Positions 1-64,000 of a stretch of DNA of 64,000 nucleotides are shown in pieces. The stretch is from Streptomyces violaceusniger Tu 4113 (GTDB taxonomy: Bacteria; Actinomycetota; Actinomycetes; Streptomycetales; Streptomycetaceae). The notes under the pieces were generated by a model. It did not search any database, had not been told where the DNA came from, and saw nothing but the letters and a program-made list of their open reading frames with translations. Position numbers and translations under genes: made by a program. Location: positions 868,001-932,000 of the forward strand of contig NC_015957.1 of assembly GCF_000147815.2 (NCBI RefSeq), given 5' to 3'. Positions within the stretch are counted from its first letter, which is position 1. Each line of letters starts with the position of its first letter.

Positions 1-701
1 GCACGGTCCTCGACGGCGAGGTGGTGGTGTGGGCGGGCAACCGTACGGACTTCGCCGCCGTCCAGAAGCGCGCCTTCGCCGCGTCCGAGTCCCGGGCGGG
101 CCGGCTCGCCCGGGAACTGCCCGCCTCCTACGCCGCCTTCGACCTGCTCGCGATCGGCGAGGAGGATCTGCGGCCGCTGCCGTACGCGGAGCGCCGGGCC
201 AGGCTGATGGCGCTCCTCGAACCGCTCGGCCCACCGCTGCAGGCCGTGCCGATGACGACCGATCCGCAGCTCGCCGCGACCTGGTACGAGGCGCTTCCGG
301 AGATCGGGGTCGAGGGCCTGGTCATCAAGGACCTCGACCAGCCCTACCGGCCGGGCCGCCACTGGCGGAAGCTGCGCCATTCGGAGACCCGTGACGCCGT
401 CGTCGTGGGCGTCGTCGGCCCCCGCCTCCGCCCGCGCGCCCTCGCGCTGGTGCTCCCCGGCGACGACGCGCCCGTGATCTCCGCCCCGCTCGCCACGGCC
501 GTCCGGGCCCAGCTCAGCACGGCACTGCGCGATCTGCCCGACCCCCAGCCCCCGCCCGCCGAACTCCCCACCGCACTGGACCGGGTCGGCGCCGAGATCG
601 CCTACCGCCCGATCGCCCCGGACCTGACGGTCGAGGTCCGCCAGGAAAGCACGGTCCGCCACGCGGCGACGACGGTCATGCGCCTTCGCATCCCGGACTG
701 A
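1..701 (+). CDS. ATP-dependent DNA ligase, C-terminal part (5' end outside window)
   Basis: The reading frame is already open at the first base, so only the 3' part of the gene is present. The visible protein begins inside nucleotidyltransferase motif III (LDGEVVV), then shows motif IV (GVEGLVIKD) and the motif V region (WRKLRH), the expected order in the covalent nucleotidyltransferase fold of ATP-dependent ligases. The catalytic KxDG lysine lies upstream of the window. A C-terminal OB-like segment of about 110 residues follows. These enzymes seal nicks via an enzyme-AMP intermediate; in actinobacteria the LigC-type paralogues serve repair. The specific subtype cannot be assigned without the N-terminus. 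Confidence 0.85.
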   Translation, partial: TVLDGEVVVWAGNRTDFAAVQKRAFAASESRAGRLARELPASYAAFDLLAIGEEDLRPLPYAERRARLMALLEPLGPPLQAVPMTTDPQLAATWYEALPEIGVEGLVIKDLDQPYRPGRHWRKLRHSETRDAVVVGVVGPRLRPRALALVLPGDDAPVISAPLATAVRAQLSTALRDLPDPQPPPAELPTALDRVGAEIAYRPIAPDLTVEVRQESTVRHAATTVMRLRIPD

Positions 702-822
702 CGTCGCGCGCCGCGCGCCGCGCGCCCCGGCGCCGCGCCCGTGATCCGACCGTGGTCGGCCCGCTCGCCATCGGCACCGAGCCGTGGCCGAGGCCGGGCC
801 CCGAGGCGGCCCGCGCGTCGGA

Positions 823-1854
823 TCAAGCCTCGGGCCGGCCCCCACCGGCCGTACCGGCCGACCCCTCCGTACCGGCCGACCCCTTTGTACCGGCCGAACC
901 CGCCGCACCCACCGCACCCGCCGAACCCTCCGGATCCGGCGGCCCCGTGATCACAGCCGTCACCCGGCTGCCCGGAGCCAGTTCGCCCCGCTCCGCCAGC
1001 CCGTACACACCCCACAGCATCTTCGCGACATACCGCCGTTCCACCCGCACCCCATGCCGCTCCTCGAACCGAGCCGCGAACGCCTCCAACTCCACCGGAA
1101 CGCGCCCGTACCCGCCGCCGTGATAGCCGTGCTCGATCCGCCAGTCGCCGAACGCGCGCCCCCACCCGCGCCGGTGCAGCTCGGCCACCTCACCCTCCAG
1201 ATAGCCGTCCGCCCCCTTCAGCACGGCGAACCCCACCGCCCGCGCACCGGCTGGGAGCGCGGCCGCGATACCGGCGAGGGTGCCGCCCGTGCCGACGGCG
1301 CAGCACACCACATCGCCCGAGCCGAGGTCGGGCAGCTCCGCGACGAGGTCCGCGGCCCCGCCCGCCGCCAGGACGTTCGTACCGCCCTCCGGGAGGACGT
1401 AGGCGCTCCCCCACCGCTCCTCCAGCCCCCGCAGCGGGCCCGGGTCGTTCTCGCTCAGGCCGCGCAGCGTCTCGCGGTAGGCGGAGCGGGTGACGAAGGC
1501 CAGCTCCATGCCATGCTCCTCGGCCCGCGCCAACGACCAGTTGCGCGGCGCGCCGGCCAGCTCGTCGCCCCGGATGACCCCGACCGTCGACAGCCCGTGC
1601 GCGGCCCCCGCGGCCGCCACGGCGCGGATGTGGTTGGAGTAGGCACCACCGAAGGTGAGCAGCCGGGTGTGCCCCTGCTCGACGGCCGCGCGCAGATTCG
1701 GGGTGAGCTTGCGCCACTTGTTGCCCGGCACCAGCGGATGGATGAGATCGTCCCGCTTCAGCCGCAGCTCCACGCCCCGCTCGGCGAGCCATGGGTCGGC
1801 CACGTCCCACACGGGGGACGGCAGCCGGGGCCGTATCGGGCCGGAGGTGTCCAT
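823..1854 (-). CDS. PLP-dependent ACC deaminase / D-cysteine desulfhydrase family protein
   Basis: The N-terminal half has the family signature: KRDDLIHP, PGNKWRKL containing the likely Schiff-base lysine, then TFGGAYSNH. A Gly-rich phosphate-binding turn (GTGGTLAG) lies near residue 200. Family members deaminate 1-aminocyclopropane-1-carboxylate or desulfhydrate D-cysteine, and the substrate cannot be told from sequence alone. The last 35 or so residues are a low-complexity tail of repeated GSAGT-like units, reflecting a GC-rich repeat near the stop (about positions 840-935), and probably lie outside the fold. ATG at 1854 is chosen; a GTG four codons upstream (1866) is possible. Confidence 0.8.
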   Translation of the reverse strand: MDTSGPIRPRLPSPVWDVADPWLAERGVELRLKRDDLIHPLVPGNKWRKLTPNLRAAVEQGHTRLLTFGGAYSNHIRAVAAAGAAHGLSTVGVIRGDELAGAPRNWSLARAEEHGMELAFVTRSAYRETLRGLSENDPGPLRGLEERWGSAYVLPEGGTNVLAAGGAADLVAELPDLGSGDVVCCAVGTGGTLAGIAAALPAGARAVGFAVLKGADGYLEGEVAELHRRGWGRAFGDWRIEHGYHGGGYGRVPVELEAFAARFEERHGVRVERRYVAKMLWGVYGLAERGELAPGSRVTAVITGPPDPEGSAGAVGAAGSAGTKGSAGTEGSAGTAGGGRPEA

Positions 1855-1981
1855 CGGGCGTCTCACCCGTCCATTCTCGCCGCCGTGTCACGGAGGGCCG
1901 ACGCGTCGGAAAAAGTTGACGCGTCCGACACCTCGCGGCGGTCCTCGGCGAAGCGGTGGGTTGACCGGTGGAGCGCGAGCG

Positions 1982-2869
1982 TTACGAGAAGCGCGCTATC
2001 GCCGTCATCGTCGGCCGCAGGTTCCGTACCGCGGGCAGCCACCGCATCAGGGGCGCCACCGCCCCGTAGTAGAAGCCGCGCCCGCGCGGCGGCGGCACCT
2101 CGCGTACGTCCGTGATCGCCGGATGCGCCGTCCGCACCTTCGGCAGCTCGCCCGCGTCCATGCCCCACGGCATGGGCGGTGTGCGATAACCCTGCGCGGT
2201 GCGCATCTCGCCGCGCGTCGTCCGGGCGCTGAACCACCGCGGCACCGCGTCGAAGACCAGCGCCGCGCCCCGGAACCGCTCGGCGCACCCCGCTATCAGG
2301 TCCTTCACCTCGGTCGGCCGCAGATACATCAGCAGCCCCTGGGCGGTGATCAGCACCCCGCGCGCGGGATCGACCTCGTCCCGCCAGGACAGGTCGAGCG
2401 CCGAGCGGGCGAGGGTGCGCCGCCGCTCCTCGTCCGGCAGCAGCGCGCGCCGCACCTCGGCGGTCTCCGGCAGCTCCACGCACAGCCAGCGCGCCCGACC
2501 GTTGTCCACCCGCCAGAACTGCGTCTCAAGACCCTCGGCGAGCGTGACGACCGTGCCGTCCGGATGCTCGTCGAGGAAGGCCCGTACGGCCATGTCGAAG
2601 GTGCGGACGCGCAGCGCGTGGCCCTGTGCCAGCAGCGGGGTGGGCGCTCCGAAGGTCTCCTCGAAGGGGTAGTCGATGCGGTCGACCAGCTCCACGGCCT
2701 TGGGGTCATCCAGCACGGTCCGCGCCCGGCGGGCCTCGGCGGCCCGCATATGGAGGTTCCACAGCAAGGTCTCGGGCACCTCGCTCAGCTCGACGCGCCG
2801 ACCGCCCTCGCCGTTCCCGCTCCCGTCCGGCCCGGCTTCCGGTCCGGTGCCCGCTCCGGCGTCCGCCAT
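1982..2869 (-). CDS. Class I SAM methyltransferase, leucine carboxyl methyltransferase (LCM) type
   Basis: The protein matches actinobacterial LCM-type O-methyltransferases. After a Gly/Asp-rich leader it has VPETLLWNL and AAEARR, then VVTLAEGLETQFWR (SAM-binding motif I region), a CVELPE acidic motif and a GLLMYL motif, as in enzymes annotated for polyketide O-methylation. The substrate is unknown. The frame extends to an ATG at 2929, but the ATG at 2869 follows a GAGGAG Shine-Dalgarno-like run and the extra residues are low complexity, so 2869 is preferred. It stands alone, separated from the carnitine operon by a strong terminator. Confidence 0.75.
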   Translation of the reverse strand: MADAGAGTGPEAGPDGSGNGEGGRRVELSEVPETLLWNLHMRAAEARRARTVLDDPKAVELVDRIDYPFEETFGAPTPLLAQGHALRVRTFDMAVRAFLDEHPDGTVVTLAEGLETQFWRVDNGRARWLCVELPETAEVRRALLPDEERRRTLARSALDLSWRDEVDPARGVLITAQGLLMYLRPTEVKDLIAGCAERFRGAALVFDAVPRWFSARTTRGEMRTAQGYRTPPMPWGMDAGELPKVRTAHPAITDVREVPPPRGRGFYYGAVAPLMRWLPAVRNLRPTMTAIARFS

Positions 2870-2962
2870 GGCGTCGTCACTCCTCGCACGCGCGTCCCTA
2901 GGCGTTTCCGCCACCGCCTCCACCGCCATTCAACCTCATGCCGTCCCTCATCCGGAACGGCG

Positions 2963-3001
2963 AACGCCCCGGCCCCCGGACGATGCCGGGGCCGGGGCGT
3001 T
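2963..3001. terminator. Strong intrinsic terminator after the carnitine operon
   Basis: A 14-bp perfect GC-rich stem (AACGCCCCGGCCCC at 2963-2976 pairing with 2988-3001) with an 11-nt loop lies 20 bp beyond the thioesterase stop. It ends the leftward operon and insulates the methyltransferase. Confidence 0.8.
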
Positions 3002-3020
3002 CAGGAGGGACGGCGGTCGT

Positions 3021-3494
3021 TCAACCCGCCTCGGCCGGAACCGGGCCGATCGCCCGGCCCGCCCACTCGGGGGCCTTCTCCACCAGGTCCGTCAGCCGCT
3101 CCCGTATCTCCTCGGGGAACGGAGCCGAGCGGCTCTCGTTCTGGTCGATGTGGAGCGCGAGCAGCTCGGTCGTGGCCACGGGGGCGCCGATCGGTTCGCC
3201 CACATGCATCTCGTGGGTGAACCGCACCTTCTTCTCGTCCACGCCGATGACGCGCGTACGGATGGTGAGCTCGGCGCCCTCGTCGACCTCGCTCAGATAC
3301 CGGATGTGCGACTCCACGGTGTAGAGGGAGCAGCCGGTCTTGGCGCGGTAGGCGGAGTCCAGGCCGGTCTCCACCATCATCTCGTCGGTGCTGTGGCCGA
3401 AGACGAGGACGTAGAACGCCTCGCTCATATGGCCGTTGTAGTCGATCCACTCGGGACGTACGGTCTGCCGGTAGTCGGGGAGCGTGGTGCTCAC
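3021..3494 (-). CDS. cdhB: Hotdog-fold thioesterase, probable betainyl-CoA thioesterase
   Basis: This 157-aa protein has a 4-hydroxybenzoyl-CoA-thioesterase-type hotdog fold: WIDYNGHMSEAFY near the N-terminus (Asp and Asn at the usual catalytic position), then the second strand region GCSLYTVESHIRYLSEV. Its ATG overlaps the stop of the upstream carnitine dehydrogenase (ATGA), showing translational coupling. In Pseudomonas carnitine catabolism, CdhC makes betainyl-CoA and CdhB hydrolyses it to glycine betaine and CoA. The same three protein families sit together here, so that role is inferred from context; another short acyl-CoA substrate is possible. Confidence 0.75.
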   Translation of the reverse strand: MSTTLPDYRQTVRPEWIDYNGHMSEAFYVLVFGHSTDEMMVETGLDSAYRAKTGCSLYTVESHIRYLSEVDEGAELTIRTRVIGVDEKKVRFTHEMHVGEPIGAPVATTELLALHIDQNESRSAPFPEEIRERLTDLVEKAPEWAGRAIGPVPAEAG

Positions 3495-4504
3495 TTCTCG
3501 TCTCCCATGGTGCTGGGGGTATGTGCGATGGCATCCGTCCCCTCGGCGCGCTGCCGCGGCAGTCGGCCAGTCGCCCGCAGGACGTCGATGACGCCCTGGT
3601 CCCGCTCCGCGACGAGCTGCGCGATGGTACGGCTGCCCGCCGCCTCGTCACAGCCGTCGACCATGGCCGCACGCAGCGTGTCGTCCAGCTCAGGCGCCTC
3701 GAGACGGGTCCACGGAGACTTCAACGAGGGTCCGAAGTGGTCGAGCATATGTCCCATGCCTCCTTCGCCGCCCGCCAGGGCGAACGTGAGGCAGGGACCC
3801 ATGAACGCCCACCGCAGCCCGGGCCCCTCGGTGATCGAGTCGTCGATCTCCTTCACCGTGGCCTCACCATTGGCGACCATGTGCAGCGCCTCCCGCCACA
3901 GCGCCTCCTGGAGCCGGTTGGCGATGAAGCCGGGCAGCTCGCGCTCCATGGTGATGACGGACTTGCCCGCCACCTCGTAGAAGCGCGAGGCCCACTCGAC
4001 CGCCGCGGCGTCGGTCTTCTCCCCGCCGACGACCTCCACCAGCGGTATGAGATACGGCGGGTTGAAGGGGTGGCCGACGACGAGGCGGCCGGGGTCGGCG
4101 GCCTCGGTCTGCATATCGGTCATCGGATAGCCGGAGGTGGAGGACGCGATGACGACTCCGGGCGGGGCCGCCGCGTCAAGCTGGGCCAGCAGCGACCGCT
4201 TGAGCTCCAGTTTCTCGGGGGCGCTCTCCTGGACGAACTGCGCGTCGGCCACGGCCTCCTCGACGGTCGCGGCGACGGTCAGCCGGTCGGGGGAGGCGCC
4301 GTCGGCGAGGCCGATCTGGGTCAGGGCGGGCCAGGCGGCGGCCACGAGACGGCGCAGCTTCTCCTCGGCGTCGGGAGCCGGGTCCCAGGCGGTGACGTCG
4401 TAGCCGCGCGCCAGGAAGTGGGCGACCCAGCCGCCGCCGATGACTCCGGCGCCGACGCAGGCGACGCGGCGTACCTCTTCGGGGGCGCAGGGGGATGAGG
4501 GCAT
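3491..4504 (-). CDS. cdhA: L-carnitine 3-dehydrogenase (3-hydroxyacyl-CoA dehydrogenase family)
   Basis: The N-terminal Rossmann fold carries VACVGAGVIGGGWVAHF. It is followed by ASSTSGYP and VVGHPFNPPYLIPLVEVV, whose His is the catalytic-dyad His of 3-hydroxyacyl-CoA dehydrogenases, and by a C-terminal helical domain with PGFIANRLQEALWREA. The 337-aa length and these motifs fit NAD-dependent carnitine dehydrogenase, which oxidises L-carnitine to 3-dehydrocarnitine. It lies between a BKACE enzyme and a hotdog thioesterase, the standard carnitine degradation set, which strengthens the assignment over a generic fatty-acid role. Confidence 0.85.
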   Translation of the reverse strand: MPSSPCAPEEVRRVACVGAGVIGGGWVAHFLARGYDVTAWDPAPDAEEKLRRLVAAAWPALTQIGLADGASPDRLTVAATVEEAVADAQFVQESAPEKLELKRSLLAQLDAAAPPGVVIASSTSGYPMTDMQTEAADPGRLVVGHPFNPPYLIPLVEVVGGEKTDAAAVEWASRFYEVAGKSVITMERELPGFIANRLQEALWREALHMVANGEATVKEIDDSITEGPGLRWAFMGPCLTFALAGGEGGMGHMLDHFGPSLKSPWTRLEAPELDDTLRAAMVDGCDEAAGSRTIAQLVAERDQGVIDVLRATGRLPRQRAEGTDAIAHTPSTMGDEK

Positions 4505-4570
4505 GGCGGTCCTAAGGGTGTGAGGGGGGGAGAGGAGAGAGATGAGGGAGACGAGGAGCTGGTGGGGGGA

Positions 4571-5464
4571 TTACGCGCGGGGCTTGAGGCCGAGCCGCTG
4601 CCGGGCCTCGTCCGGCGTGGCGACCGTCGCGCCCAGCAGCTCGGTGATCTGGACCGCGCGCTCGACGAGCTGGCCGTTGGTGGCCTTGACGCCCCGGCTG
4701 AGGTAGAGGTTGTCCTCCAGCCCGACCCGTACGTTGCCGCCGAGCAGGATGGACTGCGCCACCCACGGCATCTGCGTCCGGCCCAGCGCGAAGCTGGCCC
4801 ACTGGGCGCCCTCGGGCAGCATGTTGACCATGGCCTGGAGCACGCCCGGCTCGGCCGGGGCGCCCCACGGGATGCCCATGCAGAGCTGGAAGACGGTCGG
4901 GTCGTCCAGCAGCCCCTCGGCCAGCAACTGCTTGGCGAACCAGAGCTGCCCGGTGTCGAAGATCTCCAGCTCGGGGCGGACGCCCAGCTCCTGGATGCGC
5001 TTGGCGCCGGTGCGCAGCATGTCGGGGGTGGAGACGTAGAGGTTGCTGCCGTCGCCGAAGTTGAGCGAGCCGCAGTCCAGGGTGCAGATGTCGGGGAGCA
5101 GATCCTCGACGTGGGGGAGCCGGTCCAGGCCGCTGACCAGGTCGGTGCCGGGGAGGTGGGTGAGCGGGTTCTCCGGGTCGATGACCAGGTCGCCGCCCAT
5201 GCCCGCGGTGAGGTTGATGACGACGTCGGTGCCGGTCTCCTTGACCCGCTCCACGACCTCGCGGTAGAGCCGCGGATCGCGGGCGGGGGCGCCGGTCTCG
5301 GGGTCGCGTACGTGGATGTGGACCACGGCCGCCCCGGCCTCCGCGGCCTCGACGGCGGAGCGGGCTATCTGCTCGGGGGTGACGGGGACATGGGGGCTGC
5401 GGCCCACAGTGTCACCGGCGCCGGTCAGGGCACAGGTGATGATGACGCTGTCGTTCATGGGCAT
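4571..5464 (-). CDS. cdhC: Beta-keto acid cleavage enzyme (BKACE/DUF849), probable 3-dehydrocarnitine cleavage enzyme
   Basis: The 297-aa protein has BKACE hallmarks: [11 protein letters not shown] at the N-terminus, [16 protein letters not shown] (Zn-binding HxH), VINLTAGMG, and a C-terminal [17 protein letters not shown] supplying further active-site residues. BKACEs condense a beta-keto acid with acetyl-CoA; in the carnitine pathway this turns 3-dehydrocarnitine plus acetyl-CoA into betainyl-CoA and acetoacetate. It is the first catabolic gene after the regulator, with a 65-bp gap. A second ATG two codons in is also possible. The family is secure; the carnitine specificity comes from the neighbours. 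Confidence 0.83.
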
Positions 5465-5529
5465 GGGCTTCTCTCCCTCTCTTACGGTGCGGAACAGCGC
5501 GGAGCTATGGTCCGGGCTGGTCGGCCGTC

Positions 5530-6471
5530 CTACGGTCCGGGCTGGTCGGCCGGCCCGGCCTCATCGGCGCCGGAGCGCCGTGCGGTCGGGTGTGCGGACG
5601 GACGTGCCGACGGTCGTGCGGTCGTGCGTACGGTCAATTCGGAGTCCACGTACGCGTTGCAGGCGAGGTCCATGGCCTCGGCGGTCGTGCCGCCCTCGCC
5701 GGGCGCGGTGGCGAGCACCTGAATGGCCAGTCCGTCGATCAGCGCGGTCAGGCGCAGCGCGCTGAACTCCGGGTCGACGGTGCGGAAGACCCCCTGCTCG
5801 ATCCCGCGCCGGATCACCTCGGCGACGGTCCGCCGCCACTGCTGGTAGAAGTCGGCGTGCAGCCGCCCGATGGCCGTGGACCGCGCGGCCTCGGCCCACA
5901 GGTCCATCCACACCAGCCACTGCTGCCGCTGCCGCTCGGTGTACGGCGCCTGCAGCGCGATGAGCTGCCGCAGCTCCTCGCGCGCGTCGTCGGCCGTGGC
6001 GGTCCGGGCGGCGCGGCGCGCGGTGTCCTCGTCCATGCACCAGCGCACGGCGGCTTCGAGCAGCTCGGCGCGGCCCGGGAAGTGGTAGTGGATGGTGGCG
6101 GTGCTGGTGTCGCAGGCGGCGGCGATGTCGGCGACGCGTACGGCGTGGAAGCCGCGCTCGGCGATGAGCCGCACCGTCTCCCGCACGATCTGCAACGGCC
6201 GCCCGCTGTCGGGAAGCGCGGCCGGGGCGGGCGGCCGCGGTGCGTCGGCGGCCCCGCCGGTCCCCGCGGTGCCGAGGAGCCATCCGGCGTCCACGTTTCC
6301 GGCGTCGGCGATCCGCGCCAGCTCGGCCACGGTGAAGCGCCGGCTACCGCTGAGCGAACGCGAGAGCTTGGACGGGTCCATGACGACCCGCCGGGCGAAT
6401 TCGCGCTGGGTACAACCGGCTTTGCCGATCACCTCGCGCACGCGTTCCGCCACCTCGAACTGTTGCCGCAT
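5530..6471 (-). CDS. Composite XRE-TetR transcriptional regulator of the carnitine operon
   Basis: One open frame joins two DNA-binding modules. Residues about 8-68 form an XRE/Cro helix-turn-helix ([19 protein letters not shown], then [12 protein letters not shown]). After a Pro/Ala/Gly linker, residues about 91-138 form a TetR N-terminal HTH ([19 protein letters not shown] ... [13 protein letters not shown]), followed by an all-alpha ligand domain. The C-terminal 25 or so residues are Arg/Ala/Pro low complexity. The gene is upstream of and co-directional with the three catabolic genes, so a ligand-responsive regulator of carnitine use is likely. The frame also opens at a TTG 12 codons upstream; ATG at 6471 is preferred. 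Confidence 0.8.
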
Positions 6472-6680
6472 GGCCGACACGGTACGGACGCGTTGAGATA
6501 AGCGCAATGAATGCGGATGGTGAATGCCCGCTTCCTCCTTAAATCGGGGGGAATTTCACCCGAGCATTGCGATGCAGGCTGACTGTTGCATCAGTTGAGA
6601 TCGATATGGTTCGAACACTTCCGACTATGCTCACCGGGCGTGAGAGCAGGAGAGATCGGGTGACATCGGGCGGGGACGAC

Positions 6681-8324
6681 ATGCGGTTGATCGCCGGCCG
6701 CTACCAGCTGGGCGACCGGCTCGGACGCGGCGGCATGGGCACGGTCTGGCGCGCGTACGACCAGATGCTGGCGCGCGAGGTCGCCGCCAAGGAGCTGCAC
6801 GTCGCGAGCGACCACCACGAGCACCACCGACGGCTGCGTCGGGCCCAGAGGGAGGCGCGTACCGTCGCCCGGCTGCGCCACCCCCATGTGGTGGGCGTCC
6901 ATGACCTGGTCGAACACGACGACCGGCTCTGGATCGTGATGGAGCTGATCGACGGCCCCTCCCTGGCCCGCCGGATCGCCGACAGCGGCCCCCTGCCGCC
7001 CCGCCACACCGCCGCCCTCGGGCTGCAACTGCTCGGCGCGCTGGAGGCCGTGCACGCCGCCGGGGCGCTGCACCGCGACATCAAGCCCGCCAACATCCTG
7101 CTGCGCGGGGACGGCAGCGCCGTCCTCACCGACTTCGGCATCGCGGCCCTCGAAGACGACGAGTCGCTCACCACCACCGGTGAACTCCTCGGCTCCATCG
7201 GCTACATGGCGCCCGAGCGGCTGACCGCGGAGGAGGCCGGCCCGCCGTCCGACCTGTGGTCGCTGGGCGCGACCCTGTCCGCGGTCGCCTCCGGCGTGCC
7301 GCCCTTCCAGCGCCCCACCGGGGCCGCCGCGCTGCACGCCGTCACCTTCGCGGACCCGGTCATCCCGGAACGGGTCGGCCCCCTGCGGCCCATCGTGCAG
7401 GCCCTGCTGAACAAGTCCCCGGGGCAGCGCCCCTCCGCCGGCACGCTCCGCACCGCCCTGCAACGCGTCGCGGACGGCGCGGACGACCCGGGCCCGCTGC
7501 CCCCGGCCGCGCCCGCGGGGCCCGTACGCACGCCGGGGCCCGTACCAACGCCGGGTCCGCTACGAACCCCGGGCGACGACGCGGACACCTCCGCCTACCT
7601 GGCGGACACCCCCACGATGACCGCGACCCCGATGGTGAGCGCGACCCCCACGGCAGGCGCGCCCCACACCGTGACCGGGACCCCCGCCCTCGACCGGGAC
7701 CCGACGCTGATCTCGGCCCCGACCCAGACGCCGGACCTGGACCGGGACCCGACGCTCGTCGCCCCGGCCGGGCCGCCACCCCCTCGGTCCCGTGGGCGGG
7801 CCCGGACATGGTGGTGGACGGCGGGCGCCACGCTCGCGGTGGCGGGCCTCGCCACCGCGCTCTTCTTCACCTTCGGGCCCCCGTCCGACAGTGACAGCGG
7901 CGACGACGCATCGCCCCAGCCCGCCACCAGCACGACGAAGGTGACCGTGGACGCGGCACGCGGCTGGCAGTCCGCGACGACCACCCCGGTCCGGAAGGGC
8001 GACAAGGTGAGCGTCCGCTACGCCACCGGCTCCTGGACGGTGGACGCCGCCAATCTGCCCTTGGTCGGCCCGGTCGGCCACACCCGCGCCGACGACGAAG
8101 CCCTCCGCTTCGCCTGGACGGACTGCAAGGTGCATTCCGACGCCCCCTTGGGCGCCCTCCTGGGCCGCTACCCGGGAAATCCCCGAAACCCTCACGCCGT
8201 GGGCCGCGCCTGGCACTTTCAGGCCACCCGCCCGGGCATCCTCCAACTCCGCATCAACGACGGTGAGGGCTGCCTCCACGACAACAGGGGCGCCATCACC
8301 GTCACCGTCCAGATCACCCACTGA
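6681..8324 (+). CDS. Membrane Ser/Thr protein kinase (Hanks type) with extracellular C-terminal domain
   Basis: The protein starts RLIAGRYQLGDRLGRGGMG, with the Gly-rich loop, a catalytic lysine in AAKELHV, HRDIKPANIL at about residue 131, DFGIAAL and GYMAPERL, so all catalytic residues of an active bacterial STPK are present. A Pro/Thr-rich juxtamembrane linker with DRDPTLI-type repeats leads to one transmembrane helix near residues 377-397. A beta-rich extracellular domain of about 150 residues follows, without PASTA repeats. ATG at 6681 is chosen because the kinase fold starts there; the frame opens 38 codons earlier. It is divergent from the carnitine regulator and its targets are unknown. 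Confidence 0.9.
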   Translation: MRLIAGRYQLGDRLGRGGMGTVWRAYDQMLAREVAAKELHVASDHHEHHRRLRRAQREARTVARLRHPHVVGVHDLVEHDDRLWIVMELIDGPSLARRIADSGPLPPRHTAALGLQLLGALEAVHAAGALHRDIKPANILLRGDGSAVLTDFGIAALEDDESLTTTGELLGSIGYMAPERLTAEEAGPPSDLWSLGATLSAVASGVPPFQRPTGAAALHAVTFADPVIPERVGPLRPIVQALLNKSPGQRPSAGTLRTALQRVADGADDPGPLPPAAPAGPVRTPGPVPTPGPLRTPGDDADTSAYLADTPTMTATPMVSATPTAGAPHTVTGTPALDRDPTLISAPTQTPDLDRDPTLVAPAGPPPPRSRGRARTWWWTAGATLAVAGLATALFFTFGPPSDSDSGDDASPQPATSTTKVTVDAARGWQSATTTPVRKGDKVSVRYATGSWTVDAANLPLVGPVGHTRADDEALRFAWTDCKVHSDAPLGALLGRYPGNPRNPHAVGRAWHFQATRPGILQLRINDGEGCLHDNRGAITVTVQITH

Positions 8325-8462
8325 CCGGGCAACGGCACACCCGGGGACCTGGCCCCGCGAAAAATGTGGGTCCCCTGGGCAACTGGCAGCCCCCGCAGAC
8401 GTATCCTCCCGGGCAGTCCGGCCGGTACGGGCCGGGAAACCAGCACGAACAGGGAACGTCAC

Positions 8463-9716
8463 GTGGATACGGATACGGAAACGAGGAAGAAGCCGCTGTC
8501 ACGGCGGCGGGTTCTGGCCCTGACGGGTGGGGCTCTGATAGCCGCCGGCTGCACGCAGGGCGAACAACGCCCCGCCGACAAGACCAGCCACGCCCCCGAG
8601 GAAAGAGCGTCCGCCGACGGTCCGGCCGCCGATCCGGACGGCGTGCTGGGAGCGAATTTCAACGAGGACCCCGACAGCGTGACCTTCGCCGAGTTGCGGG
8701 ATCTCTCCGCGAGCTGGCTCCGGGGCTTCGTCCCCATGCCCGAGGTCACGGCCGACGCCTCCCACCAGCGCGCCATCGAGAAACTCCTGGACGCCCACCA
8801 CCAGGGCTACGGCACGGTGCTCTCGCTGAAGTTCCCGTACAACCACCGGGCGATACCCCGACCGGGCAGCTCGGCCATGACCGCGGAACTCGCCCGGGTC
8901 GACCGGGTCCTGCACACCGTCCTCGACACCGTCGACGTCCTGGGCATCGCCAACGAGCCCTTCATCGAGAGCCTCCCGCAGGACCGCCGCTCGGGCGCGA
9001 TGAACGCGTTCTACGAGACGGTCGCGGAGCACATCATCGCGTACCGGAAGAAGCACTTTCCCTCGCGCTGCCGGACCCACCTCTACATGGGCGCGCTCAA
9101 CCACCTCGACAAGCCGGACGAGCAGACGGCGGCCACCGACCGCTGGCTGTCCTTCGCGCGCCGGACCCCGGAGATCGAGGGCGTCGACATCCACCCCCAC
9201 GTCGCCGCGCCGGAGCGGGTACAGCCCTACCTCGACTACATCCTGCCCCGCCTCCGCGACGACCAGAAATTCCTCGTCACCGAGTTCTCCCTGGTACAGC
9301 TCTGGAAGCAGCACCTGAGCGACACGATCCCCACCCGTTTCGCCCGCCGCTACCACCTTCCGTCGAACACTCCGGTGTGGAAACTGATCCGGGATGCGAT
9401 CGAGCATCCCTTCCCGGAGCAGAAGTGGCACGACTTCCTCGCCATGAGCCCCTGGTTCGAGCGCAACAAGCACTTCCTGCGGGACCAGGTGGGCCACTTC
9501 CGCGACACGGGGCGCCTCGCCGTGGCGACGTACGGAGTCACCCAAGGCGCCGCCATGACCGAGAACTTCGGCCCGGACAAGCAGCCCTGGCTCCTGAACA
9601 GCCTCTACGCCAACCGCACCGTCGAGCGACCGGACGACGGTCCACCGGCCCACAGCTACGGATTCTTCGACGACTTCCGCGCCCTCCAGCGGCAGCAGGA
9701 CCGCCGCGGGTCCTAG
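8463..9716 (+). CDS. Tat-type lipoprotein with glycoside-hydrolase clan A-like (TIM barrel) domain
   Basis: The chosen GTG start has an AGGGAA Shine-Dalgarno and gives an N-terminus with twin arginines and a lipobox (LSRRRVLALTGG ... IAAGCTQ), indicating export and a lipid anchor. The mature part opens with GANFNEDPDS and has a strand ending LGIANEPFIES, with Glu about 165 in the NEP position of clan GH-A acid/base residues. A later strand, FLVTEFSLVQLW, places Glu about 274 at the nucleophile position. This suggests a retaining beta-glycosidase fold, but no family is recognised and activity is unproven. It follows the kinase gene by about 140 bp. Confidence 0.7.
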   Translation: MDTDTETRKKPLSRRRVLALTGGALIAAGCTQGEQRPADKTSHAPEERASADGPAADPDGVLGANFNEDPDSVTFAELRDLSASWLRGFVPMPEVTADASHQRAIEKLLDAHHQGYGTVLSLKFPYNHRAIPRPGSSAMTAELARVDRVLHTVLDTVDVLGIANEPFIESLPQDRRSGAMNAFYETVAEHIIAYRKKHFPSRCRTHLYMGALNHLDKPDEQTAATDRWLSFARRTPEIEGVDIHPHVAAPERVQPYLDYILPRLRDDQKFLVTEFSLVQLWKQHLSDTIPTRFARRYHLPSNTPVWKLIRDAIEHPFPEQKWHDFLAMSPWFERNKHFLRDQVGHFRDTGRLAVATYGVTQGAAMTENFGPDKQPWLLNSLYANRTVERPDDGPPAHSYGFFDDFRALQRQQDRRGS

Positions 9717-9723
9717 GGCAGTC

Positions 9724-10710
9724 CTAGGACGCGGAGAGCGAATTCAGCCAGTCGACCAGCAGTCGGTTGATCTCCTCGGGGCGCTCCTGCTGGATCCAGT
9801 GGCCGCAGCCATCGAGGATGTGCGAACCGACGAGCCCGGGCAGCGTGGTCGGGTACGCCTTGATCGCGTCGCCCATCCAGGTGGTGGAGGCGTCCAGGGC
9901 ACCGCCGATGAAGAGCGACGGCTGGGTGATGGGCGCACCGTTGAACTCGGCCAGCTCCTCCCAGTCCCGGTCCATGTTGCGGTAGCGGTTCAGCGCCCCG
10001 CTCAGTCCGGTCCGCTCGAACTCACCGGCGTAGGCGTCGAGGTCCTGCTCGCTCAGCCAGGCGGGCAGCCGGTCGGCGGGGAACCGCTCGCGCATCGTCG
10101 CGCCGCGCGTGATGAAGTGCGGGTCGGGCAGGTCGGGTCCGGGCATGGTGTCGCCGGACAGCGCGGCGTAGATTCCCGCGAGCCAGCCGCGTACATCCGG
10201 TTCGATCTCCGCCTCGGCCCGGCCCGGCTCCTGGAAGTAGGAGACGTAGAACTCCTCCTCCCCGCCCATCCCGGCGAAGACCTCACTGGGCCTGGGACCG
10301 CCGGACGGGGAGTACGGCACGCTCAGCATGCCGACGGCACGGAACACATCCGGCCGCAGCAGGGCGGAGTTGGCGGCGATGGGCGAGCCCCAGTCGTGGC
10401 CGATCACCACGGCGGACTCCTCGCCGAGCGCCTCCACCACGGCGACGTTGTCCGCCACCAGCTCCCGCATCCGGTACGCGTCCACCGCCCCGGGCCTGGA
10501 CGAGCGCCCGTATCCGCGCACATCGACGGCGGCCACCCGGTACCCGGCCGCGGCCAGCGCCGGGAGCTGGTGGCGCCATGAGTACCAGGACTCCGGAAAC
10601 CCGTGGACGAGCAGCACCAGTGGGCCGGTGCCCTGCTCCACGACGTGGATCCGCCCGGCGGGGGAGGACACCGGACGGTGGGTGAGGTCGGTCGTGGGTG
10701 GCTGCGGCAT
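9724..10710 (-). CDS. Alpha/beta hydrolase, probable epoxide hydrolase
   Basis: The protein carries the epoxide-hydrolase set: oxyanion motif HGFPESWYSW, nucleophile elbow VIGHDWGS with Asp as nucleophile (separating it from Ser lipases), a helical cap, and a C-terminal DGCGHWIQQERPEEIN holding the charge-relay His. Such enzymes hydrolyse epoxides to diols through an ester intermediate; the Asp also fits haloalkane dehalogenases, but the HGFP motif and cap favour epoxide hydrolase. ATG at 10710 is used because family homology begins there and a GGGAGAGAACC run precedes it. It is convergent with the lipoprotein gene. Confidence 0.83.
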   Translation of the reverse strand: MPQPPTTDLTHRPVSSPAGRIHVVEQGTGPLVLLVHGFPESWYSWRHQLPALAAAGYRVAAVDVRGYGRSSRPGAVDAYRMRELVADNVAVVEALGEESAVVIGHDWGSPIAANSALLRPDVFRAVGMLSVPYSPSGGPRPSEVFAGMGGEEEFYVSYFQEPGRAEAEIEPDVRGWLAGIYAALSGDTMPGPDLPDPHFITRGATMRERFPADRLPAWLSEQDLDAYAGEFERTGLSGALNRYRNMDRDWEELAEFNGAPITQPSLFIGGALDASTTWMGDAIKAYPTTLPGLVGSHILDGCGHWIQQERPEEINRLLVDWLNSLSAS

Positions 10711-10852
10711 GGTTCTCTCCCGGGGGCGCTCGGGCACGCACTCTGCGTGGCGGCCGACGGTCCGACCCTGCCGTGACCTCGGTGGCGCGGGCCATGCCTG
10801 TTGCCGGTTCGGCAAACCTGACCGTGGCCGTCGACCGCGTCCGGTGGGCCAG

Positions 10853-10905
10853 GGGTGCCAGCGGTGCCAGCGGTGTCAGGCGTGCCAGGGGTGCCAGGCG
10901 TGCGG
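10853..10905. repeat. Short tandem GTGCCAG-type repeat
   Basis: About six imperfect copies of a 9-10 bp unit built on GTGCCAG(C/G)G lie in the 255-bp gap between the divergent hydrolase and GYD genes. Nothing else is recognised in this gap apart from the GYD Shine-Dalgarno. Confidence 0.7.
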
Positions 10906-10965
10906 ATTCAGGACGTCGCTCCCAGACTTGAACTCAGGGGGTTCTTCTCCTGGGAGGTGAGGGGC

Positions 10966-11262
10966 GTGGCGACCTACATCACGCTGCTGAACTGGACCGA
11001 GCAGGGAGTCCGCGCCTACAAGGACACCACGAAGCGCACCGAGGACTTCGCCGCGGCGCTGAACAAGCTCGGGGCGAGGCTCGTGGACATCTACTGGACG
11101 GACGGGCCGTACGACCTGGTGTGCATGATCGAGGCCCCCGACGACGAGACCGCCACCGCGGCGTCCCTGCAGCTCGGCGCGGTGGGCAAGGTGCGCACCA
11201 CGACCCTGCGGGCCTTTGACCGCGAGGAGATGCGGGGCATCATCGCCAAGGCCGCGGGCTGA
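10966..11262 (+). CDS. GYD domain protein
   Basis: A 98-aa protein beginning VATYITLLNWTEQGV, with KDTTKRTEDF, then DIYWTDGPYDLVCMIEAPDD and KVRTTTLRAF. This is the compact alpha/beta pattern of the GYD family (ferredoxin-like fold), common in actinobacteria and of unknown function. GTG at 10966 is chosen because GGAGGTGAGG sits just upstream; the open frame extends 37 codons further through the repeat tract, which is unlikely to be coding. It is divergent from the epoxide hydrolase and convergent with the FG-GAP gene. Confidence 0.8.
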   Translation: MATYITLLNWTEQGVRAYKDTTKRTEDFAAALNKLGARLVDIYWTDGPYDLVCMIEAPDDETATAASLQLGAVGKVRTTTLRAFDREEMRGIIAKAAG

Positions 11263-11273
11263 GGAGATTGCGC

Positions 11274-11347
11274 GGGGAGGGCCGAGCCGCGACGGGGCCC
11301 AGCCGCGAAGGGGCCCAGCCGCGAAGGGCCGACCCGCGACGGGGCGG
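11274..11347. repeat. Tandem GGGGCCCAGCCGCGAA-like repeat
   Basis: Four to five degenerate copies of a unit of about 14-16 bp (CAGCCGCGAAGGGGCC class) follow the GYD stop. They lie in the convergent gap of 289 bp that ends at the FG-GAP stop. Beyond the repeat, nothing recognisable is seen up to 11551. Confidence 0.7.
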
Positions 11348-11551
11348 CCCTGTGACTCACCCGATGAGTGGGTGGACGGCGCGGGCGTCCGTCCTGGTGG
11401 ACGACGTTCGTGCCCGGGCCCCGGCGAGGAAGAGTCGGCGCTACGCGCCCGCACACCCATTCATGGTCGTATTCGGCCGATGGCCCGGCCCGGAAGAGTC
11501 GGACCAGGCCACCGAACCAACAACAACGAGGTGGTGCTACGTGCGGTGGTG

Positions 11552-13015
11552 CTACTTCGTGGCGCGGCCGGACAGCTCCGTGCCGAAGGCGGCATCGGCC
11601 GCCGGGGAGCCGAGATCGCCCGGCCCGATCAGGGCGGAGCCTTCGGCGGTGAGCCCGTCGGCGCCCGCGTACAGGAGCGCCACCGCGCCCGCGCCCTCGG
11701 TCCGGTTCGGGACCCCGACGGCCAGGTCGGGCTTGCCGTCGCCGTTGTAGTCGGCCGCCGAGACGGCGTCCCCGAACTTGTCGTTGCCCGCCATCTCGCC
11801 GGGAACGCCCTCGGTGTCGAGGGAGAACGTCTGCGCCCCCGCGTCGGTCAGCCAGTTCTTGGTTCCCTTGAGCACGGTGATGGCGCCGGCGTCGTTGTAG
11901 CCGCCGGGGGCCTCCGCGGCGGTGTCGCTGACGACGAGGTCGTCATTGCCATCGCCGTTGATGTCGGTGAGCTGGGAGGCGGTGCCGCTCTGCGCCTTGC
12001 CCTTCCAGTCCACCGGGTTCGCGGTGTCGAGGCCCTGGGCGGTGCCCGGGTACGTCCGCAGGCGCTGGTCCTCCGGACCGTCCTCGAAGCCGGTGTCCGT
12101 GACGACGTCGTCCTTGCCGTCGCCGTTGATGTCACCGACCACGGCCTGGTACGAGGCGAACGGCAGCGCCACGTCCTCGCCCAGCGACGTGCTCTTCAGC
12201 CCCCCGGACGAACCGGGCAGCACGCCGAGCGTGCCCTCGTCGGCGGGGTCGTCCTGGTAGGCGACGGTGACCAGGTCGGCGAAGCCGTCCCCGTTGATGT
12301 CGCCCGAGGACAGATGCTCGATGCCCGCTCCGCCGCCGGGCGGGGTGACGCTGGACATCTTCGGGGTGGCCGTCTCGCGCAGGTTCGCCGCGCCGCCGAC
12401 GATCTGGACCTTGGTGCCGTCGGAGATGGCGATGTCGTCGCGGCCGTCGTGGTTGTAGTCGCCCACGGCCATGGTGTTGCCGAACATCGCGTAGGCGGTG
12501 GCCTTGGGCGCGTGGAAGGCGATGGCGTCGCTGGACAGGCCGTCCTTCGAGCCGAAGACGACCGTGACGGAACCGGCCCGCTTGGCGGTGCCGATGGCCT
12601 CGGAGTTCGCGGCCACGATCAGATCGGTGTACCCGTCTCCGTCCACATCGCCGCGCACCACGGCCGAGCCGAAGTGGTCCCCGGCCTCGGGCGTGCCGGG
12701 CACCCCCGCGCTGGCCTGCGACAACGTGCCGTGCCGGCCGGTGTCCACGCCGCTCTGGGCCCCGTAGGTCACGCCCACGTAGCCCGCCTTGGACTTCCCG
12801 GAGACGGTGCCGTCGGGCGCGCCCACGCCGAGGTCGGCATATCCGTCGCCGTCGAAGTCGCCCGTGGTCTTTCCTGCCGCGGCGGCCCTGGGGGAGGGCT
12901 GCTTCTGGTCGGCCCCGTCGCCGTTCGACACGGCGGCGCCGGCCCCGGCGGCCACAGCGGCGGTGACGACGGCGCCGACCGCCACACCCACCACACCTCG
13001 GGTTCTATTGCGCAC
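11552..13015 (-). CDS. Secreted FG-GAP (integrin alpha-like) repeat protein
   Basis: The 487-aa protein has a signal peptide (RNRTRGVVGVAVG followed by an Ala/Val-rich core). It then shows about seven FG-GAP/VCBS blades with calcium-binding loops of the type D-x-(D/N)-x-D-G: DFDGDGYADLGVG, DVDGDGYTDLIV, DYNHDGRDDIAI, DINGDGFADLV, DINGDGKDDVV, DINGDGNDDLVV and DYNGDGKPDLAVG. It is therefore an extracellular beta-propeller, of a type abundant and functionally undefined in Streptomyces. GTG at 13015 is preferred because GGAGG precedes it by 6 nt and the signal peptide starts there; the frame opens much further upstream. Confidence 0.88.
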   Translation of the reverse strand: MRNRTRGVVGVAVGAVVTAAVAAGAGAAVSNGDGADQKQPSPRAAAAGKTTGDFDGDGYADLGVGAPDGTVSGKSKAGYVGVTYGAQSGVDTGRHGTLSQASAGVPGTPEAGDHFGSAVVRGDVDGDGYTDLIVAANSEAIGTAKRAGSVTVVFGSKDGLSSDAIAFHAPKATAYAMFGNTMAVGDYNHDGRDDIAISDGTKVQIVGGAANLRETATPKMSSVTPPGGGAGIEHLSSGDINGDGFADLVTVAYQDDPADEGTLGVLPGSSGGLKSTSLGEDVALPFASYQAVVGDINGDGKDDVVTDTGFEDGPEDQRLRTYPGTAQGLDTANPVDWKGKAQSGTASQLTDINGDGNDDLVVSDTAAEAPGGYNDAGAITVLKGTKNWLTDAGAQTFSLDTEGVPGEMAGNDKFGDAVSAADYNGDGKPDLAVGVPNRTEGAGAVALLYAGADGLTAEGSALIGPGDLGSPAADAAFGTELSGRATK

Positions 13016-13522
13016 AAATCCTCCATCAGTAACGCATTGGGTCGCCCTTGAGCCCCGACCGCCATCTGTCTCCCCCGGCGGCCGGAACGGAAGGGTCGCC
13101 AAAGTAGAGTTGTCTGGAAGCTGAACGGTTGCCCAACCAAAGAAGAACGAGACCGGGCCGTGATCTTCGCTCGGCGGGCTCAACTCCCTTGCGCGGTTCG
13201 ACACTTGCTGCCAAGGCGCGGACGCGCCCGCCGACTGGGTGATGGCGCGGCGATGGCACAGCGACGGCAGGGCGACGGGAGGGCGGCCCTCCCCATGAGG
13301 ATCTGAGGCGACTTCCGCCCGTAGCTCCAATGCGCAGGCGAGTCGGTCAATCGGGGGAGCGGCCGGCCCCGCGTGCGCAGCGCACCACATCGCCGCAATC
13401 TGGACGCGTATCGACGAGTGGATCGAACAGACCCGGCGCCCCGGCGCCAACACCTACCGGCTCCCTGCCCGGGCGGCTGACCCATCCCTGACGCCGACTC
13501 CGGCCGTCAGTCGCCCCGCCGG
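13016..13522. other. 507-bp intergenic stretch with no convincing gene
   Basis: The stretch holds the upstream region of the FG-GAP gene (minus strand) and about 380 bp of unassigned sequence. A short plus-strand stretch near 13379-13500 (IWTRIDEWIEQ) faintly resembles the N-terminus of SMI1/KNR4 proteins, but it has no start and stops soon after. I see nothing else. Confidence 0.5.
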
Positions 13523-13640
13523 TCAGTGCGGTGGGCGTAGTCCTGCGACGAGGAGTTTGACCAGTTGGCGGGCGTCGTAGTGGGGATCGCTTTCGGCGCC
13601 GATGCAGAGGTTTCCGATGCCTCCATGACCGCTCTTGCAA
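13523..13640 (-). pseudogene. 3' remnant of a TetR-family regulator
   Basis: Reading leftward, the stretch encodes GGIGNLCIGAESDPHYDARQ and then LVKLLVAGLRPPH followed by a stop. Leu/Val-rich ARQLVKLLVAGL endings of this kind are typical TetR C-termini. No start codon or DNA-binding domain precedes it: within about 40 codons it runs into a palindromic operator-like sequence. The gene therefore appears to have lost its 5' part by deletion. Its position, divergent from the downstream hydrolase, is what a local TetR repressor would have. Confidence 0.65.
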
Positions 13641-13683
13641 AGCGGAACATCGCTCCGTATCGTTAGCGGAGCAACGTTCCGCT
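13641..13683. promoter_or_regulatory. Palindromic operator next to the TetR remnant
   Basis: Outer arms AGCGGAAC (13641-13648) and GTTCCGCT (13676-13683) are perfect complements, and inner arms GCTCCG and CGGAGC are as well. The site lies in the divergent region before the alpha/beta hydrolase, so it probably was the TetR operator controlling the hydrolase-epimerase pair. Confidence 0.65.
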
Positions 13684-13887
13684 TCGGTCATGATGGCAGA
13701 CCGGGGGACGGGCGGCCAGGCCGTCCCCTGCCCTCGCACGCTCCACCGGACCGAAACAGCACACGCGGTCGTCGATACCCGGTGTCGACGCGGCCGGGTG
13801 TGAGAAACCCTCCTCGCTCCCTCCCCCGGCCCGGCCTGCGACGCCACGGACCACCAGCGCGAAGAAACCGAACGGAAGGCACTCCCC

Positions 13888-14841
13888 ATGCCCATCCCCA
13901 GGCCCGACTCGAACACCACGAACGCGCAGCAGACCCCGGGCGCGCCCACCACGGTGGTATCCGCGAAGCCGGTCGTCCTGTCCGCCCCGGGCCGCGGGGA
14001 GGATCTCCAGGTCCGCGTGTCCGCCCCCGCGACCGGCGGCGATCTGCCCGTCATCGTCTTCTCGCACGGCTTCGGCTGGTCGATGAACGGCTACGCCCCG
14101 CTGGCGGACCACTGGGCCGCTCAGGGCTTCGTGGTCATCCAGCCCACCCACCTCGACTCCCGGACCCTCGGCATCCCCGCCGAGGACCCCCGTACGCCGC
14201 GGATGTGGCGCTTCCGTATCGAGGACCTCACACGCGTACTGGACGGACTCGACGTTCTGGAAGCCTCCGTCCCGGGCCTCGGCGGGCGCCTCGACCGCGA
14301 CCGCATCGCCGTGGCCGGCCACTCCTGGGGAGCCCAGAGCGCGAGCGCGCTGCTGGGCGCGCGTGTCCTCGGCTCCGACGGCGTTCCCGGCGAGGACATG
14401 TCCGACCCCCGCGTCAAGGCGGGCGTGCTGTTCGCCCTGACCGGTCTGGGCGACGACCTGACGCCGTTCGCCGTCGAACACCTCCCCTTCATGCGGCCGT
14501 CCTTCGAGACCATGACCATGCCGGCCCTCATCGTCGCCGGGGACAACGACCGGTCCCACCTGTCCACCCGCGGACCGGACTGGTTCACCGACCCGTACAC
14601 CTACAGCCCGGGAAACAAGGCCCTGCTCACGCTCTTCGGGGCGGAGCACTCGCTCGGCGGCATCCCCGGTTACGAGGTCGCCGAGACGACGGACGAGAGC
14701 CCCGCGCGCGTCGCGCTGATCCAGCACCTCAGCACGGCCTTCCTCCGCAGTGCCCTCCACCCCGAGGACACCAGTTGGAAGACGGCGGTCAGCGCCCTGG
14801 AAGAGAACCCCAGCGCGCTGGGGAAGCTGCAGAGCAAGTAA
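13888..14841 (+). CDS. Alpha/beta hydrolase (PAF-acetylhydrolase / chlorophyllase-like)
   Basis: The 317-aa protein has an oxyanion segment (VIVFSHGFGWSMNGY), a serine nucleophile elbow (IAVAGHSWGAQSA), an acid region (MPALIVAGDNDRS) and a terminal catalytic His in LFGAEHSLGG. This is a complete Ser-Asp-His triad of the dienelactone-hydrolase / PAF-acetylhydrolase clan. No signal peptide is seen, so it is probably cytoplasmic. ATG at 13888 follows a GGAAGG Shine-Dalgarno. The 69-bp gap to the epimerase gene suggests co-transcription. The substrate is unknown. Confidence 0.8.
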   Translation: MPIPRPDSNTTNAQQTPGAPTTVVSAKPVVLSAPGRGEDLQVRVSAPATGGDLPVIVFSHGFGWSMNGYAPLADHWAAQGFVVIQPTHLDSRTLGIPAEDPRTPRMWRFRIEDLTRVLDGLDVLEASVPGLGGRLDRDRIAVAGHSWGAQSASALLGARVLGSDGVPGEDMSDPRVKAGVLFALTGLGDDLTPFAVEHLPFMRPSFETMTMPALIVAGDNDRSHLSTRGPDWFTDPYTYSPGNKALLTLFGAEHSLGGIPGYEVAETTDESPARVALIQHLSTAFLRSALHPEDTSWKTAVSALEENPSALGKLQSK

Positions 14842-14852
14842 GAGAGCCCTCC

Positions 14853-14894
14853 AACGATCAAGACCGCTACAGAAACGATCAAGACCGCTACAGA
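14853..14894. repeat. Perfect 21-bp tandem duplication
   Basis: Two head-to-tail identical copies of a 21-bp unit beginning AACGATCAAGACC fill the gap between the hydrolase stop and the epimerase Shine-Dalgarno. This is a recent slippage duplication that lengthens the spacer. Confidence 0.9.
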
Positions 14895-14910
14895 ACAGAA
14901 AGGACAAGCG

Positions 14911-15855
14911 GTGATCCTCGTCACCGGAGGTCTCGGCTTCATCGGCTCCCACACCGTGCGAGCCCTGCTCGACCTGGGCGAAGACTGCGTCGTGGCCCAG
15001 CGCCACACCCGTGAACTCCCGGCCATGCTCGCCGGAGAGCGGGTGGCGGTGGAGCAGGCGGACATCACCGATCGCGACGCCCTGCTCGCGATCGGCCGCC
15101 GCCACGACATCACGGGCATCGTGCACCTGGCAGCGTCCTATCCCTGGTCCCCGACCCCCGACGCGGCGGTCGAGACGACACGGCAGGCGCTCGACGGACT
15201 GCTGAACATCGCGCAGGCGGCGCAGGAGTGGGGCGTGCGACGGCTGGGCGTCGCCAGCACGATCGGCGTCTACTTCGGGGTCGAGAACGACGGACCGCTA
15301 CGCGAAGACGCTCCACTGCCCCTGAACGCACCCGTCTCGATCCCCACCTTCAAGAAGGTCGGTGAACTGCTCGGCGGATTCCTCGCCGACACCACGGACA
15401 TCGACATCGTCAACTACCGCATCTCAGGCACCTGGGGCCCGCTCGGCCACACCGAACCGTTCTTCGCCGCCCCCGCCCTCATCCACGCCGCCGCCCGCGG
15501 CACCGCCCCGGACCTCTCCCACCTCATGCGGCCGGCCTTCGCCGAGGACGGGATCGACCTCAACTACGTGCCGGACACCGGGCGTGCGCTCGCCCTCCTC
15601 CAGCTCGCGGACAAGCTGAACCACCGCACGTACAACGTCGGCTCCGGCCGGGCCACGACCAATGCCGAGCTCGCCGAAGCGATCAAAAAGGTGGCCCCCG
15701 ACGCCCAGGTCGACCTCCCCACGGGAGGCGACACACCGCCCATGGTCCTCGACATCAGCCGCCTCCGGGAAGACACCGGCTACCAGGCCGAATACGACAC
15801 CGAACGAGCCGCCGCCGACTACATCGCATGGCTGCGCGCGGGCAACAACACCTGA
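14911..15855 (+). CDS. NAD-dependent epimerase/dehydratase family protein (extended SDR)
   Basis: The protein starts ILVTGGLGFIGSHTV (GxxGxxG Rossmann motif), and has VHLAASYPW, STIGVYFG at the position of the usual S/T, and a modified active-site region in which the YxxxK motif is replaced by TFKKVGE (Lys present, Tyr not obvious). The C-terminus has YNVGSGRATTNAELAEAI. Overall it fits sugar-nucleotide or isoprenoid-type epimerases/reductases. Absence of a clear catalytic Tyr makes activity uncertain. The GTG start has a GAAAGGA site, and the gene is probably co-transcribed with the hydrolase. Confidence 0.8.
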   Translation: MILVTGGLGFIGSHTVRALLDLGEDCVVAQRHTRELPAMLAGERVAVEQADITDRDALLAIGRRHDITGIVHLAASYPWSPTPDAAVETTRQALDGLLNIAQAAQEWGVRRLGVASTIGVYFGVENDGPLREDAPLPLNAPVSIPTFKKVGELLGGFLADTTDIDIVNYRISGTWGPLGHTEPFFAAPALIHAAARGTAPDLSHLMRPAFAEDGIDLNYVPDTGRALALLQLADKLNHRTYNVGSGRATTNAELAEAIKKVAPDAQVDLPTGGDTPPMVLDISRLREDTGYQAEYDTERAAADYIAWLRAGNNT

Positions 15856-16078
15856 GCCAGGGCCCAGCGCTGGGCACGGCCCTGCCCTGCCCTGCCCTGG
15901 CACTGGGACTTGAGGGCGGGACTCATCTCGGTCCCCTTGTCCGGTCTTGGGACCGGCCGAGGGGGCTGCATCCTGCATGGATCGCCGGACGGCCCCCACG
16001 GAAATGAAGGCCGATCAGGAGTACCCGTGGAGCCGGCCGGGGGTACATTGCGAGTGTCAGCACGCTATGGGAGTCAGT

Positions 16079-17299
16079 ATGCCCGAGACCAATGACAAGC
16101 ACATCGGCGTCCGGATCCGTGAGTTCCGCATCATCCGCGACTTCTCCCTCGCTGAGCTGGGTCGGCGTGCCCACGTATCCACCAGCCAGCTCTCCCGGGT
16201 TGAGACCGGCGAGCAGCCCGCCAGCCCGTCCGTGCTGGCAGCGGTGGCCCGCGCGCTCGAAGTCACCTTGTCCGTACTGCACGGCCAGCCGTACATCCAC
16301 ATGCTGCAGAAGGATCAGCTCGATCGACTACTCGCGCCGATCAGCAGCGCGCTCGACGCGTGGGACATTCCCGCCGAGGACGATCTGCCGCCGCGCTCAC
16401 TGGACGACATCGCAGCAGACACGAAGGCCATCGCGGAGAAGCGCGCCAAGGGTGAGTTCGGGACGGTGGCTGAGGCGTTGCCAGGACTCATCACCGATAC
16501 GGCCCTAGCCGTACAGACGTACACGGTGCCGGGCCGGGATCGCGAGCGAGCGCACAACCTGCAAGCCGAGATCGCGCGGACCACGGCGATCGTGGCGTAC
16601 CGACTCGGCTACATGGACCTCGCACGGCTCGCCCTGGCACGCATGGCCGTAGCCGCGCCCCACTCCGGTGACCCGCGCCAGGTCGCCGTCGAGAGGTACG
16701 AGCGCGCCGTCATCACCCATGCGGAAACCTCGCGCCCGGACCGAGGTGTGGCGTTGATGAGGCAGGCGCTACGTGATCTGGACGATGACGGCGACCCGGC
16801 GACCACCGCCGTGCGGGGCACCCTGCTGCTACGTGCCTCGGCTCTCTCTGCCGTACAGAAGGACCACACCGCCGCAAGGGATTGGCTCGGTCAGGCCACT
16901 GAGCTTGCGGAAGCCGGAGCCGCCGCAGATGCCGCCGAGAATCCGCCCGGCTCTCGGTACGCGCTGGCGTTCGGCGAGTTGAACGTGAACCTCGGGCGGC
17001 TGGATGTCGCCATGTTCCAGGACGACTATGAGACCGCGGTACGCGTCGCAGACGATGTGCGGTTGCCCGAGTCGTATCAGCCCACGAGGGTGGCGGGCTT
17101 CCTGATCCGACGTGCCGGCGCGGAGGCGTGGACGGCTCGCCATGACGATGCGCTCGCCTCGCTGGAGCAGGCGCGTGCGAAGGCGCCGCAGTTGACCCGC
17201 TATCACCCCGAAGTGCACCAGACCGTCGGGACGCTGCTACGGGCCCGGCAGAGGGCGGCAGAGCCGCTGCGCGAGTTCGCCCAATGGAGCGGTGTGTAG
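16079..17299 (+). CDS. XRE-family regulator with TPR-like helical C-terminal domain
   Basis: Residues about 8-65 form a Cro/C1-type HTH (IREFRIIRDFSLAELGRRA ... TSQLSRVETGEQPASPSV). About 320 residues of paired amphipathic helices follow (for example AYRLGYMDLARLALARMA and AMFQDDYETAVRVADD), resembling TPR-type sensor domains of Streptomyces XRE regulators. ATG at 16079 is chosen because GGGAG lies 5 nt upstream. A terminator follows the gene, so it is probably monocistronic. Targets and ligand are unknown. It sits in the accessory stretch left of tRNA-Arg. Confidence 0.8.
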   Translation: MPETNDKHIGVRIREFRIIRDFSLAELGRRAHVSTSQLSRVETGEQPASPSVLAAVARALEVTLSVLHGQPYIHMLQKDQLDRLLAPISSALDAWDIPAEDDLPPRSLDDIAADTKAIAEKRAKGEFGTVAEALPGLITDTALAVQTYTVPGRDRERAHNLQAEIARTTAIVAYRLGYMDLARLALARMAVAAPHSGDPRQVAVERYERAVITHAETSRPDRGVALMRQALRDLDDDGDPATTAVRGTLLLRASALSAVQKDHTAARDWLGQATELAEAGAAADAAENPPGSRYALAFGELNVNLGRLDVAMFQDDYETAVRVADDVRLPESYQPTRVAGFLIRRAGAEAWTARHDDALASLEQARAKAPQLTRYHPEVHQTVGTLLRARQRAAEPLREFAQWSGV

Positions 17300-17319
17300 C
17301 TAATCCGGCACGCTAAGTC

Positions 17320-17358
17320 AAGGCCTCGATGTCCCTATCTTAGGGAAATCGGGGCCTT
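17320..17358 (+). terminator. Intrinsic terminator after the XRE gene
   Basis: An interrupted inverted repeat pairs AAGGCC with GGCCTT, CGAT with ATCG, and CCCTA with TAGGG around a 3-nt loop, 20 bp after the XRE stop. Confidence 0.7.
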
Positions 17359-17411
17359 GTCGCGTCGGCACGATGTGACGGTCAGTACACAGACCGTGCA
17401 CGGAGCCGATC

Positions 17412-18197
17412 ATGACGAACCGAACCCTGCCGTGGGAACCACCGAACAAGCAGGACATCGAGGCATTACCGGTAGGCACATGGTGGGACGCCATCTCCGC
17501 GCCCACCGCAGTCGCGGACCGTGCCCTGGATCTGCTCGGCGACCGATCCGGTGCCGTCATCCAGGACGACACCTACGGCAAGACGTACTGGCTGATCGGA
17601 GTCGACACCGCCCGTAGCTGGTGCATCCGGCAGGTCCGCGTCCTTACCGAACTCGCCGACGAAGGCACCCTCCTCGGTGTGCCGCCCGCCTCCTGGGTTA
17701 CTGGCCACTCCCTGTACTGGCGGGTGCCCTTCCGTCTCGACCGCTGTCTCACCGACACCCAGCCGCTTCGCGACGCCTTGGCCCAGGCCGCCAGGGAGAT
17801 CCTCGGCCCGAAACCGGACGGCCGGCAGCTCTGCTATCGCTGCCAACTGCCCACCGACGAGCCGGTCCCGGTCGCCATCGAGCACAGCGGCAGCGTCGCC
17901 GGCCGCACCGTCTACGCCTGCCCCACCCACGCCCGGGACTACCCGGCCGACGCCGTGACCCAGGCGGCCGCCATGCGCCGCGCCCTCGACCGAGGCAGGA
18001 CCCGATGGCGGCCCCCGAACCCATCGCCGACCCGCACGTCAATGGGCCGTGGCGGGCAGCCCTCGACCACGCCGCGGGCTGCCCGGCTTGCCGGACGCCC
18101 GGCGCCATCTGCTCGGAGGGTGAGCGGCTGTTGCGCGCCCATGAGGAGGCTGCGCGGCGGGCCCGGTCAAGGGATGCCGGATGAGGCACCGCCGTAA
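17412..18197 (+). CDS. Hypothetical protein with paired-cysteine motif
   Basis: The start is ATG 17412 with upstream GGAGCC. The N-terminal half ([20 protein letters not shown], then [19 protein letters not shown]) looks like a conserved Streptomyces hypothetical. Residues about 140-180 hold LCYRCQLP and a later CPTHARDYP, a likely zinc-binding set. After about residue 198 the frame becomes Arg/Pro-rich and runs inside another coding frame (18005-18184), so the tail is probably not conserved and the ancestral stop may have been lost. No function is assigned. Confidence 0.65.
18005..18184 (+). CDS. Small CxxC protein overlapping the preceding gene
   Basis: A 59-aa frame starting ATG at 18005 contains [20 protein letters not shown] and then [16 protein letters not shown]. 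It is a compact zinc-knuckle-like CxxC peptide with a basic helix, and looks like a genuine small actinobacterial protein. It lies entirely inside the 3' part of the preceding frame but in another phase, and its codon use is better than that of the overlapping tail. Translation is probably coupled to the upstream gene. Confidence 0.55.
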
Positions 18198-18268
18198 GCC
18201 CCCGGCCGTGCGGGAACGGGGCTCAGGCGGCCCCGGCCGGCTCCCGGAACCACCGTGACTCGTGGGAG

Positions 18269-18454
18269 CTAAGCCGCCTTGGGTCGCGCCGCACACATGC
18301 TCGAAGCGGGTCCCGGTGCATCCTCGAGCAGGAAGATCTCGTCTTCCCCGAAGTCCGGGGCCTGGAACGGGTCTGTCGTCGGAAGCGGCAATGCTGCTGC
18401 GGTGGAACAGCGGGGTTGCCCTTCCGGAGCCGAGAACAGCGAGGTGAGATCGAT
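18269..18454 (-). other. Possible small peptide gene or remnant without a normal start codon
   Basis: The minus strand reads IDLTSLFSAPEGQPRCSTAA and continues through LPLPTTDPFQAPDFGEDEIF to LLEDAPGPASSMCAARPKAA before TAG, 61 residues with about 70 percent GC3. An acidic, leader-like stretch followed by a short Ser/Cys-containing tail resembles RiPP precursors in layout only. A GAAAGAGAG element lies 7 nt before an ATC codon, where a start would be expected, and no ATG, GTG or TTG is in frame nearby. It could be a real peptide gene with a mutated start, or chance. The rest of the gap 18198-18521 shows nothing. Confidence 0.25.
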
Positions 18455-18521
18455 GAGAGGTCTCTCTTTCGTTACAGGTTCCCGAAGGGGCCTGGCGTGC
18501 CGTGACCGGGCACAGCGGACG

Positions 18522-18743
18522 CTACAGCTTGGTCATCTTGGCGTACGGGCTCAAGATCCGCATTTGCGACGAGCCGAAATCCACGAGGACCGCGATTCCG
18601 TCCTCGATGCCGATCACCCGGCCGAGGCCGTAGATGTCGTGTGTGACCTGGTCGCCCACGGCGAAGTGCTTGGGGGCTGGTGTGGCCGGCGCCTTGAAGG
18701 GGCTGGTGGGCAGATGACGCTTCGATGCGGCAGGTTTTGTCAT
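18522..18743 (-). CDS. CarD/Tudor-like small DNA- or RNAP-binding protein
   Basis: The 73-aa protein has a basic, Pro-rich N-terminus, then FAVGDQVTHDIYGLGRVIG, EDGIAVLVDFGSSQMRI and SPYAKMTKL. A (V)GD-V-H-YG-G-V pattern is the SH3/Tudor-like beta barrel seen in the RNAP-interacting domain of CarD and at the C-terminus of UvrD/PcrA helicases. In those proteins the domain contacts RNA polymerase; here it stands alone. This is a common Streptomyces small protein of unknown role. The ATG start is clear, and it is convergent with the preceding small genes. Confidence 0.75.
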   Translation of the reverse strand: MTKPAASKRHLPTSPFKAPATPAPKHFAVGDQVTHDIYGLGRVIGIEDGIAVLVDFGSSQMRILSPYAKMTKL

Positions 18744-19071
18744 TGGCCCCCCAGTATGCGCCTACGTCTGTCCGGTTCGCTGCGGCTGTCCATGTCCCCT
18801 GCACAGCATAGACCCGGACGGCAACAACCGTTTTGGCGGCGAGGTTGGGCGATCAAGGGTCTGACCTGCGGACTCTCCACCTTGAGCGGAACTCCTCGCG
18901 TACACCACTTCGTATCCCAATTCCTACTGAGTCCCCGCCCGTTCTGACACGATAATGCGCAGATGCGCTGATGCTCCGGGAGCGACCCCTGGGGGGCGCT
19001 TGGGGCGGCCCGCACCCGGGTTCGCGCTGTTCGTCCCGGGTGCTGGGCGGCGGTCGGCTGCCTGCGCCGTG
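18744..19071. other. 328-bp stretch with no recognised gene
   Basis: The start holds the upstream region of the Tudor-like gene. A plus-strand DPDGN-like codon run near 18810 recalls a glyoxalase C-terminus, but it is too short to call. Otherwise nothing is seen. Confidence 0.4.
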
Positions 19072-19272
19072 CTACGCGACCTCGGCGAGGATCCGTTCCA
19101 CTTCGCGGGAGAGGGGCTGGAAGACCTCGAAGAGGCCGATGGTGTGCAGGGCGGGGGCGAGTTCCCGCATCTGGGTGACGACGGCTGTGTGCTCGGGGGT
19201 GCCCTCGGTGAGGTCGTTCAGTCGTATGGCATTGCTGACGAACGCGGCCACCGAACCCTTGCGGACGGTCAT
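19072..19272 (-). CDS. Conserved hypothetical protein, probably 5'-truncated
   Basis: The first ATG gives a 66-aa protein (MTVRKGSVAAFVSNAIRLND ... LAPALHTIGLFEVFQPLSRE). In-frame sequence upstream of it reads HQPAVRPEDVLPEGIDSTAI and looks like protein of the same family, with no start codon before it meets the opposing MarR remnant. The original gene therefore probably began further upstream and lost its start. A shorter product could still be made from ATG 19272. The function is unknown. Confidence 0.5.
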   Translation of the reverse strand: MTVRKGSVAAFVSNAIRLNDLTEGTPEHTAVVTQMRELAPALHTIGLFEVFQPLSREVERILAEVA

Positions 19273-19344
19273 CCCGTTGATCGCGGTCGAGTCGATGCCC
19301 TCGGGCAGGACGTCTTCGGGGCGTACGGCGGGCTGGTGCTGGTG

Positions 19345-19620
19345 CGAGAGCGGGACCGCACCGTCACCACCCGCTACGCGACCCGCTTGCAGGAGGCCGG
19401 GCTGATCGACCGTCGCCCCGACCCTGCTGATGCCCGTGCCACCAGGCTGGTCCTCACCGTTGCGGGAGAGCGGGCGGTCGCGGCGCTGCGAGGGGCGCTG
19501 GAATCCGTTCTGGCCGAGGAGATGGCGACGTGGCTGCCGGGTGAGGCCGCCGCCTTCGCCATGCGCCTGGAGCGTCTGACGGAGTCCCTCGCTCAGAGTG
19601 AAGCGGATCGTTCACGCTGA
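19345..19620 (+). pseudogene. 3' fragment of a MarR-family regulator
   Basis: The frame enters at RERDRTVTTRYATRLQEAGL, followed by IDRRPDPADARATRLVLTVA. These are the recognition helix end and the beta-wing of a MarR winged helix, and a typical C-terminal dimerisation helix ending ERLTESLAQSEADRSR follows. The first two helices of the MarR fold and the start codon are missing. Upstream the same frame runs antisense through the hypothetical gene at 19072-19272, so it is not coding there. This is a deletion remnant. Confidence 0.7.
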
Positions 19621-19672
19621 TGCGGGTGACGGGCGGACCGCCGCGTACCTGACCGGGATTCCGGCGGGCGCG

Positions 19673-19984
19673 TCACGTCGGCCTGGCGGCCGCCCGGACG
19701 TCGAGATGCGCGCCGGTCCTGTTCAGGATCTCGTCGGTGGAGACGCCCGGGGCGGCCTCGGCGAGGACCAGGCCGCGTTCCGTAACGTCGATCACGCCCA
19801 GGTCGGTGATGACGCGCTGGACGCACCGTTTGCCCGTGAGGGGGAGCGCGCAGTCCTCGACGATCTTCGGACTGCCGTCCTTGGCCGTATGGTCCATCAG
19901 GACGAGGACGCGCCGGGCTCCGCGAACGAGGTCCATGGCGCCGCCCATCCCTTTGATCATCTTCCCGGGGATGGTCCAGTTCGC
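19673..19984 (-). pseudogene. 3' fragment of 3-oxoacid CoA-transferase subunit B
   Basis: The translated sequence [59 protein letters not shown] and the ending with [14 protein letters not shown] is the C-terminal half of the SCOT/PcaJ-type beta subunit. The catalytic-glutamate region and the N-terminal half are absent, and the upstream 15 or so codons are unrelated. No subunit A gene is nearby. It is a truncated, presumably inactive remnant. Between it and the beta-helix gene (19985-20303) only a terminator is seen. Confidence 0.8.
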
Positions 19985-20225
19985 GAGATCTCTGGTGGCC
20001 CGCATCAAGATGATCACCATGAACGCCACAGCGATCGCCCGGGCCGACCGGACATTCTCTCTGCCGCCCTCCGCCGCCGACGGCCCGCTCCAGTCCAGGA
20101 GACGCCGACGTGCCGCTGAGGCGGTCGGCCGGGCCGGCGGTGGCGAAGGCGGCTTCCACCCGCCGCACCCGGTCCGGGACCTGAGTCTCGGAACTCAGCA
20201 GAGTAGTCGGACGGCGCACAGAAGT

Positions 20226-20250
20226 GCGGGACCCGGTGAGTGGGTCCCGC
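20226..20250 (-). terminator. Intrinsic terminator after the beta-helix gene
   Basis: A perfect 9-bp stem, GCGGGACCC (20226-20234) with GGGTCCCGC (20242-20250), extended by flanking AGAAG/CTTCT, lies about 55 bp beyond the stop of the leftward beta-helix gene. Confidence 0.75.
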
Positions 20251-20303
20251 CCTTCTACGTCGTTGCGGTCAGGAGCTCATGGCCGCGGTTCGGACCAGGT
20301 GGC

Positions 20304-21350
20304 TCACTCGGGGTCTTTGACGTCGTCGTCGGACTGGAGCCTTTGTGTGGGGGGCGGGTCAACGGTGGCGGTGGGGTTGGTGCAGCCGGGGACGCTGCCT
20401 TCGGGGGCGCAGTTGTCCGGGGTGTTGTCGATGACCTTGGTGTTGGTGAGCGTCACCTGACCCGATTGGTTGTCGATGCCGCCGCCGGCGGTGATCGCCG
20501 TGTTACGTGTGACCAGGCTGTCGACCAGGGTGGCGGTGGCGGCGGGGGAGAAGTTTGAGAGGCCCGCGCCTCTCACCGCGATGTTGTCCTTGAGAGTGGT
20601 CGACTTCAGGTTCAGGGTGGAGGTGTTCACGTTGCGGATGCCGCCACCCTCAATGCCGGTGTTGCCCCTGACCGATACGGACTCCAGGGACGCGGTACCC
20701 AGTTGGTTCTCAAAACCGCCACCATTGCTGGTGACCGCCCGGTTCTTGAGCAGGGAGCCGTGCTTCATCGTCGCTGTGCCGTTACCGGTGTTGAGGACTC
20801 CGCCGCCGAAGCTGGCCGCGCGGTTGCGCTCGACCGTGGTGCGGTCGAGGTTGAGCTGCCCACCGTTGTTGGAGACGCCACCACCGGTAACCGCGAAGTT
20901 GTCCTTGAAGGCAGCGTCGTTCAGGTTCAGTGTGCCCCGCTCGTTGAGGGCTCCGCCGCCAGAGTTGCTGCTGACGCCGCCGCTGACCGTGAGCGACTTC
21001 AGCGTGAGTGTGCCACCGGACACCACGTGGAAGATGCGGAAGCTTTCCGTGGCGTCCGGGTCGCGTCGGATGGTGGAGCCGTTGCCGGAGATGGTCACCT
21101 CCCCGGTGATCTCAGGGAGCCCATCGTCCGGGTTGTCCGGCGTGGTCAGTGTGTAGGTGCAGCGGGGCGCGAGGGTGATGCGGGCACCGCTGGTGTTGGC
21201 CTGGTCGATCGCGTCCACCAGGCCGGGGATGTCGTTGCACCTCACTCGAATGTCTTCGGCGGCACTGGCCGCCCCGGTCGGCAGGATCGCGAGGGAGAGT
21301 CCCGCACCGACCGCGACGGTCATGGCACCGGACCGCGAAATGAACCTCAT
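20304..21350 (-). CDS. Secreted right-handed beta-helix (pectate-lyase-like) repeat protein
   Basis: The 348-aa protein starts MRFISRSGAMTVAVGAGLSL and has a signal peptide ending near ASAAED. The mature region is a string of beta-helix turns with repeated LTVSGG, GGGVSNNGGQLNLDRTTVE, GGGVLN, GGGIRN and GGGIDNQSGQVTLTNT motifs, as in polymorphic outer-membrane-protein-type and choice-of-anchor repeats. It has no clear catalytic residues, so an adhesive or structural surface role is as likely as polysaccharide lysis. ATG 21350 follows GGAAGG; an in-frame ATG 22 codons upstream precedes the signal peptide and is less likely. Confidence 0.85.
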   Translation of the reverse strand: MRFISRSGAMTVAVGAGLSLAILPTGAASAAEDIRVRCNDIPGLVDAIDQANTSGARITLAPRCTYTLTTPDNPDDGLPEITGEVTISGNGSTIRRDPDATESFRIFHVVSGGTLTLKSLTVSGGVSSNSGGGALNERGTLNLNDAAFKDNFAVTGGGVSNNGGQLNLDRTTVERNRAASFGGGVLNTGNGTATMKHGSLLKNRAVTSNGGGFENQLGTASLESVSVRGNTGIEGGGIRNVNTSTLNLKSTTLKDNIAVRGAGLSNFSPAATATLVDSLVTRNTAITAGGGIDNQSGQVTLTNTKVIDNTPDNCAPEGSVPGCTNPTATVDPPPTQRLQSDDDVKDPE

Positions 21351-21465
21351 CGCTACGCCTTCCTCAGCGCTGTAGTGAAGCGGCGCACCACCGGCACCAG
21401 CGGCCATGCTGGTCAACCGGGATGGCGAGATGACGTTCTATTTGTAACTACAGGTGATCGCATGC

Positions 21466-21830
21466 TCACCTGGTGTGCCGCCAAACGGGTCCAGTCCTGC
21501 CTCGGCGTTCGCTGCCCGTGGCGGTCTCGAGGGCCTCCGTCGGGGCAGGCTCGCTTGTGCAGCAGGCGTCGGCGGTGTCGAGTGCCGCGCTCTTGCCCAT
21601 CTGATCGGCGTCACCCTTGACGACGTAGACCTCCCAGGGCTCCTTGCCGGGACCGTGGACCCAGGCCTTGCCCTGGAGGGCGTAGCAGCAGGAGGTGTCC
21701 TCTCCTCGAAGGTGGCGAGCCCCGCGTGCTTCAGGCGGTCGGTGGCGGCGGTGACCTGGTCGGTGGACGTCACCTCGACGCCGAGGTGATCCGGCCGCGT
21801 CTCCTGCTCCGCCTCGCCCGGCTGCTGCCC
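21466..21830 (-). pseudogene. Frameshifted, 5'-truncated ArsI/CadI glyoxalase-family gene
   Basis: Reading leftward, the sequence first gives ETRPDHLGVEVTSTDQVTAA and DRLKHAGLATFEE. Homology then continues in another frame as EDTSCCYALQGKAWVHGPGK and EPWEVYVVKGDADQMGKSA before a stop at 21466. This is the ArsI-type C-As lyase/cadmium-induced glyoxalase pattern including its vicinal CC pair. A one-base change near 21704 breaks the frame, and the first 55 or so residues are missing. It sits next to the broken arsR and acr3 and so belongs to a decayed arsenic-resistance locus. Confidence 0.75.
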
Positions 21831-21836
21831 AGGACT

Positions 21837-22180
21837 GCTGACCGCTCCCCTGGACGAGGCACAGTCCATCGAGCCGGCGAAGGTATTCAAGGCGTGGGCG
21901 ATCCGATACGGCTGCGGCTGCGGCTGCTGTCGATGATCGCCTCCCGCGCCGGGGGCGAGGTGTGCGTATGCGACCTGACCCCTGCCTTCGATGGTCGCAG
22001 CCGACGATCTCCCATCACCTGGAGCTGCTGCGGCAGGCCGGGCTGATCGACTGCGAGCGCCGGGGCACCTGGGTCTACTACTGGCTGCTGCCGGAGATGA
22101 CCGACCGGCTCGCCGGGATCCTCACCCGCCCCGCCGGGGAGCCTCTGCCCGAGCCTGCTGGAACGGCGCGGGACGCCTGA
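21837..22180 (+). pseudogene. arsR-type repressor with two frameshifts
   Basis: Three frames must be joined to read an ArsR/SmtB protein: APLDEAQSIEPAKVFKA, then VGDPIRLRLRLLSMIASRAG with GGEVCVCDLTPAFD (the ELCVCDL As(III)-binding motif), then WSQPTISHHLELLRQAGLID with CERRGTWVYYWLLPEM. The breaks fall near 21892 and 21996. No start codon is evident upstream. The gene is followed immediately by a broken acr3, the normal ars operon order. Two independent indels show it is no longer under selection. Confidence 0.8.
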
Positions 22181-22690
22181 TGGCGGCCGACCCCACGGCG
22201 GCGTCTTCGGCTGCTCCCGTCGCCGCGCGCCTGTCGTTCGTGGACCGCTTCCTTGCGATGTGGATCCTGTTGGCGATGGCGGCCGGCCGTTCGGGTGGTT
22301 CAACCCCACCGTGCTGCCCGGCCGGCTCGGCCTGGAACAGACCGGTCTCGACATCAGCGTCTGGAAGATCGCCCGCAGCGTGCTGATCTTCCTCGGCATC
22401 CCCCTGGTGGCAGGCTTCCTCACCCGGCGCCTCGGCGAGAGAGCCAAGGGCCGGGCCTGGTACGAGACCAAGCTCATCCCGCGCATCGGCCCGTTCGCCC
22501 TGTACGGGCTGCTGTTCACGATCGTCGTCCGGTTCGCCCTCCAAGGCGACGCGATCACCTCACAGCCGATGGACGTGGCGCAGCGCGGATCGCACTGCCG
22601 CTGCTGGTCTACTTCGCCCTGATGTGGGCCGGGTCCATGGCACTGGGCAAGGCCGTGGGACTGGACTATCCGCGCTCAACGACGCCGGCG
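22181..22690 (+). pseudogene. acr3-type arsenite efflux pump with internal deletion and frameshifts
   Basis: It starts MAADPTAASSAAPVAARLSF and VDRFLAMWILLAMAAG, the ACR3 N-terminus, then jumps frame directly to WFNPTVLPGRLGLEQTGLDI and WKIARSVLIFLGIPLVAGF. The latter belongs about 150 residues further on in ACR3. A further frame change leads to RIALPLLVYFALMWAGS and MALGKAVGLDYPRS, after which homology ends. The central helices with the conserved transport cysteine and the C-terminal third are gone. The remainder joins a tyrosine-integrase tail. Confidence 0.8.
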
Positions 22691-22800
22691 TTCACCGCTA
22701 CTCGCAGATCGCGGTCACGATGAACGTCTATACGCATGTGAACGACGACAGCCGTCGTGAGGCGATGGGCCACATGGACCCGGCTGCTCCGGCCCCGTAG
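22690..22800 (+). pseudogene. C-terminal remnant of a tyrosine integrase
   Basis: The sequence encodes VHRYSQIAVTMNVYTHVN and DDSRREAMGHMD before TAG. The SQIAVTMNVYTHV block with its Tyr nucleophile is the C-terminal catalytic motif of pSAM2-type actinobacterial integrases. All upstream domains are absent and the fragment abuts the acr3 remnant. It ends 79 bp from the 3' end of tRNA-Arg, the usual place of an integrase gene beside its att site. Confidence 0.75.
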
Positions 22801-22828
22801 GTAGGAACTGCCGTCAACCTCTGCCGTC

Positions 22829-22861
22829 AACGCCCCCACGATCCACGATCGCGGGGGCGTT
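22829..22861. terminator. Terminator between integrase remnant and tRNA
   Basis: A perfect 9-bp stem AACGCCCCC / GGGGGCGTT with a 15-nt loop. It could serve both the rightward integrase remnant and the leftward tRNA gene. Just upstream, CTGCCGTCAAC occurs twice (from 22808 and 22821). Confidence 0.75.
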
Positions 22862-22879
22862 CGGCCTGGTCAGGCATGG

Positions 22880-22952
22880 TGCCCCCGGCAGGATTCGAAC
22901 CTGCGACACCCGCTTTAGGAGAGCGGTGCTCTATCCCCTGAGCTACGGAGGC
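22880..22952 (-). tRNA. tRNA-Arg (anticodon CCT)
   Basis: The minus strand gives a 73-nt cloverleaf: acceptor GCCTCCG pairs with CGGGGGC (one G-U), D arm TAGCTCAGGGGATAGAGC, anticodon stem CCGCT/AGCGG around loop CTCCTAA (anticodon CCT), and T arm with GGTTCGAATCC. Discriminator A; CCA is not encoded. It reads arginine AGG codons. Its 3' end faces the accessory stretch and an integrase remnant, the arrangement of an integrative-element attachment site. Confidence 0.95.
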
Positions 22953-23025
22953 CCGGCGTCAGGGCGGCATGGTGGTGCCGCCGCGTCGCACCGCCACAGT
23001 GTAGCGGGTCGTGCACTTGGATCGT

Positions 23026-23100
23026 TTCGGGTGCTCCGGGCCGCCGAAGGCTCGGGCCGGGGGTGCCCCTGGCCCGAAGCCCCGGTCCGAAGCACCCGAA
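23026..23100 (-). terminator. Terminator of the desferrioxamine operon
   Basis: Arms TTCGGGTGCT (23026-23035) and AGCACCCGAA (23091-23100) are perfect complements. Inner complementary blocks CTCGGGCC/GGCCCGAAG extend the hairpin. It lies just past the desD stop. Confidence 0.75.
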
Positions 23101-23114
23101 GGGCACCGGCCGCC

Positions 23115-24905
23115 TCAGTCCCCCGCTTGCCCGAAGTCCGCGATCGGGTTCCTCAGGGTGCCGATGAGCTGAAGGGCCCCGGCTGGGTCCTGCAGGTCGA
23201 CCATCTCCCGGTTGTTGCGGAGCTGGAGGCGGTTGAGGCAGGAGAGGGCGAAGTCCTCGGTGAACATGTCGTACTGGGCGAATTTGTCCGCCAGGTGGGG
23301 GGCGGATCGCTGGTAGGCCAGGACGGAGTCGGCGACGGTCTGCCAGAAGGTGTCCTCCTCCAGGAGGCCCTCGGTGACCAGGATGCCGTTGAGGAAGCGG
23401 AGGAAGCAGTCGAAGACGTCGGTGAAGATCGAGAGTAGTTTCTTGTCTTCGGGGACGTCCACGCGGATGCGTTCGACGGTCGGGGGGAGGACCGCGCTGG
23501 GGTCCATGACGGCGATTTCCTCGGCGATGTCCTTGAAGATCACGCGCTGGACGGCGCCGTCCTCGATCACCAGGATGACGTTCTCGCCGTGCGGCATGAA
23601 GACCAGGTCGTAGGCGTAGAAGCTGTGCAGCACCGGGGTGAGGTAGGCGTCCAGGTAGCGGCGCAGCCAGGTGGCGGGGGTGAGGCCGGATTCCTCGATG
23701 AGGGCGCTGACGAAGGAGGCGCCGTCGGGGTCGGTGTGGAGGAGGGACGCCATGGTGGCCAGGCGCCGGCCGGGTTCCAGGGTCGGGACGGGGCTCTCGC
23801 GCCACAGGGCGGCGAGCATTTTGCGGTACGGGGAGCCCTTCGCGGTGGCGGCCTCGTACTGGCGGTGGTGGTAGCCGATGGCGGCTCGTTCCCGGATGAT
23901 CGAGAAGCCGCAGGAGCGGAAGGTGTCGTCGGCGGAGACCAGGCCGGCCAGCCAGTCGTTGATGGCCGGGGTCGCCTCCATGTAGGCGGCCGAAAGGCCC
24001 CGCATGAAGCCCATGTTGAGGACCGACAGCGCGGTTTTCACATAGTGCTTGGAGGGGTCGCTGGTGTTGAAGAAGGTGCGGATCGACTGCTGGGCGAGGT
24101 ACTCGTCGTCGCCGGGGCCCAGGTACACCAGATACTGCCGGGCGACCTCGGCGGCGAAGCTGACCGACAGCTTGTTCCACCACTGCCAGGGGTGCACCGG
24201 CAGCAGGTGGTAGCCGGCCGGGTCCAGGCCGAGGTCGGTGAGGGTCTGCGCGAAGCGGGCCCGGGTCTCTTCGCTCAGTTCGGAGTGGATCAGTGCGTCG
24301 TAGTCCAGGTCCGCGGAGGCCGTGAAGGTGGAGCGGTCGCGGCGGGCGGCGAGCCAGATGAGCTGGACGGGGCTCGCGGTCTCGGGGGCGTACGAGAGGT
24401 ACTCGTGGATGCCGAAGCCGAGACGGCCGTTGTTGGCGACGAAGCAGGGGTGGCCCTCGGTCATCCCCGTCTCGATCTCCTGGAAGCCGGATGTGGCCAG
24501 TTGGGCGGCGCCCACCGGCTCGGCGGCCAGTTTGAAGGCCGTACCGGAGAGAGTGGAGCTGATCTCCTCGAGGTAGACGGGGAGGACGTCCTCGCCGAGG
24601 CCCAGCCGCCCTCTCAGCTCGATGAAGAAGTCCAGGGCGTCCAGGGGGAGTTCGGCGCCGGTCCGGTCGTGGCGGGTGATGCTGTCCGCCTCGACCAGCC
24701 AGTGGTCCAGGGAGAGCACCCGGGCGGCGAAGCGGTAGGTCACCGCCCCGTCGTCGCTGGTCACGGCGTAGCGGCCGTCGGGGCCGAGCTCGGGGGCGAG
24801 CAGGCGTTCGTGGGTGAACTCGGCGAGGGCCTTGCGGATGAGGAGGCGGCCCGCCCGGTCCCACAGATCGGGGGTGAGGTGGGCGACGGCGTCGCGGGGG
24901 CTCAT
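23115..24905 (-). CDS. desD: NRPS-independent siderophore (NIS) synthetase, desferrioxamine DesD
   Basis: The 596-aa protein is an IucA/IucC-family synthetase. It has GHPCFVANNGRLGFGIHEY in the conserved ATP/substrate region, LLPVHPWQWWNKLS, SIRTFFNTSDPSKHYVKTAL and SVLNMGFMRGLSAAYMEATP, followed by the FhuF-like C-terminal region. DesD condenses N-hydroxy-N-succinylcadaverine units and macrocyclises them to desferrioxamine E using ATP. It is the last gene of desABCD, its start overlapping the desC stop by 4 bp, and a large terminator follows. The cluster order makes the assignment firm. Confidence 0.95.
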   Translation of the reverse strand: MSPRDAVAHLTPDLWDRAGRLLIRKALAEFTHERLLAPELGPDGRYAVTSDDGAVTYRFAARVLSLDHWLVEADSITRHDRTGAELPLDALDFFIELRGRLGLGEDVLPVYLEEISSTLSGTAFKLAAEPVGAAQLATSGFQEIETGMTEGHPCFVANNGRLGFGIHEYLSYAPETASPVQLIWLAARRDRSTFTASADLDYDALIHSELSEETRARFAQTLTDLGLDPAGYHLLPVHPWQWWNKLSVSFAAEVARQYLVYLGPGDDEYLAQQSIRTFFNTSDPSKHYVKTALSVLNMGFMRGLSAAYMEATPAINDWLAGLVSADDTFRSCGFSIIRERAAIGYHHRQYEAATAKGSPYRKMLAALWRESPVPTLEPGRRLATMASLLHTDPDGASFVSALIEESGLTPATWLRRYLDAYLTPVLHSFYAYDLVFMPHGENVILVIEDGAVQRVIFKDIAEEIAVMDPSAVLPPTVERIRVDVPEDKKLLSIFTDVFDCFLRFLNGILVTEGLLEEDTFWQTVADSVLAYQRSAPHLADKFAQYDMFTEDFALSCLNRLQLRNNREMVDLQDPAGALQLIGTLRNPIADFGQAGD

Positions 24906-25501
24906 CGGGTCACTCCTTGGACGGCGCGGGCGGCGAGGGCGGTGCGGGCGGCCTCGAACCGCTCGCGGGTGCAGACGCTGAGGTAGGCGTCCTTCTCGGG
25001 TTTGGCGATCCGCTCGACGATCTCGAAGCCGACGGCCGCGTTGAGCGCGTGCACCGCCGCGTTGCGCACATCGGGCTCGACGACGACGCGCCGGACATGC
25101 GGATCGGCGAAGCAGAACTCCATGACGACGGTGATCACAGCCAGTGTGAAGCCGTGCACCGGGGTGTCGGTCGGCGCGCAGAGGAAGTGCATGCCGACGT
25201 CGCCGGGCCGGGCTGGGTAGAGCCCGTCGAGCTCCACCCGCGACGGGTCGTAGCGCTCGGCCAGGAACGCCGGGCGGCCCTCGTGCAGGCCGATGAACGC
25301 GTCATGGTGCGGATGCTCGTGGATCCTGCGGTACTCGGCGGCGACCTCCGCCTCGTCCGCCCCCTGCATCATCCAGTAGGACGCCTTGGGGTGGGTCACC
25401 CAGCCGTGCAGCAGCCCGGCATCGGCCGCCGGGTCCAGGGTGCGCAGGGTGAAGGTGCCCAGGCGCGCGTCCGTGTGCTCGAAAACCGGCGACGGTGTCA
25501 T
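24902..25501 (-). CDS. desC: N-acyltransferase, desferrioxamine DesC
   Basis: A 199-aa GNAT-like protein of the siderophore acyltransferase (RhbD/IucB-like) type, with [20 protein letters not shown] at the N-terminus, [44 protein letters not shown] and a C-terminal [20 protein letters not shown] acetyl-CoA-fold motif. It acylates N-hydroxycadaverine from succinyl- or acetyl-CoA. It overlaps desB and desD by 4 bp on each side (ATGA), so translation is coupled. Confidence 0.93.
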
Positions 25502-26805
25502 GCGATGGCTCCTTCCGGTGCGCCGAACTCCTGGAAGGCGATGGACTTCTCCACCGGGTAGTGCTCCCGCCCCAGCAGCTCACGGATGATCCACGAGTTG
25601 CGGTACGGGCCCATGCCCAGGTCCGGGGAGGTCAGGCTGTGTGCGTGGGTGGCGCCGTTCTGGAGGAAGATGCCGCGCCCGGTGGTGTCGATGCTGTAGT
25701 TGCGGGCGACGTCGAAGCGGCCCTGGCCGTCCCAGCGGATGCGGTCGCGTACCGGGTCCAGGAAGGCGGGCACCTGGTAGCGGTAGCCGGTGGCCAGGAC
25801 GAGTCCGTGGGTGGTGAGCGAGAAGTCCCGCTGCTGCTCCGCATGGCGCAGCCCCAGGGTGTACGTGCCGGACAGATCGTCGTACTCCGCGCCGGTGAGC
25901 GCGGTGTTGGTGAGCAGCCGCGTGGGCACCGGGCCGCTCACGCTCTTCTGGTAGAGGAGGTCGTAGATGCCGTTGATGAGGTCGGCGTCGATCCCCTTGA
26001 ACAGGCCCTTCTGCTCACTCTCCAGCCGGTAGCGGGTGTCCTCGGGGAGCGCGTGGAAATAGTCCACGTACTCGGGCGAGGTCATCTCCAGGGTGAGTTT
26101 GGTGTACTCCAGCGGGAAGAAGCGCGGAGAGCGGGTCACCCAGTTCAGCCGGTAGCCGTGGGTGTCGATGTCGGCGAGCAGATCCTGGTAGATCTCGGCC
26201 GCGCTCTGGCCGCTGCCGACGATGGTGATGGACTCCTTGGACTGCAGCGCCTCCTTGCTCCCCAGGTAGTGGGTGTTGTGCACCAGATCGCCGTCCAGGC
26301 CGCGGCACACCTCGGGGAGGAAGGGCGGGGTGCCGGTGCCCAGCACCAGATGACGGGCGTGGTGCGTGGTGGTCTCGCCGGTGGCGGGACGCCGGGCGCG
26401 CACCGTGTAGAGGCCGTCGGCATCGTCGTACTCGACGCTCGTCACCTCGTGGCCGAAGCGGACGGAGATGAGCTTCGCGGCGGCCCAGCGGCAGTAGTCG
26501 TTGTACTCGGCGCGCAGCGGATAGAAGATCTCGCGGATGTAGAAGGAGTACAGCCGCCCGGATTCCTTGAGGTAGTTGAGGAAGGAGTACGGGGAGGTGG
26601 GGTCGGCCAGCGTCACCAGGTCGGCCATGAACGGGGTCTGCAGGGTGACGCCGTCCAGCAGCATGCCCGGATGCCAGTCGAACTCGGGCTTGCTCTCCAG
26701 GAACAGCCCGTCGAGTTCCTCGATCGGCTCGGTCAGGCAGGCAAGGCCCAGGTTGTAGGGGCCGAGCCCGACCGCGATGAAGTCATGGGTGTGCGGGGTG
26801 GGCAC
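25498..26805 (-). CDS. desB: Lysine/ornithine N-monooxygenase family, cadaverine hydroxylase DesB
   Basis: This FAD- and NADPH-dependent monooxygenase opens with [16 protein letters not shown] (FAD GxGxxN motif). It has [20 protein letters not shown], a second dinucleotide motif [18 protein letters not shown] for NADPH, and the C-terminal [20 protein letters not shown] motif. DesB hydroxylates cadaverine. GTG at 26805 is selected because a GGAG lies 8 nt upstream and family homology starts shortly after; the larger open frame upstream is antisense to desA. A TTG overlapping the desA stop is an alternative start. Confidence 0.93.
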
Positions 26806-26831
26806 GAGGGTCTCCGGCGGGGTGAGGGGGC

Positions 26832-28406
26832 TCAACTGGCGCGCGAGCTGAGTTCGGGCTCGATGTGCAGGGCCAGGTACTGACCGGCGTGCTCGGCGAG
26901 GAGGTCGAGGACATACGCGATGTCGCTGAGCGAGGTCTCCGGGTTGAGCAGGGTGAACTTGAGGTGGTGACGGCCGTCGACGACGGTTCCGGCGACGACC
27001 GCCGCACCGGAGGCGGCCAGCGCCTCGCGGGCGTGCAGATTGGCCCGGTCGACGAGGTCCGGGTCGCCCGGCCCGTCCGACGGCGGTACGTAGCGGAAGA
27101 CCAGCGTGGACAGTTGGGGCTCGGTGACGACCTCGTAGCGCGGATCGGTGTCCAGCAGGGCCCATGCCTCGGCGGCCCGGTCCACCACCTCGTCGAAGAG
27201 GGCGCCGACGGCGTCCGCGCCCATGATCCGCAGCGTCAGCCACAGCTTGAGCGCGTCGAAGCGGCGGGTGGTCTGGATGGACTTGTCGACCTGGTTGGGG
27301 ATGAGGTTCCGGGCGCTGCGCTCGGGGTTGAGATAGTCGGCGTGGTACGTGGCGTGGCTGAGCGTGGCGCGGTCACGGACCAGCACGGCGCTGGAGCTGA
27401 CCGGCTGGAAGAAGGACTTGTGGTAGTCCACGGTCACCGAGTCGGCGCGCTCGATGCCGTCGAGCAGCCCGCGGCGGGTCGGGGAGGCCAGCAGCCCGCA
27501 GCCGTACGCGGCGTCCACATGCATCCACGTGCCGTGCCGGTCGCACAGCTCGGCGATCTCGGGCAGCGGGTCGATGGAGCCGAAGTCGGTGGTGCCCGCG
27601 GTGGCCACGACGGCCATGACGATCAGGCCCTCGCGACGGCAGCGGTTCAGTTCGTGGGCGAGGGCGACGGTCCGCATCCGGCGGTCCTGGTCGCAGGGGA
27701 CCGGGACGACGGCCTCGTAGCCGAGCCCCAGGATGGCGGCGGCCTTCTGGATGGAGAAGTGGCTGACCTGGGAGGTGAGGATGCGCAGCCGCGGCAGGAT
27801 GGCGGATTTGGCGACCGTCTCGCCGGCCGCGGCGGCCTCCTTCTCCACCAGCGTGCACGCCTCGTCGCGGGCGAGCAGCATCGCCTGCAGATTGGACTGG
27901 GTGCCGCCGCTGGTGAAGATGCCGTCCGCGGCCTCGCCGAGGCCGATGCGCTCGGTGGTCCAGTCGATCAGCCGGCGCTCGATGAGGGTGCCGCCGGCGC
28001 TCTGGTCCCAGGTGTCGAGGGAGGAGTTGATGGCGGAGAGGACGGCCTCGCCCAGCAGCGCGGGGATCACCACGGGGCAGTTGAGGTGGGCGAGATAGCG
28101 CGGGTGGTGGAAGTAGACGGCGTCCTTGAGGTAGACGCTCTCCAGCTCCTTGAGCGCGGCGTCCGGATCGCCGAGCGGCCGCTCCAGGTCGATTCCGGAG
28201 ATCTCGGGGGCGAGCTCGGCGGGGGTGACGCCGGTGAAGGGGCGGTCGGTGCGGGCGACGGTGGAGGCCACCAGGCCGACGCCGTCGGTCACGGAGCGCC
28301 GATAGCGTTCCGCCGTACGGCCGTTGAACAGGTGGGCCCTGCCATCCGCCGCCCCGGGTATCGGCTCCGGCGACGGGTCCTCAGCGGTCTGCGCGAGGAA
28401 ACTCAC
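26832..28406 (-). CDS. desA: PLP-dependent lysine decarboxylase DesA
   Basis: This 524-aa group II PLP decarboxylase carries [36 protein letters not shown] (phosphate-binding), [10 protein letters not shown] (Asp for the pyridine nitrogen) and [16 protein letters not shown] with the Schiff-base Lys at about residue 330. DesA makes cadaverine from lysine, the first step of desferrioxamine synthesis. The start is GTG with an AGAAGGGA site. No iron box is visible in the 258 bp upstream (28407-28664), so it may depend on the promoter in front of desE, or on a site I cannot recognise. Confidence 0.95.
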
Positions 28407-28664
28407 GGTCTGTCCCTTCTGGAAATGAGCATGCGGGCGTGCGGAGGGCGCGGGTATGCGGCTGGTGGGGGAGGGCGGCGGCCCTCGGCCCGTGGCCTGA
28501 CGGCCTGATGGCCTGATGGGCGTGCGGGGGCGCCGGACGCGGCGACAGGGCGCGTGGGGGCGCGCCGAGCGGTGGCCGCCCGTCGTCCAGTGGCCGGTCT
28601 TTCGCGGTCCCGTAGGGAGTAGGGGAATGCGGTGGTGAGGACCCGGTCCGGTACGGCGCTGGGG

Positions 28665-29549
28665 TCAGTCGTCGGTCGCGGGGCCGGTGCCCGACACGGC
28701 TTCCTCGACGAGCTGTTCCTCACAGGTGCCCAGGCGCCAGTAGCCGGTGAAGGTCACGGCCTTGCGGTCGAAGCCGCGTTCGCGCACCAGATGGCGGCGC
28801 AGCTCCTTGACGGTCCCGGCCTCGCCCGCGATCCAGGCGTACGGCGTACCGGAGGGCAGTTCGGTGGCGCTCACGGCGTTCCGCAGCAGCGCGGAGCGCG
28901 GGGTGCCGGGGGCCACGGTGTCCCGGACCAGCCAGGTGATCTCGGCTTTCGCCGCGGTGCGCAGCTCCTGCATGTCCTCGGCGTGCTGGACCTCGAGCCA
29001 CACCTTGACGGGCAGGTCGGCGGGCAGCCATTCGAGGATGCCCGCGATGGCGGGCAGCGCGGTCTCGTCGCCGGTGATCAGCACCCAGTCGGTGCCGGAC
29101 GGCGGCCGGAAGTCGACACCACCGTTGTCCTCCACGACCGGGCCCAGCAGGGTCACGCGGTCGCCCGTCTCGGCGCGCGCGGCCCAGCGGGCGGCCGGGC
29201 CGCTGTCGTCGTGCAGCGCGAAGTCCACGTCGATCTCGTGCGGGTCGTGACGCTGCCGGCGCACCGTGTACGAGCGCATGATGCCGCGTTCGGCCGGGTC
29301 CATCGCCCGCCAGGTGGCGAACCAGCCTTCCCCCGCCTCGACCGGGACCACCGGTGCACTCTGGCCGGGGTGCGGCAGGAAGAGTTTGAAGCGCTGGTCG
29401 CGGCCGCCGCTGGTGAAGTCCTTCAGACAGGCGCCGCCGAAGGTGATCCGTGCCATGGACGGTCCGAGCGGGCGGCTCCGCACGACCCGCGCGTCGAAGA
29501 AGCGGAACGGAATGGCGGTGGTGGCGGTGGTGGTGGCTGCGGTGGTCAT
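28665..29549 (-). CDS. Siderophore-interacting protein (FAD-binding ferric-siderophore reductase)
   Basis: The 294-aa protein has the SIP/ViuB fold: an N-terminal FAD-binding barrel with MRSYTVRRQ (RxYTxR) and EIDVDFALH, a loop WAARAETGDRVTLLGP, and an NAD(P)-binding-like half with DWVLITGDETALPAIAGILE, VKVWLEVQHAEDMQEL and PYAWIAGEAGTVKELRRHL. It probably reduces ferrioxamine after uptake to release Fe(II) in the cytoplasm. It lies between desE and desA, the position of the equivalent gene in S. coelicolor as I recall it. An Ala/Thr repeat starts the protein. Confidence 0.9.
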   Translation of the reverse strand: MTTAATTTATTAIPFRFFDARVVRSRPLGPSMARITFGGACLKDFTSGGRDQRFKLFLPHPGQSAPVVPVEAGEGWFATWRAMDPAERGIMRSYTVRRQRHDPHEIDVDFALHDDSGPAARWAARAETGDRVTLLGPVVEDNGGVDFRPPSGTDWVLITGDETALPAIAGILEWLPADLPVKVWLEVQHAEDMQELRTAAKAEITWLVRDTVAPGTPRSALLRNAVSATELPSGTPYAWIAGEAGTVKELRRHLVRERGFDRKAVTFTGYWRLGTCEEQLVEEAVSGTGPATDD

Positions 29550-29610
29550 GACAGAGGGTCTTCCCTTCGCTTGCCGTGGGGAGGCCGGGCCGACCGGTCG
29601 CGCTGACCGT

Positions 29611-30636
29611 TCAGCGGAGCTTCTTCGCGTCCTGGATGGCTTTGGTGAGGGATTCGACGAGCGGGGCGGCGCCGGCGTACGAGAAGCGCGGCTCGCTGCT
29701 CCAGGGGGTGATCTGACCGGCCTTGACCGCGGCGAGCTTGGACCACGTCGGCTTGGAGGTCAGGGCCCCGGGCTGGAGGGTCGCGGTGCGGCTGTCGAGG
29801 AAGAGCACATCCGCGTCGTACTTGTCGGCGTTCTCCCAGCTCAGGCTCTCGAAGTAGCCGCCCTTGTCGGGCTTTTCGGGGACGACGAAGTCGACGCCGA
29901 GCTCGCTGAAGTAGATCAGGTCGGCATTGATCTTCGGGTTGGAGACATAGAAGAGGTCGGCGCTGGCGGAGCAGGCCATGACCTTGATCCGGTGCGATGT
30001 GACGGTTTTGCGCAGCGTCTCGGAGGCCTTCTCGAACCGCGCCTTGGCGTCGGTGACCTTCTTGGCCTTCGGGTCGGCGCCGAGCGCCTCGGCCAGCGCC
30101 GCATAGCGCTTGATGGGCTCGAGCATGGAGACCCGGCCGGTGCCGATGGCGGCGCTGGGGGCGAGCTGGAGGATCTTCTTCTTGCTGTCGTCCGGGATGT
30201 AGAAGAGCGCGCCCGGGTCGTACATGTTGGTGATCAGCAGATCGGGGCCGAGCGAGGCGTACTTCTCGACGTTGAACTGGCCCCAGGTGTTGCCGAGGGA
30301 GGTGGCCTGGTCGACGGGGAAGTCGCCCGCCTGGACATCCGGCTTGCCGTTCTTCAGCGTGGTCGGCCCGAAGACGCCGGTGATCTGCTTCTCGATGCCG
30401 AAGTCGTAGAGTGCGGCCGCAGCGGCGATGTAGGCGACGATGTGCTGGGGCCGGCCGTCGAGGCTGATCTTCTTCTTACGGTCGTCGGTGAACGACCAGG
30501 AGCCGCCGCCGTCATCGCCGCCGGAGCCCGAACCGCCGTTGCCGCCGCAGGCGGTGACCAGGGCTCCGAGTCCGAGGGCGCCGCCTGCGGCGAGCAGACC
30601 GCGACGGGAGAGGGGGAGTGCTCTGGCCTGGCGCAT
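29611..30636 (-). CDS. desE: Ferrioxamine-binding lipoprotein DesE (ABC transporter substrate-binding)
   Basis: The N-terminus has twin arginines and a lipobox (LSRRGLLAAGGALGLGALVTACGG), giving a Tat-type lipid-anchored protein. The mature part is a FhuD/FepB-like periplasmic-binding fold with GRPQHIVAYIAAAAALYDFG, NLEKYASLGPDLLI-like (VEKYASLGPDLLITN) and DVLFLDSRTATLQPG segments. DesE delivers ferrioxamine to a permease encoded elsewhere. The gene is preceded by an iron box, so DmdR1/DtxR-type iron repression is expected. It is the first gene of the siderophore locus. Confidence 0.93.
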   Translation of the reverse strand: MRQARALPLSRRGLLAAGGALGLGALVTACGGNGGSGSGGDDGGGSWSFTDDRKKKISLDGRPQHIVAYIAAAAALYDFGIEKQITGVFGPTTLKNGKPDVQAGDFPVDQATSLGNTWGQFNVEKYASLGPDLLITNMYDPGALFYIPDDSKKKILQLAPSAAIGTGRVSMLEPIKRYAALAEALGADPKAKKVTDAKARFEKASETLRKTVTSHRIKVMACSASADLFYVSNPKINADLIYFSELGVDFVVPEKPDKGGYFESLSWENADKYDADVLFLDSRTATLQPGALTSKPTWSKLAAVKAGQITPWSSEPRFSYAGAAPLVESLTKAIQDAKKLR

Positions 30637-30696
30637 AAAGGTGCTCTCTCTCGATGCGTACGGGGACGTGGTTCGCGGGACGGCAACCCGAGGACG

Positions 30697-30717
30697 TAGT
30701 TAGGTTAGCCTAACCAA
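30697..30717 (-). promoter_or_regulatory. Iron box (DmdR/DtxR-type operator) upstream of desE
   Basis: The sequence TTAGGTTAGCCTAACCAA contains the perfect dyad GGTTAG-C-CTAACC (30703-30715), matching the actinobacterial iron-box consensus. It lies about 60 bp before the desE start. Confidence 0.88.
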
Positions 30718-30788
30718 CCTGGTTGTCCAGTGGGTGGGGTCGTTCCGAACCTCACATCGAGGGGCTCATACGGCGGTTCAGGGCGGAT

Positions 30789-31766
30789 TCACAGGTCCAG
30801 CACCAATCGGGGGCCACGGCAGCGTGAGACGCAGATCATCATGGTCTCGCCCGAGGCCCGCTCCTCGCCGGTGAGCACGGAGTCGTGGTGGTCCACCTCT
30901 CCTTCGACGACATCCGTCTCGCACGTCCCACACGTGCCCTCCTCGCAGGAGTACAAAACCGGTACCCCCGCCGCCTCGACCGTGCGCAGCACACTGCGCT
31001 CCGGCTCCACGGTGAGGGTCAGCCCGGAGCGGGTGAGCACCAACTCGAAGGCTCCGCGCGCCGGTTCGGCGCCCGCCGCGTCCGTACGGGGCTGGAAGCG
31101 CTCGGTGTGCAGAGCCCCGTCCGGCCACCCGCGGCACGCCTGCTCGGCGGCTTGGAGCAGCGGTTCGGGACCGCAGCAGTAGACGAGGGTGCCGGGGGCG
31201 GAGGGGGCGGAGGGGGCGTCGAGATACGGCGCGAGGTCGAGCAGCCCCTCCTCGTCCTGCGGCACCAGCCGCACCTTGTCGCCGTAACGGGCGGTGAGCT
31301 GGTCCGCGAAGGCCATCGAGGCACGGGTGCGCCCGCCGTACAGCAGCCGCCAGTCGGCGCCCGCGGCCTCGGCGGCGGCCGTCATGGGGAGGAGGGGCGT
31401 GATGCCGATGCCGCCCGCGATGAACAGGTAGCGGGCCGCCGGGCGCAGCGCGAAGTGGTTGCGCGGGCCGCGCACCCGCACCGTGCTCCCCTCGGCGAGG
31501 GTGTCGTGCACCCGGGCGGAGCCGCCGCGCCCGGCGGGTGCGCGGAGCACCGCGATCCGCCAGGAGGCGCGGTCGGCGGGGTCGCCGCACAGCGAGTACT
31601 GCCGGGTCGGGCCCGGGGCGAGGACGAGATCGAGATGGGCGCCGGGCTCCCAGGCGGGGAGTTCACGGCCCGTCGGATGGCGCAGGGTGAGCGCCACCAC
31701 GTCCGAGGCCACGTCCTCCCGGCGGGCCACCAGCAGGGTGTCCTCGTACTCGCCGCCGGGGTTCAC
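30789..31766 (-). CDS. Oxygenase reductase: FAD/NAD domains plus C-terminal [2Fe-2S] (phthalate dioxygenase reductase type)
   Basis: Domain order is FMN/FAD barrel (GPTRQYSLCGDP, the RxYS motif), NAD-binding (FIAGGIGITPLLPM, YGGRTRASMAF, YCCGPEPLLQA), then a plant-type ferredoxin with CEEGTCGTCETDV and a fourth Cys in MICVSRC. This is the electron-supplying reductase of a class IA-like Rieske oxygenase, as in vanillate demethylase VanB. Its GTG start overlaps the stop of the 85-aa gene (GTGA), which in turn overlaps the oxygenase, so all three are coupled. Confidence 0.9.
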   Translation of the reverse strand: MNPGGEYEDTLLVARREDVASDVVALTLRHPTGRELPAWEPGAHLDLVLAPGPTRQYSLCGDPADRASWRIAVLRAPAGRGGSARVHDTLAEGSTVRVRGPRNHFALRPAARYLFIAGGIGITPLLPMTAAAEAAGADWRLLYGGRTRASMAFADQLTARYGDKVRLVPQDEEGLLDLAPYLDAPSAPSAPGTLVYCCGPEPLLQAAEQACRGWPDGALHTERFQPRTDAAGAEPARGAFELVLTRSGLTLTVEPERSVLRTVEAAGVPVLYSCEEGTCGTCETDVVEGEVDHHDSVLTGEERASGETMMICVSRCRGPRLVLDL

Positions 31767-32020
31767 GATGTCGTCTCCTTACGGTGGTCGGCGGGACGGT
31801 GTCCGGTGGGGTGGTGCCCGGTGGGGTGGGCGAGCATCCACTGCCACAGCTCGACCGGGTCCTCGGCGGTGCGCTCGGCGCCGCAGTGGCAGACCCCGTG
31901 CAGCACATCGGTGCCGGGCAGCCAGTCGATCCGGTACACCTCGGCCGTGGGGGCGCCGCTCGCCCATCCGTCGCCCGACACCACCCTCAACGGAAGCGCT
32001 GCGCGCTGCTCGCGCTTCAT
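31763..32020 (-). CDS. Small Cys/His protein between oxygenase and reductase
   Basis: An 85-aa frame that begins at ATG overlapping the oxygenase stop (ATGA) and ends by overlapping the reductase start (GTGA). It contains LRVVSGDGWASGAPTAEVYR, IDWLPGTDVLHGVCHCGAER and ELWQWMLAHPTGH, with a CHC pair and several His that could bind a metal. No family is recognised. Its coupling to both partners argues for a function with the oxygenase, perhaps as an accessory or assembly subunit; this is inference only. Confidence 0.75.
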   Translation of the reverse strand: MKREQRAALPLRVVSGDGWASGAPTAEVYRIDWLPGTDVLHGVCHCGAERTAEDPVELWQWMLAHPTGHHPTGHRPADHRKETTS

Positions 32021-33078
32021 TTCGTGGCCGCCACGGCCGCGGTCCGCTCTCCTTCGGCGGCGAGGCGGGCGAGGATGCGGCGCGCGGCCAGACCGCCGGT
32101 GTCGATGTTGATGCTGAGCTCCTGATAGCCCTCGCGCTCGGTTTCCAGGGCCTTCTGGAGCAGATTCAGCGCCGCCACGTCCTGCAGCACCACGGTCCGG
32201 TTGAGGTCGTGGAGGAAGGTGGTCACCTCCTCGTCGTCCTGCGCGAAGTCCCGTGAGACGGCCCAGAAGTCGTACACATGGCGGTCGGTGGACGGGGTGA
32301 TGGCGTAGGTGATCTCCACATGGAAGGCGTCCGGATCGGAGCCGTCCGGCCTCGGCAGCACCCCGGCCGGGGCGATCCGGCTGTGCAGGAGATAGAGACA
32401 GGGCGCGTGGTACTCGATGTCCTGCCAGCGGGTGATGCGGCCGTCGATCCCGGTGGAACGGGCGTAGAACGGCGGGCACTCGGCGTCGTCCATATGCCGG
32501 CTGACCCGTACGACGCCCGCGCCCTCGTCGACCTCCGTGGTGATCGGGGTCTCGGCGACCTCGGCGGTGCCGATGTAGCCGCTGTGCAGGTACGTCTCGT
32601 GGGACAGGTCCAGCAGATTGTCCACCAGCAGGCCGTAGTCGGCGTCGATCGGCTCCATGCCGCCCACGGTCGTCCAGCGCGGATCGGCCAGCCAGGGGGC
32701 GCGCGGCACCGAGCGGGGATCGGCGAGCGCCGGGTCCCCGATCCACACCCACACCAGCGAGTCCTGCTCGACGACGGGGTAGGAGGGGACCCGGGCGGTG
32801 CGCGGGACGCGCTTTTGGCCCGGTACGAACACACAGGTGCCGCCGGTGTCGTAGGTGAAGCCGTGATAGCCGCAGACGACCGTGTCGCCGTCGAGACGGC
32901 CGGCGGTGAGCGGATAGCGGCGGTGGACGCAGCGGTCGGCGAGCGCGATGACCGTGTCGTCGGACTCGGCGCGGTAGAAGGCGATGGGCTCGTTCAGGAT
33001 GGTGCGCCCCAGCAGCTCCCGGCCGATCTCGCGGCCGTAGGCGGCGACGTACCACTGGTTTCTCGCGAAGGCGGTCAT
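32017..33078 (-). CDS. Rieske non-heme iron oxygenase, alpha subunit (vanillate O-demethylase-like)
   Basis: The protein starts MTAFARNQWYVAAYGREIGR, typical of VanA-type oxygenases. The Rieske [2Fe-2S] ligands lie in DRCVHRRYPLTAGRL and VVCGYHGFTYD. The mononuclear iron site is in GLLVDNLLDLSHETYLHSG (bridging Asp plus two His). Such enzymes O- or N-demethylate or hydroxylate aromatic or quaternary ammonium substrates. ATG 33078 is preferred over GTG 33105 because a perfect palindrome occupies 33092-33105. The substrate is unknown. It heads a three-gene unit downstream of the siderophore locus on the same strand. Confidence 0.87.
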   Translation of the reverse strand: MTAFARNQWYVAAYGREIGRELLGRTILNEPIAFYRAESDDTVIALADRCVHRRYPLTAGRLDGDTVVCGYHGFTYDTGGTCVFVPGQKRVPRTARVPSYPVVEQDSLVWVWIGDPALADPRSVPRAPWLADPRWTTVGGMEPIDADYGLLVDNLLDLSHETYLHSGYIGTAEVAETPITTEVDEGAGVVRVSRHMDDAECPPFYARSTGIDGRITRWQDIEYHAPCLYLLHSRIAPAGVLPRPDGSDPDAFHVEITYAITPSTDRHVYDFWAVSRDFAQDDEEVTTFLHDLNRTVVLQDVAALNLLQKALETEREGYQELSINIDTGGLAARRILARLAAEGERTAAVAATK

Positions 33079-33091
33079 GCGTGCCAGCGTG

Positions 33092-33105
33092 GTGACGCCC
33101 GTCAC
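33092..33105. promoter_or_regulatory. Palindrome immediately upstream of the Rieske oxygenase
   Basis: GTGACGCCCGTCAC is a perfect 6-bp inverted repeat with a 2-bp spacer, 13 bp before the preferred start. It is a candidate operator; the regulator is unknown. Confidence 0.45.
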
Positions 33106-33116
33106 GCACGGGCAAC

Positions 33117-33141
33117 GGCCCTTCCACTGAGTGGAAGGGCC
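33117..33141 (-). terminator. Terminator between the small membrane genes and the Rieske unit
   Basis: A perfect 11-bp stem (GGCCCTTCCAC / GTGGAAGGGCC) with a TGA loop lies 33 bp beyond the DUF4190 gene stop. The short loop also permits an operator reading. Confidence 0.7.
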
Positions 33142-33174
33142 GCGCGGGGAGGTGCCGGTGAACTGCCGGGCGGG

Positions 33175-33453
33175 TCAGCTCCCGAACTGCCAGAAGACCG
33201 ACTGATTCAGCGTCAGCAGGACGATGAGCAGGGCCACGTCGGCGATGCCGAGCATGATTCCGAGCAGTGCCCGGCCCCTGCGGGGGGTCTCCCGGGCGAG
33301 CGCGAGCGTCCCCAGGACGATCGCGCAGGGCCCGAAGACCGCGTTGAAGAGCAGCAGGCCGATCAGGCCGAGCACGAAGGAGGCGACGGCCATACCATCG
33401 GCGTCCCTGCGCGCCCGGAGCGGTGAGGTGCGGGACGGTGCGGTGAGTGCCAT
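33175..33453 (-). CDS. DUF4190-type small membrane protein
   Basis: A 92-aa protein with a polar Arg-rich N-terminus, then the DUF4190 pattern: MAVASFVLGLIGLLLFNAVF, GPCAIVLGTLALARETPRRG and RALLGIMLGIADVALLIVLL. It has two to three predicted membrane helices around a short basic loop. The function is unknown. It follows the 51-aa membrane gene by 5 bp, so the two form an operon probably controlled by the divergent TetR. Confidence 0.8.
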   Translation of the reverse strand: MALTAPSRTSPLRARRDADGMAVASFVLGLIGLLLFNAVFGPCAIVLGTLALARETPRRGRALLGIMLGIADVALLIVLLTLNQSVFWQFGS

Positions 33454-33458
33454 GGGTC

Positions 33459-33614
33459 TCAGCTCCCCTTGTGCCCGGTGCGTTCGCGGATGAAGAAGAT
33501 CAGCAGCCAGGCGCCGATGGCGCCCGCGGCGGCGAGGAACAGGGGGAGCGGAGTGTGCGCCGCCGCCCCCAGAAGAACTCCCATCAGGGCGAGTGCCGCG
33601 ACGATGAAGAGCAT
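33459..33614 (-). CDS. 51-aa small membrane protein
   Basis: It begins MLFIVAALALMGVLLGAAAH and continues with LFLAAAGAIGAWLLIFFIRE, giving two hydrophobic helices and a charged tail (RTGHKGS). ATG 33614 is chosen because GAGAGAGG lies just upstream; the frame extends 29 codons further but the added residues cross the operator palindrome. It is divergent from a TetR gene and followed by a DUF4190 gene. The function is unknown. Confidence 0.75.
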   Translation of the reverse strand: MLFIVAALALMGVLLGAAAHTPLPLFLAAAGAIGAWLLIFFIRERTGHKGS

Positions 33615-33673
33615 GTGAGCCTCTCTCGAAGTGACGATCCGGATGCGGTTGGCGTGCGGATGGTGGTTGTTCG

Positions 33674-33701
33674 GTGAACAGTTGGAATCACAACTGTTCA
33701 C
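33674..33701. promoter_or_regulatory. TetR operator O1 (28-bp palindrome)
   Basis: Perfect 11-bp arms GTGAACAGTTG and CAACTGTTCAC flank a 6-bp spacer, about 60 bp before the small membrane genes. A related site lies at 33738-33760, pointing to one regulator for both promoters. Confidence 0.8.
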
Positions 33702-33737
33702 TGAGTTCTAGAGTACCCCGCCGAGCCCTGGAAAAAT

Positions 33738-33760
33738 TCAGCGAACAGCTGTTTACTGAA
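33738..33760. promoter_or_regulatory. TetR operator O2, overlapping the tetR leader
   Basis: TTCAG..AACAGCTGTT..CTGAA forms a near-perfect palindrome sharing the AACAG/CTGTT core with O1. It ends 4 bp before the TetR start codon, so autorepression is expected. Confidence 0.75.
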
Positions 33761-33764
33761 TGAT

Positions 33765-34394
33765 ATGAGTCACACGTCCGGGGTCCGGCAGGCCCAGAAG
33801 GAGAAGACCCGGCGCGCCCTGATGGACGCGGCGTTGCGGCTGCTGGAGGACCAGAGCCTGAGCAGTCTGGGGCTGCGCGAGGTCACGCGGGCGGTGGGGG
33901 TGGCGCCGGCCGCCTTCTATCGGCACTTCCGGGATCTGAGCGATCTCGGTGTCGCGCTGGTCGAGGAGTCCCTGGGCAGCCTGCACCATATGATCGGCGC
34001 GATACTCGCAGGTCAGGACGGTGACGAGGAGCGGATCGACGCCACCGTCGAGGCGGTCGCCGAGCATGTCCGCCGCTATCCCGCGCATATTCGCTTCATC
34101 GCACGCGAGCGGCATGGCGGGGTGCGGGCGGTGCGCGAGGCCATCGCCGCCGAGCTGGACCGATTCGCCGATGAGGTGGCCGCCGACTTCTCCCCGCGGC
34201 TGACGCCGGACGGCTGGCCGCCGGAAGATGTCCGGATGCTTGCGGAGCTGTATGTGGACCACATGGTGATGACGGCGACGGCGTTCCTGGAGGCGCAGCC
34301 GGATCATCCGCGGCTGGAGCGGCGGGTCGCCGACACCGCGCGCAAGCAGCTCATGCTGATCAGCCTCGGGCGCCGGCACTGGCGCGACGGGTGA
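33765..34394 (+). CDS. TetR-family regulator
   Basis: The 209-aa protein has an N-terminal TetR HTH (KTRRALMDAALRLLEDQSLS, LREVTRAVGVAPAAFYRHF) followed by a helical ligand domain with HVRRYPAHIRFIARERHGG and VDHMVMTATAFLEA. This is close to a FabR/YcdC-like subgroup that senses acyl chains, although ligand assignment is speculative. Two palindromes with AACAG cores flank its promoter region. Its 3' end overlaps the convergent metalloprotease gene by 35 bp. Confidence 0.88.
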   Translation: MSHTSGVRQAQKEKTRRALMDAALRLLEDQSLSSLGLREVTRAVGVAPAAFYRHFRDLSDLGVALVEESLGSLHHMIGAILAGQDGDEERIDATVEAVAEHVRRYPAHIRFIARERHGGVRAVREAIAAELDRFADEVAADFSPRLTPDGWPPEDVRMLAELYVDHMVMTATAFLEAQPDHPRLERRVADTARKQLMLISLGRRHWRDG

Positions 34395-35691
34395 TCTCCA
34401 CGCCGAAGTCCCCGGCCGCGTCCCGGCCGGTGACGCGGACGCGTATCCGCAGGCCGTTCGTCTCCGCGCGGAAGGTCTCGCCGGGTGCGTAGGCCGCGTC
34501 GCTGAGCCCGGGGTGGACGTTGCGCTCCCGGGTGCAGCCGCGGCCGTGGGGGGTGGAGTCCATGATGGTGACGGGGCCGCCGCCGGAGTCGACACCGGTG
34601 TCCACCCGGGAGATCAGCACACCGGGCTTGCATATGGCCTCGTCGTTGCCGCCGGTCGCGCGCGCCTCGATCGCATAGCCGGTGGACGGCGAGACGGGGA
34701 CGAAGAGGAGCTTGGTCCCCTCCGGGCGGCTCAGCGGGGACAGGGCGTGCGCGAAGACCCCGGAGCGGGCGGCGCAGGCGATCTGCCGCGGGCCGAGCCA
34801 GCCCAGCTTCCACTTGTGCCAGGCCAGCAGGTCGTTGCCGGCGCCCCAGTCCTCGGACATCACATCCCAGTGGCCGGCCTTGTCGCCGCCGCCCCGGGTG
34901 TAGAGATCGGGCAGCCCGAAGACATGGCCGTTCTCATGGGGCAGGACGCGGAATCCGGTGCGGCGCAGCGAGCCGGAGCCGTCGTCCTGGCGGCTGTAGA
35001 CGAAGGAGACATTGGCCAGCGGCACGCCGTCGGCGGTCGGGGCCTGCTGGTTGTCGGCGTAGGTGACGGACAGCACGGCATGCGCGGCGGGCGGCCCGGC
35101 GTTCGGGGTGACCAGGACGTTCACCAGGTCGTAGCGGCGGAAGTCGACCTTGGGATCGGCGGCCTTGGCGATGTCGGCCACCAGTTTGCGATAGCCCGGG
35201 TCGAAGGGGCTGCCGCGCTTGATGCCGTAGGCGCGGAACGAGCGGGGCATCCGCAGCCAGTGGCTGATCGGCATCTCGGGGCGGTAGTCCAGCCGTCCGT
35301 ACGAGCTCTGCGCGAACCACCGGGTGGTCTGGGGGAAGAACTCCTGGAAGCGCTGGCGGGCGGCGCCCTGGCCGCGCACATCGGGAAAGTCGATCATGAG
35401 GTTGAGGGCGTGGACCGTGCCGGTGCTGCGGCTGTAGCCGCGGCTGGTGGGTATGCCCTCGGACATCTGCAGCCCCCGGCCGGAGGCGAGGGCGCAGGGC
35501 GCGAGCGAGCCGAAGGCCGTCCGTCCGGAGGGTACCGGGGCCAGCTTCGGGGGCGCGGGGGACGCGGGACGCGGAGTCGCCGCCGGGGCGACCACCGCCA
35601 CCGTGAGCACGGCGGCAGTGGCGAATGCGCTGCCTCTGCGGGGCCGGCGTATTCGTATGCGGTGACGGGTGGTCCCATGCGTCTGCCTCAT
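34360..35691 (-). CDS. Secreted M6-like zinc metalloprotease
   Basis: A basic N-terminus and hydrophobic core (FATAAVLTVAVVAPAATPRP) form the signal sequence. The catalytic motif is HENGHVFGLPDLY at about residue 252, an HExxH zinc site with a downstream metal ligand, preceded by the M6 pattern LNLMIDFPDV and SSYGRLDYRP. It resembles immune-inhibitor-A/M6-type peptidases but lacks a long C-terminal beta domain (443 aa total). ATG 35691 is chosen as it precedes the signal peptide directly. Its 3' end overlaps the convergent TetR gene. Confidence 0.85.
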   Translation of the reverse strand: MRQTHGTTRHRIRIRRPRRGSAFATAAVLTVAVVAPAATPRPASPAPPKLAPVPSGRTAFGSLAPCALASGRGLQMSEGIPTSRGYSRSTGTVHALNLMIDFPDVRGQGAARQRFQEFFPQTTRWFAQSSYGRLDYRPEMPISHWLRMPRSFRAYGIKRGSPFDPGYRKLVADIAKAADPKVDFRRYDLVNVLVTPNAGPPAAHAVLSVTYADNQQAPTADGVPLANVSFVYSRQDDGSGSLRRTGFRVLPHENGHVFGLPDLYTRGGGDKAGHWDVMSEDWGAGNDLLAWHKWKLGWLGPRQIACAARSGVFAHALSPLSRPEGTKLLFVPVSPSTGYAIEARATGGNDEAICKPGVLISRVDTGVDSGGGPVTIMDSTPHGRGCTRERNVHPGLSDAAYAPGETFRAETNGLRIRVRVTGRDAAGDFGVEITRRASAGARG

Positions 35692-35823
35692 TGCCGACCA
35701 CGCTGCGACGGCACGGGCCGGGGCGCTCGTGGGGTGCCGCCGAGCGGGGGAATGACCTGCTCCGTCCGGGTGGCGGGGGTGCCGGACAGGTGTGAGGCAG
35801 GTCACCTGCGGACGCGGAAATTC

Positions 35824-35840
35824 CGGGGAGTGATTCCCCG
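35824..35840. promoter_or_regulatory. TetR operator copy A (CGGGGA-N5-TCCCCG)
   Basis: A perfect 6-bp dyad with a 5-bp spacer, embedded in a larger inverted repeat (35821-35843 against 35860-35882). Copy B follows 39 bp on. Confidence 0.8.
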
Positions 35841-35862
35841 TTTAACCCGATGACCGCATAAA

Positions 35863-35879
35863 CGGGGACTGACTCCCCG
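35863..35879. promoter_or_regulatory. TetR operator copy B (CGGGGA-N5-TCCCCG)
   Basis: The same perfect dyad as copy A with a different spacer. The pair lies in the divergent region between the metalloprotease and the TetR gene, about 100 bp before the TetR start. Confidence 0.8.
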
Positions 35880-35978
35880 GAAATGTTGAAGCTCGAACGT
35901 CTGGGCCGGGGCCTGGTGTCGCCACCAAGCCGCCGGAAAACCGTACGCATGGATCCGTACGCGGAAGGGAGTGCTGTG

Positions 35979-36629
35979 ATGGCCGCCGACACGATGACCG
36001 CGAAGTCCGCGCAGCCCCGGCTGCGCGCGGACGCCCTGCGCAATCGGGAGCGTATTGTCGTGGCCGCCCGTGAGGTGATCGTCGAATCCGGGGCTCATAT
36101 CCCCCTCGATGAAATCGCTCGACGGGCGGGGGTCGGGAATGCCACGATCTATCGGCACTTCACGGACCGCCGTGAGCTCATCCACCATGTGGCGCTTGCG
36201 GTGATGTCCGGCGTCGCCGACCAGGCCGAATCCGCCCTGGCCGAGGAGGCCGACTCCTTCTCGGCACTGCGGCGCTTCGTCCATGCCGCGGCGGATGAGC
36301 GCATCGGCGCGCTGTGCCTTCTGCTCTCCGACGGCCTCGACAAGGAGCACCCTGATCTCATAGCCGTCCGCGACCGTCTGTCCGCCGGTGTCGAGGCCCT
36401 GATGGGGGCCGCGAAAGTCGAGGGCCGACTGCGCACCGACATCGGTGTCGGTGATCTCATGGTCGCGCTCAACCAGCTCACCCGGCCGCTGCCCGGCAGC
36501 TTCTGTGTGGACTTCGACGCCTTTGTGCACCGGCATCTACAACTGTTCCTGGACGGATTGCAGGCCCCGGCGCGCTCCGAACTACCCGGCGAGTCCGTGA
36601 CCTTGGAGGATCTGCAGCACCGGCCGTGA
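35979..36629 (+). CDS. TetR-family regulator of the adjacent MFS pump
   Basis: The HTH reads LRNRERIVVAAREVIVESGA, IPLDEIARRAGVGNATIYRH and FTDRRELIHHV, followed by an AefR/SACE-type helical domain common in actinobacterial TetRs that control drug efflux. ATG 35979 is chosen because GGAAGGGAG lies 6 nt upstream; in-frame ATGs occur further upstream within the leader. Twin palindromes lie in its promoter region. The MFS gene follows on the same strand after about 175 bp, consistent with a repressor-pump pair. Confidence 0.87.
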   Translation: MAADTMTAKSAQPRLRADALRNRERIVVAAREVIVESGAHIPLDEIARRAGVGNATIYRHFTDRRELIHHVALAVMSGVADQAESALAEEADSFSALRRFVHAAADERIGALCLLLSDGLDKEHPDLIAVRDRLSAGVEALMGAAKVEGRLRTDIGVGDLMVALNQLTRPLPGSFCVDFDAFVHRHLQLFLDGLQAPARSELPGESVTLEDLQHRP

Positions 36630-36805
36630 CATAGATCGCATCCGGCCGATCCCGGAGCACCGCTTATTTCGCGCGCGTTCACAAGTCTTCTGTACGTGCG
36701 TCGACGCTTCTCGCTACCTGTTACCCAACGGCCTGCGTCGGCCTGACCTCGACCGGCCCCACTCGTCCCATTTATCACTCTCCGCACCGCTAGGTAGGCT
36801 CTCCC

Positions 36806-38317
36806 ATGCCTGAAACGGCACAATTCGTGGATCCCCGGCGCTGGAAAGCGCTGATATTCATCGCCCTCGCCCAGCTCATGGTCGTGCTCGACGCGACCAT
36901 CGTGAACATCGCGCTGCCCAGCGCCCAGGCCGACCTCGGCATCTCCGACGGCAACCGGCAGTGGGTCATCACGGCCTACGCCCTCGCCTTCGGCGGACTG
37001 CTGCTCTTCGGCGGCCGGATCGCCGACCTGTGGGGACGTAAGCGGACCTTCATCGTCGGCCTGGCCGGCTTCGCGGCCGCCTCGGCCATCGGCGGCGCCG
37101 CGCTGAACAGCAGCGTGCTGCTGGGCGCGCGGGCGCTGCAGGGTGTGTTCGGCGCGCTGCTCGCCCCCTCCGCGCTCTCGCTGCTCGCGGTGATGTTCAC
37201 CGACCCCAAGGAGCGCGCCAAGGCGTTCGGTGTCTTCGGTGCCATCGCGGGTGGTGGCGGTGCCGTCGGTCTGATCCTCGGCGGTGTGCTGACCGAGTAC
37301 ATGAACTGGCGCTGGACCTTCTTCGTGAACATTCCGTTCGCCATCGTCGCCGCGATCGGCGCGGTCGCCGTGATCCGCGACCCGGTGGAGAGCCGCAACA
37401 CCTCCCGGCTGGACGTCCCCGGTGTGCTCCTGGCCACCTCGGGTCTGGTCTCGCTGGTCTACGGCTTCACCCGCGCCGAGTCCGACGGCTGGTCCGCGGG
37501 CCTGACCATCGGTCTGTTCGTCGCCGCGGCCGTGCTGCTGATCACCTTCGTGGCCGTCGAGTCGCGGGTGAAGGCGCCGCTGCTGCCGCTGCGCGTGGTC
37601 ACCGACCGGAACCGGGGCGGTGTCTACGCCTCGCTGGGCCTCGCCATCATCGGCATGTTCGGCCTGTTCCTCTTCCTCACCTACTACATGCAGGTCGTCA
37701 AGGGGTACAGCCCGGTCAGGACCGGCTTCGCCTTCCTGCCGATGGTCGCGGGCATGATCACCGGCTCGACGCAGATCGGCGCCCGGCTGATGACCCGGGT
37801 CCCGGCGCGGCTGCTGATGGGGCCGGGCTTCCTGGTCGCCTCGGTGGGCATGCTGCTGCTGACCCAGATCGACCTGGACACCTCGTACCCGGCGCTGATC
37901 CTGCCCGGGTTCCTGTTCCTCGGCCTCGGCATGGGTACCGCCTTCATGCCGGCGATGAGCCTGGCCACGCATGGTGTCGAGCCGCGTGACGCGGGTGTCG
38001 CCTCGGCGATGGTCAACACTTCGCAGCAGGTGGGCGGCGCCATCGGCACCGCGCTCCTGAACACCATCGCGGCGAGCGCCACCACCGCGTACGCCAAGTC
38101 GCATGCGGCGGGCGCCCCTTCCCGCACGGCGCTGGAGCTGCAGTCGATGGTGCACGGCTACACGGCCGCCATCTGGTGGGCGGTCGGCATCCTGGTGCTG
38201 GCCGGGGTGATCGCCATCACGATGGTCAACGCCGGACATCAGGGGGGCGGCGGCGCGGTCGCCGGCTCCGATGAAGAAGGAGCGGTGGAGGACGCCATTC
38301 CGGTCATGGCGCACTGA
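36806..38317 (+). CDS. MFS drug exporter, DHA2 (14-TM, EmrB/QacA) family
   Basis: The 503-aa protein has the DHA2 markers: motif D1 LMVVLDATIVNIALPSAQAD in TM1, motif A GGRIADLWGRKRTFI in the loop between TM2 and TM3, and motif C GAIAGGGGAVGLILGGVLTE in TM5. About 14 hydrophobic segments are visible, ending with a charged cytoplasmic tail. It exports drugs or secondary metabolites using the proton gradient. The TetR gene immediately upstream is its probable repressor. A hairpin terminator follows. Confidence 0.92.
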   Translation: MPETAQFVDPRRWKALIFIALAQLMVVLDATIVNIALPSAQADLGISDGNRQWVITAYALAFGGLLLFGGRIADLWGRKRTFIVGLAGFAAASAIGGAALNSSVLLGARALQGVFGALLAPSALSLLAVMFTDPKERAKAFGVFGAIAGGGGAVGLILGGVLTEYMNWRWTFFVNIPFAIVAAIGAVAVIRDPVESRNTSRLDVPGVLLATSGLVSLVYGFTRAESDGWSAGLTIGLFVAAAVLLITFVAVESRVKAPLLPLRVVTDRNRGGVYASLGLAIIGMFGLFLFLTYYMQVVKGYSPVRTGFAFLPMVAGMITGSTQIGARLMTRVPARLLMGPGFLVASVGMLLLTQIDLDTSYPALILPGFLFLGLGMGTAFMPAMSLATHGVEPRDAGVASAMVNTSQQVGGAIGTALLNTIAASATTAYAKSHAAGAPSRTALELQSMVHGYTAAIWWAVGILVLAGVIAITMVNAGHQGGGGAVAGSDEEGAVEDAIPVMAH

Positions 38318-38348
38318 CGCGCTGAGGTAGTTCGTAGCAGGGCGGAGG

Positions 38349-38384
38349 CCCCGTTCCCCTGGGGAGAATCCTGGGGGAGCGGGG
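38349..38384 (+). terminator. Terminator after the MFS gene
   Basis: CCCCGTTCCCC (38349-38359) pairs with GGGGAGCGGGG (38374-38384), with one G-U pair and a 14-nt loop, about 30 bp past the MFS stop. Confidence 0.7.
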
Positions 38385-38448
38385 TCTTCGTGCGCCTTCT
38401 CGCGCCTTCGTGCGCCTCGTGCGCCTTCGCGTGTCGGTCCCAGGGGCG

Positions 38449-38961
38449 TCAGCGCAGCCAGGGGAGGTCGGCACCCTCCGGCTGCAGACCGTCCGCGACG
38501 ATCCGGCAGATGGTGCCGAACTGCTCGACCTGCTCGGGGGTGAGCCGGTCGAAGACGGCCATCCGCACGGCGGATACATGGCCGGGGGCGGTCTCCTCCA
38601 GCACCTTGAGTCCCTTGTCGGTGAGGACCGCGTTCTGCCCGCGCTTGTCGTCGGGGCAGTCCTCGCGCCGGACCCAGCCGTCCTTCTCCATGCGCGCGAC
38701 GGCATGGGACAGCCGGGATCGGGTGATCTTGGCGGCCTCGGCCAGTTCGGTCATCCGCATCCGGTGGCGTGGCGCCCAGGAGAGCTTCACCAGCAGCCCG
38801 TAGTAGACGTGGGGCATGCCGGCGTCGCGCTGCAACTGGCGGTCGAGGTGATCCTCCAGAAGCATTCTCGCCTGGACATACGCCAGCCAACTGCGCTGCT
38901 CGTCATCGGTCAGCCAACGCGGTTCTTCGGTGTCTGAGGGGGTCTTCATGGCGTCGTCCAC
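38449..38961 (-). CDS. MarR-family regulator
   Basis: The 170-aa protein has a winged helix with VYYGLLVKLSWAPRHRMRMT, LAEAAKITRSRLSHAVARME, and the wing KDGWVRREDCPDDKRGQNAV. Dimerisation helices lie at both ends. It is divergent from the DODA-type dioxygenase gene, and the 109-bp region between them holds TTGAAGT / ACTTCAA elements, so it most likely represses that gene in response to a phenolic ligand. The first start is GTG; an ATG four codons in (38949) is an equally good choice. Confidence 0.88.
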   Translation of the reverse strand: MDDAMKTPSDTEEPRWLTDDEQRSWLAYVQARMLLEDHLDRQLQRDAGMPHVYYGLLVKLSWAPRHRMRMTELAEAAKITRSRLSHAVARMEKDGWVRREDCPDDKRGQNAVLTDKGLKVLEETAPGHVSAVRMAVFDRLTPEQVEQFGTICRIVADGLQPEGADLPWLR

Positions 38962-38984
38962 GCGTCCATTCTAGAGAACACTTT

Positions 38985-39040
38985 TTGAAGTTTAAACAAG
39001 TGTGCGGTACAGTAATGCCGCGATTGCTTGAGACTTCAAG
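38985..39040. promoter_or_regulatory. Divergent MarR operator region
   Basis: TTGAAGT (38985-38991) is matched by ACTTCAA (39033-39039). The right-hand element is itself a dyad, CTTGA-GACT-TCAAG (39027-39040). Both lie between the divergent marR and dioxygenase starts. Confidence 0.6.
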
Positions 39041-39070
39041 TACCTTGTCGAGCTCTGCCGAGGAGACTTC

Positions 39071-39853
39071 ATGTCCGCGCTCGACGGGCGTATGCCCGCC
39101 CTCTACCTCAGTCATGGTGCTCCGCCGCTCGCCGACGATCCGGTCTGGCCCGGACAGCTCGCCGCCTGGGCCGCGGGCCTGCCCCGGCCTCAGGCCATTC
39201 TCATGATCTCCGCCCACTGGGAGGAGGCGCCCCTGGCGGTCGGGGCCACCCAGCAGGCGCCGCTGGTCTATGACTTCTGGGGGTTTCCCCAGCACTACTA
39301 TCAGGTGCGGTACGCCGCGCCGGGCGCCCCCGAGCTCGCCGAGCGGATCCGTAAGACGCTGCGCACGGCGGGTACCCCGGTCCAGGACATCCCCGATCGG
39401 GGGCTGGACCACGGGGCGTATGTGCCCCTGGTCGAGATGTATCCGGAGGCCGACATCCCGGTCCTGCAGGTCTCGATGCCGACCCTCGACCCGCGGAAGC
39501 TGATGGAGATCGGGCGGAAGCTGGCACCGCTGCGGGACGAGGGCGTCCTGATCGTCGGCAGCGGCTTCTTCACCCACAACCTGGCCGCGATGCGGCAGAG
39601 GGGCCCGACGCCGCCCAGTTGGTCGGCCGAGTTCGACGACTGGGGGCAGCGGGCCCTGGACGCCCAGGACATCGACGCGCTGCTGGACTTCGAGCACACG
39701 GCCCCGGCGGGACGGCTCGCCCACCCGCGCACCGAACACTTCGCGCCGTTGTTCGTCACACTGGGCGCGGCGGAGGCGGAGTTGGGCAGCCAGCGGAGCG
39801 TTATCGACGGCTTCTGGATGGGGTTGGCGAAGCGGTCGGTGCAGTTGGGGTGA
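39071..39853 (+). CDS. DODA-type extradiol dioxygenase (LigB/YgiD superfamily)
   Basis: The 260-aa protein begins PALYLSHGAPPLADDPVW, with a metal-ligand His in SHGAPP. It has ILMISAHWEEAPLAVG (second His), GLDHGAYVPLVEMYPEADIP (third His) and SGFFTHNLAAM, the full set for 4,5-DOPA-type extradiol dioxygenases. These bind Zn or Fe and cleave catechols. It is paired with a divergent MarR repressor, a common arrangement for aromatic-stress genes. The true substrate is unknown. Confidence 0.9.
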   Translation: MSALDGRMPALYLSHGAPPLADDPVWPGQLAAWAAGLPRPQAILMISAHWEEAPLAVGATQQAPLVYDFWGFPQHYYQVRYAAPGAPELAERIRKTLRTAGTPVQDIPDRGLDHGAYVPLVEMYPEADIPVLQVSMPTLDPRKLMEIGRKLAPLRDEGVLIVGSGFFTHNLAAMRQRGPTPPSWSAEFDDWGQRALDAQDIDALLDFEHTAPAGRLAHPRTEHFAPLFVTLGAAEAELGSQRSVIDGFWMGLAKRSVQLG

Positions 39854-39921
39854 GTGGGGGGAGCGGGGAGGGCTCGGCGAGGGGGTGGGTCCGAGCGGGT
39901 ACGGACCGGCTCGTGCCCGCC

Positions 39922-41028
39922 TCAGAGCGCCGGATCGATCATCGCGCAGGCGTGGAGTGCCGCGGCCAGGGCCATGGCGTCCGGGCCCTGGGCGACATCG
40001 AGGGCGGTGTCGGTGAGCTTGATGGCGTGCTCATCGCCGTGCACGGCGGCGCGGGCGAAGACCTCCTCGGGGGTGACGCCTGCCGCGGACGGCAGCCGGT
40101 CGGCCGGGAGCGGCTCCCGCGGCGCGTACACCGCCGTGACCGCGGCGCTCGCCGCCCATGCCGCGTCCAGACTCGGCACCCACAGCTCGCGCGGCAGCGC
40201 GGGCAGGACGCGCAGTACGGCGTTGGGCGCGGTCGCGGCGTGGACCAGCATGACCGGTGAGCCGTGGCCGTGGGTGGCGTAGCGATGGGTCGCGGCCCGC
40301 ACCAGCTCGGTCAGCCGCCGGCGCGCCTCTTCCGACGGGTCGGCGGCGTCGGGGGCGGTCGTCCGGCTGGTGGGCTGCGGGGCGGTCGGCCGGCCGGGCT
40401 GCGGGGTGGGCGGCCAGGTGGGGAAGGCGGTGAGCCGGGCCAGCCGCGCCCGTATGCCACCGCTCTGGTCCGCGACCGGCTCCACGGCGGCCAGTGCGTC
40501 GGCCGCCGTCCCGGAGGCGGGGCCCGGCCGCTGCCGGAGCGGCGGCAGCGGGGCGTGCCGGGCGGCCCAGTAGCCGAGGGCGTGGGCCAGTTCGGCGGTG
40601 CGGGGAGCGGTCGTAGTGCCCGGGTCGTCCAGGAGGGTCCGTACGGCATGGCCGACGCGGATCACCGGATGTGTCGCGCCGCCCGCGATGCCCGGCAGCA
40701 GCCGTGGCCACCACACGGCGAGCACGTCCCGCCAGGGGCGGTCGGTGAGCTCCCGGTCGAAGTAGGCGGGCCAGTCGGCGAGACGGCGTGGATCGCCGAG
40801 CGCCTCGCGCCAGTTCTCTTCGGTGATCCGCGCGTACGAGCCCGGCATCTCCTCCAGCTTGTCGCGATAGCGGTCCAGCCACCGGTGCACGGTGCGGCCC
40901 TGGCCGTGACGCACCAGCGCCTCCACGGCCATCGGCGCGTGATTGCTCAGCCATCCCTCATGCTCGGGGCCTGAGGCATGCAGTCGCTCGAGGGCTTCGT
41001 CGAGGGTTCCACTCGTGTCGTCTGTCAT
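39922..41028 (-). CDS. Questin oxidase-like protein (DUF4243)
   Basis: The N-terminus has EGWLSNHAPMAVEALVRHGQ, followed by WLDRYRDKLEEMP, then the signature DVLAVWWPRLLPGIAGGATH and PVIRVGHAVRTLL, shared with fungal questin oxidase (Baeyer-Villiger-type ring opening in geodin biosynthesis) and its many actinobacterial homologues. A Pro-rich insert near residues 205-235 separates N- and C-terminal helical parts. Family membership is fairly clear; catalysis in bacteria is unproven. It is convergent with the dioxygenase gene. Confidence 0.8.
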   Translation of the reverse strand: MTDDTSGTLDEALERLHASGPEHEGWLSNHAPMAVEALVRHGQGRTVHRWLDRYRDKLEEMPGSYARITEENWREALGDPRRLADWPAYFDRELTDRPWRDVLAVWWPRLLPGIAGGATHPVIRVGHAVRTLLDDPGTTTAPRTAELAHALGYWAARHAPLPPLRQRPGPASGTAADALAAVEPVADQSGGIRARLARLTAFPTWPPTPQPGRPTAPQPTSRTTAPDAADPSEEARRRLTELVRAATHRYATHGHGSPVMLVHAATAPNAVLRVLPALPRELWVPSLDAAWAASAAVTAVYAPREPLPADRLPSAAGVTPEEVFARAAVHGDEHAIKLTDTALDVAQGPDAMALAAALHACAMIDPAL

Positions 41029-41154
41029 GACCTCACGCTAGGGAGGGCGGGACGGTCCCGAATCGGGCCGGGGACGGAAGCGTGCGGGGACCAACGACCT
41101 AAGCCGGGGCCGGGGCGGGAGGGCCGGGGGCCTCGGCCGGAGGTCTGGGCCGGG

Positions 41155-41212
41155 GCTACGGAAGGCTGCGGCGGGCTACCGGGCTACCGGGCTACCGGGC
41201 TGCGGGCTACGG
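41155..41212. repeat. GGGCTACC tandem repeats
   Basis: Five to six copies of an 8-9 bp GGCTACCGG-like unit lie between the questin-oxidase-like gene start (41028) and the end of the next gene (41231). Confidence 0.7.
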
Positions 41213-41230
41213 GTCATGGCGGATCACGGG

Positions 41231-41647
41231 CTACTGCCGAGGGCGCTCCTCCCGTACGTGGAAGACGTAGAACACTATGCCCATCATCGCGAGCCCCGCC
41301 CCGAGCCCGATCCCCGCGGACCGGTACACCGAGCCTCCGCTCACGGCGTGCAGAAAGCCGAGCGCACAGCCGAGGAGCGTCCCGTAGAGCACAGCCCGGA
41401 GCTCCGGCATCAGGCTCGGCGTCATCCTGCCGAGGGCGTAGCAGAGCACCCCGACCACCACCGCCGACACCACGCCGAGGACGGCGGACGCGGGGATGGT
41501 GGAGCCTTGATTGTGGTCCACGAACATCATCCAGCCGCCGAAGAGCACCGCCAGAACGACGGGGATGCCCCAGGAGGCGGAGGGGTGCAGTGGGAGGTGG
41601 AGCCGCGGATGGTGGCGGTGGCTCACCGGGGCTGTGGGGGCATTCAT
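41231..41647 (-). CDS. Four-helix membrane protein of unknown function
   Basis: From ATG 41647 the 138-aa protein has a His/Pro-rich cytosolic start (SHRHHPRLHLPLHPSASWG), then four hydrophobic segments: IPVVLAVLFGGWMMFV, AVLGVVSAVVVGVLCYALG, LYGTLLGCALGFLHAVSGG and IGLGAGLAMMGIVFYVFHV, ending with a charged tail. It resembles small Streptomyces integral membrane proteins without assigned role. The longer open frame upstream lacks sense as protein. It is divergent from hrdD. Confidence 0.75.
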   Translation of the reverse strand: MNAPTAPVSHRHHPRLHLPLHPSASWGIPVVLAVLFGGWMMFVDHNQGSTIPASAVLGVVSAVVVGVLCYALGRMTPSLMPELRAVLYGTLLGCALGFLHAVSGGSVYRSAGIGLGAGLAMMGIVFYVFHVREERPRQ

Positions 41648-41916
41648 GACCGAACTCCTCGTCGCCGCGTCCCCGCCCTGACCTGTCACTTTCCAGCGCA
41701 CACCCATGTGGAGGGCCGGGCAACCCGGGGCGATGGGCCATCCGGGCAACCGGGAGCCCGCGAGATTCGTCTTGACAGATGAGAGACGGGCGGGAGAGCC
41801 GCAGAAGGCGGCGGTACAGGGGGTCTGACCTGCGCTTCCCGCCGCTTCGGCAGTGCGCTGAGCCCCGTGTGGGTGGACAGGATACTGCATGATCGTAAAA
41901 AGGTGGGGGCCTGATG

Positions 41917-41942
41917 GGAATTCTGTCCTGATTCCAGTCGTT
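41917..41942 (+). promoter_or_regulatory. Candidate ECF (sigma-E-like) promoter of hrdD
   Basis: GGAATT at 41917-41922 and TCGTT at 41938-41942, 15 nt apart, resemble the GGAACY-N15/16-CGTC/GTT pattern recognised by sigma-E. In S. coelicolor hrdD is reported to be sigma-E dependent. This is inference from similarity only. Confidence 0.4.
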
Positions 41943-42019
41943 GTTTCCTTCGGACGGGGCACCCGACACCGGAGATTCCGTCCATAGTCCGCGCCCGATC
42001 CATCTGTAAGGGAGCACGC

Positions 42020-43024
42020 ATGGCAACCCGTGCCGTCGCCCGTAATCAGTCCGCCGCCGCTGGTGGCACTGATGGGGCCAACAGCGTTCGCGCCTCAGGC
42101 GGGGAGATCGCCGATCGCGACCTGGTCGGCATGTATCTCGACGAGATCGCTCGTACCCCGCTGCTGGACGCGGCGAAGGAGGTCGAGCTGTCCCAGTCCA
42201 TCGAAGCGGGGGTGTATGCCCAGCAGATCCTGGACGGCGAGGTTGAGGAGGCCCCTGCCGCAGGTGCGAGCCGCGAGGAGCTGGCGGCGATAGCCGCCGA
42301 AGGTGCCCGCGCCAAGGACATCTTCATCCGCTCCAACCTGCGCCTCGTCGTGGCTGTGGCGCGCCGCTATCCGCGCAGTGGGCTGCCCCTGCTCGACCTG
42401 ATCCAGGAGGGCAACGCGGGCCTGGTGCGCGCGGTGGAGAAGTTCGACTACACCAAGGGATTCAAGTTCTCGACCTATGCCACGTGGTGGATCCGTCAGG
42501 CCATCACGCGCTCGATCGCGGACCAGTCCCGTACCATCCGGCTGCCCGTCCACCTGGTCGAGGAGCTCGGTCGGATCCGCCGGGTGCAGCGGGAGTTCAA
42601 CCGCGAGCACGGCCGCGAGCCGGAGCACGCCGAGATCGCCGTGGAGCTCGGCTCCACGATGGAGCGGGTCTCGGATGTGCTCGACTGGGCCCGCGACCCG
42701 GTCAGTCTGAACATGTCGGTCGACGACGAAGGGGAGACCCAGTTCGGCGATCTGCTGGAGGACACCTCTGCCGTCTCGCCCGAGCAGTCGGTGATGACGC
42801 TGCTGCGCAGCGAGGAGCTGGAGGACCTGATCGGCCGCCTCGACGACCGCACCGCTTCCATCATCAAGGCGCGGTACGGCATCGACGACGGCCGGGAGCG
42901 CACCCTGACCGAGGTCGGCAAGCAGCATGGCCTCACGCGTGAGCGCATCCGCCAGATCGAGAAGCATGCCTTGCTTGAGCTGAAGAAGATGGCCCGCCAG
43001 ACCGGTTTCGACGCAGCGGCTTGA
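42020..43024 (+). CDS. hrdD: Group 2 sigma-70 factor HrdD
   Basis: The 334-aa sigma factor starts MATRAVAR and has region 1.2 (RDLVGMYLDEIARTPLLDAA), region 2 (NLRLVVAVARRYPRSGLPLL, then KGFKFSTYATWWIRQAITRS), region 3 (LPVHLVEELGRIRRVQREFN) and region 4 (RERTLTEVGKQHGLTRERIR). The short N-terminus lacks the long region 1.1 of HrdB, and the order of motifs matches S. coelicolor HrdD closely from memory. It is a non-essential, stress-linked sigma factor. The start has an AGGGAG site; a terminator follows. Confidence 0.93.
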   Translation: MATRAVARNQSAAAGGTDGANSVRASGGEIADRDLVGMYLDEIARTPLLDAAKEVELSQSIEAGVYAQQILDGEVEEAPAAGASREELAAIAAEGARAKDIFIRSNLRLVVAVARRYPRSGLPLLDLIQEGNAGLVRAVEKFDYTKGFKFSTYATWWIRQAITRSIADQSRTIRLPVHLVEELGRIRRVQREFNREHGREPEHAEIAVELGSTMERVSDVLDWARDPVSLNMSVDDEGETQFGDLLEDTSAVSPEQSVMTLLRSEELEDLIGRLDDRTASIIKARYGIDDGRERTLTEVGKQHGLTRERIRQIEKHALLELKKMARQTGFDAAA

Positions 43025-43077
43025 GTTCTCGGGACAGCAGACTCCAGCCGCCACCAGACCCTCTCCAACCCATGGAC

Positions 43078-43113
43078 CGAGCCCCGGCGCCTCCCCCCTG
43101 GCGCCGGGGCTCG
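43078..43113. terminator. Terminator after hrdD
   Basis: A perfect 13-bp stem CGAGCCCCGGCGC / GCGCCGGGGCTCG with a 10-nt loop lies about 55 bp beyond hrdD. It may also serve the convergent SDR gene. Confidence 0.8.
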
Positions 43114-43177
43114 CTTGTGTCCGGGTGCGGGCCGCCTGTGTGGTGTAGCGGGGTCGGCCGCGGGCCGGGTGGGGCGG

Positions 43178-43915
43178 TCAGACGGCGAAGCCGCCGTCCA
43201 CGGCGATCGACGCCCCGGTGATGTAGCGGCCGCTGTCGCCCGCGAGATGGGCCACGGTCGCCGCGATCTCCGTGGGACGGCCGTAGCGGCCGAGTGCGGT
43301 GAAACCGCTCTGGAGTGCTGCGCTCTCGCCGTCCGCCGGATTCATATCGGTGTCCGTCGGACCGGGGTGGACCAGGTTGGCCGTGATCCCGCGCGGGCCG
43401 AGTTCACGGGCCAGGGCCTTGGTGAGGCCGGTGAGCGCGGTCTTGCTGGTCGCGTAGAGGCTGCCGCCGGGGAAGGCGACGCGCTCGGCCATACAACTGC
43501 CGATGTTGATGATCCGCCCGCCGTCGGCCATATGCGCGGCGGCCGCCTGCGCCATGAGGAACGGCGCCCGGACGTTCACGGCGAGGACCTGGTCCACATC
43601 CTCCAGCGACAGCTCGGCGAAGGGCCCGAGGGCGCCGACGCCCGCGTTGTTGACCAGGATGTCCAGTCGGCCGAACTCGGCGGCGGCCCCGTCCACGGCG
43701 GCGCGTACCGCCTGCGCGTCGGCGCCGTCGACCCGCACCGCCCAGGCGCGACGGCCGAGCGCCTTGATCCGGTCGACGACGTCCGCCGCGCGTTCGGCCT
43801 GGCTGTGGTAGGTCAGGGCGACATCGGCGCCGTCCTCGGCGAGCCGTATCGCCAGGGCCTCGCCGATGCCCCGGCTGCCGCCGGTGACGAGGGCCGCCTT
43901 GCCGTCGAGTGTCAT
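43178..43915 (-). CDS. SDR-family oxidoreductase
   Basis: This 245-aa classical SDR has the cofactor motif ALVTGGSRGIGEALA, NNAGVGALGPF (NNAG), IINIGSCMA with the catalytic Ser, and SLYATSKTALTGLTKALARE carrying the YxxxK pair, with a C-terminal GRYITGASIAVDGGFAV. It resembles FabG-like 3-oxoacyl-ACP reductases, but the substrate is unknown. The start is the ATG at 43915 with a weak GGAG upstream. It is divergent from the fructose operon and convergent with hrdD. Confidence 0.88.
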   Translation of the reverse strand: MTLDGKAALVTGGSRGIGEALAIRLAEDGADVALTYHSQAERAADVVDRIKALGRRAWAVRVDGADAQAVRAAVDGAAAEFGRLDILVNNAGVGALGPFAELSLEDVDQVLAVNVRAPFLMAQAAAAHMADGGRIINIGSCMAERVAFPGGSLYATSKTALTGLTKALARELGPRGITANLVHPGPTDTDMNPADGESAALQSGFTALGRYGRPTEIAATVAHLAGDSGRYITGASIAVDGGFAV

Positions 43916-44252
43916 GTCTTCTCCTTGTATGCGAACTGCACGAGGTATGCGAACTATGCGAGGAAATTCCGCTGTGCGGTGGTCCCTCCTGATGAGGGGG
44001 ACATGACTCGATCCTGGCCGGGTGGGTCGCGGAAGTCCGGCGGGATACGGACGGTGCGCTGCGGCGACGCGCGGCGCGGGGACTCAGAGCTGGCCGTCCG
44101 AAGCAGGCAGCCAAGGGAGGTCGCTGAGCGATCGCGACCCGTCCATGCCCGGCCGAGTTCGTTTCGTGCCCGAGTCTGTTTACTTTCCAGCATCGCCCAC
44201 GTAATCTGGCCGCGAAATCACAGGTTCGGGCATGGAAGGGACGTAAACCCAC
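43916..44252. other. 337-bp divergent control region between SDR and fructose operon
   Basis: The region contains a direct repeat TATGCGAACT (twice, 12-13 bp apart, from about 43927), an inverted GC-rich stretch, and near 44180-44250 the expected promoter region of the DeoR gene. No clear operator for the DeoR protein could be identified and no gene is seen. Confidence 0.4.
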
Positions 44253-45014
44253 ATGTACGCACCGGAGCGTCAGCAGGAGATTCTCCGGCTCGCCCGTGAA
44301 AGCGGGCGGGTGGATGTTCTGTCCCTCGCCGAGGAGTTCCAGGTCACCGCCGAGACCGTGCGGCGTGATCTGCGCACCCTCGACCGGGCGGGGCTCGTCC
44401 GCCGAGTGCACGGGGGCGCCATCCCGGCCGGCCGTCTGGACTTCGAGCCCGATCTCGCCGAGCGGGAGTCCACCGCCGCCGATGAGAAGGACCGGATCGC
44501 GCGGGCCGCCATCGCCGAACTGCCGTCCGACGGCAGCGTGATCATCGACGCGGGCTCGACGGCGGCCCGGTTCGCCGCCGCCCTCCCGCTGGAGGCCAAG
44601 CTCACCGTCGTCACCCACGCCCTGCCGGTTGCCGCCCGTCTCGCCGACCACCCCGGTATCGCGCTGCACCTTGTCGGCGGACGGGTCCGCCACCGCACCC
44701 GGGCCGCCGTGGACGCATGGGCGCTGCGCGGCTACGGCGAGATCAAGGCGGATGTGGTCTTCCTCGCCACCAACGGCTTCTCGCTGGACGGCGGGCTCAC
44801 CACACCCGATCTCGCGGAGGGCGCCGTCAAGGGCGCCATGATCGCGGCGGCCCGGCGGGTGGTGCTGCTCGCGGACTCCGCCAAGTTCGGCCGGGAGCAC
44901 TTCGCCCGGTTCGGCGGCCTCGACGATGTCGATCTGCTCATCACGGACACCGGGCTCAGCCCGCAGGACGCCCTGGCCATCGAGCGCCAGGGCACGGAAG
45001 TGGCACGCGCATGA
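44253..45014 (+). CDS. DeoR-family regulator of the fructose operon
   Basis: The 253-aa protein starts MYAPERQQEILRLARESGRV and has the DeoR winged HTH (FQVTAETVRRDLRTLDRAGL, VRRVHGGAI). The sugar-phosphate-binding DeoRC domain has IIDAGSTAARFAAAL, VVTHALPVAARL and VVLLADSAKFGREHF. The ATG of fruK overlaps its stop (ATGA), so it is part of the operon. By analogy it probably responds to fructose 1-phosphate and autoregulates the operon. Confidence 0.9.
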   Translation: MYAPERQQEILRLARESGRVDVLSLAEEFQVTAETVRRDLRTLDRAGLVRRVHGGAIPAGRLDFEPDLAERESTAADEKDRIARAAIAELPSDGSVIIDAGSTAARFAAALPLEAKLTVVTHALPVAARLADHPGIALHLVGGRVRHRTRAAVDAWALRGYGEIKADVVFLATNGFSLDGGLTTPDLAEGAVKGAMIAAARRVVLLADSAKFGREHFARFGGLDDVDLLITDTGLSPQDALAIERQGTEVARA

Positions 45015-45955
45015 TTCTCACCGTCACCCCCAACCCCAGCCTCGACCGTACGTACGAGATCCCCGCGCTGGAGCGCGGCGCCGTGCTGCGGGCCACGGCC
45101 GACCGGGTCGACCCCGGCGGCAAGGGCGTCAATGTCTCGCGCGCCGTGGCCGCCGCGGGGCATCGCACGGTGGCCGTGCTGCCGCTCGGCGGACCGGAGG
45201 GCGCACTACTCGCACGGCTGCTGGGGGAGCTGGGCATCGAGGCGGCGGGCGTGCCCGTGGCGGGCTCGACCCGGGTCAACATCTCCGTGGCCGAACCGGA
45301 CGGCACCCTCACCAAACTCAACGCGGGCGGGCCCGAGCTGAGCGACGCCGAGGCCGAGGCGGTGCTGGAGGCCGTCCGTACGAGCGCCGAGAGCGCCGAC
45401 TGGATCGCCTGCTGCGGCAGCCTGCCCCGCGGGCTCGCACCCGAGTGGTACGCCGAGCTGGTGGCGCGGGCCCACCGGGCGGGCGCCCGGATCGCCCTGG
45501 ACACCTCCGGCCCCTCGCTGACCGCCGCCCTGCGCGAGCGCCCCGATGTGGTGAAGCCCAACGCCGAGGAGCTGGCGCAGGCCGTGGGCCGTCCGCTGGC
45601 CACCGTGGGCGAGGCGGTCAAGGCGGCCGAGGAGCTGCGGGGGCTCGGTGCCCGCGCCGTGCTGGCCAGCCTGGGCGCCGACGGTCAGCTGCTGGTCGAC
45701 GAGACGGGCGCCTACTTCGGCACCGCGCGGGTCGCCGCCGTGCGCAGCAACGTCGGCGCCGGCGACGCCTCGCTCGCCGGATTCCTCGCGGCGGGCGGCG
45801 CCGGGCCCGCCGCACTCGCCTCGGCCGTGGCCCACGGGGCGGCCGCGGTGCAGTTGCCGGGCAGCGCCATGCCGACCCCGGCCGACCTCGATCCGTCCGC
45901 AGTCGTCACGACGGCGGATATCCCGCTGGACCGTGTGCTCAAGGAGCCCGTGTGA
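45011..45955 (+). CDS. fruK: 1-phosphofructokinase
   Basis: The 314-aa PfkB-family kinase starts MILTVTPNPSLDRTYEI, with GGKGVNVSRAVAAAGH (PfkB motif 1), STRVNISVAEPDG, VKPNAEELAQAVGRPL and the C-terminal motif SNVGAGDASLAGFLA whose Asp is the catalytic base. It phosphorylates fructose 1-phosphate, made by the PTS, to fructose 1,6-bisphosphate. Its start overlaps the regulator stop; fruA follows after 85 bp. Confidence 0.92.
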   Translation: MILTVTPNPSLDRTYEIPALERGAVLRATADRVDPGGKGVNVSRAVAAAGHRTVAVLPLGGPEGALLARLLGELGIEAAGVPVAGSTRVNISVAEPDGTLTKLNAGGPELSDAEAEAVLEAVRTSAESADWIACCGSLPRGLAPEWYAELVARAHRAGARIALDTSGPSLTAALRERPDVVKPNAEELAQAVGRPLATVGEAVKAAEELRGLGARAVLASLGADGQLLVDETGAYFGTARVAAVRSNVGAGDASLAGFLAAGGAGPAALASAVAHGAAAVQLPGSAMPTPADLDPSAVVTTADIPLDRVLKEPV

Positions 45956-46040
45956 CCGGCCGTCCCCACTCCCACCCCCCAATCCCCACTCCGTCCGCCC
46001 GCCTCCCCCAAGGCGGCACCGCACACAAGGGAGCCGCGAG

Positions 46041-48173
46041 ATGAGTGAGCTGATCACCGCGGATCTGGTCGACCTTGACCTGTCCGCCGACACCAAGGAA
46101 GCCGCCGCCCGGTCGCTCGCCGAACGCATGGTCGCGGTCGGCCGGGTCACCGACCTCGACGGCTTTCTCGCCGATGTGGCGGCGCGCGAGGAGCAGATGC
46201 CGACCGGCCTGGACGGCGGCATCGGCATACCCCACTGCCGCAGCGCACATGTCACCGAGCCGACCCTGGCCTTCGGGCGCAGCGCGGCCCGGATCGACTT
46301 CGGCGCGGCGGACGGGCCGGCCGATCTGATCTTCCTGATCGCCGCCCCGGCGGGCGCGGACAGCGACCATCTGACCATCCTGTCGAGCCTGGCGCGGCAG
46401 CTGATGAACGCCGGCTTCACCGATGCGCTGCGCTCGGCCGACCGCCCCGAACGGGCGGCCGCCCTGATCCGCGGCGAGGAGCAGAGCGCACCCGCCGCCG
46501 AGGGGACCGGAGCCGAGCAGACCGGAGCCGAGCGGACGGGGGCCGAGCGATCGGGGGCCGAGCAGCCCGCCGCGGCAGGTGAGCCTGCCGCTGCTGAGCC
46601 CGCCACCGCTCAGCCTGCCGCTGCTGAGGCCACCGCCTCGGAGCCGGTGGCCCCCTTCCGGATCGTCGCCGTGACGTCCTGCCCGACCGGTATCGCCCAC
46701 ACCTATATGGCCGCCGAGGCGCTGGAGAACGCCGGTCGCGAGGCCGGGGTCGAGCTGGTGGTCGAGACCCAGGGGTCGGCCGGATTCGACAAGCTCCCCG
46801 CGGCCACCATCGCCGCCGCCGACGCGGTGGTCTTCGCGCACGATGTGGAGGTCCGGGACAAGGCCCGCTTCGCGGGCAAGCCGACGGTGGACGTCGGAGT
46901 GAAAGCGGGCATCAACCGCCCCGCCGAACTCATCGCCGAGGCGCGTGCGAAGGCCGCACGCGGCGAGGCCGGCGCACCGGCCGACGGCGCGGCGGGGCGC
47001 TCGGCGCCGATGGACGAGGACGGTCCCGCCGGTGACGGCTTCGGCACCCGGCTGCGCAAGTGGCTGATGACGGGCGTCAGTTACATGGTCCCGTTCGTCG
47101 CCGCGGGCGGTCTGCTGATCGCGCTCGCCTTCGCGATCGGCGGTTACGAGATCGCGAGTGCCAAGTCGGTGGCGGACCACTTCGTCTGGGCCGAGACCAG
47201 CAGCTGGGCCGCGCTGCTCTTCCAGATCGGCAGTGCGGCGTTCACCTTCCTGGTGCCGGTGCTTGCTGGCTATATCGCCTACGGCATGGCCGACCGGCCC
47301 GGTCTGGTCCCCGGCTTCGTGGGCGGCTACATCGCGACCACCATCAAGGCCGGATTCCTCGGCGGTCTGGTCGCGGGTCTGATCGCGGGCGCGGTCGTCA
47401 TGGGCATCCAGCGATTCAAGGTCCCGGCGGCGCTGCGCGGCATCATGCCGGTGGTGGTGATTCCGCTGATCTCCTCGGCGATCGTCGGCGTCCTGATGTT
47501 CGTGGTGATCGGCAAGCCCATCGCCTCCGCGCAGGAAGCGATGACCGACTGGCTCAACGGCCTCTCCGGTGCCAACGCCATCGGTCTCGGCGTCCTCCTC
47601 GGCCTGATGATGTGCTTCGACCTCGGCGGTCCGGTCAACAAGGTGGCATACGCCTTCGCGACCGGCGGTATCGCGGTGTCGGACCCCTCCACCGGAAGCC
47701 TCAAGATCATGGCTACGGTGATGGCCGCCGGTATGGTCCCGCCGCTGGCACTGGCCCTCGCCACCACCGTGCGCGGACGGCTGTTCACCAAGACCGAGCG
47801 GGAGAACGGCAAGGCCGCCTGGGTGCTGGGTGCCTCCTTCATCACTGAGGGCGCCATTCCGTTCGCCGCGGCGGATCCGCTGCGGGTGATCCCCTCCTCG
47901 ATGGTGGGCGGTGCCGTCACCGGTGCGCTGTCGATGGCCTTCGACTGCACGCTGCGCGCCCCGCACGGCGGCATCTTCGTGGTCCCGCTGATCGGCGAGC
48001 CGTTCCTGTACCTGCTGGCCATCGTGGCGGGCACGGTGGTCTCGGCCGGTCTGGTGGTCTTCCTCAAGGGGCTGCGGAAGGCGACGGAGGCGGAGGCCAC
48101 CGGCCAGGCGGGCGGCAAGGCCGCCCCGGGCGGTACCACCGAGGACGAGTCGAAGGTGGCGGTCGCGGCCTGA
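46041..48173 (+). CDS. fruA: Fructose PTS transporter, fused IIA-IIB-IIC
   Basis: The 710-aa protein contains EIIA (GIGIPHCRSAHV, phospho-His at about residue 65), then an Ala/Pro/Glu linker with repeated TGAE(Q/R) and PAAAE units (about residues 150-205). EIIB-Fru follows (VTSCPTGIAHTYMAAEALEN, phospho-Cys about 214), then the membrane EIIC domain from about residue 335 (KWLMTGVSYMVPFVAAGGLL to a terminal helix near 690). It imports fructose as fructose 1-phosphate using phosphate from HPr. ATG 46041 has an AAGGGAG site. Domain order IIABC is usual for actinobacterial FruA. Confidence 0.95.
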   Translation: MSELITADLVDLDLSADTKEAAARSLAERMVAVGRVTDLDGFLADVAAREEQMPTGLDGGIGIPHCRSAHVTEPTLAFGRSAARIDFGAADGPADLIFLIAAPAGADSDHLTILSSLARQLMNAGFTDALRSADRPERAAALIRGEEQSAPAAEGTGAEQTGAERTGAERSGAEQPAAAGEPAAAEPATAQPAAAEATASEPVAPFRIVAVTSCPTGIAHTYMAAEALENAGREAGVELVVETQGSAGFDKLPAATIAAADAVVFAHDVEVRDKARFAGKPTVDVGVKAGINRPAELIAEARAKAARGEAGAPADGAAGRSAPMDEDGPAGDGFGTRLRKWLMTGVSYMVPFVAAGGLLIALAFAIGGYEIASAKSVADHFVWAETSSWAALLFQIGSAAFTFLVPVLAGYIAYGMADRPGLVPGFVGGYIATTIKAGFLGGLVAGLIAGAVVMGIQRFKVPAALRGIMPVVVIPLISSAIVGVLMFVVIGKPIASAQEAMTDWLNGLSGANAIGLGVLLGLMMCFDLGGPVNKVAYAFATGGIAVSDPSTGSLKIMATVMAAGMVPPLALALATTVRGRLFTKTERENGKAAWVLGASFITEGAIPFAAADPLRVIPSSMVGGAVTGALSMAFDCTLRAPHGGIFVVPLIGEPFLYLLAIVAGTVVSAGLVVFLKGLRKATEAEATGQAGGKAAPGGTTEDESKVAVAA

Positions 48174-48180
48174 CCGCATC

Positions 48181-49179
48181 TCAGCCACCCCTTGCCGGGT
48201 CCGGCGGCCCGCCCACGTCCCTGGGCGGACCGCCGGTCTCCGTGGGCAGCTCCCCGGTCTCCGTGGGCAGGCCGCGCGATGCGTAGTAGGCACCGAGCGC
48301 GGCCTCGCCACCCGACCCCATGGCGGTCGCGATCCGCTGGAAGCGAACCGACCGCAGATCACCGGCGGTGAAGACCCTCGGGTGCTGGCTCGCGGGAGGG
48401 CAGTACCCGGACCGGTCGGCGGCCACGGCCCCGGCCGGGGGCGCCGGGGCGCTGCCCAGGTTGAGGAAGCCGAGACCGGCTGTGAGAACCCGTCGCTCGC
48501 CCTCCACCGTCCGGACCTCGGCGCTGACCGGTGCCGAGGAGGGCCCCAACTCCAGCCGCCGCACGGCCACCAGCTCCACCCGCGAGTCCCGCCGGATCTC
48601 CTCGGTCTTGTAGGCGTCCTCGGGCGGATACGCCACCACAAAGCGGGTCCTCAGCCCCGGATGAGCCCGCGCCACGGTGCCCAGGGGCCGGTCCGCGCCC
48701 AGGACCAGCACCGTCCGGCCGTCGATCGCCGCCGGATCCGCCTCCCACAGCGGCGGTAGCGCCCGGCCCGCCACGCCCCCGAGCCATCCCACGCCCTCAG
48801 GATCGAGCGGCCCGACCCCAGTGGCGACGACCACAAACGGAGCGGTCAGCCGCGCCCCACGCCCCCGCGCGGGCCCCACCGGCGCCACGGTCTCGACCGT
48901 GACCTCGACGCGGTCGTCGAAGGCGTCGATCAGCGTGGCGCGGCTGCCCAGCTCCACCCGGCACAGATCACATCGCGCCAGACCGGCCTCGATTGCCGCT
49001 GCCAGATCCGGGCCGTTGGTGACTCCGAGGACATTGCTCAGCACCGGGATGCGCCGCAGCGCCCCGCACACCGCGTCGCCCGACTCGATCAGCAACGAGC
49101 GCATCCCCACGCTCGCCGCCATCACGGCGGCGGCGCAGCCCGCCGGGCCACCCCCGACGATCAGCAGATCGGTGTCCAA
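48181..49179 (-). CDS. Thioredoxin reductase-like FAD oxidoreductase lacking CxxC
   Basis: It starts MDTDLLIVGGGPAGCAAAVM (FAD motif) and keeps ESGDAVCGALRRIPVLSNVL, PFVVVATGVGPLDPEG, and the C-terminal RVFTAGDLRSVRFQRIATAM that binds the flavin. The NADPH half is short (TVLVLGADRPLGTVAR) and no CxxC redox motif appears in the position expected in TrxR. It therefore belongs to TrxR-like flavoproteins with another acceptor. The last 25 residues repeat LPTETG(E/G), reflecting a DNA repeat at 48190-48270. It is convergent with fruA by 7 bp. Confidence 0.75.
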   Translation of the reverse strand: MDTDLLIVGGGPAGCAAAVMAASVGMRSLLIESGDAVCGALRRIPVLSNVLGVTNGPDLAAAIEAGLARCDLCRVELGSRATLIDAFDDRVEVTVETVAPVGPARGRGARLTAPFVVVATGVGPLDPEGVGWLGGVAGRALPPLWEADPAAIDGRTVLVLGADRPLGTVARAHPGLRTRFVVAYPPEDAYKTEEIRRDSRVELVAVRRLELGPSSAPVSAEVRTVEGERRVLTAGLGFLNLGSAPAPPAGAVAADRSGYCPPASQHPRVFTAGDLRSVRFQRIATAMGSGGEAALGAYYASRGLPTETGELPTETGGPPRDVGGPPDPARGG

Positions 49180-49267
49180 ATCAACCCCCCTTCTCTCCGT
49201 CTCCCCGACCCGTTTCTCGCCCGGCCGGACGCATCCTTACCGCCGGTCGAAAGAGCAACGGGCCGGA

Positions 49268-50410
49268 TCAGCGGCCGTAAAGATCCCGGTACGCGGGGAA
49301 GACACCGCCCGGGCCGTCCACGGTCTCCGCCGCGAGCACCGCCTTGACCAATGCCCGGGTCAGCACATCCGCCCCGGCTGCCAGCACCTCGTTCAGCGCA
49401 CCGCTCTCCCGGTGCACCCCGAACGCCGGATCGTCGGAGCCCTCGGGGCCGCTCTCCGGTATCAGCGGACGCCCGCAGGTGGCCAGGGCGAAGACCGTGT
49501 CGCCGTCGGACAGCAGATGCACCGGCCGGACGGCCCGCGCCAGACCGTCATGCGCCGTACCCGCCAGCTTGTGCGCCTGGGCCCGGGTGAGCACGGCATC
49601 GGTGGCGACCACGGCCAGCGTGGTGTTCAGCGGAGGCCGCATCGACGCGGCCTGCCGCCGCCCCGACTCGGCCCGCGCGTCGGTCAGTCGGCGCATCGCC
49701 TCCGCGTGCTCGGCCGCACTGGGCCTGCGGGGCCCGCCCTCGTCCGACGGCGCGTAGTGCTCCCCGTACAGCACACCCGTACCTGGATCGACGACCGATC
49801 CCACGGCGTTGACCACCACCAGCGCGGCCACCGTGACACCGGACGGCAGCACCGTGGAGGCCGAACCGGTGCCGCCCTTGAGCCCACCGGCCACCGCGCC
49901 CGTGCCCGCCCCCACATTGCCCTGCGCGACCGGCGCCCCCGGCTCCGAACCGGCCGCCGCCTCGATCGCCTCGCGCCCCAGCGCGGCACCCGGGCGGGCC
50001 CGCCAGTCGCCGCCCCGGCCCAGGTCGAAGAGGGCGGCGGCCGGGACCACCGGAACGACCTGCGCCGGATCGGGACCGACCCGGAAGCCCCGGCCGTGCT
50101 CCTCCAGCCACGAGGCCACCCCCGAGGCGCTGTCGAGCCCGAACGCGCTGCCGCCGGTCAGCACGATGGCATCGACACGCTGAACCAGATTCCTCGAATC
50201 GAGGGCATCGGTCTCCCGGGTGCCGGGACCACCCCCGCGCACATCGACCGCGGCGATCGCACCGCCCTCCGGGGCCAGCACCACGGTCGTCCCGGTCAGC
50301 CGGCCGCCACCGGACCGCTGGGCATGGCCCACCCGCAGTCCGTGGACATCCGTCAGGCCGTCGGCAGGACCGGTGGGGGTTGATTCGGAGTTTGTCCGCT
50401 CGGCGTCCAT
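49268..50410 (-). CDS. S58/P1 family autoprocessing peptidase (DmpA / NylC-like)
   Basis: The 380-aa protein has GLTDVHGLRVGHAQ at the N-terminus, DSRNLVQRVDAIVLTGGSAF with GLDSASGVASWLEE, GNVGAGTGAVAGGLKGGTGS, and PPLNTTLAVVATDAVLTRAQ. In DmpA/NylC Ntn-type hydrolases an internal bond before a nucleophilic Ser/Thr is cleaved autocatalytically. Here the likely site is Asn262-Thr263, as in nylon oligomer hydrolase NylC. Such enzymes act as aminopeptidases, beta-peptidases or amidases. ATG 50410 is preferred; an ATG 11 codons upstream is possible. Confidence 0.85.
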   Translation of the reverse strand: MDAERTNSESTPTGPADGLTDVHGLRVGHAQRSGGGRLTGTTVVLAPEGGAIAAVDVRGGGPGTRETDALDSRNLVQRVDAIVLTGGSAFGLDSASGVASWLEEHGRGFRVGPDPAQVVPVVPAAALFDLGRGGDWRARPGAALGREAIEAAAGSEPGAPVAQGNVGAGTGAVAGGLKGGTGSASTVLPSGVTVAALVVVNAVGSVVDPGTGVLYGEHYAPSDEGGPRRPSAAEHAEAMRRLTDARAESGRRQAASMRPPLNTTLAVVATDAVLTRAQAHKLAGTAHDGLARAVRPVHLLSDGDTVFALATCGRPLIPESGPEGSDDPAFGVHRESGALNEVLAAGADVLTRALVKAVLAAETVDGPGGVFPAYRDLYGR

Positions 50411-50579
50411 GGAAGCTATGCGTAGCACGGGAAGCCATGGCATGGTCGGGGACCGAGGCGCGAACCACTCCCTTGTCCGCCCGCCCGCGATCGCCGGCGA
50501 AGGGTGCAGGACGGGATGAGGACCTCTCATATAGAGGGCGTTCATCAGACGTTGATTGCGTGACAGCAGTCTGGGCTGT

Positions 50580-51155
50580 ATGCCGTTCGCCCCCGTCCGA
50601 AAGAAGACCGCCGTGCCCCGTACGTCTCGGACGGAGGAGCTCCCGACACTGGCCGCCGACACTCGGCGGGCCGCCCGGGTCGCCCTCCGCTGGATCAGCG
50701 AGCCGGACTGCACCGAGGAGCTCACCCATGCCGAGCTGCTCGACCAGGCGGCCCGGGCCGCCGCCGCACTCACCCGGCTCGGCGTCCGCGCCGGGGACCG
50801 GGTGGCGGTCCATCTGCCGCTGGTGCCCGAGTCCGTGATCGCCACGCTCGCCTGCGGCCGGCTCGACGTCGTCCGCGCCAGCCTCCCCGTGGGGCTGCGC
50901 CCCCATGAGCTGCGCGAGCGGATCAGGGAGGTCGACGCGAAGGTCGTCATCACCGCGGACGCCGGGCAGCACCGCGGGGAGCTGCAGCCGCTCAAGCGGC
51001 AGGTCGACCGGGCGCTGGCCGGCTGCCCCGGGGTGCGGTCCGTGCTGGTCGTGCACCGGCTGGCCTGCCCGGTGTCCTGGACGCCCGGGCGTGACCTGTG
51101 GTGGCACGACGAGCTCGGCCGATACACCGAGCCGCTGCCCGGGCCGTACTCTTGA
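50580..51155 (+). CDS. Short AMP-binding (acyl-CoA synthetase N-terminal-like) protein
   Basis: The 191-aa protein covers only the start of an ANL adenylating enzyme: ELTHAELLDQAARAAAALTR, LGVRAGDRVAVHLPLVPESV, CGRLDVVRASLPVGLRPHEL and EVDAKVVITADAGQHRGE, ending with the acetyl-CoA-synthetase-like CPVSWTPGRDLWWHDEL. The P-loop and the lysine domain are absent, so adenylation is not expected. Its clean ends and the adjoining small gene suggest a stable short form rather than fresh truncation. GTG 50613 is a possible later start. Confidence 0.7.
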   Translation: MPFAPVRKKTAVPRTSRTEELPTLAADTRRAARVALRWISEPDCTEELTHAELLDQAARAAAALTRLGVRAGDRVAVHLPLVPESVIATLACGRLDVVRASLPVGLRPHELRERIREVDAKVVITADAGQHRGELQPLKRQVDRALAGCPGVRSVLVVHRLACPVSWTPGRDLWWHDELGRYTEPLPGPYS

Positions 51156-51158
51156 GGC

Positions 51159-51347
51159 ATGAACACCGCCCCTGCCCCTGGACCGCGCGATCCGGCCGCC
51201 GCGCTGATCTTCGACGATCCACTGGCGCAGCGGTCATCGGACGATACGGACCACGGGTGGGGTGAGCGGGTTCCCGGCGGTGACAGCGCCGACGATGCCG
51301 CTGGTCTGGCCCGGTTCCTCGACGAGAAGCCGCCCCACCACCTCTGA
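51159..51347 (+). CDS. Small acidic conserved protein
   Basis: A 62-aa protein with AALIFDDPLAQRSSDDTDHG, WGERVPGGDSADDAAGLARF and LDEKPPHHL. The acidic middle and LARFLDEKPPHHL end look like a conserved Streptomyces small protein of unknown function. It starts 3 bp after the preceding stop with a Shine-Dalgarno inside the previous gene, so the two are co-transcribed. It is convergent with mscL by 7 bp. Confidence 0.75.
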   Translation: MNTAPAPGPRDPAAALIFDDPLAQRSSDDTDHGWGERVPGGDSADDAAGLARFLDEKPPHHL

Positions 51348-51354
51348 CGGGTCC

Positions 51355-51861
51355 CTAGGCGCTGGAGCCGCTGCCGCCACCGTCGACGGCCGCGCCACGC
51401 TGCGCGACCAGCTCGTCGCGGATCTGGCGCAGCAGGAGGATCTCCTCCGCCTCCGCGACGGCCTGCTCCTCCTCCGCCTTCGCCTCCTTGGCGGCCTTGC
51501 GCGCCAGATAGCGTGACATCGGCAGCACCATCAGGAAGTACACCACCGCCGCGGTGATCAGGAAGGTCAGCACGGCCGAGAGCACGCTTCCCCAGAGGAT
51601 CGGAATGCCGTGGTCGATATCGCCCGCGGCGTTGGTCTCGCAGGGCCCCTCGAGGCAGGAGCGGTACTTCTCGAGATCCTTCGTGCCGAAGGCTCCGACT
51701 ATGGGGTTGATGAGGCCCTTCACTATTGAGTTCACGACGGCGGTGAAGGCGGCTCCGATCACGACCGCGACGGCCAGATCGATCACATTGCCGCGCATCA
51801 GGAAGGCTTTGAACCCTTCCATGACGCTCTTCTTCTCCTCGGTTACCTTCTCCTGGCTCAA
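51355..51861 (-). CDS. mscL: Large-conductance mechanosensitive channel MscL
   Basis: The 168-aa protein has GFKAFLMRGNVIDLAVAVVI and GAAFTAVVNSIVKGLINPIV (TM1 with the Gly/Ala gate), a periplasmic loop with a Cys pair (SCLEGPCETN, as in other actinobacteria), TM2 LSAVLTFLITAAVVYFLMVL, and a C-terminal coiled helix with EAKAEEEQAVAEAEEILLLR. It forms a pentameric channel that opens under hypo-osmotic shock. ATG 51861 is the only good start. It is longer than E. coli MscL mostly through the C-terminal tail. Confidence 0.95.
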   Translation of the reverse strand: MSQEKVTEEKKSVMEGFKAFLMRGNVIDLAVAVVIGAAFTAVVNSIVKGLINPIVGAFGTKDLEKYRSCLEGPCETNAAGDIDHGIPILWGSVLSAVLTFLITAAVVYFLMVLPMSRYLARKAAKEAKAEEEQAVAEAEEILLLRQIRDELVAQRGAAVDGGGSGSSA

Positions 51862-51954
51862 CCCACTGCCTCTCTCTCGCCGCGTCGGTGCTGGAGCGGA
51901 CGGTTCCGCAACCTACACCCGCAGGTGAGAGGGACATCAGGGGAGTCGGGGGAG

Positions 51955-52593
51955 TCAGCAGCGGCATAGCGTCACCGCCAGTCGGAAGCCGGCCGCGGCC
52001 CCGGCCAGGGCGGTGGCGTCCGCTCGCGGCACCGTCAGCACCACCAGCGCCCCGCCGCCGTCCATCCCTTCGTCCAGCGCGCTGTCGCTGCTCGCCTCCG
52101 CACCGGGCTCCGGCGCGCCGCCGTCGGTCGTCGAGCGGCCGCTCCGGGAACCCGGCACCTGGGCCACCCGGACCCCACGGGCGACCACCCGTGCCGTGGC
52201 ACCGGACGACCCGGTCCGTGTGGCGCCCGGGAGCGGGGTGGCCAGCACATCCACCCGGTCACCGGGGTGCAGCAGCCGCACCGCCGCCGCGTCGGCGATC
52301 CGGACCGGCGCCGACACCATGGCCGGGATCGGGCCGCCCCGACGCTCCTCGCCCGCCGGAGCGGGCACCCGCGAGGACTCCGCGTCCGTGTGGCCCTGTC
52401 CGGGCGGTGCCGCGGCCGCGAGTGCGGCGGCTGTCAGCGCCAGCCCCGCCGCCATCGCACGGCGCCGCCGCCGCACGGCCCGCCGCAGCCGGAATCCGCC
52501 GGAGCGCTCGGTGCGCACCGGATCGAAGCGTGGCACCGCACGGGCCGGGGGAGCGGAGCGGGGTAACGCGAGAGTGGGGGACGGATGGGACAT
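51955..52593 (-). CDS. SAF/CpaB-like membrane protein
   Basis: A basic N-terminus (RLRRAVRRRRRAMAAGLALT) precedes one hydrophobic segment. An extracytoplasmic domain follows with APVRIADAAAVRLLHPGDRV and DVLATPL, then VVARGVRVAQVPGSRSG and LVVLTVPRADATALAGAAAG: the SAF plus RcpC/CpaB layout seen in pilus and flagellar basal-body assembly proteins. A Gly/Ser/Asp-rich insert splits the CpaB domain. No tad pilus genes are nearby, so the role is unclear. Confidence 0.75.
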   Translation of the reverse strand: MSHPSPTLALPRSAPPARAVPRFDPVRTERSGGFRLRRAVRRRRRAMAAGLALTAAALAAAAPPGQGHTDAESSRVPAPAGEERRGGPIPAMVSAPVRIADAAAVRLLHPGDRVDVLATPLPGATRTGSSGATARVVARGVRVAQVPGSRSGRSTTDGGAPEPGAEASSDSALDEGMDGGGALVVLTVPRADATALAGAAAGFRLAVTLCRC

Positions 52594-52776
52594 GGCACAT
52601 CACCGCCTGCCGTGAGGGACCGAGTGCTTCTGGCCCCCTCACCATGCCCGCCCCCACCCGATCCCGCTCGGGCCTGTGGACGGCCACCGGGCTGTGGACA
52701 ACTCGGTCACCCAGGCGAGCGACACCCGCCCCACAGCGGCCGCCGTGCGCGTCTACCCGTCCACCCCGCACCGCCC

Positions 52777-53622
52777 CTACGGAAGCTCGATCCCCAGGTC
52801 CCAGCCGTCGTGGGCGTGGGTGCACAGGCAGTCCCGCGCGGAGGTCTCCGGCAGCTTGCCCACCGCGTCGAAGAGGACCTCACGCAGTCGGCCCACGTTC
52901 TCCCCGAAGACCTTCAGCACCTCGGTGTGGGTGACGCCCTCACCGGTCTCCACACCCGCGTCCAGGTCGGTGACCAGCGTCAACGACGTGTAGCAGAGGC
53001 CCAGTTCACGGGCGAGCACCGCCTCCGGGTGGCCCGTCATGCCGACCACCGACCAGCCCTGTGCCGCATGCCAGCGCGATTCGGCCCGGGTGGAGAAGCG
53101 CGGCCCCTCGATCACGCACATCGTCCCGCCGTCCACCGGCCCCCAGCCGCGTCCGCGCGCCGCGTCCACGGCCGCGCTCCGCCCCACCGGGCAGTACGGG
53201 TCGGCGAAGGTGGTGTGCACGACGTTCGGAATCCGGCCGTCCGGCAGCGGCTCGCCGTCGAAGTAGGTCTGCGTACGCGCCTTCGTGCGGTCCACCAGCT
53301 GGTCCGGGACGAGCAGCGTTCCAGGTCCGTACTCCGGCTGCAGCCCGCCCACCGCGCATGGGCCGAAGACCTGCCGCACCCCGAGCGAGCGCAGGGCCCA
53401 GAGGTTGGCGCGGTAGTTGATGCGGTGCGGCGGCAGGTGGTGCTTGCGGCCGTGCCGCGGGAGGAAGGCGACCCGTCGCCCCTCGATGTCGCCGAGGACG
53501 AGCGAGTCGCTCGGCGCCCCATAGGGAGTCTCCACAGTGATCTCGGTCACGTCGTCGAGGAACGTGTAGAACCCCGATCCCCCGATGACCCCTATGTCTG
53601 CTTGCCTGCTGGTCTCGACCAT
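52777..53622 (-). CDS. mtnP: S-methyl-5'-thioadenosine phosphorylase
   Basis: The 281-aa protein starts ADIGVIGGSGFYTFLDDVTE and contains VAFLPRHGRKHHLPPHRINY (phosphate-binding RHGxxH and the H-x-x-N-Y region), LRSLGVRQVFGPCAVGGLQP, GTMCVIEGPRFSTRAESRWH and VVGMTGHPEAVLARELGLCY. These are the family 2 nucleoside phosphorylase motifs of MtnP, which cleaves 5'-methylthioadenosine to adenine and 5-methylthioribose 1-phosphate for methionine salvage. MT-adenosine versus inosine preference cannot be settled by eye. Confidence 0.92.
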   Translation of the reverse strand: MVETSRQADIGVIGGSGFYTFLDDVTEITVETPYGAPSDSLVLGDIEGRRVAFLPRHGRKHHLPPHRINYRANLWALRSLGVRQVFGPCAVGGLQPEYGPGTLLVPDQLVDRTKARTQTYFDGEPLPDGRIPNVVHTTFADPYCPVGRSAAVDAARGRGWGPVDGGTMCVIEGPRFSTRAESRWHAAQGWSVVGMTGHPEAVLARELGLCYTSLTLVTDLDAGVETGEGVTHTEVLKVFGENVGRLREVLFDAVGKLPETSARDCLCTHAHDGWDLGIELP

Positions 53623-53655
53623 GCGATCACCCTAGCCACCCGCGTCCGCACGAAC

Positions 53656-53693
53656 GGCACCCCGCCTCCTCCCGGTGGAGGCGGCGGGGTGCC
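53656..53693 (-). terminator. Terminator after the Ruc-like gene
   Basis: Arms GGCACCCCGCC (53656-53666) and GGCGGGGTGCC (53683-53693) pair perfectly. The hairpin lies 27 bp beyond the stop of the leftward FmdB/Ruc-like gene. Confidence 0.75.
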
Positions 53694-53719
53694 GATGAAG
53701 CCGAAGAGAGGTGGCCGGG

Positions 53720-54100
53720 TCAGGCGGCCGAACTCGACGACGAAGACGACGAGGAGGACGCCGAGGACGACGAAGACCCGGACGACGAAGACCCGGACGA
53801 CGAAGACGTCGAGGAAGAGGACGAGGAAGAAGAGTCCGAGGACGAGGACGAGGAAGACGACGAGTCGGAGCTGTCGCTCTTCGCCGCCGGCTTGCTGGAA
53901 CCGCCGCTCGTGCTGCTGGAAGAGGAGCGGCTGTCGTTCCGGTAGAACCCGGAGCCCTTGAACACGATGCCGACCGCGGAGAACACCTTCTTCAGGCGTC
54001 CCGTGCAGTTGGGGCACTCGGTGAGCGCGTCGTCGGTGAACTTCTGCACCGCCTCGAGGCCCTCGCCGCACTCGGTGCACTGGTACTGGTAGGTCGGCAC
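53720..54100 (-). CDS. FmdB-type zinc ribbon protein with disordered Ser tail, Ruc-like chaperone candidate
   Basis: From GTG 54100, which has a strong AGGAGGAAG site, the protein reads PTYQYQCTECGEGLEAVQKF, then TECPNCTGRLKKVFS: two CxxC pairs of an FmdB zinc ribbon. After about residue 60 it becomes a low-complexity tail of some 65 residues dominated by Ser runs with scattered Asp, Gly and Lys, surely disordered. M. tuberculosis Ruc (Rv0991c) has the same zinc-ribbon-plus-disordered-tail design, is a redox-activated chaperone and is under HrcA. A CIRCE element sits directly upstream here, supporting orthology. Confidence 0.8.
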   Translation of the reverse strand: MPTYQYQCTECGEGLEAVQKFTDDALTECPNCTGRLKKVFSAVGIVFKGSGFYRNDSRSSSSSTSGGSSKPAAKSDSSDSSSSSSSSSDSSSSSSSSTSSSSGSSSSGSSSSSASSSSSSSSSSAA

Positions 54101-54110
54101 GTTCTTCCTC

Positions 54111-54137
54111 CTGGCACTCTCACTCAATGAGTGCTAA
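54111..54137 (-). promoter_or_regulatory. CIRCE element (HrcA operator)
   Basis: On the minus strand the sequence is TTAGCACTC, 9 nt, GAGTGCCAG. The left arm and the spacing are exactly consensus (TTAGCACTC-N9-GAGTGCTAA); the right arm has 7 of 9 matches. It ends 10 bp before the GTG start, overlapping the Shine-Dalgarno edge, so HrcA binding would block both promoter escape and the leader. Confidence 0.85.
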
Positions 54138-54302
54138 CGACGCTCCATAGTGCAGTATTCCTGCGCGTCAGTCCACTGGGACGGGATGTACGGTGATCGA
54201 ACCCACCGTCCGAGGCCCGCTCCCGGCTCCCGCTCCCGGCTCCCGTTCCGGGCCCTCGCGGACCCCCGGCGGGCCCCCGCTCCCGCCCCCCAGCCCGCCC
54301 CC

Positions 54303-55808
54303 TCAGCCCGCTCCCGTGCCCAGCCAGCCCGCCAGCTTGCCGCCCCGGCCCACCGCCCGCAGCCGCCGTTCCGCCGCGTCGCGCACCGGGTCCGTGGCCA
54401 CCACGAGCAGCTCGTCACCGCGCCGCAGCACCGTCGAGGGCAGCGGTACGAAGCTGGTCCCGCCCCGGACCACCAGCGTGACCGCGGCCCCCGTGGGCAG
54501 CCGCAGCTCGCCGACCTCGACGCCGTGCATCTTGGACGCCTGGGGAATCGACACAGACAACAGATGGCCGCGCAGCCGCTCCAGGGGCGCCGATTCGATG
54601 CCCAGGTCGGCCGGCTCGGGTTCCTCGAGCCGCAGCCGGGTGGCGAGCCAGGGCAGCGTCGGCCCCTGGACCAGGGTGTAGACGATCACCAGCACGAAGA
54701 CGATGTTGAAGATCCGGCTGCTGCCGGGCACATCTCTGACCACCGGGATGGTCGCCAGGACGATCGGCACCGCCCCGCGCAGCCCGGCCCAGGACAGCAG
54801 TGCTTTCTCCCGCCAGTGCAGCCGGAACGGCGCCGTGCTGACCAGAACCGACACCGGCCGGGCCACCACGGTCAGCACCAGCCCGACCGCCAGGGCGGGC
54901 AGGACGTCATCGCCCAGCTCATGCGGGGTGACCAGCAGTCCCAGCAGGACGAACATCCCGATCTGGGCCAGCCAGCCCAGCCCCTCGGCGAAGCCGCGCG
55001 TCGCCGGCCAGTGCGGCAGCCGTGCGTTGCCCATGAGGAGCGCGGCGAGGTAGACGGCGAGGAAGCCGGAGCCGTGTGCCAGCGCACCGCCCGCGTAGGC
55101 GGTCACCGCGATGGCGATCACCGCGATCGGGTACAGACCCGAGGCGGGCAGCGCCACATGCCGCAGGCCGTACGCGCCCAGCCAGCCGATCGCGAGGCCG
55201 ATCACCGCGCCGATCGCCAGCTCCAGGGCGATCGTGCCGATCAGGGTGTACCAGGGCTCCAGGTCGCCGTGGCTGGAGAAGGCGACCACCAGGATCACCA
55301 CGGGGGCGTCGTTGAAGCCCGACTCGGCCTCCAGGACGCCCGTGAGCCGCTTGGGCAGTGGCACCGTGCGCAGCACAGAGAAGACCGCCGCCGCGTCCGT
55401 GGACGACACCACCGCGCCGATGATCAGCGCCTGCCGCCAGTCCAGTCCCACCACATAGTGTCCTGCGGTCGCGGTGAGCCCCACGCTCACCGCGACACCC
55501 ACGGTGGACAGGACGGCGGCCGCCGGCAGGGCGGGTTTGATCTCGCCCCACTTCGTGCCGAGACCGCCTTCGGCCAGGATGATGACCAGCGCGGCGTAGC
55601 CGAGGACCTGTGTCAGCTCGGCGTCGTTGAAGGTGACGCCGATCCCGTCCGTGCCGATCGCGACACCGATCCCGAGATAGATCAGCAGCGTGGGCAGCCC
55701 GCTGTGCGAGGAGATCCTTACGGCCACCACCGCGAAAAGCAGGACGAGCGAGCAGATCAACAGCAGTTCATTGAGGTGGTGAACAGTCAGGGGCCGACCC
55801 TTTCTCAC
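54303..55808 (-). CDS. K+/H+ (or Na+/H+) antiporter, CPA1/NhaP2 type with TrkA-C domain
   Basis: The 501-aa protein has 12 or so membrane segments with LLIYLGIGVAIGTDGIGVTF, ALVIILAEGGLGTKWGEIKP, IIGAVVSSTDAAAVFSVLRT (SSTDAA, the ion-binding Asp region) and SWAGLRGAVPIVLATIPVV. A cytosolic TrkA-C domain follows (GVEVGELRLPTGAAVTLVVR, LRRGDELLVVATDPV). It is a CvrA/NhaP2-like exchanger for K+ and volume control, and TrkA-C (RCK_C) domains of this kind can bind cyclic di-AMP. The gap 54138-54302 to the Ruc gene holds only GC-rich CCGGCTCCCG repeats. Confidence 0.9.
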   Translation of the reverse strand: MRKGRPLTVHHLNELLLICSLVLLFAVVAVRISSHSGLPTLLIYLGIGVAIGTDGIGVTFNDAELTQVLGYAALVIILAEGGLGTKWGEIKPALPAAAVLSTVGVAVSVGLTATAGHYVVGLDWRQALIIGAVVSSTDAAAVFSVLRTVPLPKRLTGVLEAESGFNDAPVVILVVAFSSHGDLEPWYTLIGTIALELAIGAVIGLAIGWLGAYGLRHVALPASGLYPIAVIAIAVTAYAGGALAHGSGFLAVYLAALLMGNARLPHWPATRGFAEGLGWLAQIGMFVLLGLLVTPHELGDDVLPALAVGLVLTVVARPVSVLVSTAPFRLHWREKALLSWAGLRGAVPIVLATIPVVRDVPGSSRIFNIVFVLVIVYTLVQGPTLPWLATRLRLEEPEPADLGIESAPLERLRGHLLSVSIPQASKMHGVEVGELRLPTGAAVTLVVRGGTSFVPLPSTVLRRGDELLVVATDPVRDAAERRLRAVGRGGKLAGWLGTGAG

Positions 55809-56042
55809 GGGAGCGGAGGGAACGCTGCGAACAGGGCCCCGCCGACCGGAACTTCATTGCCTTACCTAACATTTTACGGGATCTTGACGCGAGCCTCCCA
55901 CGAGGAGCCTTCGCCGAGGTGTACGAGCCCGGTCGGTGGCCGGTGCGAAGCGTCAGTCATGACTCCGCGTAGGGGCGGCGACAGCCCTGCGCCTATGGTT
56001 GCTCCAGCACTCCAGGTTCACCCTGCCCCTCGAAGGACAGCG

Positions 56043-58805
56043 ATGCCCGCCAACACAACCGGCTCTTCTCCCAAAAAGAAGAAGAGCCGACGTCTCCGCC
56101 TGTTCGTGATCGCAGTCGTGCTGCTGCTCGTCGGGGGCGTCGGCTACGGCGCGTACTGGAGCATCAGTACAGTTCGTGCCTCATTCCCGGAGACCACGGG
56201 ATCGCTGCAGCTGAAGGGGTTGTCCGGACCCGTTCAGGTCAAACGTGACGGCTATGGGATACCTCAGATCTACGCCGGTACCTCCGAGGACCTCTTCCGG
56301 GCCCAGGGGTTCGTCCAGGCCCAGGACCGCTTCTGGGAGATGGACGTCCGCCGCCATATGACGGCCGGGCGGCTCTCGGAGATGTTCGGTTCCGGCCAGG
56401 TGGAGACCGACGCGTTCCTGCGCACCATGGGCTGGCACCGGGTGGCCAAGCAGGAGTACGACACCAAGGTTTCGCCCGACACCAAGAAGTATCTGCGGGC
56501 CTACTCCGACGGCGTCAACGCCTATCTCAAGGACCACCAGGGCGATGCGCTGTCCGTCGAGTACGCGGCCCTGGACTTCAAGAACGACGGCTACAAGCCC
56601 GAGAAGTGGACCCCGGTCGACTCGTTGGCCTGGCTCAAGGCGATGGCCTGGGACCTGCGCGGCAATATGCAGGACGAGGTGGACCGCGCACTGGCCTCCA
56701 GCAGGCTCAGCGCCAAGCAGATAGATGAGCTCTACCCGTCCTACCCGTACAGCCGGAACAAGCCGATCGTCCAGGGCGGCGGCGTCAACGAGCTGACGGA
56801 CGAGTTCGATCCCAAGGCCACCCCGGCGGGCTCCACGAGCGGTACGGGCGGCACGGCGGACGGAGGGGCCACCGGAGCCGCTCAGGGGCTGCAGGGCCAG
56901 CTCTCCTCGCTCTCCAAGACCCTGGACGACGTCCCGGCGCTGCTCGGCCCGAACGGGACCGGTATCGGCTCCAACTCGTGGGTCGTCTCCGGCAAGTACA
57001 CGACCACCGGCAAGCCGCTGCTCGCCAACGACCCGCACCTGGCGCCCCAGCTGCCGTCCGTCTGGTACCAGATGGGGCTGCACTGCAAGCAGGTCACCAG
57101 CGCCTGTCCGTACGACGCGGCGGGCTTCACCTTCGCCGGTCTGCCCGGCGTGGTCATAGGTCACAACCAGGACATCAGCTGGGGCATGACCAACCTGGGC
57201 GCCGACGTCAGCGACCTGTACCTGGAGAAGGTCACCGACAACGGCTATCTCTACGACGGCAAGCAGCTCCCGTTCACCACCCGCGAGGAGACCATCAAGG
57301 TCGCGGGCGGCAAGAGCCGGACGATCACCGTCCGCACCACCAACAACGGCCCGATCGTCTCCGACCGCGATGACGAGCTCACCTCCGTCGGCAAGGACGC
57401 CCCGGTGGGCAGCGGCGCCGATGATGTGGCCCCCGACCGCGGCGACGGCTATGCGGTGGCGCTGAAGTGGACCGCGCTCACCCCGTCCAACACCATGGAC
57501 GCGGTCTTCAAGCTGGACACCTCGAAGAACTTCAGCGACTTCCGTAAGGCGGCCCGCGACTTCGCGGTCCCCTCCCAGAACCTCATCTACGCCGACACCA
57601 AGGGCAACATCGGCTATCAGGCGCCCGGCCAGATCCCGGTGCGCTCCAGGGGCGACGGCCGCTATCCGGCGCCCGGCTGGGACTCGCGCTACAAGTGGAG
57701 CAAGTACATTCCGCAGTCGGCGCTGCCCTGGGAGCTCAACCCCGATCGCGGCTATATCGTCACCGCCAACCAGGCCGTCGTGGACAAGAAGAACTACCCG
57801 TATCTGCTGACCGACGACTGGGGGTACGGCGCGCGTAGCCAGCGCATCACCGACCTCATCGAGTCGAAGACCAAGGACGGCGGGAAGATCTCCACGGACG
57901 ACATGCAGTCCCTGCAGATGGACAACAGCAGCGAGATCGCCAAGGTGCTGACGCCCTATCTGCTGAAGATCGACGTCAAGGACGACTACGTACGGCAGGC
58001 GCAGAAGCTGCTGGAGAGCTGGGACTACACCCAGGACTCGGACTCGGCGGCCGCCGCGTACTTCAACGCCGTCTGGCGCAACACCCTCAAGCTGGCCTTC
58101 GGCGACAAGCTCCCCAAGGAGCTGCGGGTCAAGGGGGAGTGCCTGCGGGTGCGCCCGGCCGACGACTCGGGTCCGCTGGAGGATCTGAACGGCAACGCCC
58201 GGCTGGTGCGCGAATGCGGTAAGCGCGACGCCGACATGGCCCAGCCGGACGGCGGCGACCGCTGGTACGAGGTCGTGCGCGACATCATCAAGGATCCGAA
58301 GAACAACTGGTGGAAGACGGCGGGCACCCGCAACAAGCCCGGTGCCACCAACCGTGACGAGCTGCTCGGGCAGGCCATGCGAGCCGCGCGCTCCGAGCTC
58401 ACCGCGAAGCTGGGCAAGGACATCAATAGCTGGAGCTGGGGCCGGCTGCACCGGCTGACGCTGAAGAACCAGACCCTGGGCACCGATGGCCCCGGCGTGG
58501 TGCAGTGGCTCCTCAACCGCGGCCCGTGGAACCTCTCCGGCGGCGAGGCGGCGGTCAACGCCACCGGCTGGAACGCGGCGGGCGGCTACGACGTCACCTG
58601 GGTCCCGTCGATGCGGATGGTCGTCAACCTCGACAACCTCGACAAGTCGCGCTGGATCAACCTCACCGGTGCCTCCGGCCACGCCTACGACGCGCACTAC
58701 ACGGACCAGACCGAGAAGTGGGCGAAGGGCGAGCTGCTGCCCTGGGCGTTCAGCAAGAGCGCCGTGGACAAGTCGACGGACGACGAGCTGGCGCTCACCC
58801 CGTAG
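56043..58805 (+). CDS. Membrane-anchored penicillin acylase family (Ntn) hydrolase
   Basis: The 920-aa protein has a Lys-rich start and an N-terminal membrane anchor (KKKKSRRLRLFVIAVVLLLV). The alpha region follows (VQVKRDGYGIPQIYAGTSED, AQDRFWEMDVRRHMTAGRLS), then the autocleavage site GIGSNSWVVSG, where Ser310 would become the N-terminal nucleophile. The beta chain has LLANDPHLAPQLPSVWYQMG and FAGLPGVVIGHNQDISWGMT. Family members are acylases for penicillins, AHLs or echinocandins; the natural substrate here is unknown. ATG 56043 has a GAAGGA site. The open frame further upstream is antisense to the antiporter. Confidence 0.92.
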   Translation: MPANTTGSSPKKKKSRRLRLFVIAVVLLLVGGVGYGAYWSISTVRASFPETTGSLQLKGLSGPVQVKRDGYGIPQIYAGTSEDLFRAQGFVQAQDRFWEMDVRRHMTAGRLSEMFGSGQVETDAFLRTMGWHRVAKQEYDTKVSPDTKKYLRAYSDGVNAYLKDHQGDALSVEYAALDFKNDGYKPEKWTPVDSLAWLKAMAWDLRGNMQDEVDRALASSRLSAKQIDELYPSYPYSRNKPIVQGGGVNELTDEFDPKATPAGSTSGTGGTADGGATGAAQGLQGQLSSLSKTLDDVPALLGPNGTGIGSNSWVVSGKYTTTGKPLLANDPHLAPQLPSVWYQMGLHCKQVTSACPYDAAGFTFAGLPGVVIGHNQDISWGMTNLGADVSDLYLEKVTDNGYLYDGKQLPFTTREETIKVAGGKSRTITVRTTNNGPIVSDRDDELTSVGKDAPVGSGADDVAPDRGDGYAVALKWTALTPSNTMDAVFKLDTSKNFSDFRKAARDFAVPSQNLIYADTKGNIGYQAPGQIPVRSRGDGRYPAPGWDSRYKWSKYIPQSALPWELNPDRGYIVTANQAVVDKKNYPYLLTDDWGYGARSQRITDLIESKTKDGGKISTDDMQSLQMDNSSEIAKVLTPYLLKIDVKDDYVRQAQKLLESWDYTQDSDSAAAAYFNAVWRNTLKLAFGDKLPKELRVKGECLRVRPADDSGPLEDLNGNARLVRECGKRDADMAQPDGGDRWYEVVRDIIKDPKNNWWKTAGTRNKPGATNRDELLGQAMRAARSELTAKLGKDINSWSWGRLHRLTLKNQTLGTDGPGVVQWLLNRGPWNLSGGEAAVNATGWNAAGGYDVTWVPSMRMVVNLDNLDKSRWINLTGASGHAYDAHYTDQTEKWAKGELLPWAFSKSAVDKSTDDELALTP

Positions 58806-58850
58806 CGACCCCGGGGCCCCGCACGGGGCTCTGAAGGGCCCGGTGGCCGT

Positions 58851-58922
58851 CTGAGGGGCGTTTTCGCCTCCGGTCGGTCCCGGGCCCGCCGACTTTCGCG
58901 GCCCCGCCGGGAGACGCCTCAG
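58851..58922. terminator. Bidirectional GC-rich hairpin region
   Basis: CTGAGGGGCGT at the left and ACGCCTCAG at the right form the ends of an imperfect inverted repeat with internal CCGGGCCCG pairings. It separates the convergent acylase and cyclo-ligase genes. Confidence 0.5.
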
Positions 58923-58929
58923 GGCGCCT

Positions 58930-59532
58930 TCAGCGGGGCCGCGGTGTGAAGCGGTGGAGGCCCGACGGGGTCACCGCCGCGTGCACCGGGCGGTCGTGGC
59001 CCTCCTCGGGCACCTCGTCCAGCACCTCACCGTCGTACAGCAGCACCACCAGCGCCGGACCGGCCCCCGCGCCCACCAGCCGGGCCAGCACCCGGTCGTA
59101 GGAGCCGCCGCCGCGGCCCAGCCGCATCCCGCGCCGGTCCACCGCGAGCCCGGGCAGCAGCACCACGTCCGCCCGGGTCACCGCCTCCGGGCCGAGCCGC
59201 GGTCCCTCGGGCTCCAGCAGGCCGCGCCGGGCGGGCGCCAGCCGCTCCGGCCCCTCGTCCTCGCCCCAGTCGAGATCGTCGTCATCGAGCAGCACCGGAA
59301 GCAGCACCCGCACCCCCCGGGCGCGCAGGGCCTCCCTCAGGGCGTGCGTACCGGGCTCGCTCCCCATGGACACGTAGGCCGCCACCGTGGCCGCCCCGGC
59401 GATCTCGGGAAGCTCCAGGGCACGACACGCCAGAGCGGCGCCGGCCTTCTCGATGTCATCCGCCGTCAACCTGGACCTCATCGTCAGGTGACGTCTCCGC
59501 AATGCGCGCTTACTACCGTCAAAGTTGATCAC
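58930..59532 (-). CDS. 5-formyltetrahydrofolate cyclo-ligase
   Basis: The 200-aa protein begins with KRALRRRHLTMRSRLT and has a conserved AAYVSMGSEPGTHALREALR, VLLPVLLDDDDLDW, DVVLLPGLAVDRRGMRLGRG and GGSYDRVLARL, the 5-FCL/MTHFS signature with the Gly-rich ATP site. It converts 5-formyl-THF to 5,10-methenyl-THF using ATP. The start is GTG 59532, divergent from galU. The same divergent pair 5-FCL/galU exists in mycobacteria (Rv0992c/Rv0993, from memory). Confidence 0.9.
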   Translation of the reverse strand: MINFDGSKRALRRRHLTMRSRLTADDIEKAGAALACRALELPEIAGAATVAAYVSMGSEPGTHALREALRARGVRVLLPVLLDDDDLDWGEDEGPERLAPARRGLLEPEGPRLGPEAVTRADVVLLPGLAVDRRGMRLGRGGGSYDRVLARLVGAGAGPALVVLLYDGEVLDEVPEEGHDRPVHAAVTPSGLHRFTPRPR

Positions 59533-59614
59533 TGGGTGCGCAATCTTCCTGTCTCATGTCATATTCACCGAATGCTCATCATTCGTCCTAAAGGGACCGG
59601 ATAGGGTTCGGAAC

Positions 59615-60517
59615 ATGACTCAATCGCGTACTCGGATCAGCAAGGCTGTCATCCCTGCCGCGGGGCTCGGAACCCGCTTTCTTCCGGCCACCAAGGCCAC
59701 CCCCAAGGAGATGCTGCCGGTCGTCGACAAGCCGGCGATCCAGTACGTCGTCGAGGAAGCCGTCACCGCCGGACTGTCCGACGTCCTCATGGTCACCGGT
59801 CGTAACAAGCGACCCCTGGAAGACCACTTCGACCGCAACTACGAGCTCGAAGAGGCACTGACCCGCAAGGGCGACGAGACCCGACTCGCCCGCGTCCAGG
59901 AATCCAGCGACCTTGCGACCATGCATTACGTCCGCCAGGGAGACCCCAGGGGTCTCGGCCACGCCGTGCTCTGTGCCGCCCCGCACGTAGGTGACCAGCC
60001 TTTTGCCGTCCTCCTCGGCGACGACCTCATCGATGCCCGCGACCCGCTTCTGGCCCGCATGGTCGACGTCCAGGAGCGGCACGGCGGCAGCGTCATCGCC
60101 CTGATGGAGGTGGACCCGGCACAGATCCACCTCTACGGCTGCGCGGCGGTCAAGCCGACCGTGGACGACGACGTCGTCCAGGTCACCGGCCTGGTCGAGA
60201 AGCCCGACCCCGCGGACGCGCCCAGCAACTACGCCGTCATCGGCCGCTATGTGCTCGACCCGGCCGTCTTCGGGGTGCTGCGCAGGACCGAGCCGGGCCG
60301 CGGTGGCGAGATCCAGCTCACCGACGCCCTGCAGGCGCTAGCCTCCAGTCCGGACCTCGGCGGCCCGGTGCATGGCGTCGTCTTCAAGGGACGCCGCTAC
60401 GACACAGGCGACCGTAGCGACTATCTGCGTGCCATTGTCAGACTCGCGTGCGAACGTGAAGACCTGGGCCCGGAGTTCCGGGAATGGCTTCGCAGTTACG
60501 TCACTGAGGAGATGTAG
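59615..60517 (+). CDS. galU: UTP-glucose-1-phosphate uridylyltransferase
   Basis: The 300-aa protein starts MTQSRTRISKAVIPAAGLGT, followed by RFLPATKATPKEMLPVVDKP (nucleotide-binding signature and catalytic Lys), AIQYVVEEAV, QGDPRGLGHAVLCAAPHVGD and FAVLLGDDLIDARDPLLARM, then a GLVEKPDP motif. It makes UDP-glucose for cell-envelope glycans and trehalose. ATG 59615 is used because the conserved start matches. The gene is followed after 4 bp by the gephyrin-like gene, so the two are an operon. Confidence 0.95.
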   Translation: MTQSRTRISKAVIPAAGLGTRFLPATKATPKEMLPVVDKPAIQYVVEEAVTAGLSDVLMVTGRNKRPLEDHFDRNYELEEALTRKGDETRLARVQESSDLATMHYVRQGDPRGLGHAVLCAAPHVGDQPFAVLLGDDLIDARDPLLARMVDVQERHGGSVIALMEVDPAQIHLYGCAAVKPTVDDDVVQVTGLVEKPDPADAPSNYAVIGRYVLDPAVFGVLRRTEPGRGGEIQLTDALQALASSPDLGGPVHGVVFKGRRYDTGDRSDYLRAIVRLACEREDLGPEFREWLRSYVTEEM

Positions 60518-60521
60518 CACC

Positions 60522-61841
60522 TTGAGCAGCACCGCAGAACGGGCCGCCGATCACGGCCCGGACCAGGACCGGGTCTGGACGGTGGCCGAGCACCTCGACG
60601 ACATCCTCGGGCATGTCCACCCGCTGGAGCCCATCGAGCTGCAGTTGCTCGAAGCCCAGGGCTGCGTCCTGGTGGAGGACGTCACCGTCCCCGGCGCGCT
60701 TCCGCCGTTCGACAACAGCTCCATGGACGGCTATGCCGTCCGTACGGCTGACGTCGCGGCCGCGACCGAGGACCATCCCGCGGTGCTGACCGTCGTCGGC
60801 GACATCGCGGCGGGCAGCGGTGACCTGCCCGCCGTGGGCCCCGGCGAGGCGGCCCGGATCATGACCGGCGCCCCTACCCCGCCCGGCGGCCAGGCCGTCG
60901 TCCCCGTCGAGTGGACCGACGGCGGCCTCGACAGCGGGCCGGTCACCCATATGCCCGCGCGCGGCTCGGACCCCCACGGCGGAAGCGGCAGGGTGCGCGT
61001 CTTCCACCCGGTGCGGGAGGGCCAGCACGTGCGCACCCGGGGCAGCGACGCGGACGCGGGCGAGCTCGCGCTGCGCGCCGGCACGCTCCTGGGCGCCCCG
61101 CAGATCGGGCTGCTGGCCGCGCTCGGCCGCGCCACCGTGAAGGTGCGGCCCCGGCCGCGGGTGGTCGTGATCTCCACCGGCAGCGAGCTGGTCCAGCCCG
61201 GTGAGGAGGTGGGCCCCGGCCGGATCCACGACTCCAACAGCTTCCAGCTCACCGCCGCCGCCCGGGAGGCCGGCGCGATCGCCTACCGGGTGGGCGCGGT
61301 GGCCGACGACGCCGCGACGCTGCGCGCCGCCGTCGAGGACCAGTTGGTCCGCGCCGACGTCGTCGTCACCAGCGGCGGGGTCAGCGTCGGCGCGTACGAC
61401 GTGGTCAAGGAGGCGATGCACGAGGTGCACTTCCGCAAGCTGGCCATGCAGCCCGGCAAGCCCCAGGGCTTCGGCCGCGTCGGCCCGGAGGACACGCCGC
61501 TGATCGCCCTTCCCGGCAACCCGGTGAGTTCGTACGTCTCCTTCGAGCTCTTCGTGCGCCCCGTCATCCGCACCATGCTCGGCGGCACCGACATCCACCG
61601 CACCATCGAGCGGGCGGTCTGCCCCGAGGGCGTCGCCTCCTCGCCCAAGGACAGACGCCAGTTCCTGCGCGGCTGGTACGAGCCGGCCACGATCGACGGC
61701 CCGGCCACCGTCAGCCCGGTGGGCGGCGCGGGATCGCACCTGATCAAGGCCATGGCACACGCCAACGCGCTGATCGTCGTCCCCGAGGACGTCACCAAGG
61801 TCGCCCCCGGCGCCGAGGTGGACGTCGTCCTGCTGGCCTAG
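60522..61841 (+). CDS. glp: Gephyrin-like molybdotransferase Glp (MoeA family)
   Basis: From TTG 60522 (GAGGAG 9 nt upstream) the 439-aa protein has [20 protein letters not shown] (MoeA domain), [60 protein letters not shown] (MPT-binding domain) and [20 protein letters not shown]. It would insert molybdenum into molybdopterin. In Corynebacterium the paralogue Glp binds SepF and the membrane receptor GlpR to couple to cell division. Because a GlpR-like gene lies four genes downstream, this MoeA is probably the Glp form. Confidence 0.85.
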
Positions 61842-61906
61842 CCGCCATCAGCGGCGGGTACGGTGTCGTCCCACACAGGAGCCACCTGGCCCGGACCGGG
61901 AGAACG

Positions 61907-62389
61907 ATGAGCAGCGCCCAGGACCATCTCACCCACCTCGACCCGTCGGGCGCCGCCCGCATGGTCGACGTCTCGGCCAAGGACGTCACCGCGCGCACCG
62001 CCCGGGCGAGCGGCCGCGTACGCGTCGCGCCGCGCGTCGTGGAACTGCTGCGCGGCGAGGGCCTCCCCAAGGGCGACGCCCTCGCCACCGCCCGGATCGC
62101 GGGCATCATGGGCGCCAAGCGGACCCCGGACCTGATCCCGCTGTGTCATCCGCTCGCGGTGTCGGGCGTCACGGTGGATCTCGCGGTCGCCGACGACGCC
62201 GTCGAGATCACCGCCACCGTGAAGACCACGGACCGCACGGGCGTGGAGATGGAGGCCCTTACGGCGGTCTCGGTCGCCGCCCTGACGGTGATCGACATGG
62301 TCAAGGCCGTCGACAAGGGAGCCGTCATCACCGACGTCCGGGTGGAGGAGAAGACGGGCGGTAAGTCCGGCGACTGGAGCCGGACATGA
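61907..62389 (+). CDS. moaC: Cyclic pyranopterin monophosphate synthase MoaC
   Basis: The 160-aa protein has [20 protein letters not shown] at the N-terminus, [40 protein letters not shown] (LCHPL catalytic motif) and [20 protein letters not shown] with [10 protein letters not shown]: all conserved MoaC residues. With MoaA it makes cPMP, the first molybdopterin intermediate. Its stop overlaps the mogA start by 4 bp. No moaA is visible in the window. Confidence 0.95.
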
Positions 62390-62937
62390 GCGGCTCAGCG
62401 GCGCCACACCGCCGCGCCCTGGTCGTCACCGCCTCCAACCGCGCCGCCGCCGGGGTCTACGCCGACACCGGGGGCCCGCTGATCGCCGAGGGGCTGGCGG
62501 GCCTCGGCTTCGCCGTGGACGGCCCGCGCGTGGTGCCCGATGGCGATCCGGTGGAGGCCGCCCTGCGGGACGCCGTGGCCTCCTCGTACGACGTCGTGGT
62601 GACCACCGGAGGCACCGGTCTCACCCCCACCGACCGCACCCCGGAGGCCACCCGCGCCGTCCTGGACTACGAGATCCCCGGCATCGCGGAGGCCATCCGC
62701 GCCGAGGGGCTCGCCAAGGTGCCCACCGCCGCGCTCTCCCGGGGGCTCGCCGGGGTCGCCGGCACCACCCTGATCGTCAATCTGCCCGGCTCCACCGGCG
62801 GGGTGCGTGACGGCCTTAAGGTGCTCGGCCGCCTCCTGGCCCACGCGGTCGACCAGATCCACGGCGGGGACCACCGCAGACCCGCCGGCCCCGCCGCTCC
62901 CGCCGATTCCGCGGGGCCGGACGGGAGCGCGCGCTGA
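62386..62937 (+). CDS. mogA: Molybdopterin adenylyltransferase-type protein (MogA/MoaB)
   Basis: The 183-aa protein has [60 protein letters not shown] (TGGTG motif with the catalytic Asp) and [20 protein letters not shown] with [12 protein letters not shown]. This is the MogA/MoaB fold that adenylates molybdopterin before molybdate insertion. MogA and MoaB cannot be separated by eye. It overlaps moaC at the start and the acetyltransferase at its stop (CTGA), so the block is translationally coupled. Confidence 0.9.
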
Positions 62938-63557
62938 ACGCCCCCTGGCCGGTCGCACTGGCGGACGGCGACACCGTCCTCCGCCCCATAAAGCTGCGCG
63001 ACCAGCGCGCCTGGCGCGAGGTCAACCAGCGCAACCGGGAGTGGCTGCGGCGCTGGGAGGCGACCATCCCGCCGCCCCCGCCGGGCGGCCCCGTCACCCA
63101 CCGGCCCTCCTACCGGCAGATGGTCCGCCATCTGCGTGCGGAGGCGCATGCCGGGCGGATGCTGCCGTTCATCATCGAGTACCAGGGGCGGCTGGCCGGG
63201 CAGTTGACGGTCGCCGGGATCACCTGGGGGTCGATGTGCTCGGGCCATGTCGGCTATTGGATCGACCAGTCGGTGGCCGGGCGCGGAGTGATGCCGACCG
63301 CGGTCGCGCTCGCCGTCGACCATTGCTTCCGCGCCGTCGGACTGCACCGCGTCGAGGTGTGCATCCGGCCCGAGAACCTGCCCAGCCGCCGGGTGGTGGA
63401 GAAACTCGGATTCCGCCAGGAGGGACTGCGGCCGCGCTATCTCCACATCGACGGCGCATGGCGGGATCACCTGGTCTACGCGCTCACGGTGGAGGAACTG
63501 TCCGAGGGACTGCTGAGCCGGTGGCACCGGACTCGACCAGGCGCGTCACGGAAATAA
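62934..63557 (+). CDS. RimJ-like GNAT acetyltransferase with CTG start
   Basis: Starting at CTG 62934, which overlaps the mogA stop (CTGA), the 207-aa protein reads [80 protein letters not shown] (acetyl-CoA loop) and VEVCIRPENLPSRRVVEKLG, ending with FRQEGLRPRYLHIDGAWRDH. This is a ribosomal-protein-alanine acetyltransferase type. The first ATG (63120) would delete the conserved N-terminal 62 residues, so an unusual CTG start is the best explanation. M. tuberculosis RimJ (Rv0995) lies in the same gene order. Confidence 0.85.
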   Translation: MNAPWPVALADGDTVLRPIKLRDQRAWREVNQRNREWLRRWEATIPPPPPGGPVTHRPSYRQMVRHLRAEAHAGRMLPFIIEYQGRLAGQLTVAGITWGSMCSGHVGYWIDQSVAGRGVMPTAVALAVDHCFRAVGLHRVEVCIRPENLPSRRVVEKLGFRQEGLRPRYLHIDGAWRDHLVYALTVEELSEGLLSRWHRTRPGASRK

Positions 63558-63699
63558 AATACCTGTTCGAATAACGGGAGAACATTTCCAGCCTGGTCAT
63601 CCCATCAATCACAAAAAACTTTCGAGATATCAGCCAGATCGTGCGACACACCGCGCCAATTGGCAGATGGCCTCATGCGGACCCCTCTACCGTGTGAGC

Positions 63700-64000
63700 G
63701 TGAGCAGCAGTGGCCTCATCTACGCAGTCATCGTCGGGGCCTGGGCCGCCTATTTGGTGCCGATGTGGCTTCGTAGGCAGGACGAGCTCAATGAGGCCCG
63801 TCCGACGGAACGCTTCAGCACCGCCATCCGGCTGCTGTCCGGACGGGCGGGCATGGAGCGCCGTTACGCCAAGAGCCGTGCGGACCTCGAGCGCCCCGGG
63901 GACCCGGCGGACGACCCCGTGGAGCGCACCGCCGAGGACGCGGACGCCCCCGTCGCAGGGGGCGCCGCCGTGTCCGGGCCGGGGCGCTACGCGGCCGACC
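63700..64000 (+). CDS. glpR: Glp receptor GlpR, N-terminal part (3' end outside window)
   Basis: The frame begins SSSGLIYAVIVGAWAAYLVP (one N-terminal membrane helix), then MWLRRQDELNEARPTERFST and AIRLLSGRAGMERRYAKSRA before an acidic/Pro-rich linker and the window end. This is the N-terminal layout of the gephyrin-like molybdotransferase receptor GlpR (Rv0996-like). GTG 63700 is preferred; GTG 63694 is equally possible. No Shine-Dalgarno is seen close by, so leaderless or reinitiated translation may apply. It follows the acetyltransferase by about 140 bp. Confidence 0.8.
   Translation, partial: MSSSGLIYAVIVGAWAAYLVPMWLRRQDELNEARPTERFSTAIRLLSGRAGMERRYAKSRADLERPGDPADDPVERTAEDADAPVAGGAAVSGPGRYAAD

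Follow-up and report, generated by a model that had tools for sequence, protein, structure and literature searches.

The gene at positions 53720 to 54100 (minus strand) of the window, by which we mean the whole 64-kb stretch of DNA analysed here, is best read from sequence comparison as a Streptomyces-type orthologue of ruc (Rv0991c) of Mycobacterium tuberculosis, and its promoter appears to couple a switch for heat shock with one that resembles a switch for oxidative stress. We consider it likely that the gene is controlled by both HrcA and SigR and that it encodes an oxidation-activated holdase, probably cleared by ClpXP. The gene is a sound member of a known chaperone kind. The sites, their conservation and the anatomy of the gene and its product were observed directly and are as follows.

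53720..54100, minus strand: ruc orthologue (FmdB/TIGR02605 family), GTG start at 54100, 126 aa, stop included.
53723..53728, minus strand: C-terminal Ala-Ala, a candidate ClpXP degron from its conservation in the genus.
53723..53932, minus strand: low-complexity tail, residues 57-126, 52 Ser in 70 residues, partly 12/15-bp tandem repeats.
53927..53953, minus strand: SGFYRNDSR segment, residues 50-58, from the alignment and motif count.
53954..54100, minus strand: zinc-ribbon domain, residues 1-49 with C8, C11, C29 and C32, from the sequence, PF09723 and the alignment.
54107..54112, minus strand: AGGAGG Shine-Dalgarno sequence, overlapping the last two bases of CIRCE.
54111..54137, minus strand: CIRCE operator, TTAGCACTC-N9-GAGTGCCAG, with 16/18 arm bases matching.
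54136..54138, minus strand: SigR-type -10 GTT, its TT being the first two bases of CIRCE.
54147..54152, minus strand: putative vegetative -10, CACTAT, with the CA and AT columns conserved in 23/23 and the pattern chosen post hoc.
54157..54161, minus strand: SigR-type -35 GGAAT, 18 bases before GTT, invariant in 23/23.
54170..54175, minus strand: putative vegetative -35, TGGACT, 17 bp before CACTAT, the pattern chosen post hoc.
54191..54198, minus strand: conserved octamer from the alignment, GATCACCG in the window and GGTCACCG in most relatives.

The product carries an N-terminal zinc ribbon with CxxC pairs at C8/C11 and C29/C32, separated by 17 residues. It matched TIGR02605 at 66.7 bits and PF09723 at 48.8 bits, above the curated cut-offs of 31.3 and 34.4, respectively, which bears out the claim of an earlier, sequence-only reading that an FmdB-type protein with two CxxC pairs lies behind the CIRCE element. 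Among 33 aligned orthologues the four cysteines were invariant, as were G49, G51, F52, Y53 and D56, among others, and the GFY motif, residues 51-53 just after the ribbon, was found at all 161 loci (155 different genes). A phmmer search for a relative of the ribbon with a solved structure returned three weak matches, the best of which (E = 0.0086) covered 12 residues of a zinc-finger protein; none was credible. Two other TIGR02605 proteins are encoded in the same genome (L036 and L037), one with a Gly/Cys tail and one with a His-rich tail, and there was no CIRCE at their places, and no GFY, Ser tail or Ala-Ala end in either protein.

The neighbours scoring above the NCBIfam cut-offs were mscL, S-methyl-5'-thioadenosine phosphorylase, a potassium/proton antiporter, 5-formyl-THF cyclo-ligase, galU, moeA/glp and moaC, while acylase-like and rimJ-like neighbours gave weak matches below cut-off and the neighbour at 51958-52593 gave no NCBIfam match. 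We take mscL, the cyclo-ligase, galU, moeA and rimJ to be common to the gene order of the window and that around Rv0991c.

On the minus strand, positions 54137 to 54111 read TTAGCACTC-ATTGAGTGA-GAGTGCCAG, with 10 bases between the end of this element and the GTG start. It is the sole site in the 64-kb window within three mismatches of the perfect CIRCE repeat, from which it differs at two (mean of 0.00 such sites in 100 shuffles), so the operator that had been described as ending 10 bp from the start codon is real. The region first singled out, 53720..54137, covered the gene and CIRCE and left out the promoter elements just upstream (54136-54175), and the sequence-only reading mentions neither the SigR-type promoter nor the Ala-Ala end. 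The genome holds a single hrcA (340.9 bits) and four CIRCE-like places within three mismatches, namely one before groES-groEL1 (L001), a pair before groEL2 (L003/L004) and the one at the ruc gene. With the pattern reversed as a control, two sites likewise passed this threshold, and the weakest three-mismatch match was for this reason not counted alone. Judged by the operator pattern, the genes preceded by CIRCE are the same set as the HrcA targets named in M. tuberculosis, groES, groEL1, groEL2 and Rv0991c (PMC8223512).

The operator was also followed across relatives, a check that the sequence-only reading had called for. In a class-wide draw of 296 genomes, 41 had a CIRCE just ahead of a start with (M/V)PTY, including 28/28 of the genus of the window, by a strict pattern that undercounts. 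Both arms were invariant in 23/23 same-genus sequences, the search pattern itself having fixed 16 of the 18 arm bases. For the other families we picked 62 genomes from the class draw by hand, with each family represented by one to four, and 59 of these contained one orthologue at an E value of 1e-8 or better. The counts below are based on 58 of the 59, with L131 (CIRCE 15/18) dropped as its contig ends inside the gene. A CIRCE with at least 14/18 matching arm bases preceded 48 of the 58, as compared with a maximum of 13/18 in 20 rounds in which the 200 bases upstream of each of the 161 loci were shuffled as mononucleotides. The remaining ten orthologues had no clear CIRCE (8-12/18; L111, L116, L134, L136, L141, L148, L149, L156, L158 and L159). 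Matches to hrcA were obtained in 59/62 other-family genomes, and the three without a match are 72-80% complete. Loss of hrcA was rejected as the cause of the missing operators: all ten such genomes have an hrcA match (split into two pieces in G025), and control was therefore lost or never gained at these ten genes. Taken together, the conserved CIRCE, the presence of hrcA and the additional CIRCE elements at groES-groEL1 and groEL2 support the proposed membership of the HrcA regulon, and suggest that the control of ruc by HrcA is ancient among actinomycetes. The CIRCE site of the ruc orthologue may, we presume, already stand in regulon databases.

Directly upstream of CIRCE, and sharing two bases with it, lies GGAATA-N17-GTT, which fits the SigH consensus measured in M. 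tuberculosis, GGAAYR-N17-18-GTT (PMC4803200). The table of SigH-dependent genes in the same paper gives Rv0991c a value of 40.3, and the SigH and HrcA sites of M. tuberculosis ruc are reported to overlap (PMC7448276). To the extent that sequence can tell, the regulatory logic matches the one reported there and is kept in most of the family. The merged promoter, defined as GGAAY-N16..20-GTT joined to CIRCE and followed by the start, was present in 258/297 family genomes representing 14/17 genera; the 28 class-draw genomes from the genus of the window all had it. Of the 39 family genomes without it, 36 have an orthologue, all preceded by a CIRCE at 15 or 16/18; in 25 of these the site is one base off (GGAAAT-N18-GTT) and 11 have lost the SigR-type site.

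In the genus sample, for which 23 of the 28 sequences were aligned after selection by CIRCE and start regardless of the SigR site, each base of GGAAT was conserved in 23/23, against 10-17/23 for the six columns before it and 17-20/23 for the four after it. In 790 kb of strand sampled from the same genome GGAAT-N18-GTT turned up 3 times, so that its presence precisely here is unlikely to be due to chance. The sigR gene of the genome (356.3 bits) is itself preceded, some 300 bp ahead of the matched region, by the same SigR-type motif, and GGAAY-N17..19-GTT was absent from both strands of the 3-kb loci of groES and groEL2 (L001 and L003). Outside the family, a strict SigR-type site was found before 5/58 orthologues (shuffle mean 0.04), four of them in family f4 (4/4 genera sampled), and a looser pattern before 7/58 (0.5 in shuffles); the merger is therefore a trait of the family and of f4, not of the class.

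A vegetative-type pair, TGGACT-N17-CACTAT, was present in 23/23 of the genus sample and 13/48 elsewhere, the pattern having been picked after viewing the data. Farther upstream, each base of the GGTCACCG octamer was conserved in 21-22/23 of the genus, about 60 bp before CIRCE in the relatives and upstream of the promoter.

The C-terminal tail is mostly Ser, as had been noted, with 52 of its 70 residues (57-126). The Ser fraction of this tail, 0.74, is at the top of a range of 0.35-0.74 (mean 0.60) in the 23-member genus sample, where tail length varied from 44 to 75, and the tail is of the same kind as the others. Tails of the 58 other-family orthologues contained 0.06-0.69 Ser (mean 0.41), and those of the four f4 members 0.52-0.65. 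The suggestion that an unusual Ser-rich tail had replaced the mycobacterial one did not hold, given the mean of 41% Ser in the 58 tails and the fact that Rv0991c is itself named 'Conserved serine rich protein' in a table (PMC4803200). Hydrophobic residues (V, I, L, M, F, Y or W) were counted at 0/1279 positions after residue 56 in the 23-member genus sample and at 26/3380 after residue 58 in the 58 other-family orthologues; by composition, the region is hydrophilic and structureless as in Ruc.

The protein ends in a free, conserved Ala-Ala, as in ClpXP substrates. Of the genus members, 22/23 had this end (mean 0.35 and maximum 4 in 5000 shuffles) on an otherwise drifting tail, and the count rose to 26/27 when four same-genus genomes without the SigR site were added. 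For comparison, 3/192 roughly called genes in samples of the same genome end in Ala-Ala. Outside the family it was found in 22/58 orthologues (shuffle mean 1.6, maximum 7) and was absent in 36/58. In a second genus of the family, g127, the count was 0/20, with many proteins ending in AAS or AAG, and the Ala-Ala end is therefore bound to lineages. The conserved end may mark the protein for destruction by ClpXP, by analogy with a Streptomyces sigma factor described below.

From these observations we infer that the same HrcA/SigH-type control, zinc binding and chaperone activity operate in this organism, along with a vegetative promoter, a role for GFY and a ClpXP step. In unstressed cells, HrcA on CIRCE would cover the SigR -10 and the probable start region, silencing the SigR promoter and probably also the vegetative one. 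Heat would remove HrcA, and thiol oxidation would free SigR from the anti-sigma factor RsrA, so that SigR could drive the gene together with its redox regulon. The product is predicted to bind zinc through C8/C11/C29/C32; upon oxidation disulphides would form, with zinc presumably released by analogy with Hsp33, and the oxidised protein would act as a holdase, maintaining its clients in a soluble state for DnaK, as is reported of Ruc from M. tuberculosis. The tail, being almost without hydrophobic residues, would serve as a solubilising disordered chain, leaving the GFY motif next to the ribbon as the best candidate for a hydrophobic contact, and ClpXP would probably clear the protein through its Ala-Ala end.

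A more specific version of this scheme is that Ruc of Streptomyces is a self-limiting chaperone, made only when heat and/or thiol oxidation lift the merged HrcA-SigR switch, holding oxidised clients via GFY and not the Ser tail, and cleared by ClpXP, perhaps with its clients, via Ala-Ala. We offer it as a speculation more apt to fail than to hold; if true, the tail would be a degradation handle on a solubilising spacer.

Several observations count against the explanation by a doubly controlled, oxidation-activated holdase: 10/58 other-family orthologues have no CIRCE, 39/297 family genomes have no merged promoter, the strict SigR-type site precedes 5/58 orthologues outside the family, and the Ala-Ala end is absent in 20/20 of g127, in 36/58 outside the family and, judged by a primer, in M. 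tuberculosis Ruc. A stress protein with a zinc ribbon under HrcA/SigR control might have a main job other than that of a holdase, for example as a ClpXP adaptor for damaged proteins or as a zinc/thiol reservoir. An end that is nearly fixed in the genus sample on a drifting tail would fit such a role, as would the use of C-terminal Ala-Ala as a ClpXP signal in Streptomyces sigma-AntA (PMC7142297). We nevertheless find it improbable, as the cysteine numbering and reported regulation equal those of M. tuberculosis Ruc, for which an oxidation-dependent anti-aggregation activity is reported (PMC7448276). It is scarcely credible that the CIRCE, as a chance palindrome or a decayed one, is not under HrcA control: the reversed control pattern also yields two sites within three mismatches in the genome, but the site at ruc has 2 mismatches only, stands right before the start and recurs across many families at match levels that shuffled sequences (maximum 13/18) do not reach.

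A further alternative concerns the tail only and is compatible with the holdase explanation, namely that the Ser run is a functionless product of replication slippage in a GC-rich repeat. The tail in the window contains 12- and 15-bp tandem repeats (53735-53864), and TCT makes up 9 of its 52 Ser codons, whereas 1.2% of the Ser codons are TCT in 192 genes sampled from the same genome. Repeats and many TCT codons suggest recent slippage; the repeats probably represent a recent expansion and do help to shape this particular tail, and the variation in tail length (44 to 75) points the same way. Against this, in the genus sample some 22% of the Ser codons in the tails are AGY, so that both unlinked Ser codon families are used, and the absence of hydrophobics (0/1279) and the nearly fixed Ala-Ala end are also at odds with a functionless product. 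For these three reasons pure slippage was rejected as insufficient to explain the origin of the tail, and a tail devoid of function seems a poor bet.

Among the matches listed in our literature searches, no paper treated ruc of Streptomyces as a target of HrcA or SigR, and the excerpts of PMC10012870 and PMC9765437 contained nothing on ruc or on Ala-Ala ends. A SigR ChIP-chip study of S. coelicolor (Kim et al. 2012), cited in the excerpt of PMC3902916, may already include this gene. Within the literature searched, three points may be new, namely the joined SigR and CIRCE sites of this family, the end in Ala-Ala and the observation on GFY. On this reading, a chaperone characterised so far in a single pathogen would also occur in the harmless, tractable Streptomyces. 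Claims open to test are the merged promoter for heat and redox control, the ClpXP degron and a revised view of which part of Ruc binds clients.

In comparison with known systems, the protein belongs with the TIGR02605 family (CxxC_CxxC_SSSS)/PF09723, which it matches above the cut-off (66.7 bits vs 31.3) and whose model name itself records Ser runs. The HrcA/CIRCE regulon described for Streptomyces includes groES-groEL1 and groEL2 (PMC2687793). The operator is the same and both known targets have a CIRCE in this genome, but the excerpt of PMC2687793 does not mention ruc among the targets. In sigma-AntA, also from Streptomyces, the C-terminal Ala-Ala is a ClpXP recognition signal kept in 67/71 orthologues; with Asp-Asp in its place, the protein was no longer degraded by E. 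coli ClpXP in vitro and was more abundant in vivo (PMC7142297). As an analogy the parallel with the Ruc end is strong, with a conserved Ala-Ala-COO- in 67/71 there and 22/23 in the genus sample here; however, sigma-AntA is a sigma factor and not a chaperone, and its degradation is demonstrated whereas that of Ruc is predicted.

The closest parallel is Ruc of M. tuberculosis, the only organism in which HrcA and SigH control, zinc binding and oxidation-dependent chaperone activity have been published. The likeness, which is based on mutant numbers and a primer of the M. tuberculosis gene, extends to the cysteines at positions 8, 11, 29 and 32, as numbered in its mutants, to a ribbon that ends in AVG[IV]VFKG at residue 49, as read from the primer, and to an HrcA site that overlaps a SigH/SigR-type promoter (all PMC7448276), as well as to the Ser-rich tail (PMC4803200). 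With these cysteine numbers, and with CIRCE before the orthologues of other families, the comparison supports the identification as the Streptomyces Ruc that the sequence-only reading had proposed. The published Ruc truncation keeps residues 1-49 and is inactive (PMC7448276); by the numbering of the orthologues it would also lack GFY (51-53), and the loss of activity may therefore not be due to the tail alone. The two proteins differ at the very end, which is Ala-Val in M. tuberculosis according to the primer (PMC7448276) and Ala-Ala in the window, and, unlike its counterpart, the gene in the window has a probable extra vegetative promoter.
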